The notes under the pieces: generated by a model
Seen by the model: only the letters and a program-made list of their open reading frames with translations
Databases searched by the model: none
Told to the model about the DNA's origin: nothing
Program-made: the position numbers and the translations under genes
DNA from: Ignavibacteria bacterium
Lineage (GTDB): Bacteria > Bacteroidota > Ignavibacteria > Ignavibacteriales > Ignavibacteriaceae
DNA: 62,468 bases
Assembly: GCA_021286645.1 (NCBI GenBank)
Contig: JAJTBZ010000101.1
Span: 1 to 62,468, forward strand
Direction of reading: 5' to 3'
In this document: piece after piece, positions 1 through 62,468 of the stretch
How the letters are laid out: each line of letters opens with the position of its first letter
Numbering within the stretch: position 1 is the stretch's first letter

Positions 1-492
1 GTTCAGAATAATCAGTATCACCACTCCCACTAAAGCAAAGGTAAGTCGATAGTCGGCCATGGAAGGAGGTAAAAAACTAAAAATTGCAGCAGCACCGGAT
101 GCGATCGAAAGAGTAATTGTTAAAACGTAATCGATTACCAGCGCGCAACCCGATACCATGCCCATGAACGGAGAAAGTAATTTACTCGCAACGAGGTAAC
201 CACCACCGCCGGTGGGGAATAATTCGATAATCTGAGAATAACTGGCTGATATAACAAATATGGTAATAGCGGAGGCAATTGCTACAAAAACACCTAAATA
301 TGGATGGTTACCGAGTGCCCGAAATGCTTCTTCGGGACCATAACATGATGATGAAAGCCCATCGGAGCCCAAGCCTATCCAGGCTAAAAACGCTATTAAA
401 GACAGTTGGTGAAATATTTTTTTATCATTAAAATCCCGCGCATCACCAATCAGGGTAGTTTTTAATTTATGTATGAGCCCGTTTTTTTCCAT
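1..492 (-). CDS. APC-superfamily permease, N-terminal part (cut by window edge)
   Basis: An open frame runs from an ATG at 492-490 to the window edge, giving about 164 residues of the N-terminus. After a basic cytoplasmic stretch comes the motif IGLGSDGLSSSCYGPEEAF (residues about 40-58), followed by hydrophobic segments (VFVAIASAITIFVIS, then further ones) and the glycine-rich turn FPTGGGGYLVASKLL. This motif order is typical of the amino acid-polyamine-organocation permease superfamily, which moves amino acids or cations across the inner membrane; the substrate cannot be read from this fragment. An in-frame TGA at 504-502 limits the start to 492. It is transcribed divergently from the gene at 642. 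Confidence 0.8.
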   Translation of the reverse strand, partial: MEKNGLIHKLKTTLIGDARDFNDKKIFHQLSLIAFLAWIGLGSDGLSSSCYGPEEAFRALGNHPYLGVFVAIASAITIFVISASYSQIIELFPTGGGGYLVASKLLSPFMGMVSGCALVIDYVLTITLSIASGAAAIFSFLPPSMADYRLTFALVGVVILIILN

Positions 493-641
493 TTTTAAAA
501 GTCACAACCTAAGTAATTTTTCAACAAACTTTGTAATTTAGTTTACTTCAATAAAACATAAAAATAAATAATGTATCTCGCCAAACATTTATTATATTCA
601 TAATTCAAAAAAATTATGTATACTAATTCAGGCAGTAAACC
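493..641. other. Divergent intergenic region
   Basis: AT-rich 149-base spacer between two divergently read genes. It must hold promoters for both, but I see no convincing -35/-10 pair or operator. Confidence 0.4.
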
Positions 642-2720
642 GTGTCAACTAACTTTCTTATTAATGAAACCAGCCCTTACCTCCTCCAACACGCCAATAA
701 CCCCGTACTTTGGCATCCATGGGGAGAAGAAGTATTTGCAAAAGCAGCAGAGTTAAACAAACCGATATTTCTCTCAATCGGCTACTCAACCTGCCACTGG
801 TGCCATGTTATGGAACGTGAATCTTTTGCCAATAATGAAGTGGCGGCAGTTCTCAACGAACATTTTATCTCGATAAAAGTTGACCGCGAAGAGCGACCGG
901 ATATTGATGCCGTATATATGAATGTTTGCCAGATGCTTACCGGAGGAGGCGGTTGGCCGTTAACAATAATTATGACTCCGGAAAAACAACCCTTTTTCGC
1001 CGGTACCTATTTCCCTAAAGATTCTTCGCAAAATAGGGTTGGACTTATGGACCTACTGCCAAGAATAGCTAAACTATGGAATGAGCAGAAACAGGATTTA
1101 GTAAATTCTGCTCAGGAAATCTCTTCCTCATTACACAAAACTTTTACCTATGATCTTGGGAATGAACCAGATATCACTCTTGTTCAGGCAGCATATAATC
1201 AACTGGAACAACGATTCGACGAAGTATACGGCGGCTTTGGTACTGCCCCCAAATTCCCTTCACCACATAATATCGTTTTCCTGCTACGCTACCAGCATTA
1301 TTTTAAGAACCCGAAAGCCCTGCATATGGCAGAAAAAACTTTGCATGAAATGAGGCTGGGGGGTATGTACGATCATATTGGCGGCGGATTTCACCGGTAT
1401 TCTACTGACAGGAAGTGGCTACTCCCCCACTTCGAAAAAATGCTCTATGACCAAGCCTTACTTGTTTGGGCATACGCTGAGGCCTATGCAGTAACCGGAA
1501 AGGCACCATACCGCGATGTGGTAAGCGAGATCGTTGCTTACCTCAAAGAAATCATGATTTCGCCTCAAGGGGCTTTTTTCTCTGCTGAGGATGCGGATAG
1601 CGAACACGAAGAGGGGAAATTCTACATGTGGGAAGCAGCAGAGATCGAAAATATACTCGGTAACGATGCGGGCCTTTTCTCGATGCTCTTTAACATTGAA
1701 CAGGGCGGAAATTTTACTGATCCTTTTAAGTCTGTTCCTGAAATTGATAATATCCCCTACCTTAAAAAGGATATAGAAACCATAGCGCGAGATTTACAAA
1801 AGGATAAATATGAGCTCACGGAATTTATTCAATCTTGTATAAAAAAATTAAAAACTGAACGTAATAAGAGAGTTCGACCATTCCGGGATGAGAAAATTTT
1901 AACTGACTGGAATTCTTTAATTACTGCTGCATTGGCAATTGCCGGAGGCAGGCTCAATGAACCTGAATATATTTCAATTGCAGAAAATACCATGAGCTAT
2001 CTGCTGTACAACCACGTTTTGCCAAGTGGTGAACTCGTGCATATGAAAAAAAATGAATCATCCGGGGTGCCCGCGACTATGGAAGATTATGGGTACATTA
2101 TTTGGGCATTGCTCGAACTTTACGATACCACATATAAGCTGGAATATTTACATAAGGCACTTGAATTCACCGAGCAGGTTTTAGATCATTATAAGGATGT
2201 AGAAACAGGTGGTTTCTATTTCACTGCTGATAATGGAGAGAAATTAATTACCCGATTGAAGGAAATCTATGACGGGGCTATTCCCTCCTCTAATTCGGTT
2301 ATGATACAAAACCTTATCCGCCTAGCACATTTGACCGGCGATTTTGATTTTGAACATGAAGCTATGCTTGCACTCCGCTCATTTACTCCTGTTGTATCGA
2401 AAAACCCCGGGGCTTTTACGTATTTTATGTCGGATGTTCTGGCATATTCAAGACCCTGGTTTGAAGTTGTAATCGCCGGGAAAAAAGATTCTATTGCAAC
2501 CAAGCGTTTTATCAGAGAATTAAAAGGTAAATATGCCCCTAACCTGGTAACGGTAATTAAGGATACGGCTACAGATGACTCAAATCTCCTGAATGAACTT
2601 ATTCCTTTCACCGAAGGTATGATTCCTCTTGATGGAGAACCCACATTATACCTTTGTAAGAATTTCAACTGCAATCTACCGACTCAAAAAATTGATGAAG
2701 TGCTTGACCAGATTGATTGA
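642..2720 (+). CDS. YyaL/spermatogenesis-associated-20-like thioredoxin-fold protein (DUF255)
   Basis: A 692-residue protein with an N-terminal DUF255 thioredoxin-like domain (about residues 1-170) that carries the signature [15 protein letters not shown] with a CxxC pair, followed by [10 protein letters not shown] and [10 protein letters not shown]. The C-terminal two thirds resemble a six-hairpin (alpha/alpha)6 glycosidase-like fold, with [22 protein letters not shown] and NSLITAALA. The length matches the bacterial and eukaryotic family. The biochemical role is unknown; a redox or cellobiose-epimerase-like activity has only been inferred from fold. No signal peptide, so cytoplasmic. The start is GTG at 642, because an in-frame stop lies six bases upstream and no earlier start exists. 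It is followed by a strong shared terminator. Confidence 0.9.
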
Positions 2721-2730
2721 GGTAAAAAAA

Positions 2731-2755
2731 AGCCGGGATGACCGGCTTTTTTTTT
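2731..2755. terminator. Bidirectional intrinsic terminator
   Basis: Stem AGCCGG / CCGGCT (2731-2736 with 2742-2747), five-base loop, nine T after it on the plus strand and seven A before it, so it can end transcripts from both the DUF255 gene and the convergent kinase gene. Confidence 0.85.
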
Positions 2756-5700
2756 ATAAATATACTCCTGCTCGAATGAGTTTTATCGCGGGGAAACGAA
2801 TGGTGAATGTTGAACCTTTCCCGGGCTCACTTAATAAGTTCATGCTGCCATCCATTTTTTCTACAAATCGCTTGGTAATGGTAAGCCCCAGACCTGTTCC
2901 CTCATAAGTTCTCCCATGTCCCTCGCTCACCTGTCGGAATTCTTCCCAAATAAGACTCTGGTTTTCCTTTGAGATGCCTATGCCCGTATCTTCCACAGAT
3001 ATTATCACCCATTTCTGTGAATCGGAGAAGTCAGCTTGTACCTTTATAGCAACTCCGCCTTCCGAGGTAAATTTCAATGCATTATTAACAAGATTGTTCA
3101 TTGTTTGTAACAGCAAACGACGGTCAAGGTATGCAGTCGCTTCTTCAATATCGCTCGATGATTCAAGCTGCAAAGCTCGCTTTGATGCAGTTTCTTTGAA
3201 TAATTCGATTACTTCCTGAACCACTGCAAGTATATCTACTTCCTCCCGACGCATCTCGTGTATATCTGCCTCAATTTTCGAGAGATTCAATATCATATTC
3301 AATGTTTCCAGCAATCGGTTTCCATTTTTAAAAATAATTGCCGCACGCTTCCGCAGGGTATCATTCTCAACTTCTTCTTGAAGAATTTCTGCATAGCCAA
3401 GAATACCTATCAACGGGGTTCTCAACTCATGACTCATATTAGCAAGGAAGCTTGATTTAACCCGGTTTAATTCTTCAGCTTTGTCACGCGCTGCAATTAC
3501 TTCCTCAATCATGTGTTTTTTTTCGGTAATATCTTCTTTAATACCGATATAATTTATTATAGTGCCATGTTGATTAAAAATAGGATAAATCAAATCCTCT
3601 TCCCAAAATAGCTCACCGTTTTTCTTACGGTTTAAGAATTCACCCCTCCACTCTTTGCCTCCAACAAGCTGCTTCCACAAATGTCGATACTCTTCTTTAG
3701 TAGTTTTACCGGATTGCAGAATTCGCGGGTTTTTACCAATAATTTCATCTCGCGAAAAACCTGTAACAGCACTAAACCTCGGATTTACATATTCAATATT
3801 TCCTTCAATATCTGTTATCATTATCATAACAGAACTTTGCTCGATACCGATTGATAACTTGCGAATCATCTCTTCGGCAGTTTTCCGCTGACTAATATCC
3901 CTAATTACGCCTATAGTCCCAATAGTTTTTTGACTTACATATCGGGTGGCACTCAGTTCAGCATAGAACTTTGAGCTATCGCGCCTACGAAGTAAAATTT
4001 CCATATTTCGTAATACAGTATCGCCGTGCAAGGTTGAATCCAGAGCAGCCAAAACATCTTCTACCTCCTCTTCATCCAAAAATCTGGCAATGCTTCTGCC
4101 TGTCATTTCTTCTGCCGTGTACTGAAGAATTTCCTTAATCACCGGGGATATATAGGTAATTTCACCAAATTCATTCGCGACAAAAATTGCATCAGTAATT
4201 TGTTCGGTAATCGACCTAAACTTATCTTCACTTTCACGCAACGCATCTTCAGCAAGCCTTCGCTGAGTTACATCGGTGAAAACACCGGCAATTTTAATTC
4301 CTTCAGAAGTTTTTAAAGGAAAAATGCTTTGTTGAACATAACGCTGAGATCCATTCGCATGGATTAACAAATATTCCTGCGCATGTTTAACTTCTGTTGT
4401 ACCATTTCGCGCGGCATTTATTATATTCAATTCCAGTTCCCGCAAGCCCATTCTTGCATTTTGATTGTCCGGGATACCGAGTACGGCAATATCTGACCAA
4501 TATTTACCAATGGCATATGATGCCGGAACGCCGGTGATATTCTCCGCCATGGGGTTCCATTCTTCAATAATGGCACTTTCATTAATGATAGTAATGCCTT
4601 CGTGCATTTCGCGGATAAAGCTTCGCAATCGTTCTTCACTATTCCGTAAAGCTGACTCAATTTGGCGTCTTTCCCATGTCTCAAGACAATTTGCGACATA
4701 CCCGGCCATCGTTTGTGCCAACTGGCGTTCTTCCGGGAGCCACACATAGCCCTGCTTTCCTGATTCTATAATAAATAGCGCGCGAATATTGCCTCTTACC
4801 CAAACAGGAACATAGATGCCGGCCGTTATGCCGTTCATAACAATAATGTCTTTTTTTATCTCATTCAGCAGTTCATCCGTATGATTTGCATCAAACCACA
4901 TTGTAATGGTCTTCAACTTATCAAGGTAGTGAACAAGCCCTTCAGTATGAAATACAATTCCCGTGTTATGCAAATCCTTCTTATATTCATATAAATCATA
5001 GCATCGAAGTTCGGAATAGTCTTGGGTAAAGAGCCAAATTCCAACGAAATCGATTTGCCCGAGTTTACCAGCGACTTCGTTAATATTACGAAATTCTTCA
5101 ATCATGTCTTCAGAATAGAACACCCGCCGATCAATCAGTTCCTTAAAAATCTGCGAATATCTTTCCTGCCGCTCGTTTACCATTTGCTGTTCGAATTGAT
5201 ACATCTTCTTCTCAGTAATATCCTGCGCCTGCCAGATTGTTCCTTCATCTAATTCTCCGGGTTTAATTGCCTGCCCTTCGGCATTCACCCAAATAATGCC
5301 TCCCAATTTATGACGCAGCTTATATTCAAGACGAGCTTGCTCTCCTTTTCTTATAGCTTCATAATGCATCTGGCCGAATTGAATATAACTCTGCTCAGAT
5401 ATATGAATGATTGCCACATCTTTGCCTATCAAATCTTCACGCTCATATCCCAACATTCGAGCAAAGGAAGGATTCGTGTCGATGATAATTCTTTGTTTAT
5501 TTGTTACAAGGATACCGATGGGGCTGCGCTCAAAAAGTATTGTTAACCACGTTGCATTAGCCCGCAATTGTTCTTCCGCACGCTTTTGGCTTGTTCGATC
5601 TTTTATAACTATAACGAGATAAGCCTCACCGCTGAAGTGAACAATCTGCAAACTCCATTCATAGCAAACTTTACTTTGTTTTCCTGCATCGATAGTCGAT

Positions 5701-6035
5701 TCAACGATATAGTTGTTTATCTTACCGGATAATCCCAGCAGATCCTGTACGGGCAATTGCAACTCATCGGGCAGAGAATCCCGAATATCGCTCCCGGAAA
5801 GTTCTTCAACAGATCGACGAAAAATTACTGCAGCGGCGGAATTAATTTCTTTGATAGTTCCCGTTTTCTGTTCCACTTGAATAATTCCATAATCAATTTC
5901 TTCAAGTAGTTTTTTAAAACGCTCTGACTCATCAAGTTTTTTTTGTAATTCAGGATAGTAGTTTTTACGAGTTGAGAGCTCGCCAAATCCAATAATTTTA
6001 TTCCGTAGGTCCTGCCAGTTTTCATTATTCGACAT
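2754..6035 (-). CDS. Soluble multi-PAS/GAF sensor histidine kinase
   Basis: A 1093-residue kinase with no membrane segment. In order: PAS (about 38-150), PAS (160-275), GAF (300-455), PAS (467-595), PAS (600-720), PAS (725-840), a HisKA dimerisation domain with phospho-acceptor His869 in NMSHELRTP, and an HATPase_c domain (970-1082) with N-box MNNLVNNALKF, G1 box VEDTGIGIS and G2 box YEGTGLGLTI. PAS5 shows the strong oxygen/redox-type pattern (YVNPRFSAVTGF, NPRILQSG). There is no receiver domain and no response regulator gene next to it, so it is an orphan kinase here. The start lies one base after the stop of the alcohol dehydrogenase gene, with an AGGAAG ribosome-binding site inside that gene's end, which points to translational coupling. 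The ligand is unknown; cytoplasmic redox or small-molecule sensing is an inference. Confidence 0.93.
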   Translation of the reverse strand: MSNNENWQDLRNKIIGFGELSTRKNYYPELQKKLDESERFKKLLEEIDYGIIQVEQKTGTIKEINSAAAVIFRRSVEELSGSDIRDSLPDELQLPVQDLLGLSGKINNYIVESTIDAGKQSKVCYEWSLQIVHFSGEAYLVIVIKDRTSQKRAEEQLRANATWLTILFERSPIGILVTNKQRIIIDTNPSFARMLGYEREDLIGKDVAIIHISEQSYIQFGQMHYEAIRKGEQARLEYKLRHKLGGIIWVNAEGQAIKPGELDEGTIWQAQDITEKKMYQFEQQMVNERQERYSQIFKELIDRRVFYSEDMIEEFRNINEVAGKLGQIDFVGIWLFTQDYSELRCYDLYEYKKDLHNTGIVFHTEGLVHYLDKLKTITMWFDANHTDELLNEIKKDIIVMNGITAGIYVPVWVRGNIRALFIIESGKQGYVWLPEERQLAQTMAGYVANCLETWERRQIESALRNSEERLRSFIREMHEGITIINESAIIEEWNPMAENITGVPASYAIGKYWSDIAVLGIPDNQNARMGLRELELNIINAARNGTTEVKHAQEYLLIHANGSQRYVQQSIFPLKTSEGIKIAGVFTDVTQRRLAEDALRESEDKFRSITEQITDAIFVANEFGEITYISPVIKEILQYTAEEMTGRSIARFLDEEEVEDVLAALDSTLHGDTVLRNMEILLRRRDSSKFYAELSATRYVSQKTIGTIGVIRDISQRKTAEEMIRKLSIGIEQSSVMIMITDIEGNIEYVNPRFSAVTGFSRDEIIGKNPRILQSGKTTKEEYRHLWKQLVGGKEWRGEFLNRKKNGELFWEEDLIYPIFNQHGTIINYIGIKEDITEKKHMIEEVIAARDKAEELNRVKSSFLANMSHELRTPLIGILGYAEILQEEVENDTLRKRAAIIFKNGNRLLETLNMILNLSKIEADIHEMRREEVDILAVVQEVIELFKETASKRALQLESSSDIEEATAYLDRRLLLQTMNNLVNNALKFTSEGGVAIKVQADFSDSQKWVIISVEDTGIGISKENQSLIWEEFRQVSEGHGRTYEGTGLGLTITKRFVEKMDGSMNLLSEPGKGSTFTIRFPAIKLIRAGVYL

Positions 6036-6036
6036 T

Positions 6037-7194
6037 TTACAGTGCTTCCTTAAATATCAATTCCAGGTCAGCGTTTGTTGGTACTCTGGGATTGGTAGCA
6101 TTACAGGGGTCTTTGAATGCCTGCTTTGCCAATACTGAGGTAGTTTTTTCAGTTACTCCTTTTTTGCGCAGTGTTGAAGTAATTCCGGCTTCCAGTCTAA
6201 AATCATTCAATAAACGAACAAAGATTTTTCGGGCTTCTGATTCTGATTCGGTTGCAATCGGAATATGTAACAGCCCCGCAGCAGTTTTGTATCTTTCAAT
6301 TGCCGAGAGAAAATTAAAGTCGACTACGTGCGGTAGAAGCAGCGCGTTGCATTCTCCATGCGGTAAATCCAGGTATCCCCCTAAACTATGTGCCATGGCA
6401 TGAACACAACCTAAACTGGCATTGCTGAAAGCAAGTCCGGCATGTAAACTTGCCTGCATTATTTTCGCACGTAAGTTCAAGTCAGCCGGAGCGAGAATTG
6501 ATTTTTGCAGGAATTCACCGATAAGGCGGATTGCTTCCAGAGCATGCATATCAGTAATTGCAGATGCTGCATTGGATACATAAGCTTCCAACGCATGTAC
6601 GAGAGCATCAATACCGGTGCAGGCAGTAAGGAATGGATCCATTGAGAGTAGAGTTTCGGGATCAATAAGCGAAATATCCGGTACTACAGATTTGCTGATG
6701 ATTGCTATTTTCAGCCTCTCCGCTGTATCGGCTATAATTGCAAATTGGGAAACGTCTGCCGAAGTGCCAGCAGTTGTAGGAATACAAACTAATGGAGGCA
6801 TAGGAACGGGAACCATATCTACGCCTTCAAATTGCAAAATATCCTTATTGTTTGTTGCAACAATACCAATACCTTTTGCACAATCAATGACACTGCCGCC
6901 GCCAATTGCTACGATAGCGTTACACCGCTCTTTATGGTATACTTTGGCGCCTGTCATAACCTCATGATCGCGTGGATTTGGACTTACATCCGAGAAAACA
7001 TGATAATTTATTCCTTCATGTTCCAGGCACGAGATTACATCGCGTGGCCAACCCGCTGCCGTTACACCGGCATCGGTTACAAGCAATACCTTTGATGCGC
7101 CTAAGTTTCGGGAATATCGACCGGCTAAAAAGCGAGATTCCGCCCCAAAAACAAATTCAGGAACGAGAAATTTGAACTTTGAAAGTCCACCCAT
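6037..7194 (-). CDS. Iron-containing alcohol dehydrogenase
   Basis: A group III metal-dependent alcohol dehydrogenase, which reduces aldehydes or oxidises alcohols with NAD(P). Visible features are the nucleotide-binding GGGSVIDCAKGIG, the conserved TTAGTSADVS, and the metal-ligand region TGIDALVHALEAY followed by HAMAHSLGGYLDLPHGECNALLLPHVVDFN-type spacing of the His ligands. With the start at 7194 the protein is 385 residues, normal for the family; an upstream in-frame ATG at 7266 would add 24 residues that lack homology to the fold and has no ribosome-binding site, so 7194 is preferred but not certain. The stop is one base before the multi-PAS kinase start, so the two are almost surely cotranscribed. 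Substrate cannot be predicted. Confidence 0.93.
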   Translation of the reverse strand: MGGLSKFKFLVPEFVFGAESRFLAGRYSRNLGASKVLLVTDAGVTAAGWPRDVISCLEHEGINYHVFSDVSPNPRDHEVMTGAKVYHKERCNAIVAIGGGSVIDCAKGIGIVATNNKDILQFEGVDMVPVPMPPLVCIPTTAGTSADVSQFAIIADTAERLKIAIISKSVVPDISLIDPETLLSMDPFLTACTGIDALVHALEAYVSNAASAITDMHALEAIRLIGEFLQKSILAPADLNLRAKIMQASLHAGLAFSNASLGCVHAMAHSLGGYLDLPHGECNALLLPHVVDFNFLSAIERYKTAAGLLHIPIATESESEARKIFVRLLNDFRLEAGITSTLRKKGVTEKTTSVLAKQAFKDPCNATNPRVPTNADLELIFKEAL

Positions 7195-7345
7195 ACTGTA
7201 AACCACTTTGTTGATAATGAAGCTTTTATAGTATAACACCAATTCAAAGGGCCACGTTACTAACATACAATACGATCAGAACAAAAACAAGTATCTCTTC
7301 ATTGTTTCTAACCGAATTTTCACTTTAAACTTCATATTAAAAACT

Positions 7346-8800
7346 TTATCCTTTAATTACTCCCAGGGGACGAAGTTTAGCAACTTTACGTATAATACCA
7401 GATCTATGCATTACATCAACCACACTTGCGACATCCTTATACACTCCCGGCATCTCTTCAGCAATTGTATCGTTACCCTTAGCCTGAATAATAATTCCTT
7501 TTTCCCGTAATTCTCCAATAAGATTCCTGCCCTTAGCTGCTGTGAGTGCCATTGAGCGACTCATCAATCTTCCCGCTCCATGGCAGGAACTCCCGAAAGT
7601 AGCCTCCATGGCCGATTGAGTTCCCGCGCAAACAAAGGAATACCGCCCCATGTCTCCGGGAATTAATACCGGTTGACCAGTCAATTGGTACATATTGGGC
7701 AGATCGGGATGCCCTGGCGCAAATGCCCTTGTGGCTCCTTTACGGTGGACACATACCGACTCAATTTTTCCATCCACCAGATGCTTTTCTATTTTAGCAA
7801 TATTATGACTTACATCGTATAGCAAGCGAAAACGCAAATCTGATTGTTGAAGATGCAGTGTTTTAAGGAATTCACGTTTGGCAAGTTCCATAATTATTTG
7901 TCGATTAGTCCATGCAAAATTAGCTGCTGAAGCCATTGACCGAAAATACAACTCCCCTTCTTCCGAATCTACCGGTGCACACGCAAGTTGTCTGTCCGGC
8001 AAGTCAATTTTATATTTTTTTGTCGCCTCTCCCAGTTGCTTTACAAAGTCATCGCAAATCTGATAACCAAATCCCCTGCTGCCTGTATGTATTTGTACAA
8101 CCACCTGCCCTTTGAATAGTCCATAGCTTCGGGCTATCTCCTCATCATAGATTTCTCTCACTACTTCAATTTCAAGAAAATGATTGCCCGAGCCTAAAGT
8201 ACCTAATTGGTCAATACCCCTCTCTTTGGCTTTCTGAGAGACTGCCGAAAAATCAGCCTCCTTCATACACCCGAATTCTTCGGTGCATTCTTTATCGTTC
8301 TGAGTTCCAAATCCCTGTTCTAAAGCCCAACTCACTCCGGTTTCGCTAACCTTTTTCAAATCATTTAACTGCAACTTCGAAATCGCTCCCCTGGCTCCCA
8401 CACCGGTAGGTATTGCATTATAGAGATTTTTTATCAGTTGCTCCAATTTAGGCTGTATATCGGTATAGTTCAAACCGGTCAGCGCTAACCGCACACCACA
8501 GTTAATATCATAACCTACTCCCCCGGGAGAGATAACGCCATCGGAAACCCGGGTAGCAGCAACACCTCCGATAGGGAAGCCGTACCCCCAATGAATATCC
8601 GGCATTGCCAAACTGTAATTAACAATTCCCGGCAGGCATGCTACATTCATCACCTGTTTCAATTCTTCTCCATTGATTCCGGAAAGCATTTCCGGTGAAA
8701 TATACACCCTTCCCGGCACTCGCATTCCTTTTTCGGGGGCTATTTCCCAAACGCACTCAGTAATTTGTTGAAGCGTAATTCCTTTTATCGTCAGTGGCAT
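7346..8800 (-). CDS. rtcB: RNA-splicing ligase RtcB
   Basis: RtcB joins 2',3'-cyclic-phosphate or 3'-phosphate RNA ends to 5'-OH ends using GTP and Mn2+. All hallmark residues are present in this 484-residue protein: the metal site Asp98/Cys101 in GYDINCGVR, His207 in GSGNHF, His238 in QIHTGSRG, His332 in SHNIAKIEKH, and the guanylylated histidine in SCHGAGRLMSR (His407). Length is typical. It follows the archease gene by seven bases, so the ligase and its activating cofactor are made from one transcript. No RtcA cyclase or sigma54 activator RtcR is next to it, unlike the enterobacterial arrangement. Likely role: tRNA or rRNA end repair; cytoplasmic. Confidence 0.97.
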   Translation of the reverse strand: MPLTIKGITLQQITECVWEIAPEKGMRVPGRVYISPEMLSGINGEELKQVMNVACLPGIVNYSLAMPDIHWGYGFPIGGVAATRVSDGVISPGGVGYDINCGVRLALTGLNYTDIQPKLEQLIKNLYNAIPTGVGARGAISKLQLNDLKKVSETGVSWALEQGFGTQNDKECTEEFGCMKEADFSAVSQKAKERGIDQLGTLGSGNHFLEIEVVREIYDEEIARSYGLFKGQVVVQIHTGSRGFGYQICDDFVKQLGEATKKYKIDLPDRQLACAPVDSEEGELYFRSMASAANFAWTNRQIIMELAKREFLKTLHLQQSDLRFRLLYDVSHNIAKIEKHLVDGKIESVCVHRKGATRAFAPGHPDLPNMYQLTGQPVLIPGDMGRYSFVCAGTQSAMEATFGSSCHGAGRLMSRSMALTAAKGRNLIGELREKGIIIQAKGNDTIAEEMPGVYKDVASVVDVMHRSGIIRKVAKLRPLGVIKG

Positions 8801-8807
8801 AGTACCT

Positions 8808-9230
8808 CTAAATATCCAAAACTAATTTTAGATGATAGTTTTTACCATCAAATTGAACAGCGGCATCATGAAAAGTAATTGCTTTAATCTCTTGCTTCCT
8901 TACAATATCATGCATAGTGTTATCATCAAACTGAACAGCTGCCTCCAGTGAAAATATTGGTGTGGTATGAAATTGCATAATAGTAAATTCAACGCAAATC
9001 TGCCCGCGGGTATCCAGAAAAAAATTCAGGTCATTCAGCATATTTATTGCCAATTCTTCAAATGATTCAGCTTCCCATTTTATAATTTGTGTCAATACTG
9101 AATTGAATTTAGTCGATTCTACCGCTACGGACCTCCACCCCTGGATAAAATCTGGTAATAAATTGGAATACGATGTGTTAAAAGCATGAAGTGCTATATC
9201 CGCGGGGTGATCGATAAAATCGAACGGCAT
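8808..9230 (-). CDS. Archease, RtcB cofactor
   Basis: A 140-residue archease, the small protein that speeds RtcB guanylylation. It shows the family ends: N-terminal FDFIDHPADIALHAF, with Asp7 and Asp11, and C-terminal YHLKLVLDI with the conserved penultimate Asp. The middle has the usual ESFEELAINMLNDLNFFLD segment. Ribosome-binding site GGAAAAGG sits just before the ATG. It is the first gene of a two-gene operon with rtcB and is divergent from typA. The sequence between the motifs is rather diverged, but the linkage to rtcB makes the call firm. Confidence 0.9.
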   Translation of the reverse strand: MPFDFIDHPADIALHAFNTSYSNLLPDFIQGWRSVAVESTKFNSVLTQIIKWEAESFEELAINMLNDLNFFLDTRGQICVEFTIMQFHTTPIFSLEAAVQFDDNTMHDIVRKQEIKAITFHDAAVQFDGKNYHLKLVLDI

Positions 9231-9334
9231 ACCTTTTCCGACGAAAAAATTTAAAATACAATGTCAAATTTCGTATAACCCGAAAAATATGAAATTTTAG
9301 TATTTTTATAGTTCAATTTTTAAAAGGATTCTGA

Positions 9335-11167
9335 TTGGACAGAAAAGAACTGATACGAAATATTGCGATTATCGCCCACGTTGACCACGGAAAGACGACA
9401 TTGGTAGATCATATTCTGAAGCAAACCGGTGCATTCCGCGAAAACCAACAGGTTGAAAAGCGGGTAATGGACTCTAACGCGCTCGAACGCGAACGGGGTA
9501 TTACCATTCTAGCAAAGAATCTGAGCGTCCGGTATAAAGATCATAAAATTAATATTGTGGATACTCCCGGCCACGCCGACTTTGGCGGCGAGGTTGAACG
9601 TACTTTAAAAATGGTAGATGGTGTTCTTCTGCTAGTTGACGCTGCTGAGGGCCCTTTACCACAAACAAAATTTGTATTAAAAAAATCTCTCGAGCTTGGG
9701 CTGAAGCCGGTCGTTGTTATTAATAAAATCGACCGAAAAGATGCAAGGCCAACAGAAGTGCTCAATGAAGTGTTTGATTTGTTCATCGCACTTGATGCTA
9801 ATGATGAGCAGCTCGATTTTCCTATTGTTTATGCAGTAGCAAAACAAGGTATTGCCAAATACGAATTGGAAGATGATAACGCAACCCTTGTTCCTCTTCT
9901 CGACACTGTTATTGCTAAAATTCCACCGCCGGCAGTTGATGAAAATAAACCATTTAAAATGCTTATCTCGGCTATCGATTATAATGATTACCTTGGAAGA
10001 ATAGGCGTTGGTAAAATCCATTATGGTAAATTGAATGTTGGCGACCCGATTGTTTTATTACCTCGGGATGGCGGCAAACAAAACGTGAAGATCTCCAAAC
10101 TATATGTTTATGAAAACATTAAACGTGTTGAGGTTGATGAAGCCTTCGCGGGAGATATTGTAGCCATTACCGGCATGGAAGACGTGGATATAGGAGATAC
10201 ACTCTCTAACCCGGCCGATTTAGAACCACTGCCAACTATTGCTGTAGAGGAACCCCGCATTACCATGAATTTTATGGTTAATACCTCTCCCCTGGCTGGC
10301 ACTGAAGGAAAATATGTTACTACCAGAAATCTGGGAGAACGTTTATCCAAAGAATTAAAATCAAATATGGCCCTCAGGGTAGAGATTACTGACTCCCCCG
10401 ATGTATTTAAAGTGAGCGGACGCGGCGAATTACATCTTGGTATTTTAATCGAGAATATGCGCCGTGAAGGTTATGAATTAATGGTAAGCAAGCCGCAGGT
10501 TATTCTGAAACGGATTGATGATGTTCTTTGCGAACCCATTGAGCACGTTATCATAGATGTTCCCGAAGAATTTGTCGGTATTGTTATAGAAAAAATCGGT
10601 AAACGCCGCGGGGAAATGAAAAATATGGTTACCGTTAATGAGAATACCCGTGTTGAATTCTTTGTTCCTTCCAGGGGTCTCATTGGCTATCGTTCAGAAT
10701 TTATGACCGATACGCGTGGAACCGGTATTTTACACCATAATTTCCATGGTTACGAACCTCATAAAGGTGAAATAGTACAGCGCCAACGCGGTGCCCTTAT
10801 TGCAATGGAACCGGGCGTAGCTTCCGCTTATGCAATGTTCAAATTGCAGGAACGTACTACATTTTTTGTTGAACCCGGAGTAAAAGTTTACGAAGGTATG
10901 GTCATTGGCGAAAATTCGCGTACTAATGATATGATAGTAAACGTAACCAAAACCAAACAGTTAACCAATATGCGGGCTTCGGGCGCGGATGAAGCAATCA
11001 GGCTCGAACCACCCCGTCAATTAACTTTGGAATACGCTCTGGAATGGATTACCGATGATGAATTCGTGGAAATTACTCCCATGAATATTCGCTTGAGGAA
11101 ACGCCATCTTACGGAAGCAGATAAAAAAAATGCACGGCTTGCGGCGAAAAATAACAGCGAAGCTTAA
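9335..11167 (+). CDS. typA: GTP-binding protein TypA/BipA
   Basis: A ribosome-associated translational GTPase of the EF-G family involved in 50S assembly and stress adaptation. The 610 residues hold G1 AHVDHGKTT, G3 DTPGHADFGGE and G4 NKIDR in the GTPase domain, the EF-Tu-like domain II, two EF-G-like alpha/beta domains and the TypA-specific C-terminal domain (GYRSEFMTDTRGTG). The start codon is TTG at 9335; the AAGGA at 9324-9328 places the ribosome there and no ATG fits the conserved N-terminus. Single gene with its own terminator. Confidence 0.97.
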   Translation: MDRKELIRNIAIIAHVDHGKTTLVDHILKQTGAFRENQQVEKRVMDSNALERERGITILAKNLSVRYKDHKINIVDTPGHADFGGEVERTLKMVDGVLLLVDAAEGPLPQTKFVLKKSLELGLKPVVVINKIDRKDARPTEVLNEVFDLFIALDANDEQLDFPIVYAVAKQGIAKYELEDDNATLVPLLDTVIAKIPPPAVDENKPFKMLISAIDYNDYLGRIGVGKIHYGKLNVGDPIVLLPRDGGKQNVKISKLYVYENIKRVEVDEAFAGDIVAITGMEDVDIGDTLSNPADLEPLPTIAVEEPRITMNFMVNTSPLAGTEGKYVTTRNLGERLSKELKSNMALRVEITDSPDVFKVSGRGELHLGILIENMRREGYELMVSKPQVILKRIDDVLCEPIEHVIIDVPEEFVGIVIEKIGKRRGEMKNMVTVNENTRVEFFVPSRGLIGYRSEFMTDTRGTGILHHNFHGYEPHKGEIVQRQRGALIAMEPGVASAYAMFKLQERTTFFVEPGVKVYEGMVIGENSRTNDMIVNVTKTKQLTNMRASGADEAIRLEPPRQLTLEYALEWITDDEFVEITPMNIRLRKRHLTEADKKNARLAAKNNSEA

Positions 11168-11173
11168 AATACC

Positions 11174-11207
11174 GAGAGGCTGTCTCAAAAGGGCAGCCTC
11201 TCTTTTT
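11174..11207 (+). terminator. Intrinsic terminator after typA
   Basis: Nine-base-pair stem GAGAGGCTG / CAGCCTCTC (11174-11182 with 11194-11202), followed by a T run. Its core recurs at 38902 and 40017. Confidence 0.85.
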
Positions 11208-11240
11208 ACATTACCTCCGCATAACTCCGGCAACAATATA

Positions 11241-12161
11241 TCAGGATATCTCTACGGTTATTGCACTTTTCTGTTTCCTGATGATATGGTAAAGTTTACG
11301 AATTAGCACAAAAAACAAAAACAAACTAAACGCAACCGCAGCAGATGTTGGACCGCTGGGTAAATCCGTAATAAATGCGAAATACAGCGAAACCGGTGGC
11401 ACAACTCCGGCAAATAATATAGCGATCAGAAAAACTCGGTTCACTCTTCTTCCACCTAAAAGACCAATTGAGGCAGGTATAACCAAGAATGCGAATGTAA
11501 AAACATCTCCTACCAATCGCGTCGTTATCGAAATGCCTATTCCAACAGCCAAATAAAACAGGAATAGCCAGAACCGCGCTTTTAATCCATGCGCCTGTGC
11601 TGTTTCAATATCAAATGTTACAAATTGCAACTGTTTTCTGAATAATAAAAAGATTCCAAGTACCATTATGGTAACTATAAGCAAGGTAATAAATCCATGA
11701 AAGTTGATAAATAACAAATCACCCTTCATTATAGATTCTATCTCTGCTGCTTCACCAACCGGACTCTTTACCGTAAATATTATCCTCAGCGCAACTGAGA
11801 TTATAAAAATTAATCCCAATACAATATCCTGAGTGATTTTCTTATTGCGGTATGATTGTGAAAATATTACTACTGCAGTAATAGCAAATAGTAATGAAAA
11901 AAACACCGGCTCGAAATGATGAAAATATGATTCATGAGTTGCAGGGACACCGGTGATTTTGGTTATCCACCCCTCCAGATCGAGGACGTGAAAGAATGAG
12001 AACGCGACCCCGGCAAGCGATGCCTGGGTAAGTACTCCGCCAAGAAAGACCGCTCGTTGCGAAACAACAAAAACACCCAGAAAACTACATATCATTCCGG
12101 CAAGAATACTACCTGCCACCGCGTAGGGAAATAACTCAATTATTTGTTTTATAACGTCCAT
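11241..12161 (-). CDS. Metal ABC transporter permease (ZnuB/MntB family)
   Basis: Inner-membrane permease of the ABC-3 family for Zn2+ or Mn2+ uptake. About eight or nine hydrophobic segments are visible, with family motifs SFLGVFVVSQRAVFLGG near the N-terminus and VGDVFTFAFLVIPASIG toward the C-terminus. The start is ATG 12161, whose first base overlaps the TAA stop of the ATPase gene (TAATG), with AGAGGGG upstream; a longer in-frame extension exists but runs inside the ATPase gene and is unlikely. With this start it is 306 residues, slightly longer than typical. The periplasmic loop between about residues 78 and 100 is longer than usual. Zinc is favoured over manganese only because of the neighbours. 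Confidence 0.92.
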   Translation of the reverse strand: MDVIKQIIELFPYAVAGSILAGMICSFLGVFVVSQRAVFLGGVLTQASLAGVAFSFFHVLDLEGWITKITGVPATHESYFHHFEPVFFSLLFAITAVVIFSQSYRNKKITQDIVLGLIFIISVALRIIFTVKSPVGEAAEIESIMKGDLLFINFHGFITLLIVTIMVLGIFLLFRKQLQFVTFDIETAQAHGLKARFWLFLFYLAVGIGISITTRLVGDVFTFAFLVIPASIGLLGGRRVNRVFLIAILFAGVVPPVSLYFAFITDLPSGPTSAAVAFSLFLFFVLIRKLYHIIRKQKSAITVEIS

Positions 12162-12925
12162 TAGATACCCCTCTTTCCCGGTAATATTACATACTCCCCT
12201 TCTATACATGAAACACTCATGGGTGAATTATACAAACGGGTAAGCATATCGTTTGTTAATACTTCTTCTTTAGGTCCAAAATAGAACCCGTTCCTATCTA
12301 CCAGACCTATTTTTTTTACAACATTTGCCACATCGGTAAGCAGGTGGCTTACCAAAACTATTGCAGTATTGTTTTCATTATGAAGCCGGGAAATCAAGTC
12401 AACCAAAGCATAATGGGAAGGCGTATCCATGCCATTTGTTGGTTCATCAAGCACCAGAACGTCAGGCTCAAGTGAAAGTGCCCTGGCAATTAATACCCTT
12501 TGACGTTGCCCCCCTGAAAGACTGGTGAAGTTAGCATCACGCAGATTCACAATCCCTACCAATTCCAGTGCTCTCTCCACTGTTTCCTTGTCTGCTCTGG
12601 AAGGCCGGTTCAGAGTGCCAATGAGCGGGAACCTGCCCATAAGGACCACTTCACGCACCGTATAAGGTAACAGCGGCTGAACAGTATCCCGCTGCGGAAC
12701 ATAGCCAAAACGAACATTTTGTTGGGTAATTGTACCGGAAATCGCCGGTAAACTGCCCAGTATTGTTCGGAGAAGCGTGGTTTTACCCGCGCCATTAGGC
12801 CCGACAAGACCGATAAAATCATCGGGAGTGACTGAAAAAGTCACTCCCTGAACAATTATCTTTTTACCATATCCCACGGCAACATTTTTCAGTTCGAATA
12901 ATATTTCCCGGTTGGAAGTACTCAT
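12161..12925 (-). CDS. Metal ABC transporter ATPase (ZnuC/MntA family)
   Basis: A 254-residue ABC ATPase that powers the adjacent permease. Walker A GPNGAGKTTLL, Q-loop YVPQRD, signature LSGGQRQRVLIARAL, Walker B VLVLDEPTNGMD and the switch histidine in LVSHLL are all intact. It lies 14 bases downstream of the binding-protein gene and overlaps the permease start by one base, so the three are one translationally linked unit. The N-terminal MSTSNREILFELKNV is a little long but plausible. Confidence 0.94.
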   Translation of the reverse strand: MSTSNREILFELKNVAVGYGKKIIVQGVTFSVTPDDFIGLVGPNGAGKTTLLRTILGSLPAISGTITQQNVRFGYVPQRDTVQPLLPYTVREVVLMGRFPLIGTLNRPSRADKETVERALELVGIVNLRDANFTSLSGGQRQRVLIARALSLEPDVLVLDEPTNGMDTPSHYALVDLISRLHNENNTAIVLVSHLLTDVANVVKKIGLVDRNGFYFGPKEEVLTNDMLTRLYNSPMSVSCIEGEYVILPGKRGI

Positions 12926-12939
12926 AATATTTTAATTTC

Positions 12940-13815
12940 CTAAATTCCATCAAATGCTTTAATTATTGAATCCATCATAGCAATATATGAGGGAGCCTGA
13001 GGCGAGCCTCCTACTGCTGTTGCAGTCTTATATACCTTTGCACCGGTTAACCTTGCAATTTGGTTGGGGGCAGCATCACTGTAAAAATTCTCCATAAGAA
13101 TCAGCTTGATGCCATTATTTTTTACAATATTAATCACATCAGCATTATGTGAAGGCGATGGTGCAATGCCGGGTTTAGGCTCAACATAACCGGCAGCCAC
13201 TATACCATATCTCTCACAAAAATATATCCAGCTGGCATGAAATGTTATTATCTTCTTCCCCCGTTTCGAGGCCATGGCAGCTTGCCATTCTTTCATTTTG
13301 GCATCGAGGCGATGCAAATATTCATGAGTATTTTTTTCATAATATGCGGCATTCGCCGGATCACGTGCAATGAGTGCTTCAGAAATCTCTTTCACCATAA
13401 TTTTAGCATTCTCGGGATCCAGCCAATAATGGGGATTACCAAAAGGATGCACATCGCCCTGGCTTCCATCAGTTTTCGTAGTAGGCACTTCCCGCTTACT
13501 AATATTTTCTGATAAATCAACGACATGTAGTTTAGAATTCCGCGAACCATCTATTAACTGCTGTGCCCAGCCTTCAAGACCAAGACCAACTTTAATAAAG
13601 AGATCTACATTTCGAATCTTAAGCATATACGTTGGTAATATTTCTACGAAATGAGGGTCTTGATCGCCTCGACAAATATAATCGACCTTAACCTTTTCCT
13701 TCCCGATTTCACGAACAAAATCACTAATAACCGTTGTAGTAGTTACAACTTTAACCTGGGCAAATACATTTGCCATACTCAATATCGCAATAAGTACAAT
13801 TACTATCTTTTTCAT
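12940..13815 (-). CDS. Zinc/manganese ABC transporter substrate-binding protein
   Basis: Periplasmic cluster A-I (TroA/ZnuA-like) binding protein of 291 residues with a Sec signal peptide (about residues 1-19, cut after FAQ or nearby). Candidate metal ligands are His55 in DPHFVEI, His129 in NPHYWLDP, His193 in TFHASW and an acidic residue in the C-terminal LILMENFYSD region. A short loop SQGDVHPFGNPH contains an extra histidine (123) but lacks the long His-rich loop of classical ZnuA. Second gene of the operon, 14 bases after the porin gene. Zn versus Mn cannot be settled from the sequence. Confidence 0.93.
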   Translation of the reverse strand: MKKIVIVLIAILSMANVFAQVKVVTTTTVISDFVREIGKEKVKVDYICRGDQDPHFVEILPTYMLKIRNVDLFIKVGLGLEGWAQQLIDGSRNSKLHVVDLSENISKREVPTTKTDGSQGDVHPFGNPHYWLDPENAKIMVKEISEALIARDPANAAYYEKNTHEYLHRLDAKMKEWQAAMASKRGKKIITFHASWIYFCERYGIVAAGYVEPKPGIAPSPSHNADVINIVKNNGIKLILMENFYSDAAPNQIARLTGAKVYKTATAVGGSPQAPSYIAMMDSIIKAFDGI

Positions 13816-13829
13816 AAAAAATCCTCTTG

Positions 13830-15008
13830 TTAAAATGGATGCGCTTTATGCGGTCCAAGTGAAAAAATCATCTGCAACTGAACTGTATTTCGCGGATCAG
13901 GATTCGGGCCATCCGCTACTGAAAACTGCAACGATTGAAAACCCAATCGTAGCGCCAGTGTTTCTTCTACGGGGTAATAGCCAATCCACCCTTCATACCC
14001 CATTGTTTTATTTTTACTATCATTACCCAGGGTTGTATTACCGGGAGTATCACCAATGAGACCATAAGTAAAGTCATATTTACAACCGACTGAAAATTGC
14101 TTATCAAATCGATAATCAATTGACATAAAAGCACCGGTGGTAGAGATATGATCTAAATTTTGTATAGTATTTACTCCATCGGAATAGGAACGAACTACAT
14201 CCCTATTATTAAGGATCGCTTCACCCTGAAGCACAAGTGAAGTATAAGCGTCTGGTTTATATTTGTATTTGAAATCCAGCCCGGTATAGCAAAAATTGAG
14301 TGCCTTGATAACCGAAGGCAAACTAGTATCACCTGTAACAGAAACGGCTTGCTTATCCAATAAACCGCCGGCAATACTGACCCCCAACTCGAAATTGGAC
14401 TCATCACTTAACGTGAAAAAACCATTCCATCTGGCAACTCCTATCGGGTTATTACCCCGTCGTTGCTTTGCAGCTTCATAGGTATCTTCCGCAGAAATTG
14501 AATGAGTTAACGCATCCCCCCGAAAAACTCCAATATCGATGCCTGAGTAGAACGATTCAAAAGGAAGAATAAAACTAAAATTTGCCCCAATATCGTTAAA
14601 CCCATCCGGGCTAAAATATATCTGATGAAATAACGGCCTTTGCAGAAACGGCCAGGCATGCGGATGAACAGTATTTAATTTACCGAAACCCACCAGAAAT
14701 TTACCAGCTTTTATTTGCATATCAAGGGGTAACCCATTTACAACATGAGCGTATAATTCTTCAACACCGAATGAGCCATCCTCGTAAGAAATAACCGCGG
14801 CAGCTTTAGCGAATGGATTCAAATACCCCTCGACAAGCATTTCCACTTCCGGATCGGTAAATACAAGTTTCCCTTTATCGGGATCATTTTTTGTAAAATT
14901 TGTTGAAATTCCGGTTGTGCCTATAAGACTAATATCCGGATTTACGTTGGATTGCGCCCAAACTGTAATAGCTAACAGCAGGCACAACATAAAACCATGT
15001 TTTACCAT
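13830..15008 (-). CDS. Outer-membrane porin-like protein of the metal-uptake operon
   Basis: Predicted beta-barrel of 392 residues. The signal peptide (MVKHGFMLCLLLAITVWAQ) is followed by alternating hydrophobic/polar strands throughout, and it ends in a short segment that does not show the canonical aromatic C-terminus. The start is ATG 15008 because AGAGGAAAG precedes it; an upstream in-frame ATG at 15095 would add a non-signal extension. The segment HPHAWPFLQRPLFHQIYF (residues about 124-141) is rich in His and may line the pore. As first gene of the ABC metal-transporter operon it probably lets the metal or a metal complex cross the outer membrane; that role is inferred from position only. 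Confidence 0.75.
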   Translation of the reverse strand: MVKHGFMLCLLLAITVWAQSNVNPDISLIGTTGISTNFTKNDPDKGKLVFTDPEVEMLVEGYLNPFAKAAAVISYEDGSFGVEELYAHVVNGLPLDMQIKAGKFLVGFGKLNTVHPHAWPFLQRPLFHQIYFSPDGFNDIGANFSFILPFESFYSGIDIGVFRGDALTHSISAEDTYEAAKQRRGNNPIGVARWNGFFTLSDESNFELGVSIAGGLLDKQAVSVTGDTSLPSVIKALNFCYTGLDFKYKYKPDAYTSLVLQGEAILNNRDVVRSYSDGVNTIQNLDHISTTGAFMSIDYRFDKQFSVGCKYDFTYGLIGDTPGNTTLGNDSKNKTMGYEGWIGYYPVEETLALRLGFQSLQFSVADGPNPDPRNTVQLQMIFSLGPHKAHPF

Positions 15009-15095
15009 AAACTTTCCTCTATATAAATATTTGTAATTACGTGTATACATGCAGATGTACGAATACCCTGCTGTATTGAATATAAAAAGGAACAT

Positions 15096-15114
15096 TCCGG
15101 CTTAAAGTGCCGGA
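15096..15114 (-). terminator. Weak hairpin between the small membrane protein and the porin
   Basis: Stem TCCGGC / GCCGGA with a seven-base loop, located 14 bases after the small gene's stop. The T run begins only seven bases after the stem, so it may be a leaky terminator or a leader structure for the porin transcript. Confidence 0.35.
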
Positions 15115-15127
15115 TTACCGGAAAAGT

Positions 15128-15475
15128 TTAGCAAACAGGGGGAGCACGAAATGGATTATTATAGAAAAGATATGAGGTAGCTGAGTTATTGGACTGAACC
15201 GAACAGCCAACACTTAATAATTGAAGAGCAGGTGCAAAACCCGGCAGCTCGATAAAATTACCTTCAACAGATGAAAATGCCTGTGCTACGGGGCACTGAT
15301 CTGCCATATGTGCCTCGCCTGCACGATGTTGCATCCGGCTATCAACTTCTGTTACTTTCCGCGGGTTAAAATCCACAGCGTGGTAATGAAGCACGTTAGC
15401 GATCAACAACAGGCAATAGGCTAATAAAATCAGCCTGGCAGTTCGTTCAATCTGTATGTTAGTAATTTTTTTCAT
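15128..15475 (-). CDS. Small His/Cys-containing membrane protein, possible metal-homeostasis role
   Basis: A 115-residue protein I do not recognise as a named family. It has a hydrophobic segment near the N-terminus (LILLAYCLLLIANVLHYHAV), then the possible metal-binding stretch MQHRAGEAHMADQCPV, and a C-terminus NPFRAPPVC. Short membrane-anchored proteins with a His/Cys centre and a terminal R-x-PP occur in FCB genomes beside metal-efflux or uptake genes and resemble DUF2946 in layout. It lies 119 bases upstream of the metal-uptake operon on the same strand. The start could be the ATG at 15475 or 15544; neither has a clear ribosome-binding site, and 15475 puts the hydrophobic segment nearer the N-terminus. 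A metal role is an inference. Confidence 0.6.
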   Translation of the reverse strand: MKKITNIQIERTARLILLAYCLLLIANVLHYHAVDFNPRKVTEVDSRMQHRAGEAHMADQCPVAQAFSSVEGNFIELPGFAPALQLLSVGCSVQSNNSATSYLFYNNPFRAPPVC

Positions 15476-15827
15476 ATCGGTATAACAATGATACGGTATT
15501 TTTTGTTCCTTTCCGATCCCATTTCTCTCCCCCGGGAAGATCATATATGCTATAATGCTTCACTAACTCAGTCTACTTTCGGGTGCCACTGCACTTTTAG
15601 GAATTAAATAATTTTCTATTATTATGTATTTCCAATCAGGTATCCTGCCAAAAAAATCAGTTTTCAGGTGAAAAATTTTCCCATTTCCATAATTTCTTCT
15701 ATATTTACATTCACATACAGCAGAAAATACATGTCCCCAACTTTTGAAATATTTCACGTGATCCTGCTCCTTTCTCATTTCCTATAATTTTTGTATATTT
15801 GAGCTTCAAATTTTAAACTTTTTTAGC
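15476..15827. other. Intergenic region, divergent promoters
   Basis: 352 bases between the small membrane protein and the helicase. It holds the putative helicase promoter (15771-15801). A 71-codon open frame on the minus strand at 15563-15778 has no recognisable product. No regulatory palindrome stood out. Confidence 0.4.
15771..15801 (+). promoter_or_regulatory. Putative Bacteroidota-type promoter of pcrA
   Basis: TATATTTG at 15794-15801 fits the TAnnTTTG -7 element; TTTC lies 19 bases upstream at the -33 position. The helicase ATG is 27 bases after the element. Confidence 0.45.
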
Positions 15828-18014
15828 ATGGTTGATTTAAAATCTTTAAACCCTGAACAAAAACAAGCAGTAACATATAACGAGGGCCCTCATATTGTTG
15901 TGGCCGGAGCAGGCAGTGGTAAGACCCGGGTTCTTACCCATAAAATTGCCTATCTGATTGAACACGGCTATGATCCTCAAACCATTTTATCGCTGACTTT
16001 CACAAATAAAGCAGCGAAAGAAATGCAAACGCGTATCAAAAGCCTGATCGGAAGTAAGGCCGATTATCTTTGGATGGGTACATTCCATTCGGTTTTCTGC
16101 AAAATTCTTCGAATTGAGGCGGAAGCGATTAATTATACCCGGAATTTTTCTATCTACGATACCGACGATTCCTTATCGCTGGTTCAAAACATTATCAATG
16201 AATTGAATATTGCCACCGATACCATTAACCCTTCACAGGTGCGCCATCGTATCAGTTATCTGAAAAATCTGATGATTGACCCGGATACTTTCCGTAAGGG
16301 ACATATTCAGTCGCCAATTGATGAAAAAATTGCTGATATCTATGCCCGGTATAAAGTTCAGCTCGAAGCAAATAATGCCATGGATTTTGAAGATCTGCTT
16401 CTTAAGCCATTGGAATTATTTGAGCGAAATAAAAAGATTCTTGCCAAGTACAAGAAAAAATTCGAGTACTTATTGGTTGATGAGTTTCAGGATACCAACG
16501 TTGTTCAGTACGAGTTGCTAAAACAACTGGTTGCTAAAGATGGTAAAATTTGTCTCGTTGGAGATGATGCTCAGAGTATTTACAGTTGGCGGGGAGCTGA
16601 AGTTAAGAATATGCTAAACTTCACGAAAGATTACCCGAAAGCGAAAACTTTCCGTCTTGAAAGGAATTACCGCTCAACGAAAACCATTCTTGGGGCAGCC
16701 GATTCTGTAATAAAGAATAATTCCAACCAGATACCAAAGACTCTCTGGACCGAAAATGAAGAAGGCGATTTGCTTTCTTTAGTTAAATGTACGGATGAAA
16801 AAGATGAAGCATACCAGATTGCACGGATTATTAAGGAAGAAATTCACTCAAGAAAGCTTTCATTAAAGGATTTTGCAGTGTTCTATCGAACAAACGCGCA
16901 ATCCCGGGCAATGGAAGATGTATTTACCCGTGAACGTCTCCCCTATGTTATCATCGGTGGTATTGAATTTTATAAAAGAAAAGAAGTAAAAGATATCGTC
17001 GCGTACTTAAAGGTTCTTACCAATCAAAAGGATGAAGAAAGCCTGCTGCGTATCATGAACTTCCCGCAGCGCGGTATTGGTATGACAACCATTAACCGTA
17101 TGATAGCTTTTGCCCGAAAACATAATATTACATTATTTGAAACAATGTCCCGCGTTTTTGAAGTAATTGATATCAAAGAACGCATTCAGAAAAATGTAAA
17201 GAATTTCAAGTTATTACTCGATCGCTATATTCAATTAAAATCGAAACTATCGATTAGTGAATTGGTAAAATCGTTGGTTGATGAATTAAATGTACTCAGT
17301 TACTTCCGCGAAGAAAAGAATCTGGAAGCAATGGAACGTGCCGATAACATCGATCAGTTACTTGCTTCGATTATGGAGTATAACGCTGCGAAACCGGAAG
17401 CTACACTTGAAGAATATATTCAGGAAGTTACTCTGATTACCGATCTGGAGTTCGTTGACGACAAAAAAAATGTTGTTACTCTTATGACTGTTCACAGTGC
17501 AAAAGGGCTGGAATTCCCGGTTGTATTCGTATCCGGTCTTGAAGAAGAAATCTTCCCGCTTGCAAACCGGTTTTCTGCCGAGGCTTCGGTAGAAGAAGAA
17601 CGTCGTTTATTCTATGTAGCGCTTACCCGCGCCGAAAAACGCCTGTTCCTCTCACATGCCAGGTCACGCTACCGTTTTGGTGAAGTTGCTTACCAAAGCC
17701 GCTCCCGCTTCATTGAAGAAATTGACCATAAATTCATTGAAGAAGAAGATGGTGCAGCAGGTAGAAGAGCTAACAGAAAATCGAAACGTGAAATGTACTA
17801 CGAGTACTTCGAAAACGTAGAATATATCGATTTTAGCCAGAAACAGATTAACCTGAAAATTGGTACCCGCGTAATGCACGAAAAATTCGGTCTTGGGAAA
17901 ATTGCCCAGGTAGTCGGTGCCGGCGATAACCAACGTGTTACCGTTATTTTCGAAGGTAATAACGTTAAACAGTTAATGCTGAAGTTTGCAAAACTGAAAG
18001 TATTAAATAACTAA
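15828..18014 (+). CDS. pcrA: ATP-dependent 3'-5' DNA helicase, PcrA/UvrD/Rep family
   Basis: A 728-residue superfamily 1A helicase for DNA repair and replication-fork clearance. Visible motifs: Q motif LNPEQKQAV, motif I AGAGSGKTR, motif Ia TFTNKAAKEM, motif II VDEFQDTN, motif III GDDAQSIYSWRGA, motif IV RNYRST, motif V TVHSAKGLEFPVVF and motif VI ALTRAEKRL. The C-terminal about 60 residues (GTRVMHEKFGLGKIAQV...) form the Tudor-like domain found in PcrA/UvrD that contacts RNA polymerase. Length is typical. Monocistronic with its own promoter-like element and terminator. Confidence 0.96.
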   Translation: MVDLKSLNPEQKQAVTYNEGPHIVVAGAGSGKTRVLTHKIAYLIEHGYDPQTILSLTFTNKAAKEMQTRIKSLIGSKADYLWMGTFHSVFCKILRIEAEAINYTRNFSIYDTDDSLSLVQNIINELNIATDTINPSQVRHRISYLKNLMIDPDTFRKGHIQSPIDEKIADIYARYKVQLEANNAMDFEDLLLKPLELFERNKKILAKYKKKFEYLLVDEFQDTNVVQYELLKQLVAKDGKICLVGDDAQSIYSWRGAEVKNMLNFTKDYPKAKTFRLERNYRSTKTILGAADSVIKNNSNQIPKTLWTENEEGDLLSLVKCTDEKDEAYQIARIIKEEIHSRKLSLKDFAVFYRTNAQSRAMEDVFTRERLPYVIIGGIEFYKRKEVKDIVAYLKVLTNQKDEESLLRIMNFPQRGIGMTTINRMIAFARKHNITLFETMSRVFEVIDIKERIQKNVKNFKLLLDRYIQLKSKLSISELVKSLVDELNVLSYFREEKNLEAMERADNIDQLLASIMEYNAAKPEATLEEYIQEVTLITDLEFVDDKKNVVTLMTVHSAKGLEFPVVFVSGLEEEIFPLANRFSAEASVEEERRLFYVALTRAEKRLFLSHARSRYRFGEVAYQSRSRFIEEIDHKFIEEEDGAAGRRANRKSKREMYYEYFENVEYIDFSQKQINLKIGTRVMHEKFGLGKIAQVVGAGDNQRVTVIFEGNNVKQLMLKFAKLKVLNN

Positions 18015-18035
18015 TACATAGCATTTATATATTAA

Positions 18036-18073
18036 AAGCGGTATCGGCCAAAACCAATACCGCTTTTTTTTTT
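18036..18073. terminator. Bidirectional terminator between pcrA and the TonB receptor
   Basis: Stem AAGCGGTAT / ATACCGCTT (18036-18044 with 18057-18065), with a run of T after it and A before it. Confidence 0.85.
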
Positions 18074-18087
18074 ATAAAATACAACAA

Positions 18088-20397
18088 TTAAAACTCGTAT
18101 TCCATGCCAAGAATTGGCAAAGCGCCCCATTGATAAACAGTTTTTTGCTTATTGTCTTTCAGGTTCCAATAATACTGTGCTACATTCTGGTTATTATACG
18201 CGTTCCAGACAGAAATGTACACAACCAAATTTGATTTTTCGAAGAAAAAGCGCCTGTCAACCCGCAAATTCAGTGAGTGATAGGCAGGCATCCGCTCCGC
18301 ATTGGTCTTAGCATCGTCAGTTACGCCCGTACCGGCAATTGCCGAAGCAGCCGCATCAAATGGTGTATAGGGAATACCCCCTGCAATAACCCAACGAGCA
18401 CTGAATTCCCAGTTCTCATCAGGTTTATAACCGCCGGAAAGGTTAAAAATATATTGGTTGTCATATAATCGGTTTCTCTCAACGCCATCCAAACCAGTAT
18501 ATTTTGAACGGAACCATGTACCGCTGACTACTCCATAAAAATCGTGTGCTAATTTCTTCTGTACCATAACCTCAACACCGTATGTCTGTGCCTTTCCTTC
18601 TGATACCAGGTTCGGGTAACTCCCCATAAAATTCTCCCCTGCCTGCATTTCATCCAACATAAATGCTGAGGGTGAAAGCGGGTTCATTGGAAAATTTTTA
18701 TACTTTTTCAGGTAGCCCTCGATGGTTAGTTTAGTATCCACATTCAATAAATAGCCATATCCAATGCCAAACTGTTCTGCTTTAAGATCGCTCAGTTCCT
18801 TATTTTTTGGGTTTTGTGCATGCATTACCATTGGCAAGGTCTGAGAATACATCCCCGCATAAGCGGTAATTTCCGAAACCGGGCTCAATAGCAATTGAAT
18901 TGATGCTTTCGGAGTAATACTCAGCCTTTCGGTAAAACTAAAGTAGTCGGCCCTGCAGCCGGTTGTTAACGTTACACCGCTAATCGGGGTTAGAAAGTAC
19001 TGTAGAAACGCCCCTGCTTTGTATTCTTGCATGCGCTTATTAAACTGTATTGAAGGTTCTACTGCCCCATTGGTGAGTTGTCTGCTTCCATAATAATTAT
19101 CATAATCATGGAAATAGTATTTCGCTTCCAATCCGAATTCAAGGCTATGCCGGTCATGCAGTTTAAGGTGATTACTATTACGGAACTTTAATGTTCGTTC
19201 CTTTGAACGGTTTTTAAATAACAACCTTTGTGTAGTTGTCTCAAAATAATCCTCAGTAAAATAATCTGTCGTTAAACTTACCGAGTTTCTGGAATATGCT
19301 TTTTCATTCCAGAGTGTTTTTAATGCAATTCCGGTAGTTTGCTCATAAATATCCTGATGTGCAAACGCCGTCATATCATTTTCTTCTGCCACTTTATTAT
19401 CGGTACTATAGTTGTCATAACCGCCGGTACTGAGAATTTCAAGAGTATTTTTCGGCGAGATATCATAGACGCCTTTGAATTGATAATCGGCATAATTAGG
19501 TGCTACGGTAGACCCCACGTTTATCCATTTTACCAGCATATCAAGATAACTGCGTCTGACAGAAAGCACCCAGCTGCCTTTTTCTGCAATAGGTCCCTCG
19601 GCTACACCGCCAATGCCCATAAGACTAAAATCAAGTTGAACCTGTGTTTTAGCCCTGTTTCCCTCCCGAAAACTCATGTCAATAACAGAAGAAAGCCAGT
19701 CTCCATAAGAAGCATTCAACCCGCCCGGGGCAAATGATACATCCCTCAGTAAATCGACATTTATATTACCGAGAGCTCCCCCGGTTGAGCCCTGTGAGGG
19801 GAAATGATTAATATTGGGGACCTCTATATCATCGATAAAGAAGCCATTTTCCATCGGGTTGCCCCCGCGAACAATAAGACTATTTTTCTGATCATCAACC
19901 TTCCCCAGTGATGGCAGAGAAAACAAAATTCTACTGATATCGCCTGCCGAGCCCGGAGCCCTGCGTACTTCCTCATAGGAAAATGCCTGTGCAGTTACGG
20001 CACTTCCCGGTGTTTGATTAAAATAGCCCGTATTCACAACTACCTCACCGGTTTGGTACGTTGCAGGTTTTAGTTCAAAAACCACCTCTGTCTGACGATT
20101 TACCCTTACGATGATATCTGTTAGTGTTTGGTCGTTATAACTTAGATACGTTGCTTTGATAGTTCGGGAACCGACCGGTACATTTTTTATACAAAAACTT
20201 CCATTTTCATCTGCCGCTGCACCAAGCTTAGTTCCAGAAACAACTATATTTGCCCCGACAAGAGGCGATTTTGTCTCTATATCCATTATTTTACCCCGAA
20301 TCTCCCCTGTTCCCGTTGCTTGTGCATTGATTCTGGTCGGGTTTATAAATAGCAGAATACTCAATAAATACACGATAAATTTTATTTTATTTAACAT
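18088..20397 (-). CDS. TonB-dependent receptor with carboxypeptidase-regulatory-like N-terminal domain
   Basis: Outer-membrane active-transport receptor of 769 residues. Signal peptide about 1-25; a CarboxypepD_reg-like domain (about 30-115; GEIRGKIMDIETKSPLVGAN, GSFCIKNVPVG); a plug domain (about 130-240; VRGGNPMENGFFIDDIEVPN); then the beta-barrel. It is of the smaller class, not the SusC size, and no SusD partner is adjacent. The substrate is not evident; similar receptors take up metal chelates, vitamins or peptides. A -7-like TAAATTTG sits on the minus strand at 20457-20450. The TetR regulator gene lies upstream on the same strand, 225 bases away, and might control it, though the TetR operator is only seen at tetR itself. 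Confidence 0.92.
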   Translation of the reverse strand: MLNKIKFIVYLLSILLFINPTRINAQATGTGEIRGKIMDIETKSPLVGANIVVSGTKLGAAADENGSFCIKNVPVGSRTIKATYLSYNDQTLTDIIVRVNRQTEVVFELKPATYQTGEVVVNTGYFNQTPGSAVTAQAFSYEEVRRAPGSAGDISRILFSLPSLGKVDDQKNSLIVRGGNPMENGFFIDDIEVPNINHFPSQGSTGGALGNINVDLLRDVSFAPGGLNASYGDWLSSVIDMSFREGNRAKTQVQLDFSLMGIGGVAEGPIAEKGSWVLSVRRSYLDMLVKWINVGSTVAPNYADYQFKGVYDISPKNTLEILSTGGYDNYSTDNKVAEENDMTAFAHQDIYEQTTGIALKTLWNEKAYSRNSVSLTTDYFTEDYFETTTQRLLFKNRSKERTLKFRNSNHLKLHDRHSLEFGLEAKYYFHDYDNYYGSRQLTNGAVEPSIQFNKRMQEYKAGAFLQYFLTPISGVTLTTGCRADYFSFTERLSITPKASIQLLLSPVSEITAYAGMYSQTLPMVMHAQNPKNKELSDLKAEQFGIGYGYLLNVDTKLTIEGYLKKYKNFPMNPLSPSAFMLDEMQAGENFMGSYPNLVSEGKAQTYGVEVMVQKKLAHDFYGVVSGTWFRSKYTGLDGVERNRLYDNQYIFNLSGGYKPDENWEFSARWVIAGGIPYTPFDAAASAIAGTGVTDDAKTNAERMPAYHSLNLRVDRRFFFEKSNLVVYISVWNAYNNQNVAQYYWNLKDNKQKTVYQWGALPILGMEYEF

Positions 20398-20622
20398 ACT
20401 ACATTCAAAAAAAGTGAAATTAATAGGATTATTATCACGTAAGCGATGGCAAATTTATCCGAAATAGCCATATTCGAACCTGTTAAGTGATTAGTTTATA
20501 TCGCTAACATACTATACGCGTCATCATCTTTATGGAAAAGGCAAAGCAATACCCCTACCATAGAATGGCATCATTGAAAATTTGTTGTAACTGGTTCTTA
20601 GAAAACCGGACTACCCTGCATG

Positions 20623-21225
20623 CTAATTTTTATTACCAGGTAGCATTTCCCGCAAATGCATACTGGCTAAGGCAGCATCAGCAAGTTTTTCCTTGGTAAC
20701 CTGGTCATGTAAATCGAATGTGCATGATTCCTTGTAAAATTCAGGCATCAATCCTGAGAGTAGCACCCCATTGAAAGCACAAATCAATCGAATCTTTATC
20801 TGCTCAGGATCCCCGTAGTGCAAACTGATTCGTTCGGCCATTTTGTTTAACAAAGCACCAAATCCCTTCGCGAATTTTGTCTGTAAATTTCGATTGTACA
20901 CTACTTCATAAAGGTGCGATCGGGTAATATTCGGATATCTGAGCGTGCCTTCAATTATATACATGAAAAAGGATTTAAGTACGGCCGCGGGGTTGTTTTC
21001 CACTAATGGGATCATTTCCTCCATATCGGAAAAAAGGTTAACCAAAGTTAAATCAAGAGCCTCATCCATTAAGGCCTCCTTGTTACCAAAGTAGTAATTA
21101 ATTGCCGCAACATTCACATTTGCTTTCTGCGCTACCATTCGTACCGTAATATTATGCTTTTCTGTTTCTTCCATAAGAAGCAAAGTTGCTTCCAGTATCT
21201 GCCTGCGTTGATCCTCAGTTTTCAT
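20623..21225 (-). CDS. TetR/AcrR-family transcriptional regulator
   Basis: A 200-residue repressor-like protein. The N-terminal helix-turn-helix reads ITVRMVAQKANVNVAAINYYFGNKEALMDEAL (residues about 25-56, seen in two parts), the standard TetR DNA-binding domain with the NYYFGNKE signature. The C-terminal ligand/dimer domain is not assignable to a ligand class. Its own upstream region carries a strong promoter with two palindromes over the start of transcription, so autorepression is likely. Possible target genes are itself and the downstream TonB-dependent receptor. Confidence 0.92.
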   Translation of the reverse strand: MKTEDQRRQILEATLLLMEETEKHNITVRMVAQKANVNVAAINYYFGNKEALMDEALDLTLVNLFSDMEEMIPLVENNPAAVLKSFFMYIIEGTLRYPNITRSHLYEVVYNRNLQTKFAKGFGALLNKMAERISLHYGDPEQIKIRLICAFNGVLLSGLMPEFYKESCTFDLHDQVTKEKLADAALASMHLREMLPGNKN

Positions 21226-21255
21226 GAATCGACCTAAACTGGTTTTGAATTATTT

Positions 21256-21280
21256 AAACAATTGTTTTAAACACTTGTTT
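21256..21280. promoter_or_regulatory. Tandem palindromic operator of the TetR gene
   Basis: Two 12-base sites with the same arms, AAACAATTGTTT at 21256-21267 and AAACACTTGTTT at 21269-21280, start 13 bases apart and both read AAACAnnTGTTT. They lie just downstream of the -10 box, over the expected transcription start, where repressor binding would block initiation. Together with flanking ATTTAAACA and TGTTTAAAT they form a larger inverted repeat (21252-21284). Confidence 0.7.
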
Positions 21281-21281
21281 A

Positions 21282-21311
21282 AATATAATGAAAATTGTTC
21301 CGTATTGTCAA
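21282..21311 (-). promoter_or_regulatory. Sigma70-type promoter of the TetR gene
   Basis: On the minus strand TTGACA (21311-21306), an 18-base spacer, and TATATT (21287-21282). It is the best housekeeping-type promoter in the window and points at the TetR gene start 57 bases further on. Confidence 0.65.
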
Positions 21312-21620
21312 GTTATTTTTCTTATCAGCCATTTATCAGTACGCGGGGAACAGATAAAATATATTAAATAAACCCTGTTAATATATTATTTTATAATATG
21401 TTATAGATATTTTCAATAATCAGTATTAATTGGTTGGCGTAAGTTGTTTGGTTAAACCCATAATAGAGTTTTTTGAATTGCAGGTACTGATATTTTTATT
21501 AATAATATCTGAAGTGCGCGGTCAGGTGATATATCTTATGTGCTTAAATAACAAGATGATAACTTAAGTAATACAAAAAGATATAAATAATTCTTACATA
21601 TTACCAATTAAAATTATCTA
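21312..21620. other. AT-rich intergenic stretch
   Basis: About 310 bases between the TetR promoter and the next gene end. It contains short AT-only inverted repeats, such as GATATT / AATATC (21489-21509), but no frame with coding features, no clear terminator and no recognised RNA. Confidence 0.4.
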
Positions 21621-22835
21621 CTACTTCGAACCCTTATCCTTTTTGTGTAGATAATATAAAACCGAGACTATACTAATAATAAGAAGACTAAATAACCCTA
21701 CATATCCTGAGATTGAAGGTTGTATCTTTGGCGATGCAAAAGCTGCTTCACAACTCACCTGAACTTCTTCAAGCCCATCTTTCGGCATCCCTTCCCAATT
21801 TCGAGTAGGATAATCTTCTGCCTTTATAGTGTCATTCCCGTAAATTATATAGTACTCGGCCGCATGCGGAAAATTGGCAATCAATTCATGTACCGGCCCA
21901 AGCGCGTAAATGCTGTCTATCGATACCGGGGTTTGATTGTCATTTTGTATGGTAATCAAAAAATTATTAGCCCTTACCATCGGGAATCGGCATATATTAG
22001 TGTCAAAGCTGGAAATATAACCGGAATACAGATGGCTAAATCGGGGGACCCATTCCCTACCCTGGCGAATACTATCGGAAGCGGATTCTATTTCAACAGT
22101 TCGAATAAAATCAACTTTATTCCTGATTGTTAATCGCAGCTGTGAAACAGGTACCATAACCGGCAATTGCACACTTACAATTGTACGTTTATTAATTTTA
22201 TCCTGTTTTGTAATAATCTTAACCGGATTATATAACCGTGTTTCCATTGGGGTTGCCGAGTACTCACTAAAAACCGCGTTTAATGTAAATAGTTTGATAT
22301 TTGCATTTTGAACCTTTACCCGGTAATACCGGCAGGTACTTACGTGAGAAAAATTAATGGTATTATAAGTAAAATCGGTTTGGCCCTCCTGTACAACCAT
22401 AACACGTGCTTTTTCTACTATTTGCGCCCAATTTTTCTGATTATTACTACCTTCAACGCTTACAACCCAGTCATAGTATTTCTCCGATGAGTTCAACTCA
22501 ATCCGATTAATCCGTTCTCCACCCGGGACTTCAAATATAAAGGCATTGTCCTCATTGAAACTCTTTTTTACCGGTACATAATCAACTACTGTCCAATCCA
22601 ACTTATCATGAGCAATTCTGAATAAATACGGAATAGTTATTGTATCTTTTGCATTAACACCAATTAACCGAATATCCCGGCAATCCCTGGTCAGGTGTTG
22701 AAATATGCTATCGGGCAGAACTATCCTTTGCCAGGAATCTTTAACATGATGCAACTGACGTTTGTATTTAAACGCTTCAAATTGTGCAGGGTAACATATA
22801 GAGATAACACACAGGAACAGAATTATTGTTTTCAT
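21621..22835 (-). CDS. DUF3999-like exported, membrane-anchored protein
   Basis: A 404-residue protein with a signal peptide (MKTIILFLCVISICYPAQ) and one C-terminal transmembrane helix (about 377-395) before a KKDKGSK tail, so most of it faces the periplasm. Two beta-rich halves are visible; YYDWVVSVEGSNNQKNW and YYRVKVQNANIKLFTLN resemble the discoidin-like (F5/8 type C) strands of DUF3999 proteins. That family is often paired with DUF2339 membrane proteins and has no established function; no DUF2339 gene is near here. Start ATG 22835 has AGAAGAG upstream. It appears to be transcribed alone. Confidence 0.6.
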   Translation of the reverse strand: MKTIILFLCVISICYPAQFEAFKYKRQLHHVKDSWQRIVLPDSIFQHLTRDCRDIRLIGVNAKDTITIPYLFRIAHDKLDWTVVDYVPVKKSFNEDNAFIFEVPGGERINRIELNSSEKYYDWVVSVEGSNNQKNWAQIVEKARVMVVQEGQTDFTYNTINFSHVSTCRYYRVKVQNANIKLFTLNAVFSEYSATPMETRLYNPVKIITKQDKINKRTIVSVQLPVMVPVSQLRLTIRNKVDFIRTVEIESASDSIRQGREWVPRFSHLYSGYISSFDTNICRFPMVRANNFLITIQNDNQTPVSIDSIYALGPVHELIANFPHAAEYYIIYGNDTIKAEDYPTRNWEGMPKDGLEEVQVSCEAAFASPKIQPSISGYVGLFSLLIISIVSVLYYLHKKDKGSK

Positions 22836-23027
22836 CTACTCTTCTATTTTTCATAGTACGCAGAATCTGAATGACAGGCAGACTGCTATTTGTATCCGGG
22901 AAAATAATTTTTCCGTGACACGGGTTAAAATTCGCAATTTTTCATAAACCTGACAAATTATACACGAGAATTTTATTAATCCGCGCCAATTGCCTGAGCG
23001 GAGTAATCTTTTAGCATTGTCTTAATG

Positions 23028-23058
23028 TTTTAGGAGCTTAGTTTTTTTTGTATCTTTG
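23028..23058 (+). promoter_or_regulatory. Putative promoter of mutS overlapping its start region
   Basis: TATCTTTG at 23051-23058 matches TAnnTTTG, and TTTT lies 19 bases upstream where TTTG is expected. The mutS ATG is only four bases further on, so the transcript may have little or no leader. Confidence 0.45.
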
Positions 23059-23062
23059 TGAC

Positions 23063-25690
23063 ATGCAACAGACACCATTAATGACTCAGTATTATCAGGT
23101 AAAAACAGCTTATCCTGATACAATTTTATTATTTCGCGTAGGCGATTTTTATGAAACCTTCGAGGAAGATGCAAAAACTGCATCGAGAGTCTTAGGTATA
23201 ACCCTTACAAAACGTGCAAACGGTGCGGCTGGTGAGGTACCCTTGGCTGGTTTTCCCCATCACGCGCTTGATACATACATGCCGAAACTTGTCCGGGCCG
23301 GATTCAGAGTAGCAGTTTGCGAACAAATGGAGAATCCAAAGTTCGCCAAAGGTATTGTAAAGCGTGAAGTTACCGAGGTTGTTACCCCCGGGGTGGCTTT
23401 TTCGGATAAACTGCTGGATCATAAGAAAAATAATTACCTGATGGCCGTAGCTTCTCAAAATGAAACTGCGGGAATTGCCTTCTGCGATGTTTCCACGGGT
23501 GAATTCTATACCTATGAAATTCCTTATAATGCACTGTTACAGCATATAGAACACATTTCTCCCGCCGAGATTTTAGCCCCTCGTACAATTAAAAACTATA
23601 TTGAATCGAACGCGCAAAAGCTTGCCTTACAAATGCGCATTACCCGCATTGATGACTGGATTTTTAATCTCGAATATGCCCAGGATCTGTTAACAAGGCA
23701 TTTTGCCAGTGTTTCATTAAAGGGGTTTGGTATTGAGCGATTATACCTGGGAGTGATTGCTGCGGGTACTATTCTGCATTATCTGAATGAGAGCCAGAGG
23801 GCTAACCTGCCGCATATCAGGAAAATTGCTATCTATAATCCTTCCGATTATATGATTCTTGATAATGCTGCCCGTAGAAATCTGGAGATAATTTTTTCGA
23901 TGCAGGAAGGTACACGCGAAGGCTCACTTATCTCGATCCTGGATTTTACCGAAACTCCTATGGGAGGCCGTTTATTGAAAAAGTGGATTTCCGCTCCACT
24001 TATTACACTTGAACCCATTTTACAAAGGCAGAACGCGGTCGATGAATTATTGCACCAAAAGGAAAAACGAACAGCTATTTCTTCTGCCCTGCGTGAAATA
24101 GGTGATCTTGAACGCTTAATATCGAAAGTTTGTACCGGAAGAGCCAACCCGCGGGATATTGTTGGATTGCGTACATCCTTTGAAAAACTTCCGGTAATTC
24201 GGGCTGCCCTAACTGATTCAGCATCAACTCTATTGCAATTTATCCATAATCAGATTAATCCACTGGATGAACTACAGAGAAAAATTCACGATACGATAGT
24301 TGATCACCCCCCGCTTAACCTGACTGAAGGTGGTGTAATTCGGAACGGTATTTCCCCCGAATTGGATGAATTACGCGATTTAGCTATTAACAGCAAAGAT
24401 TGGATCGCTAATCTCCAGAAAACTGAACGTGAGCGGACGGGAATTTCGTCACTAAAAGTAAATTTTAACAAGGTTTTCGGTTACTATATCGAAATAAGCA
24501 ATGCAAATAAGGATAAAATTCCCGCTGATTATATCCGTAAGCAAACATTAGTAAATTGCGAACGCTTTATTACACCGGATCTGAAAGAGTACGAAGAAAA
24601 AATACTTCATGCTGAAGAAAAAATATACGATCTCGAAACAGAACTGTTTAACGCGCTTCGTTTCGATATAGCTGAATTTGCCGAAGATATTCAGAAAAAT
24701 GCACGACTCATAGCTCAGGCAGACTGCCTAAACTCTCTGGCCGAATGCGCAGCCAGAAATAAGTATATTAAACCTGTTCTTACCGATGATTTTACTTTAG
24801 AGATAATTGGCGGCAGGCACCCGGTTGTTGAGCAAATATTGCCACCAGGCGTTAAATTCACTCCCAATGATACAATACTGGATAACCAGGAGAACCAGAT
24901 TGTTTTGTTAACCGGTCCTAATATGGCCGGGAAATCGGTGTATTTGCGACAAATAGGTTTAATGGTACTACTGGCGCAGATTGGTTCATTTGTACCCGCA
25001 GAACGCGCTACCATTGGCATTGTAGACCGTATATTTACCCGTGTCGGGGCGAGTGACAATATTTCTGCCGGAGAAAGTACTTTTTTGGTTGAAATGCAGG
25101 AAGCCGCGAATATCTTAAATAATGCTACCAATAGAAGTCTGATTCTTCTCGATGAAATAGGCCGTGGTACCAGTACATTTGATGGCATTTCTATTGCGTG
25201 GTCTATTACGGAATATCTTCACGAAATGCCTCAATGCCAGGCTAAAACGGTATTTGCAACTCACTACCACGAGCTCAACGAGCTTTCCGAATTATTCCCC
25301 AGAATTCGCAACTTTAAAGTTGAAGTGCGGGAACATGGCGATAAAGTAATATTCCTGCATAAAGTTAGTCAGGGGCGCGCCGATCATAGTTATGGCATTC
25401 AGGTTGCACAGATGGCTGGTTTGCCGAAAGTCGTGACAGACAGGGCTAAAGAGATTTTAATGAATCTGGAAAGTAAGGAATTAACCCCTTACGAGGTGAA
25501 GAAAGAAAAACTCTCGAAGATCATTACAAAACAGCCTACTATGCAATTGAGCCTATTTGAGTTTAAAGATGAAAAACTTCGGAAAGCAATTGATGATATT
25601 GAAGTTGATTCATTGACTCCGATTCAGGCACTCAATAAACTCTATGAGTTAAAAAACGATATCAAGAAAGAAACTCCCGAGCAGGAATAA
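23063..25690 (+). CDS. mutS: DNA mismatch repair protein MutS
   Basis: Recognises mispairs and starts mismatch repair. The 875-residue protein has the mismatch-binding Phe-x-Glu in RVGDFYETF, connector and lever domains, and the ATPase domain with Walker A GPNMAGKSVYL, the ST motif SAGESTFLVEM, Walker B LILLDEIGRGTSTFDG and the conserved ATHYHEL. A short C-terminal helix region (LSLFEF...) follows, typical of MutS1, with no Smr domain as in MutS2. I place the start at ATG 23063 (MQQTPLMTQYY), which matches the family N-terminus; an in-frame TTG at 23048 falls inside the likely promoter. There is no Shine-Dalgarno sequence before 23063. Confidence 0.97.
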   Translation: MQQTPLMTQYYQVKTAYPDTILLFRVGDFYETFEEDAKTASRVLGITLTKRANGAAGEVPLAGFPHHALDTYMPKLVRAGFRVAVCEQMENPKFAKGIVKREVTEVVTPGVAFSDKLLDHKKNNYLMAVASQNETAGIAFCDVSTGEFYTYEIPYNALLQHIEHISPAEILAPRTIKNYIESNAQKLALQMRITRIDDWIFNLEYAQDLLTRHFASVSLKGFGIERLYLGVIAAGTILHYLNESQRANLPHIRKIAIYNPSDYMILDNAARRNLEIIFSMQEGTREGSLISILDFTETPMGGRLLKKWISAPLITLEPILQRQNAVDELLHQKEKRTAISSALREIGDLERLISKVCTGRANPRDIVGLRTSFEKLPVIRAALTDSASTLLQFIHNQINPLDELQRKIHDTIVDHPPLNLTEGGVIRNGISPELDELRDLAINSKDWIANLQKTERERTGISSLKVNFNKVFGYYIEISNANKDKIPADYIRKQTLVNCERFITPDLKEYEEKILHAEEKIYDLETELFNALRFDIAEFAEDIQKNARLIAQADCLNSLAECAARNKYIKPVLTDDFTLEIIGGRHPVVEQILPPGVKFTPNDTILDNQENQIVLLTGPNMAGKSVYLRQIGLMVLLAQIGSFVPAERATIGIVDRIFTRVGASDNISAGESTFLVEMQEAANILNNATNRSLILLDEIGRGTSTFDGISIAWSITEYLHEMPQCQAKTVFATHYHELNELSELFPRIRNFKVEVREHGDKVIFLHKVSQGRADHSYGIQVAQMAGLPKVVTDRAKEILMNLESKELTPYEVKKEKLSKIITKQPTMQLSLFEFKDEKLRKAIDDIEVDSLTPIQALNKLYELKNDIKKETPEQE

Positions 25691-26171
25691 TACCCCTGAA
25701 TGGAAATCATTGCCATTCACCATGGGTGTATAAATATTTTGAATGATGGCATGCAAATAGTTGTAGATTAGATCCCATTTTATAAAACGGATCAGGAACA
25801 AGTCTTCCTGATCCGTTTTCAGTTTGCAAAACCTCAAAAGATACATTTGTTGATTGCGAATGAAGTATAATATAATCCCGCTTTGTTGAAAACATACAAA
25901 GATGGTTCCAGAATTCAGTCCCTCTGATAAATATGCTGCTATGGCAGTTAAAAAATGGCAAATATGAATATTTTTCCGTAAATTGCACGTAAATGTTGCT
26001 ACATAGAACAAAAATGAATATTAGTACAGAATCCCACAGAAGTTATTTCGTTTCGAACTTTGAAAACGTTTTTTAAACGCTTTCTCCCTATCAATTTGTC
26101 TTCTCCAGGCCGATAATCGGCGAATAAAAATATTTGAACGCATTTATATCATATTTGTAAGTGAGAATACT
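25691..26171. other. Intergenic region with strong terminator
   Basis: 481 bases between mutS and the aminotransferase. It holds a long hairpin (25784-25819). Near its end CATATTTG (26150-26157), one base off the TAnnTTTG element, may belong to the promoter of the aminotransferase. Minus-strand open frames here have no coding character. Confidence 0.4.
25784..25819. terminator. Long perfect hairpin, bidirectional terminator
   Basis: Fifteen-base-pair perfect stem, AAAACGGATCAGGAA pairing with TTCCTGATCCGTTTT, with loop CAAGTC. A/T-rich arm ends serve as U tracts on either strand. It lies 94 bases after mutS. Confidence 0.75.
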
Positions 26172-27521
26172 ATGGCACTAATACAAGGACAACATCCCAC
26201 AGCGGAAAGAGTAGCACCCGAGCATGTACATGAGCATTTAAAACGCACCATGCTTGTTGACGGGTTCGATATCGTATTGGATATGCAAAATAGCAGAGAC
26301 TGTTTTCTCCGTGACGCACGAACCGGTGAAGATTATCTTGACTTTTTTACATTTTTTGCTTCAAACCCGTTAGGCATGAACCATCCGAAATTGCACGAAG
26401 AACCATTCAAAGCAAGACTTTTGGATGCAGCATTACATAAACCTTCAAATTCTGATATGTACACTACCTATATGGCAGATTTTGTAAATACATTTTCACG
26501 AATTGCAAAACCGGATCATTTTAAATATCTATTTTTTGTAGAGGGCGGCTCTGTAGCGGTTGAAAACGGCTTAAAAGCTGCGTTTGACTGGAAGGTGCAG
26601 AAGAACTTTGCAAAAGGATATATAGAAGAAAAGGGTCATAAGGTTATTCACTTTAAAGAAGCATTCCATGGCCGTACGGGTTATTCCCTCTCATTAACCA
26701 ATACCGATCCCAGTAAAATAAAATATTTCCCTAAGTTCGATTGGCCCCGGGTTAGTAATCCCAAGATTATATTCCCGCTCGAACAAAATCTTGAAGCAGT
26801 TATTGAGGCAGAAAATAAGTCAATTGCTGAAATACACAAAGCGATTGCAGAAAACCCTGATGATATTGCATTGATTATACTGGAGCCGATACAATGCGAG
26901 GGTGGAGATAATTTCTTCAGACCAGAATTTTTATTAAAACTCCGCCAGATAGCCGATGAAAATGATATCCTTTTAATGTTCGACGAAGTGCAGACCGGTC
27001 TGGGAATTACCGGTAAGATGTGGACTTCAGAATACTATGTAATGCCCGATATTATTTCATTTGGTAAAAAAGTACAGGCGTGCGGTATTATGGCCAGTGA
27101 GCGGTTGGATGAAGTGCCCACTAATTGCTTCCGTACTTCCAGCCGGATTAATTCTACATGGGGAGGAAATCTGGCAGATATGGTTCGTTCAACCCGGATG
27201 CTGGAAATAATGCATGAAGACAATATCCTTGAGAATGTTCGCTATAATGGAGGCTACCTACTGGACTCATTACGTGCTCTGGAAACAGAATTTCCTCAAC
27301 TCGTGTCACAAGCCCGTGGACTTGGTTTGTTGTGTTCCTTTAATCTTCCCAATCCTGAAATTCGTGATGCATTTAAAGATGCTCTATATCAGGATAAAAT
27401 GATTCTACTCGGATGCGGGAAAAGTACAGTTCGTTTCCGCACCCCTTTAAATGTTACACGTGAGCATATTGATATGGGTTTGAAAAAAATTCGAAATGCA
27501 TTACATTCATTAAGTAAATAA
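26172..27521 (+). CDS. lat: L-lysine 6-transaminase
   Basis: Class III PLP-dependent aminotransferase that moves the epsilon-amino group of lysine to 2-oxoglutarate, giving 2-aminoadipate 6-semialdehyde and glutamate. The 449 residues show the Lat pattern: SNPLGMNHPKL near the N-terminus, FVEGGSVAVENGLKAAFDWK, FHGRTGYSLSLTNT, EPIQCEGGDNFFR, FDEVQTGLGITGKMW, and the PLP lysine in ISFGKKVQACGIM (Lys299 or Lys300). These blocks are specific to lysine 6-aminotransferase rather than ornithine or GABA aminotransferases. Family use is lysine catabolism or supply of a piperideine precursor; no partner dehydrogenase is next to it. Single gene. Confidence 0.93.
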   Translation: MALIQGQHPTAERVAPEHVHEHLKRTMLVDGFDIVLDMQNSRDCFLRDARTGEDYLDFFTFFASNPLGMNHPKLHEEPFKARLLDAALHKPSNSDMYTTYMADFVNTFSRIAKPDHFKYLFFVEGGSVAVENGLKAAFDWKVQKNFAKGYIEEKGHKVIHFKEAFHGRTGYSLSLTNTDPSKIKYFPKFDWPRVSNPKIIFPLEQNLEAVIEAENKSIAEIHKAIAENPDDIALIILEPIQCEGGDNFFRPEFLLKLRQIADENDILLMFDEVQTGLGITGKMWTSEYYVMPDIISFGKKVQACGIMASERLDEVPTNCFRTSSRINSTWGGNLADMVRSTRMLEIMHEDNILENVRYNGGYLLDSLRALETEFPQLVSQARGLGLLCSFNLPNPEIRDAFKDALYQDKMILLGCGKSTVRFRTPLNVTREHIDMGLKKIRNALHSLSK

Positions 27522-27547
27522 ATTAAATTCTTAACACTACTTGCAAG

Positions 27548-27576
27548 GATGGGGCTGTTTTATAAACAGCCCCATC
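27548..27576 (+). terminator. Hairpin between lat and rsmI
   Basis: Thirteen-base-pair perfect stem GATGGGGCTGTTT / AAACAGCCCCATC with a three-base loop. The following T run is poor (TGAATTTT), and the rsmI ATG lies only 13 bases on, so it may also act as a leader structure. Confidence 0.6.
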
Positions 27577-27589
27577 TGAATTTTAAATT

Positions 27590-28264
27590 ATGGTATATAT
27601 AGTAAGCACCCCGATTGGCAACCTGGAAGATATTACTCTTCGGGCAATGAGAATTCTTAAAGAAGTAGATTTCATTATCTGCGAAGATTCCAGGGTAACC
27701 AGAATACTTCTGGAAAAATATGAGATTCATAAAGAACTTATCGCGCTGAACGCCGGGAATGAAGAAGCTAAGATTGGCCTTATTTTGAGAAAACTCTCTG
27801 ACGGGGGTAGTTGTGCTCTGGTATCTGATGCCGGAACACCTCTCATCTCTGATCCGGGAGTACGACTGATTTCAGCTTTAATAAAATCAAATATCCCGGT
27901 ATCATCTATTCCGGGACCTTCAGCAGTATTGACCGCTCTCACTTTATCAGGCTTACCAGCTGATGCCTTTACATTTGAAGGCTTTATACCACAGAAAAAA
28001 GGACGAAAAACTTTTATCGAAGCACTGGTAGAAGCTGATAAAACGATAATCTTTTATGAATCAGTATACCGAATTGAAAAATTATTACAGGAAATGTTAC
28101 CGGTAATCCCCACTCGTGCGATCGCTATCTGCCGCGAACTTACCAAATTCCACGAAGAGGTATGGCGTGGAACCGTAACAGAAATTCATGCTATGCTTGC
28201 AACTAAAACAATAAAGGGTGAATTTGTTGTTGTTGTTGCACCTTCCTGGTGGAAAATTAAATAA
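27590..28264 (+). CDS. rsmI: 16S rRNA (cytidine1402-2'-O)-methyltransferase RsmI
   Basis: SAM-dependent tetrapyrrole-methylase-fold enzyme that 2'-O-methylates C1402 of 16S rRNA in the P site. Family motifs visible in the 224 residues: STPIGNLEDITLRA, CEDSRVTRILL, LVSDAGTPLISDPG, SIPGPSAVLTALTLSGLP, FEGFIPQKKGRK, FYESVYRIEKLL and CRELTKFHEEVWRG. It is shorter than the E. coli protein because the small C-terminal domain is missing, which is common. No ribosome-binding site is seen before ATG 27590. Confidence 0.95.
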   Translation: MVYIVSTPIGNLEDITLRAMRILKEVDFIICEDSRVTRILLEKYEIHKELIALNAGNEEAKIGLILRKLSDGGSCALVSDAGTPLISDPGVRLISALIKSNIPVSSIPGPSAVLTALTLSGLPADAFTFEGFIPQKKGRKTFIEALVEADKTIIFYESVYRIEKLLQEMLPVIPTRAIAICRELTKFHEEVWRGTVTEIHAMLATKTIKGEFVVVVAPSWWKIK

Positions 28265-28379
28265 TTTTGGTCACTCGTCACGTACTCCCCTGCTAAGGTA
28301 AAAAAACATTTATTTTTTTCGATAATACTATTAGATTCTGGTGTGTTACTTAGAAATATAATTTATTATTGAGGGCAGT

Positions 28380-30371
28380 ATGCATTTTCCGATTTCAAGG
28401 CAAATTGGAATCATTGTATCTATAAGCCTGGTTATTACCTTAGGTACAATGATTGCGGTTCTTACGTATCAGGAAAGCGAACATAAACTAGAGGAGACAC
28501 AAAGCTTCGCTCAAAATTTAAATCTCTCTTTCACTACCTCTCTCGAATTTGCTATGTCTCAGGGTATTACCGATGTTCAACCAGTTAAAGAAAAATCCAA
28601 ATTAATCCCCGGTATATCTGAACTCACAGTGAAAGCATCAAAGATTATATCGAACAAATCTGAAAATGAAATGGATTCGGATGAGCGAGATGTACTTGCA
28701 ACAAAAAAAACCATTGGGAAGACAGAAGATTTTCAGGGGAAACCGGTATTTCGGAGCATCCGGTCAATTGTTGCCGACAAATCATGTGTTACTTGCCATA
28801 ATTGTGATATCGGCTCTGTATTGGCAATCGTTAGTCTAAGGTATTCCCTAGCAGGGGCACATGCAGATATTGCAAACTTACGCCAGACAGGAATATTATT
28901 TTGTATTTTAGTTATTCTCAGTACTTTCTTTATCGCGATGTACTTTATCAAAAAACGAATTATTGCTGATCTTGATACAGCGATTGGACATTTGGATACT
29001 TTAAGTACGGGCGATTTGGCCGAAGTCCCCACGCTGGAGCGTGTAGACGAGATTGGGAAATTGAATCACTCGGTAAAAAAACTGAGGGATTTTATGGAAT
29101 TAAAAGCACGGCTTGCCACCGATCTGTCTGAAGGAAATATCGACATAGACGTCCCTCTGCTTTCGCAAAATGATATTTTAGGAAAAGCTTTTATTAAAAT
29201 AAGGGTAAGCCTCATAACCCTTGTTGATGACCTGCATGAACTAGCTCGAAGTGTAGCTGAGGGGCGCTTACATTTCAGGGTTGCAACAGATAAACATTCC
29301 GGCCAATTCCGTGAGATAATATCGAGTACGAACAATGCAATCGAAGCTATTACCAGACCGGTTGATGGCAGTACAACTGCACTGCAACAACTTTCGGAAG
29401 GCGACTTGACGATAAAACTGGAGGGAAACTACCCCGGTGATTATGGCCGAATAAAGAACAGTATTAATCTGGTTGTTGAAAATTTAAATGGCGCCATTGC
29501 AGATGTATCGGAGGCAATCAATAAAACTTCCACTGTAATCGTCAACATTTCAACAACGAGTGAAGAAATGGCTGAAGGTTACCAGAAGCAGGTGGAACGG
29601 ATTGGTGAAATAACAGCAGCAATTGAAGAAATGACCAGTACAATTCACGATAATACCCGAAATATTACACATGCAGCAGATTTAGCTAAATCTGCCGGTA
29701 ACAAAGCAGCAGAAGGCGGAGAAGTAGTGAATCAAACAGTCGATGGTATTAATCGGATAGCACAGGTGGTTGCTTCCTCGGCGGAAACTATTTACGCCAT
29801 GGGTAAAAATAGTGATAAGATAGGCGAGATTGTTGCGGTGATTGACGAAATAGCTGACCAGACAAATCTACTCGCCTTAAATGCAGCCATTGAAGCCGCC
29901 CGTGCCGGTGAACAGGGCCGGGGTTTTGCTGTAGTTGCCGATGAAGTAAGAAAACTCGCTGAAAGAACTGCAAAGGCCACAAAGGAAGTTGATGGTATGA
30001 TTCGCCAAATACAAAAAGATACCACAAATGCCGTCGAATCTATCAAAGCCGGAACTGTAGAAGTTGAACATGGTATAACTCTCGCGAAGGAAGCCGGAGC
30101 CGTTCTACACGAAATTGTACAGAGCGCACGCAGTGTAACCGATATAGTTACTCAAATTGCTTCTTCAAGTGAAGAGCAGGCAAAAACTTCGGAAGAGATC
30201 GCCGAAAATATTGAGGCTGTCAATTCCGTTACCCAGGAATCGAACAACAGCATTGGTATGATAGTCTCGGCTGCTGAAAACCTTAACGAGTTGAGCACAG
30301 TACTTACTAATATGGTCGCTAATTTCAAATTGGTAGAAGATGAAAACTCTATAATTACCATAAGTAGATAG
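28380..30371 (+). CDS. Methyl-accepting chemotaxis protein with periplasmic CxxCH haem motif
   Basis: A 663-residue transmembrane chemoreceptor. Transmembrane helix 1 spans about residues 8-29 and helix 2 about 170-190. The periplasmic domain between them holds CVTCHNC (haem c motif at residues 136-140), close to the membrane, in the setting [21 protein letters not shown]. After helix 2 come one or more HAMP domains (about 191-360) and the signalling domain with the hairpin tip [35 protein letters not shown]-type sequence (seen in parts), which contacts CheA/CheW. The haem suggests sensing of redox state, O2 or NO. GAGGG precedes the ATG. No chemotaxis genes are adjacent. Confidence 0.93.
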
Positions 30372-30411
30372 GGCTATTCATTCTTCAACGAGTATCTTCA
30401 AAAAACAGCCG

Positions 30412-30434
30412 GAATTCCGGTACATACGGAATTC
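30412..30434. terminator. Hairpin between the chemoreceptor and the beta-barrel gene
   Basis: Stem GAATTCCG / CGGAATTC with a seven-base loop in a convergent gap; T runs lie a few bases off on both sides. Confidence 0.5.
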
Positions 30435-30455
30435 GATAATAATGAGTTTTTTCGA

Positions 30456-31496
30456 TTAAAAGTTATATCGAAAACCAAACATAATTCCAATAGAACCGAA
30501 TTCCATTTTTCGGGCGGGAGCTGTATTGGGCTGACTCTCGTCATAGTTCTCTACTAACTTAATTTCTTGTGAATTAAGCAGGCTCGGATCAACTCCACCG
30601 TTAATTGTTGCATTTGATATTGTCTTCGAATCAGGCGAGTATGAAATCTCATTGAGTGTTACCATAGAAACAAAATTCCAATGGCCAATTTCATATTCAA
30701 GTCCAGCGGCCAGTTGAAATCCGAATATGAGCGACTTGGAGTATTCTTCGGTTCTGGTCTTCCGATTCATTGTTGCTGTCCTCTCCTCTACATCAACAGT
30801 CACCGATGGTATACCTAAAATGGCACCAACTTTAAAGAACGGGTGGGCATATTTCGAAATTTTCGGTAAAGAATATTTTAATGCCGGAGTTATTGTAACA
30901 ATAGAACTACTTTCAGAATATTTCGTGTATTGAGTAGTAATATAATCGTATGATGTATATGTAATCACATCGGAAACCATAGCTGATACCCCTACTTCAC
31001 ACGCCCAGGCATCGGTTAAACTGTATTGCATAGCAATCGTAAAATACACCCCACTACCCCGTGAGTAACTTTGCTGGTCAATTCTTCTATATTTTCGAAC
31101 TCCCGACTCGGTTGTATATTCATATGAAAAAATCTGTTCCGGATGGAAATCGAACCCATATCCGGCTGTTAACCCAATACCAAAACTCGAAATAGCCTTT
31201 TTTTCATTGTCGGGGAAAATTTTTAAGATATCGCCTGAGTTTTTTTTATTGCTTTGAAAAATATTCACCACCGAATGTGACCTGTCAACTTTATCAATCT
31301 GGCTCCATTCAAAAAAGACAAGAGTTTTTTCATTCAGTTTAATTTTAACCCCTGTTGTATCACTATATTCAATAATTTTCCCCTTTAAAACACTTCCATT
31401 TTTTAAATATACCAGATCAAGATTTTCAACCTGTGCATTCAATATCGTTGTAAAAAATACAAGTAAAGAGAATAACAGAACGCTCGGATTTTTCAT
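30456..31496 (-). CDS. Outer-membrane beta-barrel protein, paralogue A
   Basis: A 346-residue exported protein. After the signal peptide (about 1-21) comes a small module DLVYLKNGSVLKGKIIEY...GVKIKLNEKTLVFFEWSQIDKV (residues about 27-70, seen in parts), then about ten amphipathic strands ending in an aromatic FGFRYNF, the usual barrel-insertion signal. The module resembles short N-terminal domains common in FCB surface barrels; the function is unknown. It is followed 42 bases upstream by a close paralogue on the same strand (31539-32585), with matching module and barrel layout, so the pair arose by tandem duplication. Confidence 0.8.
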   Translation of the reverse strand: MKNPSVLLFSLLVFFTTILNAQVENLDLVYLKNGSVLKGKIIEYSDTTGVKIKLNEKTLVFFEWSQIDKVDRSHSVVNIFQSNKKNSGDILKIFPDNEKKAISSFGIGLTAGYGFDFHPEQIFSYEYTTESGVRKYRRIDQQSYSRGSGVYFTIAMQYSLTDAWACEVGVSAMVSDVITYTSYDYITTQYTKYSESSSIVTITPALKYSLPKISKYAHPFFKVGAILGIPSVTVDVEERTATMNRKTRTEEYSKSLIFGFQLAAGLEYEIGHWNFVSMVTLNEISYSPDSKTISNATINGGVDPSLLNSQEIKLVENYDESQPNTAPARKMEFGSIGIMFGFRYNF

Positions 31497-31538
31497 ATAT
31501 ACCTTTTAATTATATCCACTCTTACTCGAAATAGTTAT

Positions 31539-32585
31539 TTAAATCCCTAGTGTAATTCCTATTCGTAAACCCGCATGAGAAAACACATTTGTAGGACTTA
31601 ATCCAACTGACTGATTATTCGAAACAGAATTGTCCCTTAAAAATACATGACCGTTATTTAAAAAGGCTTTTTCATCAATACCATCAACGACTAATTTATT
31701 AACATTATATTCTGTAGGCTGAAAATTCAAGCCCGATATATAAAGTTCACATTGAAAACTAGCCATTGATTTCTGATAGCGCATTCCAATAGCCAGATAA
31801 TATCCAAGTTCTGTATCGCCGGTCAATTCATCTTCTTCCTGAATATTATAAAGATGATTTTCCTTCGAATCATAGTATGTTCCATTTGATTCATTTGTAT
31901 AACTCGGGAACCCAAACACCAGTCCAAGTTTTGCGAATGGGTATAAGCCCGAAGAAACCGCAGGGAAATTATAAACTAGACTTGGGCGAATAGTATATAA
32001 ATTATTATGGCGGATGATATCAGAATTTATATCTCCCGTTTCGCTGGAAACATGCCCGGAGATATCATTACTGGTCAGGTAAGTAAAAGCCAACTCAATT
32101 CCTAAATTTTTATATACCTGGAAGCCAATGCCTGCATCAAGATGTAATCCTTCACCCCTCGAACGGTGTTCCTGGGTTGAAGTTATAGTTCCCGTTCCCA
32201 GGTTTGAATATGTACTTACAAACGGCTCGGTAGCAATGCCCAGCCCGCATTCAATACCACCGAAAATATAGAAACTGGGTGAAAGGAATTTTTCATCGAG
32301 AGATTCAGTCAGAGGTTTCTGTTTATCTGCGGTGAGAACTTTTACAATCTGTCTATCATGTGAGGCTTGTTGAACCCGATCAATCTGGGACCAGGGAAAT
32401 GTTAAAGTATAATCCGAATTAAGCTTGATTTTTACTCCAACCGAGTCGGAAAAAGAAATGATTGCACCTTTAATCTGACTACCGCTTTTAAGATAAACAA
32501 TATCAGATTCTGAATTTTGCGCAAAAGTCTTTATTGAAAAAAACGAAATTGCCAATAGCAAGGCATTGAATAATTGTCTTCTCAT
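31539..32585 (-). CDS. Outer-membrane beta-barrel protein, paralogue B
   Basis: A 348-residue exported barrel with signal peptide MRRQLFNALLLAISFFSIK..FAQ, then DIVYLKSGSQIKGAIISFSD, GVKIKLNSDYTLTFPWSQIDRV, matching paralogue A nearly position by position in this module, while the barrel part is more diverged. It ends in GLRIGITLGI. The start is ATG 32585; a longer in-frame extension to 32708 would place a non-signal stretch in front of the clear signal peptide. First gene of the pair; 349 bases separate it from the divergent ymdB operon. Confidence 0.78.
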   Translation of the reverse strand: MRRQLFNALLLAISFFSIKTFAQNSESDIVYLKSGSQIKGAIISFSDSVGVKIKLNSDYTLTFPWSQIDRVQQASHDRQIVKVLTADKQKPLTESLDEKFLSPSFYIFGGIECGLGIATEPFVSTYSNLGTGTITSTQEHRSRGEGLHLDAGIGFQVYKNLGIELAFTYLTSNDISGHVSSETGDINSDIIRHNNLYTIRPSLVYNFPAVSSGLYPFAKLGLVFGFPSYTNESNGTYYDSKENHLYNIQEEDELTGDTELGYYLAIGMRYQKSMASFQCELYISGLNFQPTEYNVNKLVVDGIDEKAFLNNGHVFLRDNSVSNNQSVGLSPTNVFSHAGLRIGITLGI

Positions 32586-32934
32586 ATTTTCTTGAATTTT
32601 TGTTGAGGATTCGACCACATTTATAAAAATGAAAACTTCCGGCCAGTTTTCTTTAGTAAAATATTTAACCCAGTCTGAAAATATATATATTAGAGCACTT
32701 ATTGCCAAATATAACCCGCAGAAAGTTCATTCTGAACAGTAATAAGATTGAATCTTAATAACAAGATATATAAATGAAAAATCCTCCTTTGAAAGGGGCA
32801 AATCATGCCCGTTCGTTTTGAATTTAGCCATTTTTCACATAGTTTACAGCCATAAATTATTTTCATTTTCTGGTATGAATATCAGTATTATTAGTTATTT
32901 TTTCAGAAAAATGAAGAATCTGTTTGATCTCTAA
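32586..32934. other. Divergent intergenic region
   Basis: 349 AT-rich bases. On the minus strand TATATTTG (32712-32705) fits the TAnnTTTG -7 pattern, without a matching -33 box, and could serve the barrel gene pair. I see no operator, RNA gene or small coding frame. Confidence 0.4.
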
Positions 32935-33762
32935 ATGATGACTATGGAACCTATTCGGATTTTTTTTATTGGCGATATAATCGGAAAACCTGGTATTGAA
33001 TTTTTACAAACCTGGTTACCGGGAATTTTACAAAAATATAAGCCTGATGTACTGATAGCTAATGGTGAAAATGCGGCTGACGGTAAAGGATTAACGCAAA
33101 AAGAAGCCGAAATTCTGTTTAATCTGGGCGTTCACGTTATCACCGGTGGGAACCATATTTGGGATAAACACGGCATTCAGGAATATATTAAAACCGAAAA
33201 ACGCATCTTACGTCCCCTTAATTACCCCAAAGGGACTCATGGAGACGGGATGTATATTCATGAGTCAAAAAAAGGTAAAGTTGGTGTACTGAACTTACAA
33301 GGCAGGGCCTTCATGTCGCCGATCGACTGCCCGTTTCGTGGAGCCGATTACGCGATTGCCCGTCTAAAAAAAGACACTAACGTAATTTTTGTAGATTTCC
33401 ACGCCGAGGCTACCGCTGAAAAAGTTGCGCTTGGTTATTGGCTTGATGGAAGGGTATCAGTTGTTGTTGGCACCCATACGCATATACAAACTGCAGATGA
33501 AAAAATACTGCCAAACGGAACGGGTTATATTACCGATGTTGGAATGACTGGCCCCTTTGAATCGGTTATCGGCATGAAAACTCAAGCTGCGATTAATCGG
33601 TTTGTATATCAGACTCCGCAAAAATATGAATGTGCTCATCATGATGTACATTTGAGCGCAGTTTTTGTTACAATCGACCAGGAAAGCGGAAAAACCTTAA
33701 CTATCGAAAGAGTTCTTTTCCCTGAATTTGTAAAAGCGAGTGAATCTCATGAAAATAATTGA
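32935..33762 (+). CDS. ymdB: YmdB-family metallophosphoesterase (TIGR00282)
   Basis: Calcineurin-like phosphodiesterase; in Bacillus the homologue hydrolyses 2',3'-cAMP and affects RNA decay and biofilm choice. The di-metal site is visible: FIGDIIGKPG (Asp), NGENAADGKG (Asn, Glu, Asn), GGNHIWD, VDFHAEATAEK and GTHTHIQTADEKILPNGTGY. About 275 residues, family-typical. Start choice is among ATGs at 32935, 32938 and 32944; the one at 32944 (MEPIRIFFIGD) fits the family N-terminus best. First gene of an overlapping five-gene operon. Confidence 0.92.
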   Translation: MMTMEPIRIFFIGDIIGKPGIEFLQTWLPGILQKYKPDVLIANGENAADGKGLTQKEAEILFNLGVHVITGGNHIWDKHGIQEYIKTEKRILRPLNYPKGTHGDGMYIHESKKGKVGVLNLQGRAFMSPIDCPFRGADYAIARLKKDTNVIFVDFHAEATAEKVALGYWLDGRVSVVVGTHTHIQTADEKILPNGTGYITDVGMTGPFESVIGMKTQAAINRFVYQTPQKYECAHHDVHLSAVFVTIDQESGKTLTIERVLFPEFVKASESHENN

Positions 33763-34633
33763 TGGAAAAATTGTTGCCGCGAAAATTCGCGAGGAATTAA
33801 AAATTCGAATAGATCATTTAAAACAAGAGAATCATTCAATTCCCGGGTTAGCAGTCATTCTGGTAGGCGATGATCCGGCTTCTCAAACATATGTTGCAAA
33901 TAAAGAAAAAGCGTGTTTGGAAGTTGGGATGAATTCGAAACTTATCCGCTTGCCCGCATTCACACCTGAAGAAGATTTGATTAGTGATATTGAGCAATTG
34001 AACGCCGATCCTACAATTGACGGTATTCTTGTTCAACTTCCACTTCCCCCGCATATCAATGAGCAAAAAATTATTGAAACAATTACTCCGGATAAAGATG
34101 TAGATGGCATACATCCGGTAAATGCGGGCAGATTATTACAGGGCATTTCTTCCTTTGTGGCGTGTACGCCAGCGGGTGTAATGGAACTGTTAAAATTCTA
34201 CAATATCGAAACCAGGGGCAAACATGTAGTAGTGGTTGGCAGAAGTAATATTGTCGGCAAACCTATGTCCGTATTACTCGCGCAAAAAAAGGAGCATGCC
34301 AACGCTGTTGTTACTTTATGCCATACAGCCGCCTCTGATCTTTCTTACTACACCAGGCAGGCCGATATTCTTGTAGCTGCAATCGGGAAGCCGGGAATAA
34401 TTACCGCCTCGATGGTAAAAGATGGCGCTGTAGTTATTGATGTGGGAATCAACCGGGTTGAAGATCATTCAAAAGCCAGTGGTTTTAGGTTAAAAGGCGA
34501 TGTTGCTTTTGAAGAAGTATCCGCCAAAAGTTCATGGATTACACCGGTCCCGGGTGGTGTTGGCCCGATGACCATAGCAATGTTATTAAAAAACACATAT
34601 CAATCTTTTCTCAATCGGAATAATATAATATGA
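33749..34633 (+). CDS. folD: Bifunctional methylenetetrahydrofolate dehydrogenase/cyclohydrolase FolD
   Basis: Interconverts 5,10-methylene-THF and 10-formyl-THF in one-carbon metabolism. The 294 residues carry the catalytic [14 protein letters not shown] (Tyr and Lys), the [13 protein letters not shown] signature, [16 protein letters not shown], the Rossmann motif [13 protein letters not shown] and the C-terminal [15 protein letters not shown]. Start ATG 33749 gives MKIIDGK, the usual beginning; a GTG three codons earlier is possible. It overlaps ymdB by 14 bases and its TGA overlaps the deoC ATG (ATGA). Confidence 0.97.
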
Positions 34634-35502
34634 GTGACAGTTTAGTATCAAGAGTAGTTAACCAGGTTTTATTAGAAAAATCGCTGCACGATTTTTACGC
34701 GCACAACGAAACATGTAAAGGATGGGAAACAAATATTGTAACCCAACCGAATGCAGTTAAAAAAATAGTTGAGTGTGGAGCAGACCGAATTGCAGCCGGT
34801 TTAGGTGTTGGTGAGAACCTGCCCGATATGGAACTGGCCCGTAAAATTGATCACACTTTGTTAAAACAGGAAGCAACTGTTGATGAAATCGTAAAACTGT
34901 GCAACGAGGCTGCTAAGTATCAATTTGCATCAGTATGTGTTAATCCCTGCCATGTAGCATTATGCTATAGCATGCTGAAGGACACTCCGGTAAAAGTATG
35001 TACTGTTATCGGATTCCCGTTAGGAGCTACAACCACGCAGGTAAAACGTATGGAAGCTGAGCAGGCAATTAAAAACGGCGCTCAGGAAATTGATATGGTC
35101 ATTAACATTGGCTGGTTGAAAAGCCGCCAGTATGACCTGGTATTTAACGATGTACAACAAGTAGTGCTTGCCGGCAAAAACCAAAGAGTTGTTACCAAAG
35201 TGATTTTAGAAACCTGTCTTTTAACCGATGAAGAAAAAGTAGAAGCATGCATAATCTGCAAAAAAGCTGGCGCAGATTTTGTCAAAACCTCTACCGGGTT
35301 CTCGAAAGGCGGTGCAACCGCGGGTGATATTGCTCTGATGAAATATGTTGTCGGTTCCTCTGTTGGGGTTAAAGCCTCTGGAGGTATCCGTACCCGTGAA
35401 GATGCTGAAACGATGGTGGCGCATGGTGCTGACCGTATCGGAGCCAGTGCAAGTGTGAAAATCGTGCTCAACGATGCTTCTTCTGCCGGGGGAAGTTATT
35501 GA
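34630..35502 (+). CDS. deoC: Deoxyribose-phosphate aldolase
   Basis: Class I aldolase that splits deoxyribose 5-phosphate into acetaldehyde and glyceraldehyde 3-phosphate. The core (from about residue 70) shows [62 protein letters not shown], the Schiff-base lysine in DFVKTSTGF and the phosphate loop KASGGIRT. The N-terminal about 65 residues (to VGENLPDM) are an extension relative to the 220-residue enterobacterial enzyme but are found in other FCB members; ADRIAAG there echoes ADRIGAS near the C-terminus. Linked by 4-base overlaps to folD before and to the small gene after. Confidence 0.95.
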
Positions 35503-35723
35503 TTCTTGATGTTCAGGTGATACATACCAGCGACGGATTTACTGCGGAGGTTACCTCCCTAAGAGGTTGCGAAAGCTGGGCCGCTTCGGAAGACGAAGCG
35601 GTTGAAAAAGTAGTTGACCTCGCCCGTTATTATCTCAATTTACCCTCTCATAGAACCATTCGACTGGATAAAGTACGCGATAATTTCAAAACCAAACAAT
35701 ATAAAATGATATTCGATAAATAG
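35499..35723 (+). CDS. Small HicB-like domain protein, solitary
   Basis: A 74-residue protein with the HicB/UPF0150-like pattern: an N-terminal beta hairpin ([25 protein letters not shown]), then [17 protein letters not shown], the helix typical of this fold. The usual C-terminal DNA-binding domain of antitoxins is absent, and no HicA toxin frame is next to it, so a toxin-antitoxin role is unlikely. The start is TTG at 35499, overlapping the deoC stop as TTGA; no other start fits. It belongs to the ymdB-folD-deoC operon. Function unknown. Confidence 0.6.
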
Positions 35724-35730
35724 GTGGGTT

Positions 35731-36309
35731 ATTAATCAGCAGCGAAAAGATAAAATTACCGGAGTTGTAAGTAAACGGCAATACGATCTCCATGTTGTAT
35801 TGGAAAACATACACGACCCCCATAACGTTTCAGCCATTTTCCGTTCCTGTGATGCTGCGGGTATTCCCCTTGTCTCTTTGCTCTATACTTTTGAAAAGTT
35901 TCCGAAAATTGGTAAAAAATCTTCTGCCTCTGCATATAAATGGGTAGATAAGCAGAAATTCAGTTCAGCGCCCGAGTGCTTTCAATCTCTACGGGAACAA
36001 GGATTTACTATATACGCCACCGCAATTCGTGACGATGCGGTTAACCTGTATGACGTCGATTTCACCCGGAAATCTGCTATTATAATGGGGAACGAACACC
36101 GCGGCGTTTCTGAAGAAATTGTTGAACTGGCCGATAAAGCCTTGTATATTCCGATGATGGGAATGGTACAAAGCTTAAATGTCTCGGTTGCAACCGCAGT
36201 AGTCCTTTTTGAAGCCGTTCGCCAGCGATATAAAGCAGGCCTCTATGATAATCCTAATCTGCCAGTAGAGGAATTTTTAAAAGAACTCGAACGCTATTCG
36301 AATAAATAA
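35731..36309 (+). CDS. TrmH/SpoU-family RNA 2'-O-ribose methyltransferase
   Basis: SPOUT-class methyltransferase for tRNA or rRNA ribose. Visible: LENIHDPHNVSAIFRSCDA (motif 1), SAIIMGNEHRGVSEEI (motif 2) and IPMMGMVQSLNVSVATAVVLFE (motif 3), which form the trefoil-knot SAM site. The family pattern (TGVVSKRQYDLHVVLENIHD) continues upstream of the first conventional codon, TTG 35800, but no ATG, GTG or TTG lies between the in-frame stop at 35707 and 35800. ATT at 35731, just after AGGTGG, is the best candidate, giving about 192 residues; an upstream sequencing error is the alternative. Last gene of the operon. Confidence 0.85.
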   Translation: MNQQRKDKITGVVSKRQYDLHVVLENIHDPHNVSAIFRSCDAAGIPLVSLLYTFEKFPKIGKKSSASAYKWVDKQKFSSAPECFQSLREQGFTIYATAIRDDAVNLYDVDFTRKSAIIMGNEHRGVSEEIVELADKALYIPMMGMVQSLNVSVATAVVLFEAVRQRYKAGLYDNPNLPVEEFLKELERYSNK

Positions 36310-36513
36310 ACTTTTTTCTCTTCTGCATATTTCCTAATTTTATTCTTTCTAAAGCCAGTTTTATTATGGTTACTTTTCTTAGTGCTGAAGAACTACTTAT
36401 AATTTAAAGAATTAAACGGTCTTCCCCTTTTGTAAGCCTTCAGGTATTTTATGGACGCTGAGTAATTTGGGCAATACCGATAAACGAGCAGTTGATTTCA
36501 AACGGAATGTTGT

Positions 36514-37794
36514 ATGCACACAATTCAACAACTATCAAGATTGCGCGGTGAAATCACCCTGAAAGGTGATAAATCCATTTCACATAGGGCTGTTATCTTT
36601 GCTGCTATGGCTCAGGGCGTCTCTACCATCAGGAATTGTTCCGGCGGAGCTGATGTTCGCTCAACTATTGACATGTTCCGCGCTATGGGAACTACAATTA
36701 CCCAAGATAATGACCTCTTAACCATTGCAGGACGGGGATATAAAAAACTACGTGCCCCTGAAGTGTATTTAAATGCCGGAAACTCCGGCACTACTGCCCG
36801 GTTAATGGCCGGTGTATTAGTAAATCAGGAATTCTCTTCGGTAGTTTACGGCGATCTTTCACTTAGTAAACGCCCAATGGAAAGGGTTACAAATCCTCTA
36901 CGGGAAATGGGCGCAATGATCTCGTTAACTGACGAAAAATATCTGCCTATGTATATTACTCCCGCCAAGGCATTATCCCCTATTTCGCATTTGTTACAGG
37001 TGGCAAGTGCCCAGGTGAAAAGCGCAATTTTACTCAGCGGCTTATTTCAAGATGGAGTAACAACAATAAAAGAACATGAGCAAACCAGAAATCATACAGA
37101 AAAGATGCTGGGTTTGCCGGTAGTTGAAAAAGGTGAACGGAGAATTATTAAAGTAAGCAAAGATTATTACCCTGTTGCCCAAGAGTATATCATTCCGGGA
37201 GATATCTCATCCGCTGCCTTTTATATTGCACTCGCACTTCTAATTCCCGGCTCTGAATTAACTTTACGCAATGTATCACTAAACCCAACCAGGACAGCAT
37301 TTTTGCAAGTGGTTGAATTGATGGGTGCAAAACCGGAAATAGTTAATGCCCAGGAAATAAATGGAGAGCTTCGGGGTGATATAATCATCCGGCATGCAGT
37401 TCTGAAAAACATTGAAATACCAGCAGTTCTGATTCCTAATTTGATTGATGAAGTGCCTGTTTTGGCAATTCTTGGTTCGCGATCCGAAGGACATTTCTCA
37501 ATCCGGCACGCGAAAGAACTTCGTGTTAAGGAATCTGACAGAATTAATGCGATGGTAACCAATTTAAGGGCTTGTGGAATCTCTACAGAAATGTACGAAG
37601 ATGGTTTCGAATTTGAAGGGATGCAGGATGTTATACCCTGCCCAACTTTCCAGTCATTTGACGACCACCGTATTGCGATGGCATTCAGCGTACTTTCTTT
37701 TTTGTTGAAAGATGGCGGGAAAATAGATAATTTAGAGTGTATAAAAATATCCAATCCGGATTTTTTCAATGATTTAAACAAAATAAGCGGATAA
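36514..37794 (+). CDS. aroA: 3-phosphoshikimate 1-carboxyvinyltransferase (EPSP synthase)
   Basis: Sixth step of the shikimate pathway: joins shikimate 3-phosphate and phosphoenolpyruvate. The 426-residue protein has KGDKSISHRAVIFAAMAQG, the signature LNAGNSGTTARLMAGVL, SLSKRPMERV, the substrate-binding SAQVKSAILLSGL and the second signature RVKESDRI, followed by DDHRIAMAFS. All catalytic blocks are intact. It is followed four bases later by an ABC ATPase gene, so the two share a transcript, though their functions are not linked. Confidence 0.97.
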   Translation: MHTIQQLSRLRGEITLKGDKSISHRAVIFAAMAQGVSTIRNCSGGADVRSTIDMFRAMGTTITQDNDLLTIAGRGYKKLRAPEVYLNAGNSGTTARLMAGVLVNQEFSSVVYGDLSLSKRPMERVTNPLREMGAMISLTDEKYLPMYITPAKALSPISHLLQVASAQVKSAILLSGLFQDGVTTIKEHEQTRNHTEKMLGLPVVEKGERRIIKVSKDYYPVAQEYIIPGDISSAAFYIALALLIPGSELTLRNVSLNPTRTAFLQVVELMGAKPEIVNAQEINGELRGDIIIRHAVLKNIEIPAVLIPNLIDEVPVLAILGSRSEGHFSIRHAKELRVKESDRINAMVTNLRACGISTEMYEDGFEFEGMQDVIPCPTFQSFDDHRIAMAFSVLSFLLKDGGKIDNLECIKISNPDFFNDLNKISG

Positions 37795-37798
37795 ACCG

Positions 37799-38893
37799 AT
37801 GGCTGAAGTTATTTTACGAAATGTATTTAAGACATATGAAGGCGGAAATACTGCTGTAAAAGATGTCAATATTCATATTCAGGATAAAGAATTTGTTGTA
37901 CTTGTCGGTCCTTCCGGCTGTGGCAAGTCAACTACATTACGCATGATAGCAGGACTTGAAGAAATATCCTCAGGTGAGCTGCTTATCGATGGTAAAGTAG
38001 TCAATGAAGTTTCCCCGAAAGACCGTGATATAGCCATGGTATTCCAGAATTATGCCCTCTACCCGCACATGAGTGTTTATGAAAATATGGCTTTTGGGTT
38101 AAAACTTCGAAAATTCCCGAAGGATGAAATTGATGCCCGGGTAAAAGAAGCAGCAAAAATTTTAGATTTGGAACAGTATCTTGAAAGAAAACCCAAAGCA
38201 TTATCCGGTGGCCAACGTCAAAGAGTTGCTGTCGGCAGGGCTATTGTTCGAAAACCAAAGGTATTCCTATTTGATGAGCCTTTGAGTAATCTTGATGCAA
38301 AATTACGCGTGCAAATGAGAACTGAGATCTCGCGCCTGCATCATCAATTAGAAGCTACTATGGTGTATGTTACCCACGATCAGGTGGAAGCAATGACCAT
38401 GGGTGACCGGATTGTTGTAATGAAAGATGGTATTGTTCAGCAAATTGATACACCGCTTAATCTATATAACTTCCCGGGTAATAAATTCGTGGCCGGTTTC
38501 ATCGGAAGCCCCTCTATGAATTTTATATCAGGCACTTTGGTTAAAGAAGGAACTTTACAGTTTATTAGTGAGAATAAAACGCTAACCATTCAAATACCAG
38601 CGGCTATTGAAGCAAAATTACAGAACAGCACGGGGAAAAAAGTTTGGATGGGCGTACGGCCCGAAGATTTCCACCAGGTACAAATTGAAGAAGGTAAGAA
38701 ATTCGAGGCGAAACTTGAAGTTGTAGAACCAATGGGAAACGAAATATATCTCTACTTCCCTGTTGATGGAGTTCAATTTACTGCTCGTATACCTTCCCGC
38801 GAAAAACCAAATCCCGGTTCTGTAAAAGAATTATATATTGATACTACGAAACTGCACTTCTTTGATGCAGAAACCGAAACGGCACTATTATAG
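37799..38893 (+). CDS. Sugar ABC transporter ATPase, UgpC/MsmK/MalK family
   Basis: A 364-residue ABC ATPase with Walker A GPSGCGKSTT, signature LSGGQRQRVAVGRA, Walker B KVFLFDEPLSNLD, H-loop YVTHDQ, and a C-terminal OB/TOBE regulatory domain (about 240-364; VGVRPEDF-like MGVRPEDFH). This is the carbohydrate CUT1-type ATPase. No permease or binding-protein gene is next to it, so it may serve several sugar transporters encoded elsewhere, as MsmX does in Bacillus. It follows aroA by four bases and ends in a terminator. Confidence 0.93.
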   Translation: MAEVILRNVFKTYEGGNTAVKDVNIHIQDKEFVVLVGPSGCGKSTTLRMIAGLEEISSGELLIDGKVVNEVSPKDRDIAMVFQNYALYPHMSVYENMAFGLKLRKFPKDEIDARVKEAAKILDLEQYLERKPKALSGGQRQRVAVGRAIVRKPKVFLFDEPLSNLDAKLRVQMRTEISRLHHQLEATMVYVTHDQVEAMTMGDRIVVMKDGIVQQIDTPLNLYNFPGNKFVAGFIGSPSMNFISGTLVKEGTLQFISENKTLTIQIPAAIEAKLQNSTGKKVWMGVRPEDFHQVQIEEGKKFEAKLEVVEPMGNEIYLYFPVDGVQFTARIPSREKPNPGSVKELYIDTTKLHFFDAETETALL

Positions 38894-38901
38894 ATTTTTT
38901 C

Positions 38902-38933
38902 GAGGCTGTCTTAAAAGGCAGCCTCTATTTTTT
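38902..38933 (+). terminator. Intrinsic terminator after the ABC ATPase
   Basis: Stem GAGGCTG / CAGCCTC (38902-38908 with 38919-38925) with a T-rich tail. The loop TCTTAAAAGG is nearly the loop of the typA terminator. Confidence 0.85.
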
Positions 38934-39070
38934 CTTATTTACTGCCTTTTGTGCTTTCTACAAATAAGGTGATTAATCTCCCAGGTCCTAAATTTTTTCC
39001 TCCAAATATTATTGGCAAATCATTATTTTACATTTTATTTCCATTCATTTCATAATATAGATATATACGT

Positions 39071-40009
39071 ATGAAGTATTTTTTAAGTGCCATTGCGATG
39101 GTAGTGTGTATTACAACATTCTCATACTCTCAAAATGTGTACGAGTTTTTACGATTAGACGTCTCACCCCGGGCAGCAGGCATGGGTGGTAGTTTAACTT
39201 CGGCTAATGATGACCCGGACGTCATTTTTTATAACCCTGCGGGTCTTGCATTTCAAACGGGTACACCTGTCTCCTTTTCATTTGTAAAACACTTGTTGGA
39301 TGTAAATGTCGCAGGCCTTTCTGTAATGCATAATTATCCTGAAATCGGATTTATCGGTGCTTCTATCAAGTATGTAAATTACGGCTCTTTTGAAGGACGA
39401 AATGAATTCGGAGAGGAAGAAGCTTCGTTTGGTGCAGCTGATATGGCCATGCAGCTTTCTTATGCAAATTTTCTCGATGAAAATATATCATATGGCATGG
39501 GTATTGAATTTATCTATTCCAGCATTCAAAACTATTCTTCCACAGGTTTGGCAACCAACTTCGGACTAAATTATTCGATTCCCGGCCAACGAATGAATTT
39601 TGGTATTTCTTTATTGCACGCTGGCACGCAACTCTCACGTTATGATGGTGTGAAAGAAAACCTTCCGCTGGATCTGCGTATAGGTTTTTCGAAAAAACTG
39701 CAATTTATGCCGTTAAAATATTTCATCGATTTTCAAAGATTGAATGATAAAACGGATGCCTTCTTTGACAGATTTAAGAACTTTACAATTGGCGGCGAAT
39801 TTACGCTGGGAAAATCATTCAAACTTCGTTTGGGCCTCGATAACCAGAAAAGAACAGATTTGAAAATTGCAAACTACTCTGGTTTGGCGGGCTTCAATAT
39901 CGGTGTTGGATTTAATGTTAAACAATATCAGGTGAATTACGCGTTTACATCTTTAGGCCAGGTCGGGGCACTGCATCGAATCGGTATTTCAACAAATTTT
40001 GAAAATTAG
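39071..40009 (+). CDS. PorQ-like outer-membrane protein (type IX secretion family)
   Basis: A 312-residue FadL/PorV-type barrel with a signal peptide (about 1-20) and the PorQ pattern: EFLRLDVSPRAAGMGGSLTSANDDPDVIFYNPAGL after it (seen in parts), then strands such as GASIKYVNYGSFEGRNEFGEE and SYGMGIEFIYSSIQNYSSTGLA, and LHAGTQLSRYDGVKENLPLDLRIG. PorQ is an accessory component of type IX secretion in Bacteroidota. It is alone here; none of the core genes (porK-N, sov) is in the window. An equally possible reading is a general PorV-like barrel. Terminated by a strong hairpin. Confidence 0.75.
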   Translation: MKYFLSAIAMVVCITTFSYSQNVYEFLRLDVSPRAAGMGGSLTSANDDPDVIFYNPAGLAFQTGTPVSFSFVKHLLDVNVAGLSVMHNYPEIGFIGASIKYVNYGSFEGRNEFGEEEASFGAADMAMQLSYANFLDENISYGMGIEFIYSSIQNYSSTGLATNFGLNYSIPGQRMNFGISLLHAGTQLSRYDGVKENLPLDLRIGFSKKLQFMPLKYFIDFQRLNDKTDAFFDRFKNFTIGGEFTLGKSFKLRLGLDNQKRTDLKIANYSGLAGFNIGVGFNVKQYQVNYAFTSLGQVGALHRIGISTNFEN

Positions 40010-40016
40010 TACTGAG

Positions 40017-40044
40017 AAGCTGCCTTAACAGGCAGCTTTTTTTT
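40017..40044 (+). terminator. Intrinsic terminator after the PorQ-like gene
   Basis: Stem AAGCTGCC / GGCAGCTT with loop TTAACA and eight T. Confidence 0.9.
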
Positions 40045-40210
40045 GCTCATTCCAGCCGGGGCCCCCTCCATTCAAATATCCATTTACCCTACAATGCAGC
40101 TATACATACATGCCGGTCTTACCCAAAATTTAATGATTAGAATTTTCTGACAATGCCCGTAATGAGATTAGCATATGGATAAATTTCTGTGCGGATGTGG
40201 AGATAAGAAA

Positions 40211-40237
40211 AGCCGGGTAACTGGGGGCTACCCGGCT
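40211..40237 (-). terminator. Intrinsic terminator after the PBP1A gene
   Basis: On the minus strand, stem AGCCGGGTA / TACCCGGCT followed by TTTTC; it lies six bases after the PBP gene stop. Confidence 0.7.
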
Positions 40238-40242
40238 AAATA

Positions 40243-42504
40243 CTACCAGTTAGAATCTTCTTTTTCCTGCCTGTGTCTTTGCATACCGGAGTGGAGTTTA
40301 CAGGTTTCTGGCATTTTACTACTGAGTATATAGTCCGTAACTATTTCCGGGCACCCGGAATTTGCCAAAGCAGCCTGCCCCCTTTTTATGCTTTCCTTGC
40401 AGAAATCTGCAGCAACAACACCATCGGGTATAGAAAAATACTCAAAAGGCAAATTCAGTTTCTGATACACTTCAGACATGAATTTGGCCCAAATAGGCAA
40501 TGCTGCCCGGGCTCCCTGCCCATACCAGCCGTTAAAATGAATTCGCCTGTCATCAAAACCAACCCAGGCAGTAGCACATAACTGCGGAGTAAACCCGTTA
40601 AACCAGGCATCTGCAAATTCTTGCGTTGTACCGGTCTTTCCTGCTGCAGGGCGGCGGAACCATTTGTTTGCAGAGGCGCCTGTACCGTAATTAATTACGT
40701 CTTGCATCATGTTGGTCAGCAACGCTGCAGTCTGAGCTGACATTGCTTCGTATGATTGTGTTTTAAACTCCTGGATTATTATTCCATTTCTATCCTCAAT
40801 GCGCAAAATTCCTTGCGGTTCATGGTACACACCACCGCTCGCGATAGTTGAGTACCCCGTTGCCATTTCCATTGGCGACACTTCAAATGTACCCAACGCT
40901 ATTGACGGATAAGCAGATAACGGCGATTTTATACCCATTTGCCGGGCCATAGCGATTACCTGCTTTGGCGGTGCGATATCCGATATAGTGAGGCGACCGG
41001 CAATAACATTTACTGAATGCGCGAGTGCTTCGCGAAGAGTCATGTATCCGCCATAATCACTTTCGCTGTTCGATGGAGACCAGCCGTGATAATCGAATTT
41101 TTCATTCAGTAGTGAATAGGCTGGCGGGTATCCATTATCCAGTGCAACAGCATAAACGAACGGCTTAAAACCAGAACCCGGCTGACGACGAATTTGAGTA
41201 ACGTGGTTCAATCCATACGCGAATTGTATATTATTGCCCCCAACCATGGCCCTAATCTGACCATTTTTAGGGTCGATGGCGACAAAACCTACCTGAATAG
41301 ATGATTCAACTTTCTTAACCGAATCAACAAAGCGCTGATTATTTTTATACTTTTGGAATACAGCCTCTTTTAGCGACGGTGAATCAGCGTCCCGGTATTC
41401 TGCCTGTGCCTTAATCGATTTTTCAAGTACCTGATTGAATACTTCTTTGTTCGATTCCCATTTCCAATTTTTATAGAAAACTTCCTGATATTCTTTTAGG
41501 TGGTCTACTACTACCCGGTTTGCAATACGCTGCATCTGTGAGTTAATCGTAGTATAAATCGACAGACCATCCCTGTAAAGGTTATAACCCTTCTTATCAA
41601 CAATGCTCTCTACCTGCTGACGAATATATTCCAGGAAATGGGGTGCTTCGCTTTGTATTTTTACTTTGGTGCCCCGTTCTCTGGCCAGGTGAATTGGTTC
41701 CTGCTTGTACTTATCGGCCACAGCCTGGTCAAGGTACCCTGCTTCAACCATGCTCTGAATTACCACATTTCTGCGGCGTAAAGCATTAGCCGGCCTCTTT
41801 TCAGGATCGTAAACCACGTGCGATTTTAACAATGCGACAAGCATGGCCGATTCAGGTACTGTTAATTCCTTACCCGGTTTATCAAAATATGTACGGGCTG
41901 CCGTTTCAATTCCATAGGCTCCCTTCCCAAAGAAGGATACATTTAGATAAAGTTCGAGTATTTCCTTTTTGGTAAAATTCCGCTCAATTTGAATCGAGGT
42001 AATCCACTCCCTGATTTTCCTTACCCCGGTTTCCATGAAATTTTCGTTCTTGGATTTTAACTGATACAGATTCTTCGATAGTTGTTGTGTAATTGTGCTT
42101 GCACCTTCATGTGAGAACAGGAAGATATTTTTAAATATTGCCTTAAATACACGTACCATATCAACACCCCAGTGATCGTAAAATTTACGATCTTCAGCCG
42201 CGACTAATGCCTGCGTTAAATGCGCTGGAAGTGAATCGATATCCGTTTCAATTCTATTTTCAATAAAAAACTGACCAATAATCTCGCCATCAATAGAATA
42301 TACTTTCGTTGCAAGCTGCGGTTTAGGATTTTCTAGTTCTTCCAGTGACGGAAGGCCCAGAATTACAAATACGATAAAGGCTAAAGAAACAAACCCGATT
42401 GCAATAAACCAGTTACGCCGACGCTTTTTTGAATCCAGTTTTTTCTTACGCGCCCGTACCCGCTCTACACTTTCCTGGGGAGAAAGATCATTATTCTCAG
42501 TCAT
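40243..42504 (-). CDS. Penicillin-binding protein 1A (bifunctional glycosyltransferase/transpeptidase)
   Basis: Class A PBP that polymerises and cross-links peptidoglycan. A basic cytoplasmic tail and one transmembrane helix (about 32-51) precede the GT51 domain, with catalytic Glu104 in AAEDRKFYDHWG and EGASTITQQLSKN. The transpeptidase domain has Ser444 in GSGFKPF (SxxK), HSVNV (SxN) and GKTGTTQEFADAW (KTGT). It ends in a short Cys-containing tail. 753 residues, normal. Third gene of the M1 peptidase-lpxH-PBP operon; its start overlaps the lpxH stop by eight bases. Confidence 0.95.
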   Translation of the reverse strand: MTENNDLSPQESVERVRARKKKLDSKKRRRNWFIAIGFVSLAFIVFVILGLPSLEELENPKPQLATKVYSIDGEIIGQFFIENRIETDIDSLPAHLTQALVAAEDRKFYDHWGVDMVRVFKAIFKNIFLFSHEGASTITQQLSKNLYQLKSKNENFMETGVRKIREWITSIQIERNFTKKEILELYLNVSFFGKGAYGIETAARTYFDKPGKELTVPESAMLVALLKSHVVYDPEKRPANALRRRNVVIQSMVEAGYLDQAVADKYKQEPIHLARERGTKVKIQSEAPHFLEYIRQQVESIVDKKGYNLYRDGLSIYTTINSQMQRIANRVVVDHLKEYQEVFYKNWKWESNKEVFNQVLEKSIKAQAEYRDADSPSLKEAVFQKYKNNQRFVDSVKKVESSIQVGFVAIDPKNGQIRAMVGGNNIQFAYGLNHVTQIRRQPGSGFKPFVYAVALDNGYPPAYSLLNEKFDYHGWSPSNSESDYGGYMTLREALAHSVNVIAGRLTISDIAPPKQVIAMARQMGIKSPLSAYPSIALGTFEVSPMEMATGYSTIASGGVYHEPQGILRIEDRNGIIIQEFKTQSYEAMSAQTAALLTNMMQDVINYGTGASANKWFRRPAAGKTGTTQEFADAWFNGFTPQLCATAWVGFDDRRIHFNGWYGQGARAALPIWAKFMSEVYQKLNLPFEYFSIPDGVVAADFCKESIKRGQAALANSGCPEIVTDYILSSKMPETCKLHSGMQRHRQEKEDSNW

Positions 42505-43231
42505 TATAATTCCATTTTTCTATGTGAAACATTCCACCGGAATACACGCCATATACCGGTTGGAATAACCAACTTCCTAAATTCACGTACACACCTTTTC
42601 CATAAGGTTTTAGGGCCATCGCGTGCGAGTGGCCAAATACTACATAATCGAAACCATTATCAATAATTCCCGATGCGGTTGCAAACATGCTATCCTGCTC
42701 ACCATAATCCTTTTGTGCAGTATATTGCCTGCTGGTTTTACTGCTATGACTTGCGATCGCTATACCCAAGTCAGGATGGAATAGACTATATATCCACTGA
42801 ATTTTCTTGTTCCGAAGTATTTTTTTCAAAATTTTATAGCCTAAGTCATTGGCCACCAGCCCATCGCCATGAGCTATAAAAAACCTTTTCCCTTGAACTA
42901 TTACATCAATAGGCTCTTCATATACATGCACACCTATTTGCTTAGTAAAAAAGTCACGGTGCATAAAATCATGATTACCAATAATATAATGAACTTCAAC
43001 GCCTTTTTCCACCAGATTAGCCAGGGCGGTAAATACTTTAAAATAGCCTTTCTGAATTACGCGGCGATATTCGAACCAATAGTCAAACATATCACCCACT
43101 ATGTACAGGGCTTCAGCTTTATCTTCAATAAAATGTAAAAAAGAAACGAGAGCGGCTTCCTTCAACCGCTCCTTCGTTTCATCCTGAAGGCCAAGATGAA
43201 TATCGGAAATAAAATATACTCCTTTATCCAT
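42497..43231 (-). CDS. lpxH: UDP-2,3-diacylglucosamine diphosphatase-like phosphoesterase (LpxH family)
   Basis: Lipid A biosynthesis hydrolase of the calcineurin-like fold, making lipid X. The metal-ligand blocks are FISDIHLG, VGDMFDYWFEYR, IGNHDFMHRDF, AHGDG and GHSHA, with family-typical spacing. With the start at ATG 43231 (MDKGVYFISDIHLG) it is 244 residues; the in-frame ATG at 43279 lies within the upstream peptidase gene. The start is one base after the peptidase stop, and its stop overlaps the PBP1A start, so translation is coupled. LpxH versus the paralogous LpxG-like enzymes was not tested. Confidence 0.9.
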   Translation of the reverse strand: MDKGVYFISDIHLGLQDETKERLKEAALVSFLHFIEDKAEALYIVGDMFDYWFEYRRVIQKGYFKVFTALANLVEKGVEVHYIIGNHDFMHRDFFTKQIGVHVYEEPIDVIVQGKRFFIAHGDGLVANDLGYKILKKILRNKKIQWIYSLFHPDLGIAIASHSSKTSRQYTAQKDYGEQDSMFATASGIIDNGFDYVVFGHSHAMALKPYGKGVYVNLGSWLFQPVYGVYSGGMFHIEKWNYND

Positions 43232-43232
43232 A

Positions 43233-44897
43233 CTAATTGCCTTCAATAAACTGAATGAGTAATTTCTGATGCGGATCAAGAATTACGGAATCGGGTTTTG
43301 CTGAAACCGTAAGGTTAAATCTTTCTTCTGCTTTTGTCAATTGAATTTTCCGGGTACTGCGCGTTTTACCATTAACAATATCAAATTCAAGTGGAAACGT
43401 GTACACTCCCTTTTGCTGAATTTGCTTTATATCGAGTTGCAATATATCCGAATTAATAAATTTCCATCGGTATTCAATTTGTGGTACGCGAAAATCTTCA
43501 AATACCCACTGCCGGAAAAATATGGTTAGGTCTTTACCCGAAACAGACTGACAGATATTAATAAAATCATCGGTTGAAGCATTCGCGAATTGATATGTAT
43601 GATAATACGTGCGAAGGACATTGAAAAATACACTATCGCCAAGTTCATTACGCAGCATGTGCAGCACCCAGGCCCCTTTGTGATAAACTTTCTGTGAAAA
43701 CATATCATCACCCGGGTTATACAGCGGGTTTTCATCGGGGAACCCGGAATATTCCATCATTTTACTATGCAATGCATCCTGCCCGTTTACCTGCTCTTCA
43801 TACAACGCTTCACAATAGGAAGCAAAGCCCTCGTTAAGCCAAACATCTTTCCATGTTTTCGGAGAAACTGAATTACCCCACCAATGGTGTGAAAGTTCAT
43901 GAAGATACATATCTTCAAAATATTGTTTACCTTTAACAAGCGAGGTACCGATTCCTGTAATTGTCTGATGCTCCATTGCCCCGCCCTGCCACAGGAATTC
44001 AGCAATACCATATTTATCTTTCATGAATGGATACGGGCCAAACAATTTTTCGAGCACGGCAAACATGCGGGCATGCCGGCTAAAATCTATTTTCGCATTA
44101 TCAAGATGTCTTGGCAAAACATAAAATTGTAAGGGAAGTATTGTACCATCAGGCATTTTATGCTCTTCTTCGAACATAACATACTGCGACGAATACAGAC
44201 AAATTAAATAGGTGGCAATAGGATAATTCGAATGCCAATGGTACGTTTTAACAGAATCGTTATTTTCAATGGAAATCAGCCTGCCATTTGATACCGAAAC
44301 CATTGAAGAATCTGCTGTTATGTACATATCCATCATCGCCTTATCAGCAACATCATCATTGCAGGGCAGCCAGGTTGCGGCATATTGCGGTTCATTCATG
44401 GAATAAACCATCGGAATGTGGTTTATTTCTCCAAATACAAACGATGAGAAGCCTAACCTGCGCGGTGTACCATGATATTTGACCCTGATGGTAATTGTGT
44501 CCGGCCCGGCAGGGTATTCATTGTGGATGCTAAAAACACGATCTTCGCGAATACAAGTTGTTGTCACACCATTCAGCCACAACGAATCAATTTCCATATT
44601 GGGATAAAGGTTCAGATAAATTGCGTTATCTGCCTGACGTTTTATTCCACTTATCCGAACATCACCAAAAACTATTTTCGCCGCGATATCCAAACGTACA
44701 TGGATATCATAATGAACAACATCAAAGTTTTTTTGATGCGGGTTTATATAGGTGGTATCATAGGGAATTGCGTTAAAAGAATGACCGGCACGCCTGTTAT
44801 CATGCTTTACTCCCGGCGTACAAGCCTTTAACCCGTTAAGTGTTATTGCTAAGGATATAAAAACGCAAATAAAGTAAAAAAGGATTGTCTTTTTCAT
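43233..44897 (-). CDS. Exported M1-family aminopeptidase
   Basis: Zinc aminopeptidase of 554 residues. A signal peptide or lipoprotein signal (about 1-26, ending GLKAC; lipobox is imperfect) sends it to the periplasm or outer membrane. The N-terminal saddle domain runs to about residue 230. The zinc site is HELSHHWWG (His333, Glu334, His337) with Glu356 eighteen residues on in LNEGF. The substrate-amino-terminus motif is GGAMEH (305-310) rather than GAMEN, a common variant in this subgroup. It lacks the large C-terminal ARM domain of full-length PepN, as is usual for small FCB M1 enzymes. First gene of the lpxH/PBP operon. Confidence 0.92.
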   Translation of the reverse strand: MKKTILFYFICVFISLAITLNGLKACTPGVKHDNRRAGHSFNAIPYDTTYINPHQKNFDVVHYDIHVRLDIAAKIVFGDVRISGIKRQADNAIYLNLYPNMEIDSLWLNGVTTTCIREDRVFSIHNEYPAGPDTITIRVKYHGTPRRLGFSSFVFGEINHIPMVYSMNEPQYAATWLPCNDDVADKAMMDMYITADSSMVSVSNGRLISIENNDSVKTYHWHSNYPIATYLICLYSSQYVMFEEEHKMPDGTILPLQFYVLPRHLDNAKIDFSRHARMFAVLEKLFGPYPFMKDKYGIAEFLWQGGAMEHQTITGIGTSLVKGKQYFEDMYLHELSHHWWGNSVSPKTWKDVWLNEGFASYCEALYEEQVNGQDALHSKMMEYSGFPDENPLYNPGDDMFSQKVYHKGAWVLHMLRNELGDSVFFNVLRTYYHTYQFANASTDDFINICQSVSGKDLTIFFRQWVFEDFRVPQIEYRWKFINSDILQLDIKQIQQKGVYTFPLEFDIVNGKTRSTRKIQLTKAEERFNLTVSAKPDSVILDPHQKLLIQFIEGN

Positions 44898-45101
44898 TCG
44901 TTAATTTGTTTCCCTAACCTTTGCGCGATTAAGGAGATATATTCCTAAATTTTATCGTGAATAACCTATAAAGATACGGATATTTACGGACTTATTAGAC
45001 TGTGGAAAACAATGGTCTAAGAGAATGATATAAGGAAAATTTTTATTAAATCCATAACCAAATTTTGTAAAGTTCCGAATGATTCAGAATCTCAAGAAGA
45101 A

Positions 45102-46022
45102 TCAAATACCGGTGGTTTTGAGAATAGAGAGCACAATATCTTCCGGATCGGTGCCGGGCAGAATATCCACCCAATTCATATCTTCAATTCCCCTGAACCA
45201 GGTCAGCTGGCGTTTTGCGTAATGGCGGGTATTGCGTTTTATCTGGCGCACAGCTTCAGCCAAATCTATCTGCCCTCGATAGTAACTGTACAACTCCTTA
45301 TACCCCACGGTATTGAGTGAATTAAGCTCAGGGGTTAACCCTTGATCAAACAAGGTCAGGGCTTCGTGCAGTAAACCGGCATCCATCATAGCGTCAACAC
45401 GCGCGTTTATCGCGTCATATAATTCTCCGCGTTCCCGGTTTAGACAGAACTGAATAAATTCCGGTTCAACGACCCTTTTGTACTGTTGATGAATTGAACG
45501 AATAGATGCCCCCGTGATTTTCTTCACTTCAATTGCACGCATTACCCGTTTCCAGTTTACCGGCAGCATCATTTCTGCCGTTTCGGGATCGATACTATTC
45601 AGTAACTCATACAAACCGTTATTCCCCTTTTCCGTACGAAGTTTATGTAATTCAGCCCTGAGTGCTTCATCAGGTTGCACATCAACAATCCCTTCGGTTA
45701 AAGCCTTTATATACAACCCCGTTCCCCCAGCCACTACAGGTATTTTCCCGTGTTCGGTGAGTGAATCAATTATCCGGAGTGCATCCTGTTCAAAGCTGCC
45801 GGCATTGTATGCTTCTGTTAATTCAAGAAAATCGATAAGATGATGAGGAACTGCAGTTAATGTTTCAGGACCCGGTTTGGCAGTGCCAATGGAAATTGTT
45901 CGGTAAATTTGCCTGCTATCGGCAGATATAATTTCGGTGTGTAAATACCTGGCTAACCGAAGCGCAATTTCAGTTTTACCGGAACAGGTCGGGCCGGTTA
46001 TTATTATTACTCGTTGTCCCAT
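45102..46022 (-). CDS. miaA: tRNA dimethylallyltransferase MiaA
   Basis: Adds dimethylallyl to N6 of A37 in tRNAs that read UNN codons. The 306 residues have the P-loop GPTCSGKTEIA, the family signature ISADSRQIYR, the substrate loop GTAKPGPETLTAVPHHLIDF, VVAGGTGLYIKAL, and the C-terminal YAKRQLTWFRG. It overlaps the end of pcm by 16 bases, so translation is coupled. Confidence 0.96.
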   Translation of the reverse strand: MGQRVIIITGPTCSGKTEIALRLARYLHTEIISADSRQIYRTISIGTAKPGPETLTAVPHHLIDFLELTEAYNAGSFEQDALRIIDSLTEHGKIPVVAGGTGLYIKALTEGIVDVQPDEALRAELHKLRTEKGNNGLYELLNSIDPETAEMMLPVNWKRVMRAIEVKKITGASIRSIHQQYKRVVEPEFIQFCLNRERGELYDAINARVDAMMDAGLLHEALTLFDQGLTPELNSLNTVGYKELYSYYRGQIDLAEAVRQIKRNTRHYAKRQLTWFRGIEDMNWVDILPGTDPEDIVLSILKTTGI

Positions 46023-46645
46023 CCCTCACGGCCAATCAGTGGAACAAACAGAAAATTCGGTTCCTTCTTTAACTCGAAATGCTCCTCATCCAAACGAGTA
46101 ATTATATGGAGCTCCTGTGAAGATTTTGTGCCCACGGGAATAACCATTTTACCACCAACAGCCAGTTGTCTCAGTAATGAGTCAGGCACTTTAGGTGAGC
46201 CCGCGGTAACAATAATTCCCTGATACGGTGCAAATTCTGTCCATCCAATGGTGCCATCTCCATATATAGCCATTACCCGCACCTGTAAGCGTTCAAAAAG
46301 CTTTTGTGTTTGCAGAAAAATATCATACTGCCGCTCAATTGTATATACTTTCATGCCCATAGCATATAAAATGGCAGCCTGAAAACCTGATCCGGTACCT
46401 ATTTCAAGAACTCTATCCCCTTTTTGTAAATCGAGTTTTTCCGTCATATATGCCACAGTATATGGCTGCGAGATTGTCTGCCCTTTTCCAATTGGAAGAG
46501 CATTATCTTTATAGGCGAAAAACTTCATTGATTCGGGTACAAATAAATGCCGTTCAACTTTATAAAAAGCATCGAGGACTTGTGGGGCTTTTATGCCCTT
46601 TTTCATCAAAGTATGTACTAAATTTTCGCGTTCTGATTCAAACAT
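46007..46645 (-). CDS. pcm: Protein-L-isoaspartate O-methyltransferase
   Basis: Repairs isoaspartyl residues in aged proteins with SAM. In 212 residues: FVPESMKFFAYKDNALPIGKGQTISQPY in parts, the SAM-binding RVLEIGTGSGFQAAIL, and VTAGSPKVPDSLLRQLAVGGKMVIPVG in parts. The conserved order and length match Pcm. First gene of the pcm-miaA pair. On the minus strand a TATATTTG element at 46677-46670 lies 24 bases before the start. Confidence 0.93.
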   Translation of the reverse strand: MFESERENLVHTLMKKGIKAPQVLDAFYKVERHLFVPESMKFFAYKDNALPIGKGQTISQPYTVAYMTEKLDLQKGDRVLEIGTGSGFQAAILYAMGMKVYTIERQYDIFLQTQKLFERLQVRVMAIYGDGTIGWTEFAPYQGIIVTAGSPKVPDSLLRQLAVGGKMVIPVGTKSSQELHIITRLDEEHFELKKEPNFLFVPLIGREGWDNE

Positions 46646-46669
46646 GTCATAATTAAAATTTTACCAGTG

Positions 46670-46677
46670 CAAATATA
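46670..46677 (-). promoter_or_regulatory. Putative -7 element of pcm
   Basis: TATATTTG on the minus strand, 24 bases before the pcm start; no matching -33 TTTG was seen. Confidence 0.35.
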
Positions 46678-46782
46678 GTTTATTGGCAAATAAAATTACC
46701 GGCCCGTGCCAATTATTGAAATTATTTTCTCGATTTTCCGGTATTTTAGTCACGGAAATTTTACAAATTTTTGGTAGTATAT

Positions 46783-47301
46783 ATGATTGAATACATTATT
46801 GGCGGACTGATAATTGCCTTAATGCGTGTCTGCGATGTAACAATAGGCACCTTTCGCACGATTTTAGTAGTGCAGGGCCGACGTATGCTGGCAGGTATGG
46901 CCGGATTTTTTGAGGTACTTATATGGATTTTTGCTATCAGATATGTTTTTCAGCACCTGGATAATTACGCGAACATGGTTGGATATGCCACGGGGTTCGC
47001 ATTAGGCAATGTACTTGGCATTACGCTGGAACAAAAAGTAGGACTGGGCTACGTTCAGATAAATATAATTTCTAAATTCCACACCGATGAAATTGCGAAT
47101 ATTCTTCGATTGAACAGGTATGGCGTTACTATTTTACCCGGAGAAGGCGGCACCGGAGGGGTTGCAATAATGATATGCGTGGTACCACGTAAACAACAAC
47201 GGCAGGTAATAAGAACAATTGAGGAAATAGATCACAGGGCATTTATTACCGTCCAGTCTGCACTCCCTTACCGCGGTTTCGTTCATGGTTCGCGTAAATA
47301 A
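46783..47301 (+). CDS. UPF0316/DUF2179-type membrane protein
   Basis: A 172-residue protein with three hydrophobic segments in the first about 80 residues (IEYIIGGLIIALMRVCDV; AGFFEVLIWIFAIRYVF; ATGFALGNVLGITLEQ) and a soluble C-terminal alpha/beta domain (about 105-165). The RVCDVTIGTFRTILVVQGR motif, seen in parts, and the GFFEVLIWIFA pattern fit UPF0316/DUF5698 with a DUF2179 tail. Function is unknown; the soluble domain is thought to bind small ligands or nucleotides in related proteins. The start at ATG 46783 fits; a TTG four codons before is possible. Confidence 0.85.
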   Translation: MIEYIIGGLIIALMRVCDVTIGTFRTILVVQGRRMLAGMAGFFEVLIWIFAIRYVFQHLDNYANMVGYATGFALGNVLGITLEQKVGLGYVQINIISKFHTDEIANILRLNRYGVTILPGEGGTGGVAIMICVVPRKQQRQVIRTIEEIDHRAFITVQSALPYRGFVHGSRK

Positions 47302-47323
47302 GCTGTTCGATTTTTAAAATACG

Positions 47324-47349
47324 ACAGCCGCGGTTTTGGCCGCGGCTGT
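47324..47349. terminator. Convergent hairpin terminator
   Basis: Ten-base-pair stem ACAGCCGCGG / CCGCGGCTGT with a six-base loop, in the gap between convergent genes; the U tracts are poor (TTTTTAAAAT lies before it). Confidence 0.6.
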
Positions 47350-47374
47350 TAAGTAAAAACTTATATTCTTAACA

Positions 47375-47782
47375 TTATTCCATGCTTTGTTTACTTTTCA
47401 TATAATCGGCATAGAAAAGTCGGCAGGTATTCCGAACTTTCTCACTTGAATCGAATTTGGAAGCTTGCTTTACGGCAAAAACTCCCCGGCTCTCACCAAT
47501 TTTTATCAGAGCCAAAGCAGCACTGATACGCTCACTATCACTCTTTCCATCATGTAAAATTTTCATCAACGGAAGCACGGCTTTACGGGATTTTAGTTCA
47601 CCAAGGTAATACGCGGAGCTTGTTTTCAGGCCCTCATTCTCCGTAGTTATTCCATTGAGAAGGTTTGCTTCAATCAGTTCGTAATTTCGTTTCATCAGGC
47701 TGGGGTTTTTAGAAGCGAAGCTTGTTGATACACTCATAGCAATCAGTATCACTACAACCGCGAATTTCATTGTCGTTTTCAT
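47375..47782 (-). CDS. Periplasmic HEAT-repeat protein
   Basis: A 135-residue exported protein: signal peptide MKTTMKFAVVVILIAMSVSTSFA, then about 110 residues with helical repeats of the HEAT type, seen in SSAYYLGELKSRKAVLPLMKIL and ISAALALIKIGESRGVFAVKQA. Such repeats act as scaffolds for protein contacts; the partner is unknown. Start ATG 47782 is chosen because AAAGGACG precedes it; a longer in-frame extension (to 47929) is Cys-rich but sits ahead of the clear signal peptide and is likely untranslated. Confidence 0.75.
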   Translation of the reverse strand: MKTTMKFAVVVILIAMSVSTSFASKNPSLMKRNYELIEANLLNGITTENEGLKTSSAYYLGELKSRKAVLPLMKILHDGKSDSERISAALALIKIGESRGVFAVKQASKFDSSEKVRNTCRLFYADYMKSKQSME

Positions 47783-48078
47783 AGCATCGTCCTTTCTTAA
47801 AGTAATCATCTTATAATTAAAATCTCTGGTACAAAAATGCATATAATTACCTCGCTGTTCAATTGAGTTGGTACACGTGGGAACCTGGCAGGATGAGCAG
47901 TAAATTTTCGGGATGAACGCTCTTTTCATAACAATATTCAGCTTGCAAATTCAAGAGAAGCATTTTTTAGTAGTACCATCTCAGCATCTTTATCTGGAAA
48001 TCGCTTCATCCCCGTTTCAAGTAATTGGTAAATCCATTACATTATGAATCGAAAACACATCTTTTATATCAGGATTAC

Positions 48079-48621
48079 ATGAAAACCTTATTACTAATTG
48101 ACTTTCAAAATGATTACTTTGAAGGCGGTACCAATCCTCTGCTCGGTAGTATCGAGGCGGTTACCAAGGCTGCTAAATTACTTAACTATTTTAGGAACAA
48201 TAATTTACCTGTAGTTCATGTTCAACATTTAGCAAACAGGGCCGGAGCAACATTCTTTATTCCGGGAACACCTGGTGCGGAGATACATAATCAGGTAGCG
48301 CCATTGCCAACCGAACCAATTATTCTAAAACACGTTCCAAATAGCTTTTTACACACACGCTTGCAGGATGTATTGTGTAAATACCACACCAGCGAACTTG
48401 TCATTTGTGGCATGATGACCCACATGTGCATCGACGCAACAGTTCGTGCGGCAAAAGACCTGGGGCATACGGTAACTCTTGTAGCTGATGCATGTGCCAC
48501 GAAGGATTTAGCGGTTTTGGGCAGACAAATTCCGGCTGCAGAAGTACACCACGCGTTCCTGGCTGCGTTAGGTTATTTTTATGCAGATATACGGAATGCG
48601 TCAGAGATCGTTATACAATAA
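48079..48621 (+). CDS. Isochorismatase-family cysteine hydrolase
   Basis: A 180-residue hydrolase with the family catalytic triad visible: Asp8 in LLLIDFQNDYF, Lys84 in ILKHVPNSF and Cys117 in ICGMMTHMCIDATVRAA. These enzymes hydrolyse amides (nicotinamide, ureido groups) or vinyl ethers. The Asp-Phe-Gln-Asn-Asp beginning and MMTHMCI are seen in plain isochorismatase-like hydrolases as well as nicotinamidases, so the substrate is open. The start is ATG 48079, with CAGGA just ahead; an in-frame codon 18 residues upstream would break the family N-terminus. Confidence 0.88.
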   Translation: MKTLLLIDFQNDYFEGGTNPLLGSIEAVTKAAKLLNYFRNNNLPVVHVQHLANRAGATFFIPGTPGAEIHNQVAPLPTEPIILKHVPNSFLHTRLQDVLCKYHTSELVICGMMTHMCIDATVRAAKDLGHTVTLVADACATKDLAVLGRQIPAAEVHHAFLAALGYFYADIRNASEIVIQ

Positions 48622-48957
48622 CTCAGGGCTTTCTTTGGCAGGTAGTGTCAGAATACCAGCAATATTCTGCGCTTAGTTATTATTATCGAATGAAAATGAA
48701 TAAGTTTTTAGAGTTATTTTTTTTATTTCTATAGTTGTGATTTATTTCACTTAAACTGCATTTTACTTAGGTTTTTTGCGGGTAAAACTGTATATTTCAG
48801 GTGAGTAATCGGAGAGTTCATCTTTCTGATCACGGGTTTTTCTGAAAAGGAAAATTGTTCTTTGCATGCAGGAATAAGTCGCCTTATTCTTCAGGCTTTC
48901 AATATCTGACTTGGGCAAAAGTAGTATGGGCTTGAAGCAACTTAAAGAGGATTTATT
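48622..48957. other. Intergenic region
   Basis: 336 bases between the hydrolase and the unknown 126-residue gene. A 34-codon minus-strand frame at 48763-48867 has no good ribosome-binding site and was not called. No hairpin with a U tract stood out. Confidence 0.35.
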
Positions 48958-49338
48958 ATGCAAGACCAGAAGGAATTTTTACTGGTTTTAATTGAGGATT
49001 ATGTTCATGAACTGGACGTTATACTCGATAGAAAATCAGTTCCTTCAAACGAAATTGACCGCCTTAAAAGAAATTTTTTCTTTTTAAAAGAAAATCTTCT
49101 TACCATGAAAGGTATCGGTAGTAAGTTACGGTCAATCATTCGTTTGCTCGAATTCCCGGTGCTTCCATTTTTAACAAAGGGGCCCGAGAATGTTACCAGA
49201 TACCGGTATTCTTCCATCGTCGATAGGGATTTTGTCAAGAAAAAAAACCTGGAAATGGATTTAATCCGGAATTTCAGGCATGAGTTACTTGAATTACATT
49301 ATAATGTTTTCAGTTTCACACCAGAAGCAAGGCAGTAA
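48958..49338 (+). CDS. Hypothetical protein, 126 residues
   Basis: I do not recognise a family. It begins MQDQKEFLLVLIEDYVHELDVIL, is mostly helical and charged (KKKNLEMDLIRNFRHELLELHYNVF), with a basic middle part (EIDRLKRNFFFLKENLL, SKLRSIIRLLEF), and has no signal peptide or membrane segment. A good ribosome-binding site, AAAGAGG, precedes the ATG, and a terminator overlaps its stop, so it is a real single-gene transcript. A regulatory or phospho-relay-like helical bundle is possible, but nothing shows it. Confidence 0.65.
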   Translation: MQDQKEFLLVLIEDYVHELDVILDRKSVPSNEIDRLKRNFFFLKENLLTMKGIGSKLRSIIRLLEFPVLPFLTKGPENVTRYRYSSIVDRDFVKKKNLEMDLIRNFRHELLELHYNVFSFTPEARQ

Positions 49339-49360
49339 ACCAAACAATACTGCCTTTTCT
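49330..49360 (+). terminator. Terminator overlapping the stop of the 126-residue gene
   Basis: Stem AGGCAGTA / TACTGCCT (49330-49337 with 49348-49355), followed by TTTTCTTCTTTT. Confidence 0.75.
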
Positions 49361-49399
49361 TCTTTTAAACCCCCTCCCCCATTTATTCCATTTTAAAGT

Positions 49400-49435
49400 A
49401 AAAAAAAAGCAGCGCCACAAAAGTGGAACACTGCT
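49400..49435 (-). terminator. Terminator of the cytochrome-porin gene
   Basis: On the minus strand, AGCAG...CCAC, loop TTTT, GTGG...CTGCT, then nine T. Confidence 0.8.
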
Positions 49436-49470
49436 CTCGTGTTTTGTTGGAATTTCTTTAGATATAATTC

Positions 49471-50595
49471 TTAATAGAAGAAATGAAATTGCAATACCGC
49501 CGCGTTATTTTTTATTTCGGGATCTTCCAGATGGAATCTGTATTGTGGAATAATCTCAACAAAGCTAACCGGAGTCCAATTTAGTCCTAAAATAACATGC
49601 TGTAGTGATAACTTATGCGTCGCTGGGGCTGCCGGATCATCACCGGTCATTGAGTCGTAGCGAACTTGTCCTTCAAGGCCTTTTGTTAAAACCAGCGCGG
49701 CCTCTGCCATGAAAACTTTTACGGTAGAACCTTGAATATAATAATCCTTGCCTTGATCGTACTCGGCCAGTAATGTAAGAGAATGATACCCGGCCCCAAA
49801 ATATCCGCCATATATTTGCGAATTCAGTTTATCGCCGGTATTATTATCCAATCTTTTCACGGATGCGAAAGAAACACCTGTCATCAGATTAAAATCATCC
49901 GAAGTATACGGGAGTACCTGCAATTTAGTTATATAAGCGGGCTCATTCTGAAATGTCGGGGTACCATCACCTCCGGTACTTACAGAAAGTTGTACAATAT
50001 CTTTGAAATTATAACCTGCTTCAGCTCCGGTAAGAATATATTTAGGACCGAATGGCAATCCATATTGAGTATTTGTGATAACGTTCAGATCGCCGCCACG
50101 GGTATATGCTGAATGATCGTCGAGACGGAGGCCAAAATCAGGGGCAAACGATCCTGCTTTCACATAAAGATTTCCAATATTTACAATTCCATAGCCTTCC
50201 CAAATTTTCTGAATAAAATCGTAACGGGCGAATGTATGAATCCCGGGAGAAAGATCTACGTTGAAATATACCGATCCGGTCATCCGGTGGAAATCACTAC
50301 GGGTTGATGATGAATCAAAAGCAACAAGCATCTGTGTGCGATAGTCAAATCCGAAAGTAATATTCTTCCCTATTTTCGGGCTCATCTCAAAGGATTCGTC
50401 CGAAGTGTATGTATTCCACATTTTTAAGGTATTTTTGCCGTAGGTCCATCCTCCCTCAGTACGAATGGCACCCCCGGTCGGGTTAACGTGGCAATCAGAA
50501 CAAAGCGCACCTGTGCGAAGAGAAAATCGGGGAAGGGCGAAAACTGAAGCGCTTAGTGCGAAAATTAAAACCACAATTGCTAATGTTGCTTTCAT
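49471..50595 (-). CDS. Cyc2-like fused monohaem cytochrome c-porin
   Basis: A 374-residue exported protein. Signal peptide (about 1-20, MKATLAIVVLIFALSASVFA), then LPRFSLRTGALCSDCHVNPTGG with one haem c motif (Cys32, Cys35, His36), then about 14-16 amphipathic strands to an aromatic C-terminus (AVLQFHFFY), that is, an outer-membrane barrel. An N-terminal cytochrome on a barrel is the plan of Cyc2, which oxidises Fe(II) at the outer membrane; related monohaem barrels of unknown function occur widely in FCB and Desulfuromonadia. The haem segment here (CHVNPTGG) differs from canonical Cyc2. The start is ATG 50595, with GAGGATG ahead. Monocistronic. Confidence 0.78.
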   Translation of the reverse strand: MKATLAIVVLIFALSASVFALPRFSLRTGALCSDCHVNPTGGAIRTEGGWTYGKNTLKMWNTYTSDESFEMSPKIGKNITFGFDYRTQMLVAFDSSSTRSDFHRMTGSVYFNVDLSPGIHTFARYDFIQKIWEGYGIVNIGNLYVKAGSFAPDFGLRLDDHSAYTRGGDLNVITNTQYGLPFGPKYILTGAEAGYNFKDIVQLSVSTGGDGTPTFQNEPAYITKLQVLPYTSDDFNLMTGVSFASVKRLDNNTGDKLNSQIYGGYFGAGYHSLTLLAEYDQGKDYYIQGSTVKVFMAEAALVLTKGLEGQVRYDSMTGDDPAAPATHKLSLQHVILGLNWTPVSFVEIIPQYRFHLEDPEIKNNAAVLQFHFFY

Positions 50596-50881
50596 AACAT
50601 CCTCATATAGAATTATTTGATATAGTAACACACACACTAAAGTAACATAGGCTCAAAGTGAAAAGTTCCGTCCGATCAATATATTAGCACTGCACACTTT
50701 TTGTTTTCTCGGTTGAAATACTGAAATTTGCATGAAGAATCTTTATTAAGCGAGGTTGATAGCAATTACCCTGCTTAATGGCCGGGTCAAACGCAAAAGA
50801 ACGAATGTGTAAAATTGACTTTCTACTGAGATTTGAAGCATTCTGCGCAATCAACTGTTTTTATATTAAGGACACGTAACT

Positions 50882-52006
50882 GTGAGTATTTTACATTTTT
50901 TCAGGAATCAGGTAAATAACGATCTGCTCTTCGAAGTTATTCTCTGTGTTGCAGTATTTATTGGGTTCATCCTTGTTGCAAAAGTATTTTCCTACATTAT
51001 CAGGTACGTGCTAAAGCCTTTTACTAGCCGTACCGAAACACAATTCGATGACCTGATTCTTGAGATTATCGAAAACAGCAGTAAGAAACTTCTCGTTCTT
51101 TTAGGCGGGTATGTTTCATTGATGATTTTCAAAGATGGATTCGAATTATTAGATGTTTCTTCGAATAAAACATTAATTCAGCAGCACCCGTACCTGAATA
51201 AGACAGTTACCTTTCTGGATAATGCATTATTTGTAATCCTTATTGGTTTGTTATTGATTATAGGCAGCAGGATTATTTCTTTGGCCTTCGACTGGTATGC
51301 AGAGAAAACCAAAGCGAGCGAAAATAAAGATTTAAGCGGAAGCCTTTTCCCGCTTCTCAAAAAAGTATCACGGTTGCTGCTTGCTATTTTAGCAGGAGTA
51401 GTGATACTTGCTAAGTTCAATATAGACATCAGCGCGTTTATTGTTTCTCTCGGTGTGGGTTCTTTGGCAATAGCGTTGGCCGCACAGGAAACTCTTTCGA
51501 ATATGATATCCGGATTTATCATTATGGTTGACCGGCCGTTTCGAATCGGGGATAGAATCAAGATCGGTTCTGATATCTATGGCGATGTAACAGCAATAGG
51601 AATTCGCAGTACGAAAATTTTGGATTTTGATAAAAATATTCTGCTCGTACCGAATAATGATATCGTGAAATCGCGGATTATTAACTTTACGTATCCTACC
51701 AGTCGCACCAGGGTAGTTGTCGATATCCCCGTAGCATACAACAATGACATACAATCTATTAAACAAATGCTGCTCAATATCGCGCAATCAGACCCCCATG
51801 TTGACATGAGCGACCCCCCGGATGTTAGCCTTATCAGGTTTGGTGATACATACATGGAATTCAAGCTGGCAGTTAAAACAGATGATTACCACAACGCGTT
51901 TGATTTGGGATGTCGGCTGCGGGAAAAAATTTACGCACAGTTTACCGAGCTAGGAATCAGTTTCCCGATCCCCGCGCGCAATATTTATATGAACAATTCG
52001 AAATAA
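50882..52006 (+). CDS. Small-conductance mechanosensitive channel, MscS family
   Basis: A 374-residue channel that opens under membrane tension to release solutes on osmotic downshock. Hydrophobic helices are near 18-42, 118-140 and 165-195; the pore-lining helix shows the alternating Gly/Ala pattern VSLGVGSLAIALAAQETL, followed by NMISGFIIMVDRPFRIGDRI, the beta-domain entry typical of MscS. The C-terminal cytoplasmic domain (about 220-365) follows. The N-terminal helices are more than in E. coli MscS, as is common in this size class. The start is GTG 50882 with AAGGA upstream. Confidence 0.94.
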   Translation: MSILHFFRNQVNNDLLFEVILCVAVFIGFILVAKVFSYIIRYVLKPFTSRTETQFDDLILEIIENSSKKLLVLLGGYVSLMIFKDGFELLDVSSNKTLIQQHPYLNKTVTFLDNALFVILIGLLLIIGSRIISLAFDWYAEKTKASENKDLSGSLFPLLKKVSRLLLAILAGVVILAKFNIDISAFIVSLGVGSLAIALAAQETLSNMISGFIIMVDRPFRIGDRIKIGSDIYGDVTAIGIRSTKILDFDKNILLVPNNDIVKSRIINFTYPTSRTRVVVDIPVAYNNDIQSIKQMLLNIAQSDPHVDMSDPPDVSLIRFGDTYMEFKLAVKTDDYHNAFDLGCRLREKIYAQFTELGISFPIPARNIYMNNSK

Positions 52007-52015
52007 CACCTCACC

Positions 52016-52042
52016 GAGGCCGCCGGTGCGGCCTCTTTCTTT
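52016..52042 (+). terminator. Intrinsic terminator after mscS
   Basis: Stem GAGGCCGC / GCGGCCTC with loop CGGT, followed by TTTCTTTT. Confidence 0.85.
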
Positions 52043-52126
52043 TATCGCATCGATTCTTTTCCACTTCACCGAATTTTTTGGTAAATTACCGCAAGAAAAC
52101 TTCCGAAATAATAATGGATTTGCTAT

Positions 52127-53401
52127 ATGAAAAAAGCCTTTCTTTTCCTGTTGTTTGCTGTTCTTACACTTTCTGCACAGACTAAATTCGATAAATTCTT
52201 TTATGACAAGACCTTTCGTCTGGATTATGACCATGCCGGTGATATTAAAGGTGATGAGTTTTTCCTGACCGAATTTATTGAAGAACCTTATTGGGGAGGT
52301 CCACACGGCAACCTTATAGAACCATTCAATTATGGTAAATTCAAATTCGAGATTAAAGATTATGCCAGCGGCGAGATTATTTATTCCCGCAATTATGCTA
52401 CACTGTTTAGCGAATGGCAAACTACCGAAGAAGCAAAACACTACCGGAAAAGTTTTCCCGAGTCGGTAATTTTTCCGTACCCAAAAGAAAAATTCTATAT
52501 TACTTTTTATTCACGGAATAAAGAAAATATCCTCACAAAGAAATGTGAGTACCTGGTAGATCCGAACAGCTATTTTGTAAAAAAAGAACGTCGGCTGGTC
52601 TTTCCAAATTTCAAAGTACATTATTCTGGTGAGCCGGCAAGAAAAGTTGATATTGTCATAATTCCCGAAGGTTACACGAAAGAACAGATGGGTAAATTTA
52701 AAGCAGATTGCAGTAAATTCGCCGGGTACCTCTTTAATGCATCACCATATAAAGAGAACAAGGATAAATTTAATATATGGGGTATCGAAGCTCCATCAGC
52801 TGATTCAGGCACCGATATTCCGGGCCTGAATATATGGAAACAGACAGTAGTAAACACCGGATTTTATACATTTGATATAGAACGTTATTGTATGACCACC
52901 GATTATCGAAGCGTGCGTGATGTAGCTGCTAATGCCCCCTATGATCAGATTTATATACTGGTAAACACCGAAAAATACGGCGGTGGCGCAATTTATAACT
53001 TCTACTCCATCTGCGTAAGTGATAATAAACGCAATGAATATATATTCACCCATGAATTTGGACATGGATTCGCCTCGCTTGCTGATGAATATTATGAAAG
53101 CTCTACAGCTTACCAGGACTTTTATTCAAAATCGGTTGAGCCAACAGACCCGAATGTAACGACATTGGTAGATTTTGCCTCCAAATGGAAAGATCTGGTT
53201 GCCGACGGAACACCAATCCCTACACCGGTAGATACATCTAAAAAAGATGTTATCGGCGCTTATGAAGGCGGAGGATACGTAGCAAAAGGTGTTTACCGCC
53301 CTCGCCAGGACTGTACAATGAAATCTATCTCAATAGATAATTTCTGCCCTGTTTGTAAAAGGGCTATTCAAAAAATGATTGATTTTTATACACAACAGTA
53401 A
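52127..53401 (+). CDS. M64-family (IgA peptidase-like) metallopeptidase, exported
   Basis: A 424-residue secreted zinc protease. Signal peptide about 1-17 (MKKAFLFLLFAVLTLSA). The N-terminal about 150 residues are a beta-rich domain of the M64_N type. The catalytic region begins at VDIVIIPEGYTKEQM; the zinc site is HEFGHGFASLADEYY (His309, Glu310, His313, and Asp320). A Cys-rich tail (DCTMKSISIDNFCPVCKRA) matches other FCB members. There is no C-terminal type IX sorting domain. Substrate is unknown; the name of the family reflects an IgA protease from Clostridium. Confidence 0.92.
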   Translation: MKKAFLFLLFAVLTLSAQTKFDKFFYDKTFRLDYDHAGDIKGDEFFLTEFIEEPYWGGPHGNLIEPFNYGKFKFEIKDYASGEIIYSRNYATLFSEWQTTEEAKHYRKSFPESVIFPYPKEKFYITFYSRNKENILTKKCEYLVDPNSYFVKKERRLVFPNFKVHYSGEPARKVDIVIIPEGYTKEQMGKFKADCSKFAGYLFNASPYKENKDKFNIWGIEAPSADSGTDIPGLNIWKQTVVNTGFYTFDIERYCMTTDYRSVRDVAANAPYDQIYILVNTEKYGGGAIYNFYSICVSDNKRNEYIFTHEFGHGFASLADEYYESSTAYQDFYSKSVEPTDPNVTTLVDFASKWKDLVADGTPIPTPVDTSKKDVIGAYEGGGYVAKGVYRPRQDCTMKSISIDNFCPVCKRAIQKMIDFYTQQ

Positions 53402-53415
53402 ATTCTTATTTATGG

Positions 53416-53435
53416 GGGCAGTTTTACAACTGCCC
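53416..53435 (+). terminator. Hairpin after the M64 peptidase gene
   Basis: Stem GGGCAGTT / AACTGCCC with a four-base loop, 14 bases after the stop; the T tract is weak. Confidence 0.55.
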
Positions 53436-53572
53436 TCTCCAATTTCGATTAATCGGCTGATTCAATTTTCATTTCAAAGCAACTCAACTAAAAGAATTCA
53501 TTAGTTATAGTCATGTTCTGTAATTAGCTTAACTTAGCCATCAAATCAAAGAGAAAGTTTTTTCCTTTGTAG

Positions 53573-54939
<1,367 letters not shown>

Positions 54940-54955
54940 TTATATTTTTTTTAAC

Positions 54956-54987
54956 GCGGGTCACAGGTTATGTGACCCGCTTTTTTT
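54956..54987 (+). terminator. Intrinsic terminator after eno
   Basis: Ten-base-pair stem GCGGGTCACA / TGTGACCCGC, five-base loop, seven T. Confidence 0.92.
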
Positions 54988-55035
54988 ATTTTGTTATTTC
55001 TCTTACGTTTTTATTGCAGGGAAAATACGCGAACA

Positions 55036-56286
55036 GTGCATTATCAGAGCATTCAAAAGATATTCAGCCAGCATGTAAGCAAAGGCATTTACATCTTCTT
55101 TTCTAATATCTTAGAAAAATTCACTTTTTTTATTCTATTCGTCATACTTGCCCGAAGGTTTAGCGGTAAAACGTATGGCCACGTTACAGCATGTTTCGCA
55201 TTTGCAAATCTACTAATGACCTTTTTTGAATTCGGTTTTTCCACGTACTTCCAGAGAGAAACTGCCAGTGGGAATAAAGAACTCAAAAATGAATTTAACC
55301 AGGCCTTTACTACCCGAGTACTGCTTTTCGTGCCTTTTTATATTATGGCCATGCTGTACTTTAAGTATTCATCTATCTACTATTCACGTGCTTCAATGCT
55401 GTTAAGTTCTGCAGTTTTTGTGTATTCGATATGCGGACTTTTTAACGCGGTATTGTTCGGCAAAGAAGCTTACAAACAAAGTTTTCTCTTACTGCTTTTT
55501 AGCCGTCTTTCAATGGTAGTTGGAATTATCAGTGTCATTGAAATCGGCAAAGGTTTTACTACTGTTGCAGGTATATTTGTTCTTTCGGGACTTATTCATC
55601 TCATTAGTTTGTTTTGGTATGTAAATAAATACGATTTCAGGCCGCATTTTACCATGCTTTCCTGGAGCATGTTACGGCGAATGCTTGCAGCCTCGCTCCC
55701 GCTTGGCCTAAGTATCGTGTTTGTGTGGACCTATGATAGAGTTGATATACTCTTATTGCGTTATTTCAAAGGCGATATTATTATTGCTTTATATGCAGTG
55801 GCTTATTCGTTGTATAAAGCCCCTCAGGCATTTTCGAATTTTATCTTTACACCGCTTTTCTCCGATCTTTCCAAAGAATTCGCCGGAAGAGGAAAAATAA
55901 ATAAATCGCATATATACCATAAAATTTGGGTTTTAACTGCCAGTTTATTGCCCTTTATAGCTGTTGGCTTTCTGATGGCAGAATTTATAACTTCGACAAT
56001 TTATGGTAGTTTTTATGCCCAGGCGGCACCCTATTTCAAAGTACTCTTGTTCGCTTTACCCGGGTTGCTGTTGAATAATTTCACGGGAATTATACTTAAC
56101 TCGGCTCGTAAAGAACAAATAACCACACAATGCGTGTTTGCTGTGGCGTTGGCGAATATAATCTTTAACATAATCGCCATTCCTAAAATTGGTGTTTGGG
56201 GAGCCGTTTACTCAACAATTTTTACTGAGTATCTTACGTTTCTTCTCCAGCTCTATTTTATAAAAAAATACCGCATACTTGATTAA
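55036..56286 (+). CDS. Polysaccharide flippase (Wzx/MVF-type membrane protein)
   Basis: About 416 residues with 12-14 predicted membrane helices, in the order typical of the polysaccharide-transport (Wzx, PST) family: FFSNILEKFTFFILFVILARRFSGKTYG at the N-terminus in parts, FGFSTYFQRE, and VWTYDRVDILLLRYFKGD in the middle, where charged residues line the core. It moves lipid-linked oligosaccharides across the inner membrane. The start is uncertain: GTG 55036 keeps a short cytoplasmic lead before helix 1 and has AGGGAAA 14 bases ahead; an in-frame TTG at 54991 falls in the eno terminator tail. First of a three-gene set with two glycosyltransferases; the next gene starts 15 bases on. Confidence 0.85.
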   Translation: MHYQSIQKIFSQHVSKGIYIFFSNILEKFTFFILFVILARRFSGKTYGHVTACFAFANLLMTFFEFGFSTYFQRETASGNKELKNEFNQAFTTRVLLFVPFYIMAMLYFKYSSIYYSRASMLLSSAVFVYSICGLFNAVLFGKEAYKQSFLLLLFSRLSMVVGIISVIEIGKGFTTVAGIFVLSGLIHLISLFWYVNKYDFRPHFTMLSWSMLRRMLAASLPLGLSIVFVWTYDRVDILLLRYFKGDIIIALYAVAYSLYKAPQAFSNFIFTPLFSDLSKEFAGRGKINKSHIYHKIWVLTASLLPFIAVGFLMAEFITSTIYGSFYAQAAPYFKVLLFALPGLLLNNFTGIILNSARKEQITTQCVFAVALANIIFNIIAIPKIGVWGAVYSTIFTEYLTFLLQLYFIKKYRILD

Positions 56287-56301
56287 GCAGAGGCGATGTG
56301 T

Positions 56302-57399
56302 ATGAAAGTTGTCATACTTGGTACTCCGTCGTCAGCTAACAATTTAACCGGTCCCGAAGTATATACTAACCGCCTTTCGAACTCAATATCCTCGCTATGT
56401 GAATTAACGGTATTAACGTATTCGGGTAAACATAAAAATCAAAGTCTCTGGAATCGGCTATTTTCACTCAGAAAGACAAATTCTGAATATACGCACATTA
56501 TAGCGGGCCTGTTACAGATACCAATACTTTTATTCAAACTTCGGCCAAAGATTTTACATATTACCGAATTTCACCGAGTTACAATTATTCTTCTGCTGTT
56601 AAAATGGCTTTACCGATATAAGATTGTATACACCTGCCACGGGATTGCCCGATTTGAGAATGAGCGCAAACCGGCAATCGGAGTTTTGTATAAAATAAAA
56701 GATATAGTTGTCGAGAAGTGCCTGTTCCATTTTTCTGACTACATTTTTACATTTTCTGATGTCCCACTCAGGTTGTACAAAGCTTCGTATAACGGTACTT
56801 TTCCCCCATCGGAAGTAATAACACCCGGCCATACAGCCCTGCCCGAAGCAATGCCGGACTTATCCCCTGCCATGACCCTTTGCTTTCTGGGAGGGAACGA
56901 ATTAAGGGAAAGTGCAGCTAAAGTATGCTTACAAAAGCTTTTTGATGCGGATGAGCAATTTTCGTTAATTCTAACGGGTTTTTCTGACTCTGTTGCAGAT
57001 AGTATACCGGCAAAAATCCACTGCCAAATGCATAGCTTACTTCCACCCGGGCAGTGGCATTCAATTCTTAAGAATTCAGATTTTTTCATTGTTCCCTACA
57101 CAGATGAAACGTTTTCATTCGCAGCCTTTGAAGCGCTGAGCCTGGGAATTCCTGTCGCTGCCGTTGAGGGTAGCGGAATTAGCAGACTCATTATTAATGA
57201 TAAAAATGGGGTTATTTTCTCACTAAATGATGATTCTTTACTGCTACGTTTACATAAAATCCGCAATTCGGAACAACTTTTGGACAGAATGAAAACTGAA
57301 GCCCGGCTTAGTATTCAGGAATATACATGGGAAAACCTGGCAGTTGCACATATAACTGCTTATAAAAAATTAATAGAAGGCGGTGCGGGCGATGATTAA
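56302..57399 (+). CDS. Group 1 glycosyltransferase (GT4-like)
   Basis: A 365-residue GT-B enzyme. The N-terminal Rossmann half begins MKVVILGTPSSANNLTGPEVY; the donor-binding C-terminal half has YTDETFSFAAFEALSLGIPVAA, the E(x7)E-like segment of GT4 transferases, then SGISRLIINDKNGVIF. The middle shows VYTCHGIARFENERKP, with a His often seen in the acceptor site. The start at ATG 56302 is preferred because AGAGG is eight bases ahead; another ATG lies two codons upstream. It overlaps the next glycosyltransferase by eight bases. Confidence 0.85.
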   Translation: MKVVILGTPSSANNLTGPEVYTNRLSNSISSLCELTVLTYSGKHKNQSLWNRLFSLRKTNSEYTHIIAGLLQIPILLFKLRPKILHITEFHRVTIILLLLKWLYRYKIVYTCHGIARFENERKPAIGVLYKIKDIVVEKCLFHFSDYIFTFSDVPLRLYKASYNGTFPPSEVITPGHTALPEAMPDLSPAMTLCFLGGNELRESAAKVCLQKLFDADEQFSLILTGFSDSVADSIPAKIHCQMHSLLPPGQWHSILKNSDFFIVPYTDETFSFAAFEALSLGIPVAAVEGSGISRLIINDKNGVIFSLNDDSLLLRLHKIRNSEQLLDRMKTEARLSIQEYTWENLAVAHITAYKKLIEGGAGDD

Positions 57400-58459
57400 A
57401 GTTGGCCTACTGATAGATTCACTATCCGGAACAGACGGCGTCGCCAATCATGTAGGACATCTGATCGGCTATTTACATCGTAAATATCCGGAAATTACCC
57501 CGATACTGATAGTAGCCAATGCAGATATCCACAATAAATACGCTCTTGAAGGACTCCCGATTATTCATATTCCTGAATTGTCCTATTCAACCCGTTCTCC
57601 GCAGAACTTTACGCGTTCCGTCTTTCATCTTAGAAAACTAACAAGAGAACTTGGAATCTCGGTTTTTCATGCTCATACGCACTATCTGGCAAACATCGCT
57701 TACTTTTCATCCCGCGCAAGCCATACACGAGTTGTACAGACAATTCACGGTATTTTCCCTAATGAAGGTATTTTGGCCCATGAAAAGGCAGATTATTATA
57801 TTTTAGTGAATCCTGCCCTGGTACCCTATATGGAAAATAAAAGGATAACACCGGATTTATACCAAGTTGTTCGTTGTGGAATGGAAGCTTTGCCTTCCTC
57901 TCCGGATAAGCATTTAAGCACTCCGGTTACCGTTTTAGCGGCAGGCAGACTCATCGCTGAAAAGGGATTCGACTATTACATCAATGCTGTTCAGGGATTG
58001 GAGGCTGAAATACGCCGCGATTGCCGTTTCATTCTGGCTGGAAAGGGGCCCGATGAGACACGGCTAAAGCAATTAATTTCTAATTATAATATTGTTGAAT
58101 TTATTGGTGAAGTGGATAATTTACAAGAAATTCTGGTTCATAGCCATATTTTCGTAAACCCGACCCGTATTACAACCGAAGGCTTTCCTTTAACGATGAT
58201 AGAGGCCGCTTTAACCAATAATTGTATAATTACAACTGAATTTACCAATCTCCGCCAAGATTTCACTCCCGGAAAAGATGGATTAGTATGCGCCATGGGC
58301 GATATTGAAAGTTTGCAGGCTGCACTGCGCGAAGCGATCAGTTCACGCGAACTGCGAATCTCATTATCAGCTGCTTATTCTACAAAAGCCGTTAAATTAT
58401 ACAATATTGATGTAATGGCAGAAGAAATAGTAAAAATCTATCACAAAGTGTGTATTTAA
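57392..58459 (+). CDS. Group 1 glycosyltransferase (GT4 family)
   Basis: A 355-residue GT-B enzyme with N-terminal VGLLIDSLSGTDGVANHVGHL, the acceptor-side FHAHTHYLANI and VQTIHGIFPNEG, the linker VLAAGRLIAEKGFDYYI that marks GT4 (glycosyl_transf_1), LAGKGPDETRLKQL, and VNPTRITTEGFPLTMIEAALTN with the E-x7-E pair. Start ATG 57392 with GAAGG upstream; overlaps the preceding gene by eight bases. It probably acts with the flippase and partner transferase on a short surface glycan; the sugar is unknown. Confidence 0.9.
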   Translation: MIKVGLLIDSLSGTDGVANHVGHLIGYLHRKYPEITPILIVANADIHNKYALEGLPIIHIPELSYSTRSPQNFTRSVFHLRKLTRELGISVFHAHTHYLANIAYFSSRASHTRVVQTIHGIFPNEGILAHEKADYYILVNPALVPYMENKRITPDLYQVVRCGMEALPSSPDKHLSTPVTVLAAGRLIAEKGFDYYINAVQGLEAEIRRDCRFILAGKGPDETRLKQLISNYNIVEFIGEVDNLQEILVHSHIFVNPTRITTEGFPLTMIEAALTNNCIITTEFTNLRQDFTPGKDGLVCAMGDIESLQAALREAISSRELRISLSAAYSTKAVKLYNIDVMAEEIVKIYHKVCI

Positions 58460-58466
58460 AATAAAA

Positions 58467-58496
58467 CTGCCGTGGAAGAGGGCGTGACCACGGCAG
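58467..58496 (+). terminator. Hairpin after the glycosyltransferase gene
   Basis: Nine-base-pair stem CTGCCGTGG / CCACGGCAG with a 12-base loop, but no T tract after it, so termination may need a factor. Confidence 0.5.
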
Positions 58497-58524
58497 CTGT
58501 GTGTGTTACTATAAGGAGGGTGCT

Positions 58525-58560
58525 ATGTGGAAACAATTGCTTGTTTCCTATAACGCTTAA
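58525..58560 (+). other. Possible leader ORF, 11 codons
   Basis: An ATG at 58525, six bases after a near-perfect Shine-Dalgarno AAGGAGG (58513-58519), opens MWKQLLVSYNA and a stop TAA at 58558-58560. A palindrome GCTTAA-G-TTAAGC (58554-58566) overlaps its end. It sits between the glycosyltransferase hairpin and nadA. It may be a leader peptide or the remains of a lost gene; translation is not shown. Confidence 0.35.
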
Positions 58561-58603
58561 GTTAAGCAACTATTATGCCAAACAAATTGTTTTATTTTTG
58601 ACT

Positions 58604-58611
58604 TATATTTG
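58604..58611 (+). promoter_or_regulatory. Putative -7 element of nadA
   Basis: TATATTTG, 83 bases before the nadA start; no TTTG at the -33 spacing was found. Confidence 0.3.
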
Positions 58612-58694
58612 AGAAACAAAAACCCTATTTTCGCACAATTGAGAAAGCTTTTTCAAACTTTAGAAGTTTTTAACTATAAATAATCTAATTTTTT

Positions 58695-59639
58695 ATGCTA
58701 ATACCCAACAATAACAAAAATAATTTAAGGGATTCAATTATCGCCTTAAAAAATGAAATGAATGCGGTCATTCTCGCTCATTATTATCAGGATTCTGAAA
58801 TCCAAGACCTGGCCGATTTCATCGGCGATAGCCTCGAATTAGCCCGAAAAGCGAAAACAACAACCGCTGATGTGATTGTTTTCTGTGGTGTGCATTTTAT
58901 GGCAGAAACGGCTAAGATTTTGAATCCGGAAAAACTGGTATTAATTCCTGATTTGGAAGCTGGTTGCTCACTTGCAGAAAGCGCCCCGGCAGAGGAATTT
59001 GCTGAATTCCGTAATTCGCACCCTGAATTGCTTTCAATTACTTATATAAACTGTACCGCTGCAGTAAAAGCCCTAAGTGATATTATTTGCACCTCCAGCA
59101 ATGCAGAGAAACTAATTCGTCAAATCCCCGACTCTCAAAAAATCCTGTTCGCACCCGATAAAAACCTGGGCAGGTACCTAAGTAAAGTTACCGGAAAAGA
59201 TATGGTGTTATGGAATGGGGCTTGCCAGGTGCATGAAACATTCAGCAAAAGCAAAATTATTGACTTAAAGCTGCTTCATCCCACGGCAAAGATTATTGCT
59301 CATCCTGAATGTGAGGAAGCACTTTTAGAGCTGGCAGATTACATTGGGTCAACAAGCAAGCTGCTCGAATTTACCAGAACTGATGCGGCCACAGAATATA
59401 TTGTAGTTACAGAGCCGGGTATTCTTCATCAAATGCAAAAGGCATTGCCCGAAAAAACATTCATCCCCGCTCCGGGTATGGACGAGTCCTGCTCCTGCAA
59501 TAATTGCCCGCATATGAAATTAAACACACTGGAAAAAATCTATAATTGTATGGTGAATAAGTCGCCCGGAATTGAGATGGAAGAAGAATTGCGTATAAAA
59601 GCACTTAAACCACTTGAAAAGATGCTTGAGATGAGTTAA
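58695..59639 (+). CDS. nadA: Quinolinate synthase NadA
   Basis: A 4Fe-4S enzyme that condenses iminoaspartate with dihydroxyacetone phosphate in NAD synthesis. In 314 residues: [26 protein letters not shown] in parts, [14 protein letters not shown], the cluster Cys91 in DLEAGCSLA, Cys177 in WNGACQVHE, and a C-terminal [10 protein letters not shown] (Cys266, 268, 271) that supplies the third cluster ligand. No nadB or nadC is adjacent. No ribosome-binding site is clear before ATG 58695; the start was taken from the family N-terminus. Confidence 0.95.
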
Positions 59640-59646
59640 AGTAGAA

Positions 59647-59674
59647 GCAGGGCATTGATAACTCAGTGCCCTGC
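59647..59674. terminator. Convergent hairpin between nadA and the sensor kinase
   Basis: Stem GCAGGGCA / TGCCCTGC with a 12-base loop; T-rich tail TCTTCTCT on the plus strand. Confidence 0.6.
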
Positions 59675-59680
59675 TCTTCT

Positions 59681-60910
59681 CTAATCTTTGGGTTTTTGCA
59701 CGACAATCTTAAATGTAGTCCCGGCCCCTGTACCGGAAGATTTTACAAAAATTTTACCCCGATGGTATTCTTCAATAATCCTTTTAGAAAGACTTAAACC
59801 TAACCCCCAACCACGACGTTTTGTTGAGTAACCGGGGCGGAAAACATCTTTTCTATGTTTTAGGTCAATTCCTTTCCCATTATCTGTCACCTCAATCTCA
59901 ACCGTCTGCCGCAGTTCTTTTACCGCTATATGAATTTTCCCATCATTATGCTCAATTGCGTCAAGCGCGTTTTTAATCAGGTTTTCCAGTACCCATTCAA
60001 ACAGTCCGCTATTAACCAGAGCTTTTACCTGTAGATCGCCGGAAACATCAAGAACAACTTTTTTACCGGTTTGTGGCAGGCGGCGTTTGAAGTATTCAAC
60101 TACATGTTTAATATCCTCACCAAGTATGGTTGGCTTAAGCTCTGTTTTTGAACCTATTTTCGAGAACCTGTTGGTAATTTTATTGAGTTTTTCGACATCG
60201 TTTTCAATCTCTTCAGCGATATCCTGTACTTTATCCTTGTCGGCATAATTCATTTTCAACAATTCAAGCCAACCCATGAGGCTTGAAAGCGGGGTACCAA
60301 ACTGATGAGCTGTTTCCTTTGCCATACCAACCCAGATATTGCTCTGCTCGCTGCGTTTTATCTGCGAAAACCCGATATAACCCAGTACCAGAAAGACGGC
60401 AGCAACAATAATCTGAACATAGGGATAATACCGAAGTTTTTGAACCAACGCTGAATCGCCATAGTGTATTTTCGTCAGAACAATAGTATCTGAACCGGCT
60501 ATGTATGTAACCGGAATCGGATGGTGCACTTCATCCATTTTTTTAATTTCTTCCTGAATAAACAACTCAGCCTGTTTATTACTCCAGGTCGAATCGACAG
60601 TCAAATTCCGGATGTTGCTTTTATTTTCAATCGAAACAGAATCATGGGCATCCGAAAGCACCATAGGGAAATCTATGGGACGTATGATATTTTCGAAAAG
60701 AAATGTGATATCAGAATTGTCTGAGGGAGTATTGGCTATATATTGAATTCCTTTCGCGTAAAGCTGCACAATTTGCCGCTCCCGCTCCTGAAGTTTTACA
60801 ACGAGCTTATTGGTATAAATGAGAGTTCCCCCGCCAATAAGGATGGCCAAAACTGTCAATAACAATTTTAGCTGTACAGAACCTGGTCCCCCGCTCATTT
60901 TCTTCTGCAT
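59681..60910 (-). CDS. Membrane sensor histidine kinase
   Basis: A 409-residue kinase with transmembrane helix 1 (about 13-33), a periplasmic domain (34-160), helix 2 (about 164-184) and no HAMP or PAS. The dimerisation domain has the FCB-type H-box MAKETAHQFGTPLSSLMGW with phospho-acceptor His202, and HATPase_c follows with N-box LENLIKNALDAI, G1 VTDNGKGID and G2 KRRGWGLGLSL. No response regulator is next to it. AGGAGT precedes the ATG, and the gene lies four bases after purA, so the two are cotranscribed. Confidence 0.93.
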   Translation of the reverse strand: MQKKMSGGPGSVQLKLLLTVLAILIGGGTLIYTNKLVVKLQERERQIVQLYAKGIQYIANTPSDNSDITFLFENIIRPIDFPMVLSDAHDSVSIENKSNIRNLTVDSTWSNKQAELFIQEEIKKMDEVHHPIPVTYIAGSDTIVLTKIHYGDSALVQKLRYYPYVQIIVAAVFLVLGYIGFSQIKRSEQSNIWVGMAKETAHQFGTPLSSLMGWLELLKMNYADKDKVQDIAEEIENDVEKLNKITNRFSKIGSKTELKPTILGEDIKHVVEYFKRRLPQTGKKVVLDVSGDLQVKALVNSGLFEWVLENLIKNALDAIEHNDGKIHIAVKELRQTVEIEVTDNGKGIDLKHRKDVFRPGYSTKRRGWGLGLSLSKRIIEEYHRGKIFVKSSGTGAGTTFKIVVQKPKD

Positions 60911-60914
60911 TTAT

Positions 60915-62204
<1,290 letters not shown>

Positions 62205-62216
62205 TCACCTTTAAAC

Positions 62217-62248
62217 AAAAAAAAACTCCGGTTATGAGGCCGGAGTTT
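62217..62248 (-). terminator. Intrinsic terminator between the STAS gene and purA
   Basis: On the minus strand AAACTCCGG / CCGGAGTTT (62248-62240 with 62231-62223), eight-base loop, then a run of T down to 62217. The purA ribosome-binding site begins a few bases later. Confidence 0.85.
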
Positions 62249-62277
62249 CAAAATTTATTAATACATCGGATAACACT

Positions 62278-62468
62278 TTATGCTGTAAAACTCTTAACAG
62301 CTTCATCAACCGAATCGTATGTTTCAAAAATCGTGATGAGCTTAGTAATCATGAGCAAGCTGTGAATTTTTTCGGTTACGCCGGCAAGTTTCATCAGACC
62401 GTTACCGTTTTTAACGGTAGTAAGACCGCTGATTAACATACCGAGACCAGATGAATTCATGAATTTCA
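62278..62468 (-). CDS. STAS-domain protein (anti-anti-sigma factor type), C-terminal part, cut by window edge
   Basis: The last 63 residues of a small protein. FMNSSGLGMLISG is the conserved phosphorylation loop of SpoIIAA/RsbV-like STAS proteins, with a serine pair where a partner kinase would act; it is followed by GNGLMKLAGVTEKIHSLLMITKL in parts, and by the usual end IFETYDSVDEAVKSF. Such proteins release sigma factors or tune stressosome-like switches. The start lies beyond the edge; an internal ATG (62460) is part of the loop and is not the start. Confidence 0.85.
   Translation of the reverse strand, partial: KFMNSSGLGMLISGLTTVKNGNGLMKLAGVTEKIHSLLMITKLITIFETYDSVDEAVKSFTA

Follow-up and report, generated by a model that had tools for sequence, protein, structure and literature searches.

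A conserved Ignavibacteria family of predicted monohaem outer-membrane porins with a Cyc2-like haem segment

A haem c attachment motif placed ahead of a predicted outer-membrane barrel raises the question of whether the gene at 49471-50595 in the 62,468-nucleotide stretch of Ignavibacteria DNA analysed here (the window) encodes an electron conduit comparable to Cyc2, or a porin in which the motif has another role. We infer, with confidence better than even and well short of certainty, that the product is an Ignavibacteria monohaem cytochrome-porin moving electrons across the outer membrane, a reading in which the covalent haem, its plug position and ligand, the electron transfer itself, and its substrate and direction would all be deduced from the evidence below.

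The first-pass annotation had given exact coordinates, and the frame was found on the minus strand as a complete gene (49471..50595) encoding 374 amino acids plus a stop codon (49473-49471), with the protein ending in F-F-Y. The plus-strand frame over 49471-50595 is interrupted by stops and contains no intact reading. The ATG at 50595 was preferred as the start over a longer, GTG-started open reading frame because a Shine-Dalgarno-like GAGGA stretch, read from the sequence at 50600..50604 on the minus strand, sits 4 nt upstream of it. A scan of the region was uninformative, with nine promoter-like sites, compared to 4.6 expected, and no terminator-like site. The gene is single copy in its own 3.7 Mb genome, and as each of 34/59 genomes (own included) carries a single full-length homologue, at 41-51% identity with the own copy set aside, it is not a chance open reading frame. 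Searches of the protein sequence against Pfam, NCBIfam and PDB sequences yielded no match at E<=10.

Translation of the minus strand, on which all of the following features lie, bore out the signal peptide and the single CSDCH at residues 32-36 that had been proposed. The leader, assigned by inspection to residues 1-20 (50536..50595), has a lysine at position 2, a hydrophobic core and a VFA cleavage site directly followed by LPRF, and relatives retain the leader immediately ahead of an LPRF-like motif. An N-terminal haem segment and linker follow (residues 21-78, 50362..50535), with the pattern LPRFxxRxGxxCxxCHxNPTGGxxR, helices in the AlphaFold2 model and a profile match to Cyc2-type proteins. 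This segment includes the CSDCH haem c attachment motif (C32-H36, 50488..50502), which holds both of the protein's two cysteines, and, after the haem site, a VNPTGG loop (residues 37-42, 50470..50487) that is temptin-like rather than Cyc2-like. Residues 79-373 (49477..50361) are predicted to form a 16-strand beta-barrel, based on AlphaFold2, a fold match to OprO and hydrophobicity alternation; the barrel anticipated in the first-pass annotation is upheld by this prediction, and its size of about 340 residues is revised to ~295.

AlphaFold2 modelling of the mature protein with 73 sequences gave a mean pLDDT of 89.1 and a pTM of 0.86, with the expected 16-strand barrel after the haem segment. 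The segment itself is modelled as short helices at mature residues 2-8, 12-15 and 27-35, with pLDDT, averaged in blocks of ten, of 83-89 over mature residues 1-40 and 76 over 41-50; these inputs resolved a segment that had fallen below pLDDT 50 at residues 33-67 when the precursor was modelled with 30 sequences. Of the solved structures that were re-aligned, OprO (4rjx) came nearest, at Z 25.8 with an rmsd of 2.8 over 292 residues, followed by OprP (2o4v) at Z 25.1; since general 16-strand porins reach Z 22-24, close behind, the barrel fold is not specific. Alternation of lipid- and lumen-facing hydrophobicity by alignment column was present in most strands inspected, as expected of a barrel. 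Model and fold comparison together support the suggestion that a haem segment is fused to a 16-strand barrel as in Cyc2. OmpU aligned with the model from residue 1 on, and its N-terminus sits in the lumen, which is only a hint for the plug position. The single PDB match of a 30-relative profile, the c-type cytochrome 8e5f_A, had an E of 0.82 over 39 positions and was taken as chance.

An alignment of 93 sequences (73 core and 20 class-level members) provides candidates for the distal haem ligand, as C32, C35, H36, M105 and H161 are invariant (93/93) and H371 is present in 91/93. In the model, strands 5 and 6 are joined by a long loop (residues 151-187, 50035..50145) that carries a highly conserved run and occupies what we take to be the position of the porin constriction loop L3. 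H161 belongs to a DDH in this loop (residues 159-161, 50113..50121), of which D159 and D160 are each found in 92/93. It is favoured as the distal ligand because it is invariant and on the constriction loop, whereas M105 (50281..50283), though also invariant, was set back as first choice by its lipid-facing register in strand 2 and is retained as an alternative. H371 (49483..49485), lumen-facing on the last strand, may be an alternative ligand or a relay. H161 would most likely be the distal ligand, and the haem likely plugs the barrel lumen; the conservation of H161, M105 and H371 makes the ligand question directly testable.

By taxonomic family, the homologues occur in 24/37 genomes of the host's family (f1), 10/17 of a second (f2) and 0/5 of a third (f3). 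A single-sequence scan of named genome contigs found no relative, but an alignment query of the same contigs succeeded, yielding 150 relatives of which 80 loci were kept. Most of them are titled Ignavibacteria, Ignavibacteriales, Ignavibacteriaceae, Melioribacter or unspecified Bacteroidetes MAGs; records outside this range occur singly, for instance one each from Kryptoniota, Chlorobiaceae and Hodarchaeum. The last of these (L036, contig JAEOUE010000170.1 of a Candidatus Hodarchaeum mangrovi MAG) has the gene order of the Ignavibacteriaceae contigs L034 and L039, clusters with them on the tree and is probably misbinned. The 80 loci were combined with 30 of the 34 genome-search places, the two sets sharing some contigs, and dropping L095 (contig end) and L099 (masked) from these 110 loci left 108 intact homologues; filtering to below 85% identity leaves 73 sequences. 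All 108 intact homologues (108/108) have exactly one CxxCH, and 87 of them exactly two cysteines; the more distant class-level members likewise have one CxxCH each (20/20).

Across a phylum-wide sample, 84/395 genomes had a match at E<=0.001, many partial or weak and some to the barrel only, with strong full-length matches confined to the host's class. One family match (G126:C15:176002-176871) lies inside an apparent 24413-aa open frame that possibly reflects masked bases. Porin_4 (PF13609) was matched by 6/30 members (best 4.4e-5). The earlier suggestion of a poorly described FCB family is in line with the profile scans and distribution: it lies mainly in one FCB group, the Ignavibacteria, and neither Pfam nor NCBIfam has a dedicated model for it. 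This is a real, conserved, mainly Ignavibacteria family of probably haem-bearing outer-membrane porins.

Cyc2 is reported as an iron oxidiser in excerpts of Keffer et al. (PMC8406198), where its motifs are given as AXPXFAR[Q/K][T/Y] just upstream of CXXCH and PXL shortly downstream, and OprO/OprP are named as its fold matches; a positive haem stain for Cyc2 appears in an excerpt of a further study (PMC10937671). As a reference, a consensus of the published motif retrieved 12 plasmid records, nine with full Cyc2-type proteins and three with weak Sinorhizobium matches, a set picked by motif and profile in which none of the records is annotated as Cyc2. Seven plasmid records were fetched and six full-length proteins aligned, omitting L115 (frame cut to 279 aa); L125, an incomplete sequence from a related genome, was set aside as well. 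A c-type cytochrome gene lies downstream of the Cyc2-type gene in 6/7 fetched records, and the six aligned proteins show A-x-P-x-F-x-x-Q-T-G-x-x-C-x-x-C-H. The common register, P-x-[F/Y/L], seven residues and CxxCH, is present in 87/93 members of the family studied here, and the window protein has a single N-terminal CXXCH, a signal peptide by inspection, a length of 374 aa (at least 365 aa for Cyc2) and a predicted 16-strand, OprO/OprP-like barrel.

Profile comparisons place this similarity at the N-terminus. The 73-sequence profile matched Cyc2-type proteins at 92.7% (E 4.1e-7, 39 columns) over the signal peptide and haem motif only. With the leader removed, the mature proteins matched at 60.6% for the core family (E 8e-5, 34 N-terminal columns), 81% for a Kryptoniota-like set and 92.4% for the class-level set, and the haem segments alone of all three sets reached 95.0-96.5% (E 4e-8 to 9e-10), compared to 5-20% for the same segments against two CytoC_RC haem sites and PSCyt1 as controls. 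A six-sequence Cyc2-type profile matched only the cytochrome-porin in its own genome (E 0.003, positions 10-44). Barrel-only profiles of the family and Cyc2-type gave no match (0.1-1.6%). This divergence is uninformative on kinship with Cyc2, because the barrels of Cyc2-type and what we label FARKY-type proteins fail too (1.4%, against 99% for their haem segments). Four barrels with an N-terminal CxxCH, two of which belong to a different family in the phylum, form a mixed group that the class-level set matched over nearly its full length (329 columns at 96.6%, E 7e-10, and 80.6% for the barrel by itself), and the core set matched this group at 64% only.

Neither published Cyc2 motif was found in the family: AXPXFAR[QK][TY] is present in 0/93 members (0/73 core, 0/20 class-level), and PXL downstream of CXXCH in 0/93 compared to 13/13 Cyc2-type proteins. 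As the strict first motif occurs in only 7/13 Cyc2-type proteins (PXFAR[QK][TY] in 9/13), PXL is the sharper test. The first-pass annotation had remarked that CHVNPTGG sets the protein apart from Cyc2, and indeed CH-x-[ND]-P-x-G is found in 69/73 core members and 0/13 Cyc2-type proteins. A tblastn search with the window protein that covered plasmids returned none of the nine Cyc2-type records at E<=10 (the Cyc2 threshold being E<=1e-5), and its output was weak: 11 Escherichia records aligned elsewhere in the protein at E 3-6, and one Cupriavidus place over query 7-59 at E 7. Of the expected likeness to Cyc2 and porin profiles, the haem segment matched Cyc2-type proteins, and the published motifs, barrel-only comparison and Pfam porin search did not. 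Filing the protein as Cyc2 was ruled out by the 0/93 count for either motif and by barrels that do not match. By sequence and model, haem segment and fold class tie the family to Cyc2, but it lies outside the Cyc2 motif definition; the cytochrome-porin may work like Cyc2.

Separate full-length Cyc2-type genes (L118-L125) were found in 8/59 related genomes (G004, G017, G031, G040, G044, G045, G052 and G055, with two copies in G017), 5 of which also hold the cytochrome-porin family; in G004 the two genes are on the same contig, ~7 kb apart. Excerpts of earlier work report Cyc2 homologues in Ignavibacteriaceae MAGs (He et al. 2019, PMC6344600) and, for sites D2 to D6 with their dominance of Cyc2 cluster 3, iron-oxidation genes in Ignavibacteriales (Casar et al. 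2021, PMC8478452). Loci L065 and L092 of the present family come from MAGs named DeMMO6.

The cytochrome-porin gene is flanked in the window by genes for an MscS-type channel, an M64 peptidase, a 126-aa open reading frame without a Pfam match and an isochorismatase. No cytochrome gene adjoins it in the window or in its own tree branch, and the lack of electron-transfer neighbours remarked on earlier is true of the window but untrue of the family. In a survey of 80 loci (79 contig-scan loci and the window, with genes from a simple greedy ORF script), CxxCH was present in 25/60 same-strand adjacent genes compared to 14/817 other genes (Fisher p 2.6e-22, on loci that are not independent). This value was computed before the CHWCH protein adjacent in L082, which reads as thioredoxin-like, was dropped, leaving 24/60 adjacent genes as cytochrome-like. 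Pfam searches of representatives assigned these to three unrelated kinds: upstream monohaem Temptin_C proteins with a T9SS sorting tail in 17/80 loci, 15 of them within 150 bp (the three that were examined all passed the TIGR04183 cut-off); dihaem cytochromes of CytoC_RC type, upstream in five cases; and cytochromes of PSCyt1 type, downstream in two cases, with a third (L104) one gene further. Each kind is clustered on the tree, where the four labels need 7 changes and 50/74 labelled loci, host branch included, have no cytochrome neighbour. A conserved redox partner in the own branch was considered and rejected, as the recurrent neighbours there (Dxr and RseP, labelled from sequence) look like chromosomal order. 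Temptin_C is found in 10/10 f2 genomes bearing the cytochrome-porin (15/17 f2 genomes overall) and in 0/24 such f1 genomes, the own genome among those without it, so that the pairing is clade-specific. The Temptin_C-type protein at L050:7229-7900 and 18 similar proteins carry CxxCH, with a T9SS tail in the three scanned, and are by sequence a candidate surface monohaem cytochrome family.

The own genome contains three PF01578 (CcmC/CcmF/CcsA-type) genes, two inside an apparent Ccm cluster whose other members were assigned by reading only. The protein is in this respect an exported CxxCH protein in a cell with haem-attachment genes, as a c-type cytochrome should be (by a profile test covering PF01578 only). 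COX1-type genes occur in four places, two near full length, alongside several c-type cytochromes; a 13-CxxCH, 481-aa protein lies near a 117-aa monohaem cytochrome, part of which matches Pfam Cytochrom_C. These oxidases and cytochromes are possible partners of the cytochrome-porin. Elsewhere in the window, a methyl-accepting chemotaxis protein (28380-30371, plus strand) with a CVTCH at ~28785 and a Tll0287-like domain (4.4e-6, residues 70-141) is a possible haem-c redox chemoreceptor, and the region 11241-15095 (minus strand) holds genes whose products look like the permease, ATPase and binding protein of a metal-type ABC transporter, preceded by a barrel-like open reading frame (13830-15095, minus strand) with no Pfam match at E<=0.001.

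If the protein is an electron conduit, it would be exported by Sec, after which the Ccm system would attach haem c to C32 and C35 with H36 as one axial ligand, and the BAM machinery would insert the 16-strand barrel. The N-terminal segment would fold into the lumen from the periplasmic side, an invariant residue there (H161 being the likeliest) would become the other ligand, and electrons would hop via the haem between periplasmic cytochromes and a donor or acceptor on the outside. In Melioribacter-type relatives, the outer partner would probably be the T9SS-exported temptin-type cytochrome encoded just upstream. This account is favoured by the single CxxCH in all 108 core and 20 class-level members, the haem-attachment, COX1-type and c-type cytochrome genes of the own genome, a barrel model nearest folds also named for Cyc2, a haem segment matching Cyc2-type far above controls, and cytochrome-like neighbours of three unrelated kinds, each clustered on the tree. 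Weighing against it are the own branch without an adjacent cytochrome, the long hop that a single haem would have to span without a partner inside the pore, the whole mature core family matching Cyc2-type at only 60.6% and at the N-terminus alone with barrels that do not match, and a barrel fold that other porins share. A more elaborate version, which we hold tentatively and consider less probable than its negation, is an Ignavibacteria-specific one-haem electron gate parallel to Cyc2, with the haem at the constriction loop bound by H161 and with interchangeable partners, such that in one clade the T9SS-exported temptin-type surface cytochrome would complete a two-protein, two-haem wire from surface to periplasm.

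The same evidence bears on three other explanations. The haem could be a redox sensor or structural plug gating an ordinary solute porin, for which the closeness of the barrel to the phosphate porins OprO/OprP, the conserved loop in the constriction-loop position and the window branch without a cytochrome neighbour all speak; we consider this unlikely, as three unrelated cytochromes beside the gene in different clades are better explained by electron transfer and the haem segment is akin to that of Cyc2, an iron oxidiser in excerpts of PMC8406198. Improbable to a similar degree is a specific Fe(II) oxidase, a diverged Cyc2 feeding electrons from outside iron to terminal oxidases. It would account for the haem-segment register and fold class common to Cyc2, the COX1-type oxidase genes, and the excerpted reports of Cyc2 homologues in Ignavibacteriaceae (PMC6344600) and iron-oxidation genes in Ignavibacteriales (PMC8478452), but it is at odds with the absence of either published motif from all 93 members, with the separate Cyc2-type genes of related genomes, five of which hold both families, and with excerpts describing group members as heterotrophs (PMC8478452), some of them reducing iron (PMC7399161). 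Finally, the cysteines might form a disulfide in an ordinary porin. The haem is here a prediction from sequence, and eukaryotic temptin domains are not known to carry the cysteines and keep the glycine motif that follows them; nevertheless, we regard this as very improbable, given that none of the 128 members examined has lost any part of CxxCH, the histidine among them, that haem-attachment genes are present in the own genome, and that the register is that of Cyc2, which stains for haem in an excerpt of PMC10937671.

In open-licence literature on Ignavibacteria, Melioribacter and Bacteroidota outer-membrane cytochromes, porins, Cyc2 and extracellular electron transfer, we found no evident description of this family. 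With a single haem and neither of the published Cyc2 motifs, the family could be missed by surveys of extracellular electron transfer, which rely mainly on multihaem counts, porin HMMs, or Cyc2 HMMs and motifs, or be counted by them as a low-scoring Cyc2. It is present in 34/59 sampled genomes, mostly of the host's own family, and if electrons are moved, a compact electron-exchange route would be added to a widespread, mostly uncultured group.

Among known systems, MtrAB and OmbB-OmaB-OmcB share the purpose of an electron route through an outer-membrane barrel, but such porin-cytochrome complexes pair the barrel with a multihaem cytochrome that is a distinct protein, as described in an excerpt of PMC7399161, whereas here one haem would belong to the barrel chain itself; in place of a porin gene beside a multihaem cytochrome gene there is one fused chain, and the window holds no multihaem gene. 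Of the solved folds that were re-aligned, OprO/OprP (PF07396) come closest (Z 25.1-25.8), but they are phosphate-selective porins without a haem segment; the cytochrome-porin has no match to Porin_O_P PF07396 in Pfam at E<=10, and the score of one class-level member, 19.8 bits, falls short of the 20.9 cut-off. The Temptin_C (PF24784) CxxCH proteins with a T9SS tail have a CxNCHxxPxGGGxRNxFG loop that matches the family's haem segment at 97-98%, but are predicted to be secreted and have no barrel; PF24784 itself has no match in the cytochrome-porin (Pfam) or in its genome (E<=0.001).

The FARKY-type barrels (L164, L165, L167, L168, L170-L172, L174 and L176-L180), which come from the same order, resemble the family in an N-terminal CxxCH followed by a barrel, the P-x-F-(7)-CxxCH register (13/13), a length of ~390 aa and occurrence in many of the same genomes, with none in the own genome (Cyc2-type profile, E<=1). 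They differ in carrying the Cyc2 motif (strict form 10/13) and PXL (13/13), of which the family has neither, and although their barrel does not match Cyc2-type, Cyc2 surveys may count them. Relative to Cyc2 itself, FAR[QK][TY] is replaced by F[AS][LV]R and PXL by NPTGG in a chain whose barrel is not recognisably alike; what the family has in common with Cyc2 is the signal peptide, the P-x-F, seven residues and CxxCH, and a predicted 16-strand barrel nearest OprO/OprP.
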